Made by a program: the position numbers and the translations under genes | The notes under the pieces: generated by a model | What the model was told of the DNA's origin: nothing | What the model saw: the letters and a program-made list of their open reading frames with translations, nothing else | Databases searched by the model: none | Shown here: piece after piece, positions 1-9,713 of the stretch | Numbering within the stretch: position 1 is the stretch's first letter | How the letters are laid out: every line of letters begins with the position of its first letter | Assembly: GCA_003697085.1 (NCBI GenBank) | Contig: RFFU01000113.1 | Coordinates: 1 to 9,713 of the forward strand | Reading direction: 5' to 3' | Length of the DNA: 9,713 nucleotides | Source: Candidatus Hydrogenedentota bacterium | GTDB lineage: Bacteria > UBA8481 > J006

Positions 1-642
1 AACAACACCATTGCCGGAACGCAATGGACCGTCTTCCCCGAGACCGGAAACGTTCCCCTGGTGGCCGATATGTCCTCCGATATTCTTTCCCGTCCGATCG
101 ATCTTTCGCGGTTCGGGCTGATCTTCGCGGGGGCCCAGAAGAACCTCGGCCCGGCCGGCGTCACCCTCGTGATTATCCGCAAAGACCTCTCCGATCGCGC
201 TCCCGACGATCTTCCGACGATGCTCGATTATCGCACTCACATCAAGGCCCGTTCTCTCTACAATACTCCGCCCACCTACGGCATCTACCTCGTCGGCCTC
301 GTCATGAAATGGATCAAGAACGAGGGGGGACTGGTCGAGATCGCCCGGCGCAATGAAAACAAGGCCCGTACGCTCTACGAAGCCGTCGACTCTCTTGATT
401 TCTACTACTGTCCGGTGGAAAAAGAGAGTCGTTCACGGATGAATGTTGTCTTTCGCATCACGGGAGACGACGAGGAATTGGAAAAGCGATTCGTAACCGA
501 AGCCAAAGCAGCCGGCTTGTGCGGGCTGAAAGGCCACCGGTCGGTCGGGGGGCTGCGAGCCTCGATCTACAATGCCGTTTCCGAGGCCGCCGTCGAGGCC
601 CTGGTTTCCTTTATGAAAGACTTCGCGGCCAGGAATGGTTGA
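1..642 (+). CDS. serC: Phosphoserine aminotransferase, C-terminal part (5' end outside window)
   Basis: This enzyme converts 3-phosphohydroxypyruvate and glutamate to O-phosphoserine and 2-oxoglutarate with PLP, the second step of serine synthesis in the cytoplasm. The frame is open from base 1, and 213 codons precede the TGA at 640-642. The visible part begins with NNTIAGTQW, typical of the family just before the cofactor lysine. The PLP lysine lies in GAQKNLGPAG, with its codon at 139-141. Near the C-terminus is the substrate-binding signature HRSVGGLRASIYNA, at about 535-576. About 166 residues follow the lysine, as in E. coli SerC (about 362 aa), so roughly 150 N-terminal residues are missing to the left. 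The GTG and ATG codons near 61-72 are internal. The phosphatase gene begins 12 bp after the stop, so the two may be co-transcribed. Confidence 0.95.
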   Translation, partial: NNTIAGTQWTVFPETGNVPLVADMSSDILSRPIDLSRFGLIFAGAQKNLGPAGVTLVIIRKDLSDRAPDDLPTMLDYRTHIKARSLYNTPPTYGIYLVGLVMKWIKNEGGLVEIARRNENKARTLYEAVDSLDFYYCPVEKESRSRMNVVFRITGDDEELEKRFVTEAKAAGLCGLKGHRSVGGLRASIYNAVSEAAVEALVSFMKDFAARNG

Positions 643-654
643 CGATCCGCCGAA

Positions 655-1908
655 ATGATTCGACGCCTCGTGTCACTCCTGCACCGCGATTACTGGTTGA
701 TCCCTTCGCTCGGTACCGTTCTCGCGGCATTTCTTTTGGCCCTCTCCCCTCCCGCCACCTTCGCTCCCGCTCCCGCAGCCGACTTTCCCGAGGTTCCTCC
801 CGGCCTCACCCCGGTTACCCGCTACCCTCCCATCGACGGGTACGAAGTCGAGAACGTCGTCTTCATGATCGGCGATGGTCTGGGGTTCAATGAAATCGCT
901 TTGGCACGGATTCGGGCCGGACTCTACGATACCGGACTTCATATGGAACAGTTCCCTGTTCTCGGTCTCCAAAAGAATCGCACGATCGACGGCCTTCTCA
1001 CCCGCTCCGGCGCCGCCGGAACCGCTCTGGCAGCGGGAATCAAAACCCGCAACAACTTCATCGGAATGCTTCCCACGGGTGAGACAGTCATCTCCCTTCT
1101 CGAAGCTGCCCATTTTCACGGGATGAAAACGGGAATTGTCGTGACGTCGAGTGTGACCCACGCGACTCCGGCCGCCTTTTACGCTCACATCCACGACCGT
1201 CATCTTCAGGACACGATCGCTTTCGATCTCGCCCGTGTCTCCCCTGATGTCATCCTCGGCGGCGGACGGGCCTATCTTCTCCCCTCGGGTCGTCTCGATG
1301 GTCGCCGTACCGATGGAATCGACTTCGCGAAACGTTTCGCCGCCGCCGGTTATCGTGTCCTGCTCGATCCCAGAGATTGGAGCCGCGCCGACCGCCTACC
1401 GCTTCTGGGTCTCTTCGCGGAGGATGGATTGACGACGTTACCTCCGGAACCGTCGTTGGCCGAGATGACCGCGCGCGCGCTGGCGCTACTGAACCGCTCC
1501 GGTTCGCGGTTTTTTCTCATGGTCGAGGGGAGTCAGATCGATTGGGCGGGGCATCGCAACGATGAAGAATACCTCGTCCGCCAAGTGCTTCTCTTCGACG
1601 AGGCCGTTGATCAGGCGGCACGTTTCGCCGCGCGCGACCGTCGGACTCTGGTCATCGTCACCGCCGACCACGAAACGGGCGGCCTTGCACTTCTCGAGAA
1701 GGAATCCGATCCTGATGACGCCCGGGCCGCATGGACCACCCGCGACCATACCATCGCTCCGGTTCCCATCTTCGCTTACGGCCCCGGAGCCGAGCGTTTT
1801 TCCGGCCTTCTCGACAATACCGAGATCGCCCGGGAAATCGCGAGGCTGTTGGGAGGTTCCGTCGAGCCGAAACGCGGAATAACGACGCTGCTGTTCGAGT
1901 CCGGGTAA
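655..1908 (+). CDS. Alkaline phosphatase family protein, exported or membrane-anchored
   Basis: A 417-residue member of the PhoA/Bacillus-type alkaline phosphatase family, which hydrolyses phosphomonoesters with two Zn and one Mg. Residues 1-13 are basic and about 14-31 hydrophobic, followed by an Ala/Pro-rich stretch, so it is exported or N-terminally anchored. Metal and active-site motifs run in family order: IGDG with Asp74, the nucleophile Ser118 in TRSGAAGTALAAG, THATPA (His169, Thr171), EGSQIDWAGH (Glu291, Asp296, His300), TADHETGG (Asp338, His339) and RDHT (His365). All expected ligands are therefore present. The oddity is Arg117, where the family normally has Asp before the nucleophilic Ser. 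The ATG at 655 is the first after the serC stop and places the signal segment correctly, but I see no good Shine-Dalgarno before it. It is slightly shorter than typical PhoA (about 450-470 aa). The export signal argues against a role as the cytoplasmic phosphoserine phosphatase, despite the serC neighbour. Confidence 0.9.
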   Translation: MIRRLVSLLHRDYWLIPSLGTVLAAFLLALSPPATFAPAPAADFPEVPPGLTPVTRYPPIDGYEVENVVFMIGDGLGFNEIALARIRAGLYDTGLHMEQFPVLGLQKNRTIDGLLTRSGAAGTALAAGIKTRNNFIGMLPTGETVISLLEAAHFHGMKTGIVVTSSVTHATPAAFYAHIHDRHLQDTIAFDLARVSPDVILGGGRAYLLPSGRLDGRRTDGIDFAKRFAAAGYRVLLDPRDWSRADRLPLLGLFAEDGLTTLPPEPSLAEMTARALALLNRSGSRFFLMVEGSQIDWAGHRNDEEYLVRQVLLFDEAVDQAARFAARDRRTLVIVTADHETGGLALLEKESDPDDARAAWTTRDHTIAPVPIFAYGPGAERFSGLLDNTEIAREIARLLGGSVEPKRGITTLLFESG

Positions 1909-1983
1909 AGGGGGGCAATAAAACTCGCATATCAGCGCACCTGCGGACTCGAGAATCCGCGCTTCCCATATTCGTGAATCCGT

Positions 1984-2010
1984 CTGGGGGCGAAAGAACC
2001 CGCACTCCAG
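1984..2010. terminator. Possible hairpin between convergent genes
   Basis: The 108-bp gap 1909-2016 separates the converging phosphatase and NTE-like genes. It contains an inverted repeat: CTGGGG (1984-1989) pairs with CTCCAG (2005-2010) with one G-T pair, and after a bulged A continues with GCG (1990-1992) to CGC (2001-2003) around an 8-nt loop. A weaker stem, GCGGA/TCCGC, lies at 1943-1947 and 1956-1960. Neither has a T-tract on either strand, so intrinsic termination is not clearly supported. Nothing else is visible in this gap. Confidence 0.3.
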
Positions 2011-2016
2011 AAATTC

Positions 2017-3999
2017 CTATCCCACGAGATTTCGAATTTCCGGTAAGAGAGCCCGCGTTGCGCGCGCTCCCGCTTCGATGAATCGCGGCGCGGAATCGAA
2101 ATCGACCCAGTGGAGTTCCGGAAGCCATGGACAAATCACAACTCCCGCTCCCTCGCACGTCTCCTCCGCCACCGCCGATTCGAGAAATTGATGGGCCCGA
2201 ACGATGATATCGACGATATTCGGAATGTCCGCGTCGCTGTATCCCATCACCGTCTCGGCCAGAGGTTTCTTCTTCCGAAAGACCCGTTTTCTTCCCGGAG
2301 GTTCGACACTCCGAAAGGCCTCGAGGGTGGGGATCGCGTTTACGGCAATAATCCGTTTGACGCCGGCATCCCGCAGGACCTGCACGGGAACGGGTCTCAC
2401 GACGGCGCCGTCGATCAACCGCCGTCCCTTCCATTCCACAGGAGGCAGGACACCCGGGATCGACATCGACCCTCTGACCGCCGGACCGACCTTCCCGCGA
2501 TCGATGACGATCTCATGACCGGTATCGACGTCGGCGGCCACGACACGCAACGGAATCCTCAACTCCGGAAAGAGAATTTCCCCGAAGACCCGATCGACGA
2601 ATGCGTCGATCTTCCTTCCGCGCATCAGCGAAGCCGAGGGGGGGAAGGAGAGATCCCAAAAAGAGAAAAAGTCTCTGCGGCGCAGGCGGCGCCCCATTCG
2701 TTCGAGCGCGGCGGCGGTGCGGCCGGCCGCCCACATTCCCGCGATCACCGCTCCGATCGAGGTTCCCGCCAAAAGATCCACCGGGATTCCTTCCTCCTCG
2801 AGCACGCGTAACACGCCGACGTGAGCCGTTCCGCGCGCCGCACCCGCCGACAAGGCCACTCCGACGGCACGCCCCGTGAGAAAGCGCGCAGTCCGGCGCA
2901 CGGCCTCCGAGTACCGCGTCTCGGGCGCGTTCACGACCGCCATCGTCTCTTCCTCCGGCAACTCCTCCAACGTCTCCGCCACCCTCCCTCCCAATCGCTC
3001 CTCGATCTCCTCCAATCGCGCGCGATCCTGGTGATTCACTCGGCTCAAAACAACTCGCACGTCTCCCGGCAGTTTCTTGAGCAGATTCGTGGTTCGATCG
3101 AGATCTCTCTGCCGCGGCGAGCTGACCACGACAGTGACATCGGCGTGTTCGAGAAATTCCCAGGTACTACCATCCATCACCGGCGGAAGATCAACGATGA
3201 TGTGGCGAAATCGGCCGGAGAGGCTTGAGAGAAGCGGGGAGACACCGGCGGCGTCCTCCGGGACGTTCGACCGATGGACGACCCGGAGCACCTCGAATCC
3301 CTCCTCGTGTCTCTGCCCCTTCTCCCCCGCAATGTCGCGCCCTTCAATATCGAGGTTCTTGAGTTGAAGGAGAGGGAGATTCTTGCTGAAAGAGAAGAAG
3401 CCGAGCCGCCTCCGTTCCTCGCGAGTAACATCGATAAGAAGCGTCGGCTGTCCGATCTCGCGCATCAAGGCCGCGGCGAGATTCGCCGCGAACCGTGTCT
3501 TCCCCACCCCGGCCGGTCCCGAAAAAACCGCGATCACCAATGTTCTTCTCCGATGCTCCGTCACATGAACGGCGGCGAGCCGACGCGAGGCCTGGCGCAT
3601 CAGATTCACGGCGAAGGTCGCGCTCTTTTCCAAAACCTCGCGGAGAAACTCGTGAGGAAGAACGAAGAGAACGGCATCGTGCCGCACAACTGCCGCGAAG
3701 AAAGAAGGAAGATTCCCGAGCAGGTTGAGATCGCCGATTGTGTCGCCCCGGTGGAGCCGCGCTTGAAACGTCCCGGCGCGGCTCAGCTCGACCTCTCCCG
3801 CCAAAAGAATCCCGAGGTCCTCCACCGGGGCTCCTTCTTCGAGATAGACCTGCCCGCGCTCCAAACGGCGGACTTTCCCGCGATGGGCAATCTCCTCCCG
3901 CAAATCAGGTTCGATACCGTCAAAGAGGGGAAGCCGCGCGAGAACCTTTTGCAACTCCTTCGGCGTAAATTCCTCGCCCGCCTTCGAATTCTTTCCCAT
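2017..3999 (-). CDS. Patatin-like (NTE family) phospholipase/esterase with N-terminal cNMP-binding-like and MinD/CpsD-like P-loop domains
   Basis: A 660-residue, three-module protein. Residues about 18-145 form a cyclic-nucleotide-binding-like fold. Residues about 152-375 form a P-loop domain of ParA/MinD/CpsD type, with Walker A GPAGVGKT (161-168) and a Walker-B-like HIIVDLPP (266-273). Residues about 378-655 form a patatin domain with an oxyanion loop AGAARG (385-390), nucleophile elbow GTSIG (Ser414) and catalytic Asp530 in IDGA, so the Ser-Asp dyad is intact. The family hydrolyses membrane lipids or lysophospholipids. cNMP followed by patatin is the architecture of neuropathy target esterase and bacterial relatives. 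The start at 3999 is chosen because it overlaps the comM stop (TAATG) and has GGAG upstream. A longer open frame to 4470 exists but is only a shadow of comM. The cNMP pocket lacks its Glu and Arg. The true substrate is unknown. Confidence 0.9.
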   Translation of the reverse strand: MGKNSKAGEEFTPKELQKVLARLPLFDGIEPDLREEIAHRGKVRRLERGQVYLEEGAPVEDLGILLAGEVELSRAGTFQARLHRGDTIGDLNLLGNLPSFFAAVVRHDAVLFVLPHEFLREVLEKSATFAVNLMRQASRRLAAVHVTEHRRRTLVIAVFSGPAGVGKTRFAANLAAALMREIGQPTLLIDVTREERRRLGFFSFSKNLPLLQLKNLDIEGRDIAGEKGQRHEEGFEVLRVVHRSNVPEDAAGVSPLLSSLSGRFRHIIVDLPPVMDGSTWEFLEHADVTVVVSSPRQRDLDRTTNLLKKLPGDVRVVLSRVNHQDRARLEEIEERLGGRVAETLEELPEEETMAVVNAPETRYSEAVRRTARFLTGRAVGVALSAGAARGTAHVGVLRVLEEEGIPVDLLAGTSIGAVIAGMWAAGRTAAALERMGRRLRRRDFFSFWDLSFPPSASLMRGRKIDAFVDRVFGEILFPELRIPLRVVAADVDTGHEIVIDRGKVGPAVRGSMSIPGVLPPVEWKGRRLIDGAVVRPVPVQVLRDAGVKRIIAVNAIPTLEAFRSVEPPGRKRVFRKKKPLAETVMGYSDADIPNIVDIIVRAHQFLESAVAEETCEGAGVVICPWLPELHWVDFDSAPRFIEAGARATRALLPEIRNLVG

Positions 4000-4014
4000 T
4001 ACAACGGTAACTCC
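3997..4014 (-). promoter_or_regulatory. TAATG stop/start overlap with upstream GGAG: translational coupling
   Basis: The comM stop TAA (4001-3999) shares one base with the ATG (3999-3997) of the NTE-like gene. A GGAG complementary to 16S rRNA lies at 4014-4011, inside the end of comM, with an 11-nt spacer. This fixes the start of the downstream gene and implies reinitiation or coupled translation. Confidence 0.7.
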
Positions 4015-5597
4015 AACGTCCGGAACCGCACCGCCTCCGCGATATGCTCCTCCTTGACCTCGGCGCTTGCGGCCAGATCCGCCAAAGTCCGCGCCACACG
4101 TTCGACCCGATCGGCGCCTCGCGCCGAAAGCCCGACCCGGTCGACGGCATCGCGAAGGAGCCTGCGCGCAGCGGAGGTCAGGGCCGCATAGCGTTTGAAA
4201 CTCCTCGCCGCCACCGTGGCGTTCGTCTTCTCTCGACAACGCCGGTATCTGCTCGCTTGCCGCTGCCGCGCCTCGAGCACCTGCGCCCGGTACCGCGCCG
4301 ATGAGATTCCAGGGGCTCCGCCCGAGGTCTCGTCGTACGATCTTCGCGGCACCGTAACTTGAATGTCGATCCGGTCGAGAAGCGGGCCGGAGAGCCGGCG
4401 GCGATAACGCTCCACTTCCCCCGGGGAACAACGGCACGGCCGATCGCTTCCCGCGAACCCACAGGGACAAGGGTTCATCGCAGCGACCAGCATTACACGC
4501 GAGGGAAAGACGGCCGTCATCCGCGCCCGAGTCACCGTAACGAAACCATCCTCGAGCGGCATCCGCAAAGACTCGAGCAGTTCCCGGCGAAACTCCGGAA
4601 GTTCATCGAGAAAGAGCACGCCGCGGTGGGCTAAGGAAACCTCGCCGGGACGCAACGGATTCCCGCCCCCGACGAGGCCGGGGACGGAAACGGAATGGTG
4701 AGGAGCGCGAAAGGGAGGAAGACGCGAGAGGCCCCGCCGCGTCAGCCCGGCGACCGAGTGAATGCGAATCTTTTCGATCACGGCGTTCCCGGAGAGCGGG
4801 GGAAGAATCGTGGGGATTCTCCGTGCAATCATCGTTTTTCCGGAACCGGGCGGTCCGATCATCAGCAGATTGTGCCCTCCGGCGGCGGCTGCAACTGCCG
4901 CGCGGCACGCCGCCTTCTGCCCCCGTACCTCCTGAAAGTCCACCTCGTCCTCCCCGGCTTCCGGCAATTCCGGTTGCGCGACGGGACATCCCTCGTTACC
5001 CAGAATGATCTCAACAGCCTCGCGCAACGTTTCCGCCCCGTACACCTTCACGGAGGGCACCAGGGCCGCCTCCTCCGCCACCTCCGCCGGAAGCAACAGC
5101 CGCCGGCCCAGATCCTCCGCGGCCGCGGCATAGTTCAGCGCTCCACTGATGCCCCGCAACCGCCCGTCCAATGCCAACTCCCCGCAGACACACCAAGACC
5201 GAAGTTTCTCGCAGGGGATGATCCCAACCGCCGAAAGAATCGCAAGAGCAATGGGAAGATCGAGCGCGGAACCTTCCTTCCGAACATCCGCCGGAGCGAG
5301 ATTCACGATGAACCGTTTCCGCGGCACACGGAAACCGCTCCGGCGAAGCGCCGACCGAACCCGCTCCTCGGATTCCTTGACCGAGGGAGACGGAAGCCCA
5401 ACGAGACGGATTCCCGGTAATCCTCCCGTCGTCACGACCTCGACCGCCACCGGAACAGGTTCGATTCCTTGCAACACCGCCGTGGAACAGCTCGCCAGCG
5501 GCGTCCCCGTCAGGACGGGTTCCTCCCCCGACTCTTCCTCGAACTCCCTTTCCTCCGCCTCTTCTTCCTCTCCTTCATACGGCCGAGCGCCCGACAT
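3999..5597 (-). CDS. comM: YifB/ComM-family Mg-chelatase-like AAA+ ATPase
   Basis: A 532-residue cytoplasmic ATPase. ComM is known as a hexameric branch-migration helicase that helps integrate DNA in natural transformation, but the family also occurs in bacteria not known to be transformable. The ChlI-like N-terminal domain spans about 38-205, with conserved VGLPSPSVKESEERVR and VNLAPADVRKEGS. The AAA+ core has Walker A GPPGSGKT (248-255), Walker B GVLFLDE (326-332) and GPLLDRID (404-411). A Cys cluster, NPCPCG and PCRC (Cys377, 379, 388, 390), is the family's putative metal site. The C-terminal domain (about 430-530) is complete. The ATG at 5597 lies 8 bp after the HD-GYP stop and gives an acidic, Glu-rich extension of about 35 residues before the usual family start near VLQGIE. 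No other ATG fits. There is only a distant GAGG upstream, so the start is less certain than the family call. The symbol is given by family similarity. Confidence 0.92.
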   Translation of the reverse strand: MSGARPYEGEEEEAEEREFEEESGEEPVLTGTPLASCSTAVLQGIEPVPVAVEVVTTGGLPGIRLVGLPSPSVKESEERVRSALRRSGFRVPRKRFIVNLAPADVRKEGSALDLPIALAILSAVGIIPCEKLRSWCVCGELALDGRLRGISGALNYAAAAEDLGRRLLLPAEVAEEAALVPSVKVYGAETLREAVEIILGNEGCPVAQPELPEAGEDEVDFQEVRGQKAACRAAVAAAAGGHNLLMIGPPGSGKTMIARRIPTILPPLSGNAVIEKIRIHSVAGLTRRGLSRLPPFRAPHHSVSVPGLVGGGNPLRPGEVSLAHRGVLFLDELPEFRRELLESLRMPLEDGFVTVTRARMTAVFPSRVMLVAAMNPCPCGFAGSDRPCRCSPGEVERYRRRLSGPLLDRIDIQVTVPRRSYDETSGGAPGISSARYRAQVLEARQRQASRYRRCREKTNATVAARSFKRYAALTSAARRLLRDAVDRVGLSARGADRVERVARTLADLAASAEVKEEHIAEAVRFRTLELPL

Positions 5598-5605
5598 CCG
5601 GATGG

Positions 5606-6802
5606 TCAGAAGACCTCGTGCGGCGGAATCCCGAGGTCGCCGGGGTCGACGGGACCGGTAATGAACCGCGCATCCGAGGCCAGTTCGACGAGAAACGGTT
5701 CCTCGAGTTCGACGCCCTCGGCCGTCCGAAAGATCTTCACGACGGGCCGGATCGGACTCTGGGGATTCGAGGAGATCACGACGCCGATCTCGCCGGAATC
5801 AAGCCGTACGAAGGACCCGATCGGATAAGCGGACATTGTCTGCAGAAACGCCCGAACCACCTCGGCATCCAACGTCTCGGTGGAAGAAACCAGCAGGTGG
5901 CTCATTGCTTGGTAAGGAAGAAATTTCTTTCGGTAGGAGCGATCCGCTTGCATTGCATCGTAGATGTCACAAACGGCCACGACGCGGGCCAGGGGGTGAA
6001 TCAAGCGCCCCTTCAAGCCGTAGGGATACCCGGAGCCATCCATCCGTTCGTGATGCTGGGCGACGATCTTCATCGCGTCCCGATCGTTCGGAACCAGTTT
6101 CTCCGCCTCCCGCACGCTGTAGATCGGATGCTGGCGGATCAGTTCGAATTCTTCGTCGGTCAGCGGAGCCCGTTTGAGCCAGATGTTCTTGTCCACCTTC
6201 ATCATTCCCAGATCGATGAGAAGCCCGCCGTAGGCCAGCGAGAAGAGTTCGCGTTTCGAAAGCCCCATCGTGATCCCCACGACGACCGAAAGCACCGCCA
6301 CGTGGACCGAGTGCGCGAAGAGATACGTGTCGTAATCGAGGATCGTTGTTAGAGAAATCATAATCTCCCGTTCCCGCGACGATTCCTCCACGATCGAAGC
6401 CGCCATCTTCTTCAGTCGCTCGGCATCGACCGCTGTCCTGGGCTCCTCGATCTTCGTCAAGAGATTCTTCGCCTCGGCGCGGATCCAGAGCCCGAGGTCG
6501 TAGATCTTGCGCTTCTTCAATTCCCGCGCCTCGCGGCTCAACAAGGCCTTCCGTCGCCGGCGGCGGCGCCGTTCCTCCTCTTCCCTTCGCTCTTCTTCCG
6601 GAACCTCGATCAATATCTCCTCGATCCCCCACAAATCCAAAAGATCGATCAGGTGCGGCGTCAGCACGGCCCCCTCCTCCACCAGCATATTCCCCTCCCG
6701 CGTATGGACCGCCTCCACCAACTTCATTCCCGGCTCCGCTTTTCGGAGGTCGATCCGTGCCCCGCGCGTCGGATCCGATCGGTCGTTCGCATTCTGAACC
6801 AT
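5606..6802 (-). CDS. HD-GYP-family protein with a degenerate HD motif
   Basis: A 398-residue cytoplasmic protein. HD-GYP domains are phosphodiesterases that hydrolyse cyclic-di-GMP or related dinucleotides using a bi- or trinuclear metal centre. Residues about 15-66 match the small N-terminal module common in this family (PGMKLVEAV...LLDLWGIEEI). A very basic/acidic linker follows (about 68-100, with eight consecutive Arg). The HD-GYP core runs from about 155 to 330: AHSVHVA (His164), LLIDLG (196-197), RQHP (His225), HHERMDGSGYP (250-260) and DIYDA (279-283). A conserved C-terminal tail follows (about 328-395). The first residue of the HD pair is Ile196 instead of His, with only Asp197 kept, so catalysis may be lost or altered. 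No membrane segment or receiver domain is seen. A strong ribosome-binding site fixes the start. It sits 20 bp after the lipoprotein gene and 8 bp before comM. Confidence 0.92.
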   Translation of the reverse strand: MVQNANDRSDPTRGARIDLRKAEPGMKLVEAVHTREGNMLVEEGAVLTPHLIDLLDLWGIEEILIEVPEEERREEEERRRRRRRKALLSREARELKKRKIYDLGLWIRAEAKNLLTKIEEPRTAVDAERLKKMAASIVEESSREREIMISLTTILDYDTYLFAHSVHVAVLSVVVGITMGLSKRELFSLAYGGLLIDLGMMKVDKNIWLKRAPLTDEEFELIRQHPIYSVREAEKLVPNDRDAMKIVAQHHERMDGSGYPYGLKGRLIHPLARVVAVCDIYDAMQADRSYRKKFLPYQAMSHLLVSSTETLDAEVVRAFLQTMSAYPIGSFVRLDSGEIGVVISSNPQSPIRPVVKIFRTAEGVELEEPFLVELASDARFITGPVDPGDLGIPPHEVF

Positions 6803-6807
6803 CCGTT

Positions 6808-6817
6808 TCCTCTCCTC
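6808..6817 (-). promoter_or_regulatory. Strong Shine-Dalgarno for the HD-GYP gene
   Basis: On the minus strand a purine-rich GAGGAGAGGA ends 5 nt before the ATG at 6802. It is the best ribosome-binding site in the window, lies in the 20-bp gap after the lipoprotein stop, and supports independent efficient initiation within the operon. Confidence 0.7.
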
Positions 6818-6822
6818 GTCTC

Positions 6823-8394
6823 CTATCTCAATAACGAGCCGACGGCCGCGCGATAATGCGCCGCTGCGGCCTCCACCTTGTTCTGCTTCAAAAGTGTCTC
6901 CGCCAACAGCATCTCCGTATCGTAATCCCCCGGCCTCAAATTCGCCGCCTCCGTCAAGTGAACTTCAGCCTCCGGATAACGCCGCGCGCGAAGATAGGCC
7001 TCTCCGAGGTTGCGATAATACCAGAAAAGCGCTTCTTCTTTCCCCGGCTTCTTTCCGCCGATCACCTCCAGTGTCACCGCTGCGGGTTCCGTCTCCGCCC
7101 TTCCCCCCTCTTTGGAAACAGGCCCCGGCGCTACGGGTGAATTCCGGCTGCCGTAACCGTAGAGGCGACTCGGGGGTTCCTCCAAATAGCGATACACCCG
7201 CTCCGGAACCTCGTCCTTCACCGAGGCTTCAAAGCGATCCGCCCAAATCACCATGCCCGTGTGAGCGTCGATGAGCCGCAGGAAGAGCCTCACGATCGCT
7301 TCGCGTCGTAACATCGGCTCCGCAGCGGCCGGATTTCGTGACGGATCAACGCGTAGAGTCTTCTCGACGATTCGGTAACTCAGTATTTGATCCGCCGTTG
7401 GAATTTTCGCCGGCGGCACAAGCGGGTTCGGGCGAATCCGATAACGCGTCCGCGTTCCATCGGCTCCAACAACCTCCAACGCTTGATTTGCCGAGAGAAG
7501 TCGTGCGTCATAGAGGAACGGCGCCTCCGGGCCGCCGTGACGCGTCAAAATCTGTAACAGCATCGTATCCCCGCGCGCCGCTTCGTTCGCGATCCGAGCC
7601 AGAAGATGTTGGTCGCGCTCAACCACCTTGCGCCCGTACTGCGCCAACTCCGCAACCAACACGTCCTCGATCAGCGGCCGCAATCCCCGGCCCTCCCCAA
7701 CCTCGGCCTCCTGGCTTACAATCGCGATTGATTGCGAACTCTTGATTCCCGGCATAAAGGCGACCCCGCGCAGAGCCCTTCGCACAGCCACACGAAGCAG
7801 ATCGTCATTCGTGGGAAACGCATAATACGGAAGACGCGCTTCGAGTATCTCGTGAACCTTCGTCGTCTGGTTCGGAAAGACCTCGTACACGCGCTCGATC
7901 GGCTTGAATCCCTCCTTCTCGAAATGCAGTTCGTATCTCCCCGGCTCCAAGTTCTCGATCTCCACCGGAGCGCCGGGGCGTTTCTTCGTCCGCCCGATCT
8001 CCTCTCCGTCCAACACGATTCGTACGCCCCCCGGCTCCGTCCGAATCTCGAGATTGCCGGTGGGCGCGCGGTACGGCTGGATCGGTATCTCTTCGAGATC
8101 CGCCAAGACCGGAACCTCTTCCCCGCTCTTCACCTTCACGCTCCGCCGCCAGTCTCGATAACCATCGCGTTTCACCGCAACACGGTATTCGCCCGGTTTC
8201 ACCTCGATCGTCACCGGCTTTACTTCGTTCAACGTCCGCCCCACGAGCCGCTCGTTGACGTACACCTCGGCGCCCCCGGGTCGCGAATAGACCGCCAAAC
8301 GCGCCGGTACGCATCCCGCCAGAAGAAGATTCAAAAGGAACAAGGCAGGAACTCGAAGATCGGAATGACTCGACTTTTTCACCTTTCGCTTCAT
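6823..8394 (-). CDS. PEGA-domain lipoprotein with CsgG-like middle domain and C-terminal TPR
   Basis: A 523-residue envelope lipoprotein of unknown specific role. The start at 8394 is chosen over an upstream in-frame GTG (8487) because it gives a basic n-region, a hydrophobic segment and a lipobox LLAGC with Cys28. A GGAAAG precedes it. Two PEGA modules follow, at about 31-102 (RPGGAEVYV, VGRT, GEYRVAVKRDGY) and about 113-186 (EPGGVRIVLDGEEIGRT, GRYELHFEKEGF). The middle, about 195-390, resembles the CsgG/FlgO-type periplasmic fold: SIAIVSQ, a PLIEDVLVAEL helix, TADQILSYRI and IDAHTGMVIWADRF. TPR-like helices lie at about 455-520 (YYRNLGEAYLRARRYPEAE). PEGA modules are beta-sandwich units found in surface and envelope proteins. 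It is homologous to the gene upstream and heads the four-gene block, ending 20 bp before the HD-GYP gene. No clear sigma-70 promoter was seen in 8395-8490. The CsgG-like assignment rests on pattern only. Confidence 0.85.
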   Translation of the reverse strand: MKRKVKKSSHSDLRVPALFLLNLLLAGCVPARLAVYSRPGGAEVYVNERLVGRTLNEVKPVTIEVKPGEYRVAVKRDGYRDWRRSVKVKSGEEVPVLADLEEIPIQPYRAPTGNLEIRTEPGGVRIVLDGEEIGRTKKRPGAPVEIENLEPGRYELHFEKEGFKPIERVYEVFPNQTTKVHEILEARLPYYAFPTNDDLLRVAVRRALRGVAFMPGIKSSQSIAIVSQEAEVGEGRGLRPLIEDVLVAELAQYGRKVVERDQHLLARIANEAARGDTMLLQILTRHGGPEAPFLYDARLLSANQALEVVGADGTRTRYRIRPNPLVPPAKIPTADQILSYRIVEKTLRVDPSRNPAAAEPMLRREAIVRLFLRLIDAHTGMVIWADRFEASVKDEVPERVYRYLEEPPSRLYGYGSRNSPVAPGPVSKEGGRAETEPAAVTLEVIGGKKPGKEEALFWYYRNLGEAYLRARRYPEAEVHLTEAANLRPGDYDTEMLLAETLLKQNKVEAAAAHYRAAVGSLLR

Positions 8395-8518
8395 CTTCTT
8401 TCCGTCCAAGTCCTCTTCCCGACTATCCGCGTCCCACCGGTTCCCTTCGAAACAGGCGCATAGAGCCTCGTTAACATTCCTTACCACCCGTCTTCCGTGA
8501 TCTCATCTTTCTGTGTCA

Positions 8519-8535
8519 TTCCGTGTCTTCCGTGG
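8519..8535. repeat. 9-bp unit array, right flank relative to the minus-strand operon
   Basis: CCGTG recurs at 8521 and 8530 (spacing 9) within TTCCGTGTC and TTCCGTGG. A lone TTCCGTGA at 8493-8500 and CTGTGTC at 8511 look like decayed outliers. The same unit recurs in the same orientation at 8702-8727. Confidence 0.75.
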
Positions 8536-8540
8536 TTTTT

Positions 8541-8575
8541 CGTTCACCGTTTTTCGTTTACCGTTATTCGTTTTT
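8541..8575. repeat. Five 7-bp CGTTNNN units
   Basis: CGTT begins at 8541, 8548, 8555, 8562 and 8569, an exact 7-bp period. The units are CGTTCAC, CGTTTTT, CGTTTAC, CGTTATT and CGTTTTT. The core is invariant and the last three bases vary. Confidence 0.85.
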
Positions 8576-8601
8576 CATCCTTGGACATCGTTCGGTGAAT
8601 T

Positions 8602-8636
8602 CGAAACGTTAAACGATAAACGGCCAACGGTAAACG
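8602..8636. repeat. Five 7-bp NNNAACG units, inverse of the CGTTNNN array
   Basis: AACG begins at 8605, 8612, 8619, 8626 and 8633, again with an exact period of 7. The units are CGAAACG, TTAAACG, ATAAACG, GCCAACG and GTAAACG. This is the reverse complement of the 8541-8575 array, in register over five units and separated from it by 26 bp. The AACGGTAAACGA at 8626-8637 is an exact 12-bp inverted copy of TCGTTTACCGTT at 8554-8565. Confidence 0.85.
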
Positions 8637-8662
8637 ATGACTGTTCACTACATCTCCTGTTC

Positions 8663-8697
8663 CCTTTTGCCCTTTGCCTTTTGACTTTTGCCTTTCT
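8663..8697. repeat. Five 7-bp CCTTTTG-type units
   Basis: The units CCTTTTG, CCCTTTG, CCTTTTG, ACTTTTG and CCTTTCT repeat with a 7-bp period. The G falls at 8669, 8676, 8683 and 8690, and the last unit is decayed. The sequence is unrelated to the CGTT arrays but has the same period and the same number of units. Confidence 0.8.
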
Positions 8698-8701
8698 CAT
8701 T

Positions 8702-8727
8702 TTCCGTGTCCTCCGTGCCTTCCGTGG
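8702..8727. repeat. 9-bp TCCGTG unit array, left flank relative to the minus-strand operon
   Basis: CCGTG begins at 8704, 8713 and 8722, an exact period of 9. The units are TTCCGTGTC, CTCCGTGCC and TTCCGTGG. It is a direct repeat of the array at 8519-8535, so the two bracket the 7-bp arrays. Confidence 0.8.
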
Positions 8728-8761
8728 TCTCGCGGGCGACACGGCTCATCCCCGTTCTCTG

Positions 8762-9713
8762 TCAGCGGACTCGCGGTTCCGAGGAAACGGTCACCGGGAA
8801 CTCAATTACGCCTCTCGACGCGTTCGAAATTTCTTTCGTTTGACGCGGCGTATCGGGCAGAGGTTCCGCGGCAAAAACCGACGGCGGATTTTCGAGAAGC
8901 GGAGATACCCTCACCGGGATTCGGTCCTCGCCTGTCCCGGTCAGCATCCCCGCCCACTGCACCGTCCCCGTTTTCGCATCGATGACGCGCACGTGCATCC
9001 GGACAACCACGCGGCGCAGGTACATCGGCTCCGGCAGATTCTCCGTCAGAGAGACGCGGTTCTTGGACAACCCGCATTCCAGAATGCGATAGGCCAACAA
9101 CTGGTCCGCCGTTTTTACCGACCCCGTGATCGGCTCTTCGACGCGAATCTTCTCGACCTTCTCCGTCTTGAGAACCTTCCTCTTCGCAACTTCGTGTTTT
9201 CGCCTCCATCGTCCGGAAGGGCGTATCGTCTTCTCTCGAACACGCGTGACGGGAATCCGCCGTTCTTCCCAACCGGCGACGCGTGTCTCGATCGCGGCAT
9301 CGTACCGGAACGGAGTCCGCTGTCCCTCGTGACGAGTCTCGAGCCGCATCTTCAAACGCTCCCCGGAACTCGAATGCGCCAAGCGTATCATCAATTGATC
9401 GTCCCGCTCGCCGGGCCGAAATCCCGCCTGCGTCAACGCTTCCATGAAGGCATCCTCGATCACGGCTTGCAACGGTTCATCGGAATTCCGAAGACGGGTG
9501 ATCGACGTCAACACGATCGTCGCGTCGGGATCCAGCGCCGGGATCTTGGTTGATCCCGCAACAACTTTTCGAACGGTTGCGGCGATCGCCTGAGCGTCCG
9601 TCGGGTATTTGTACCAATCATCGACGGGTTCAAGATGAGCCCGAACGCGATTATCTCGCTTCGGCCCCACCACCAGAACCTTCCGCCATCTCTTATAGCC
9701 GGGCTTCTCGACG
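8762..9713 (-). CDS. PEGA-domain protein with CsgG-like domain, N-terminus outside window
   Basis: The frame is open to the right edge (first full codon 9712-9710), and 316 residues precede the TGA at 8764-8762. The first visible residues, EKPGYKRWRKV, followed by a basic strand ending in HLEP, are the end of a PEGA module, so the GTG at 9673 is internal. From about residue 34 the protein is homologous to the downstream lipoprotein. Shared features in order are YPT/FPT, an IEDA helix followed by a QAG/QYG turn, PFRYDA/PFLYDA, TADQLLAYRI/TADQILSYRI and IDAKTGTVQWA/IDAHTGMVIWA. It differs in a Lys/Arg-rich insert (about 157-191) and in having no C-terminal TPR. A lipoprotein or signal peptide is expected upstream but cannot be seen. 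The role is unknown beyond an envelope protein. It is separated from its paralogue by the repeat island, so co-transcription is uncertain. Confidence 0.8.
   Translation of the reverse strand, partial: VEKPGYKRWRKVLVVGPKRDNRVRAHLEPVDDWYKYPTDAQAIAATVRKVVAGSTKIPALDPDATIVLTSITRLRNSDEPLQAVIEDAFMEALTQAGFRPGERDDQLMIRLAHSSSGERLKMRLETRHEGQRTPFRYDAAIETRVAGWEERRIPVTRVREKTIRPSGRWRRKHEVAKRKVLKTEKVEKIRVEEPITGSVKTADQLLAYRILECGLSKNRVSLTENLPEPMYLRRVVVRMHVRVIDAKTGTVQWAGMLTGTGEDRIPVRVSPLLENPPSVFAAEPLPDTPRQTKEISNASRGVIEFPVTVSSEPRVR

Follow-up and report, generated by a model that had tools for sequence, protein, structure and literature searches.

An intergenic gap of a Candidatus Hydrogenedentota genome contains several arrays of short tandem units, some of them heptamers in exact phase, and the question that it raises is what these arrays are and which process has placed them there. 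The window, that is, the whole stretch of 9,713 nucleotides that was analysed, carries them between two protein genes of the minus strand (6823-8487 and 8762-9673) and not within 23S rRNA. One of these neighbours codes for a PEGA/TPR protein and the other for a protein without Pfam match.

Arrays of the window and their copies in the genome

The core of the region is a hairpin of about 96 bp. Its left arm is composed of five CGTTNNN heptamers (CGTTCAC CGTTTTT CGTTTAC CGTTATT CGTTTTT; 8541-8575, plus strand), recognized by sequence, TRF and pattern count. This arm is followed by a 26-nt, TCATCCTTGGACATCGATCGGTGAATTTG-like loop without any ORF (8576-8601), which alignment of the copies from the same genome shows to be common to dispersed copies, and by a right arm of five NNNAACG heptamers (8602-8636, plus strand; sequence, TRF and RNA fold), the reverse complement of the left-arm unit. 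The fold of the hairpin has an energy of -35 kcal/mol (z -3.0) on one strand and of -38 kcal/mol (z -4.5) on the other. A third array of five CCTTTTG-type heptamers then follows (8663-8697, plus strand; sequence and TRF), the last unit being degenerate (CCTTTCT).

These positions (8541-8575, 8602-8636 and 8663-8697), established here by sequence and TRF, are those already given by a sequence-only reading of the same DNA. That reading regarded the arrays as three separate and unrelated ones, but two of them are reverse complements and constitute one inverted pair. Its extent, 8541-8697, was also too short, since three-unit TTCCGTGNN arrays border the composite of hairpin and CCTTTTG array on both sides. 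The first of them, TTCTGTGTCA-TTCCGTGTC-TTCCGTGG, has a period of 10/9 (8509-8535), and the second one, TTCCGTGTC-CTCCGTGCC-TTCCGTGG, a period of 9 (8703-8729); both were detected on the plus strand by sequence and TRF and are in direct orientation, not inverted. The proposed count of five units per array holds for the three heptamer arrays but is not strict across types: unit number is about 5 in arrays of 7-8 bp and 3 in those of the CCGTG type.

Chance low complexity does not account for this phasing, as shown by a 313-kb sample of the genome together with whole-genome searches. When two mismatches at most are allowed, CGTTNNN x4 is matched 8 times in the window, compared to an expectation of 0.01, and none of 200 shuffles reaches this number; with one mismatch at most, there are 50 matches in the whole genome. 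The backward-read pattern (43 matches) was discarded as a null because, at period 7, TTGCNNN describes the CCTTTTG family. The 313-kb sample contains 47 period-7 arrays (exact 4-base cores, at least four repeats) and no period-8 arrays by the same scan, and five order-3 Markov surrogates yielded no period-7 arrays. Other loci of this genome thus carry phased arrays, and neither of the outcomes that the sequence-only reading had named as refuting it (no other locus, or chance low complexity) was observed.

With respect to the composite as a whole, a 301-bp query gave 55 matches at E<=1e-5, and it or parts of it are present in about 40 separate places (counted by eye). Eight of the copies have the arms in common while their flanks differ, and five of these also share the loop; in several, arms and loop are 81-88% identical and the flanks are unrelated. 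A full copy at one locus (L002) is 88% identical, and identity is 81% at two others (L003 and L004). The order of the modules is constant among copies, from hairpin to CCTTTTG array to TTCCGTG array, and the hairpin slot is often taken by another palindrome, GCAGACTGGAGAGTCTGCGCTCCA. The elements are much rarer inside long ORFs than random positions, an ORF of at least 200 aa covering 14 of 30 element midpoints and 555 of 600 random positions.

Other dispersed palindromic families of this genome adjoin the composite at seven loci, namely GGGCGACCGGCCGGTCGCCCCTAC, TCGCAGACTGGAGAGTCTGCGCTCCACAT, GGGGCGCAGGTTCTCCAACCTGCG and TCATTCCGAGGCGG...GAGGAATC; the TCGCAGACTGGAGAGTCTGCGCTCCACAT palindrome occupies the slot that otherwise holds the CGTT hairpin. 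One composite copy (L004, about 1650-1720, contig C23 of genome G000) contains a long (CTTTC/TTTCC)n pentamer array.

Two gene families bordered by tandem arrays

Two families of small proteins are relevant to the origin of these arrays. PF05635 groups four-helix-bundle proteins, also called S23 or Avd-like, and is the family of the 23S rRNA intervening sequences (IVSs), and PF13366 corresponds to the GxxExxY proteins, which have a PD-(D/E)XK fold. The only PF13366 gene of the genome is enclosed by inverted arms of three units each and belongs to a series of genes that, on reading their sequence, were named as efflux-type. The array at 8509-8535 of the window has the form of a GxxExxY-type terminus, and the same class borders GxxExxY genes elsewhere. 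One PF05635 gene is enclosed by inverted GGGCAA arrays. The other one (L157, contig C46 of genome G000), which is split over two contig ends, is bordered by a CCTTTTG array like that at 8663-8697 and, at its opposite end, by a different array, GGGATCG; its arrays are thus not simply an inverted pair. Genes with CGTT-type arms were not found in this genome, and the assignment of the CGTT pair is accordingly based on its architecture, that is, period, unit number, inversion and dispersal.

In other genomes, the left and right flanks of PF05635 genes form an inverted repeat with a score of at least 32 at 46 of 69 loci. This score is reached by 1 of 63 distal windows, taken 1.05-1.4 kb away at those loci (Fisher p 5e-17), by 5 of 678 permuted pairs and by none of 22 ParE loci. 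Tandem arrays are present in 82 of 138 near flanks and 9 of 126 far flanks, with periods of 7 (52 arrays), 8 (21) or 9 (4). PF13366 genes are bordered by inverted arrays of period 8-10 at 27 of 48 loci, as against none of 42 controls (Fisher p 4e-10). The median unit number is 5.3 at PF05635 loci and 3.0 at PF13366 loci. Clear inverted arrays were not detected at one third of the PF05635 loci and nearly half of the PF13366 loci. The 5 x 7 and 3 x 9-10 arrays of the window thus match the termini of PF05635 and PF13366 cassettes, respectively.

The sequence of the unit does not follow that of the encoded protein (rho 0.03), indicating that the latter does not bind its ends in a simple sequence-specific manner; cognate recognition of the unit by the cassette protein was rejected for this reason. 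Regarding the variable bases, shuffled unit order pairs the two arms equally well (26 arm pairs, combined p 0.54, a test of low power with 3-5 units per arm), and covariation between arms is therefore not claimed. The in-register excess of arm identity was set aside as evidence, since choosing the best register inflates it. The period depends on the gene type while the unit sequence is free, which fits an encoded protein or complex that would fix the step and not the sequence. The entry of a solved relative, XCC0516 (2gsc), contains five chains, and one might speculate that a pentameric S23 protein acts on about five heptamers.

Some arrays extend into the genes that they border. For instance, the right 9-bp array of one cassette (L253, 1835-1905) is in frame and forms a (PSQ)n C-terminal tail of the PF05635 protein, and in other cassettes (L340 and L346) an array unit supplies the stop codon. 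Genome G009 has nineteen short PF05635 matches, many of them paired on opposite strands about 170 bp apart (e.g., C7:104028-104554, C2:122174-122711 and C3:436717-437275). In genome G141, about ten GxxExxY copies are clustered at C1:784-829 kb, some of them truncated and some less than 500 bp apart.

The CCGTG-type arrays are spread over many phyla. The pattern TTTTGNCTTT joined to two TCCGTG words has at least 97 matching stretches, the estimate under uniform base composition being about 2. Hosts among the matches listed include Planctomycetota, Acidobacteriota, Verrucomicrobiota, Desulfobacterota-type bacteria, Nitrospirota, Elusimicrobiota and Gammaproteobacteria, with isolates of Marinobacter, Geomonas, Luteimonas, Rudaea and Desulforhopalus. 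The majority of the matches listed are inverted pairs CCACGGA...TCCGTGG with three units in each arm. Many Opitutaceae/Verrucomicrobia keep such a pair in one place (twelve loci), beside GCGAGGAAAAGGATTTTGTCTTT and immediately upstream of a gene starting ISSLQNPRVKQL; this vertical retention hints at a function at that place.

Filled and empty sites, and the origin of the arrays

Comparison of close relatives shows that these cassettes insert precisely between genes. Four-helix-bundle genes bordered by inverted heptamers are found in named cyanobacterial plasmids; for instance, such a cassette lies between nrdB and nrdA in a Nostoc edaphicum plasmid, and between cas6 and cas4 in Anabaena sp. 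90, where the left array is long, and in Pseudanabaena galeata. One site of a conjugative plasmid exists in four states. It is empty in N. linckia and Fremyella (AAAAAGTAATTAACAAAT), which are about 98% identical, and 428 bp shorter than Trichormus; it is filled in Trichormus and Scytonema (AAAAAGTAAT-cassette-GTAATTAACAAAT), with GTAAT on each side as a 5-bp target repeat; it is truncated by an internal deletion in Nostoc C052; and in Brasilonema it holds an ORF-less array pair whose unit is the same as that of the filled cassette. Filled and empty sites were also observed in Nostoc ATCC 53789 pNsp_c versus C052 pB, where the repeat is ATG alone (3 bp), in Calothrix brevissima versus N. carneum and Tolypothrix, in N. 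edaphicum versus Calothrix NIES-4105, and in Anabaena 90 versus Nostoc UHCC 0302. The 5-bp duplication is clear at a single cyanobacterial site, a second site having 3 bp. The insertion point tends to be where the stop of one gene meets the start of the next one. Direct observations are the association of the arrays with two gene types, the precise intergenic insertion of cassettes whose sites are cleanly empty elsewhere, and the existence of ORF-less and deleted forms at one insertion site.

The cas6/cas4 gap that holds the S23 cassette in Anabaena 90 contains a different inverted element, GTAGGTTGGGTTGACGC...GCTTAACCCAACCTAC, in Dolichospermum UHCC 0315A (L360, about 405-640). In genus G141, one PF05635 cassette ends in arrays that are found again at more than 100 places of that genome, in most cases with no gene between them; at the orthologous intergenic site, two congeners carry instead a GxxExxY cassette whose arms consist of three units. 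A presence/absence comparison within this genus (L268 versus L326) is one-sided, as the right flank differs, and was counted only as support.

The arrays of the window are therefore best interpreted as remnants, devoid of any ORF, of the termini of very small mobile elements that carry an S23 or a GxxExxY gene, a reading to which a probability of roughly 0.8 is assigned. A complete element would be a cassette of about 420 bp, with one short gene enclosed by inverted tandem arrays, and there would be two sister types: PF05635 cassettes, with ends of about 4-6 units of 7-8 bp, and PF13366 cassettes, whose ends have about 3 units, each of 8-10 bp. Of the arrays in the window, the inverted CGTT/AACG heptamers and the CCTTTTG array would be ends of the former type, and the CCGTG arrays ends of the latter. 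The gene-less pair of the window may be a dispersed deletion derivative, moved in trans in the manner of a MITE. The cassette protein would act on the terminal arrays during movement, and slippage may lengthen the arrays. In RNA, the inverted arms could pair into a stem of the RNase III type, like that of 23S rRNA IVSs, and insertions within operons would then be tolerated. Among the roles listed by the sequence-only reading, mobile module is thus the right one, while protein binding, nucleoid structure and recombination find no direct support; its idea that a single process underlies the shared period is supported.

Other explanations have been proposed for repeats of this kind. The authors who described similar paired arrays in Geobacter metallireducens take them as IHF/HU-like sites (PMC2700814), and multimeric binding of a nucleoid protein or global regulator, with selection through gene expression, would suit a phased spacing of 7 or 9 bp. 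However, the unit sequence is essentially free between elements, the arrays are specific to the borders of two gene families, and insertion sites are empty in relatives that are 98% identical, all of which makes regulator sites improbable. Earlier work ascribed the heptamer excess to slippage (quoted in PMC4679880 and PMC4692102), and in-place expansion of long perfect arrays does occur (e.g., L344). Plain polymerase slippage without any mobile element is nevertheless very unlikely, as it leaves unexplained the inverted pairs, the loops conserved at dispersed sites, the tie to two gene families and the clean insertion polymorphism. Movement in trans driven by a reverse transcriptase, suggested by the relationship between PF05635 and the Avd protein of diversity-generating retroelements (PMC10053308), was likewise rejected as very unlikely: a PF00078 reverse transcriptase was not found in this genome (a draft, 95% complete), and across 145 genomes it is present in 14 of 50 with PF05635 and in 26 of 95 without it (p 1.0), i.e., there is no co-occurrence. 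The least credible alternative is mobility of the REP/BIME kind through a RAYT (Y1) transposase. Mosaic intergenic hairpins do resemble BIMEs and the genome has one Y1-transposase gene, but this gene is single and no heptamer arrays were seen in its surroundings (L159); besides, each arm is a tandem array and not a short REP palindrome, and the genes inside the arrays are S23 and GxxExxY, not RAYTs.

Extending the mobile-element reading, S23 and GxxExxY cassettes could be the two branches of one hitherto unrecognised class of minimal mobile elements with no known transposase. Period and inversion, and not sequence, would define their termini, the encoded protein setting the period. These elements and their ORF-less derivatives might then be a common source of the heptameric repeats of many phyla and of the 23S rRNA IVSs. 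This broader proposal is tentative and has, in our judgement, somewhat less than an even chance of being correct.

Relationship to known repeats and intervening sequences

Heptameric repeats of cyanobacteria, Geobacter, Xanthomonas, Beggiatoaceae and the Coxiella IVS had each been described separately, and the origin of such repeats and that of S23-bearing rRNA intervening sequences have been separate questions. Apart from the Coxiella IVS paper, no report tying such arrays to S23 or GxxExxY genes was found in the open-access literature searched. Arrays of this kind are now tied to two very common "hypothetical" gene families, so that several "mystery" repeats could be joined to one testable cause, and they should not be taken by default as regulator sites or G-quadruplex elements. 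The clean insertion sites of culturable cyanobacteria make mobility, target choice and the roles of the S23 and GxxExxY proteins directly testable.

STRR are heptanucleotide repeats of heterocystous cyanobacteria and, like the arrays of the window, consist of many copies of tandem 7-bp units between genes. The sequence-only reading had pointed to them, which proved a good lead, because heptamers of cyanobacterial plasmids directly border four-helix-bundle genes and travel with them. The GGGAATC/GGGGATT repeats of Xanthomonas and Nostoc (PMC4692102) and the TAACTGA repeats of Beggiatoaceae (PMC4679880) are also intergenic tandem 7-bp units, those of Xanthomonas being often paired and inverted. 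However, all these repeats, STRR included, have other unit sequences, and their descriptions present them as G-quadruplex elements or as repeats of regulatory or fingerprinting use, and not as the ends of elements.

MITEs resemble the window in being short, ORF-less, dispersed between genes and provided with inverted ends. Their ends are conserved inverted repeats whereas here they are period-fixed tandem arrays, and their parent carries a transposase gene whereas the cassettes that resemble a parent encode S23 or GxxExxY, which are not known transposases. With respect to target-site duplication, GTAAT is duplicated at one cyanobacterial cassette site and only 3 bp at another, and no empty site was found for the window.

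In G. metallireducens, class 3 sites are inverted pairs of five tandem heptanucleotides, and class 2 sites are three tandem TCTCCGTS[Y] units (PMC2700814), close to the TTCCGTGNC of the window. The heptamer pair of the window is likewise inverted, while its CCGTG arrays are direct. Both classes are proposed there as IHF/HU sites, in passages that make no link to S23 or GxxExxY genes.

The IVS of Coxiella burnetii 23S rRNA is a 428-nt S23 element with tandem heptamers before the S23 ORF and a 28-bp terminal stem that is cut by RNase III (PMC4990558). It shares with the cassettes the four-helix-bundle ORF, the size of about 428 bp, the complementary stem-forming ends and the heptamers before the ORF. 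It differs in its location in 23S rRNA, since the cassettes described here lie between protein genes and have tandem arrays at both ends. The copy of the window retains complementary stem-forming ends and has lost the S23 ORF. Owing to their heptamers and RNase III stem, IVSs are regarded as the nearest relatives of these elements, and a similar RNA step would be expected for the latter.
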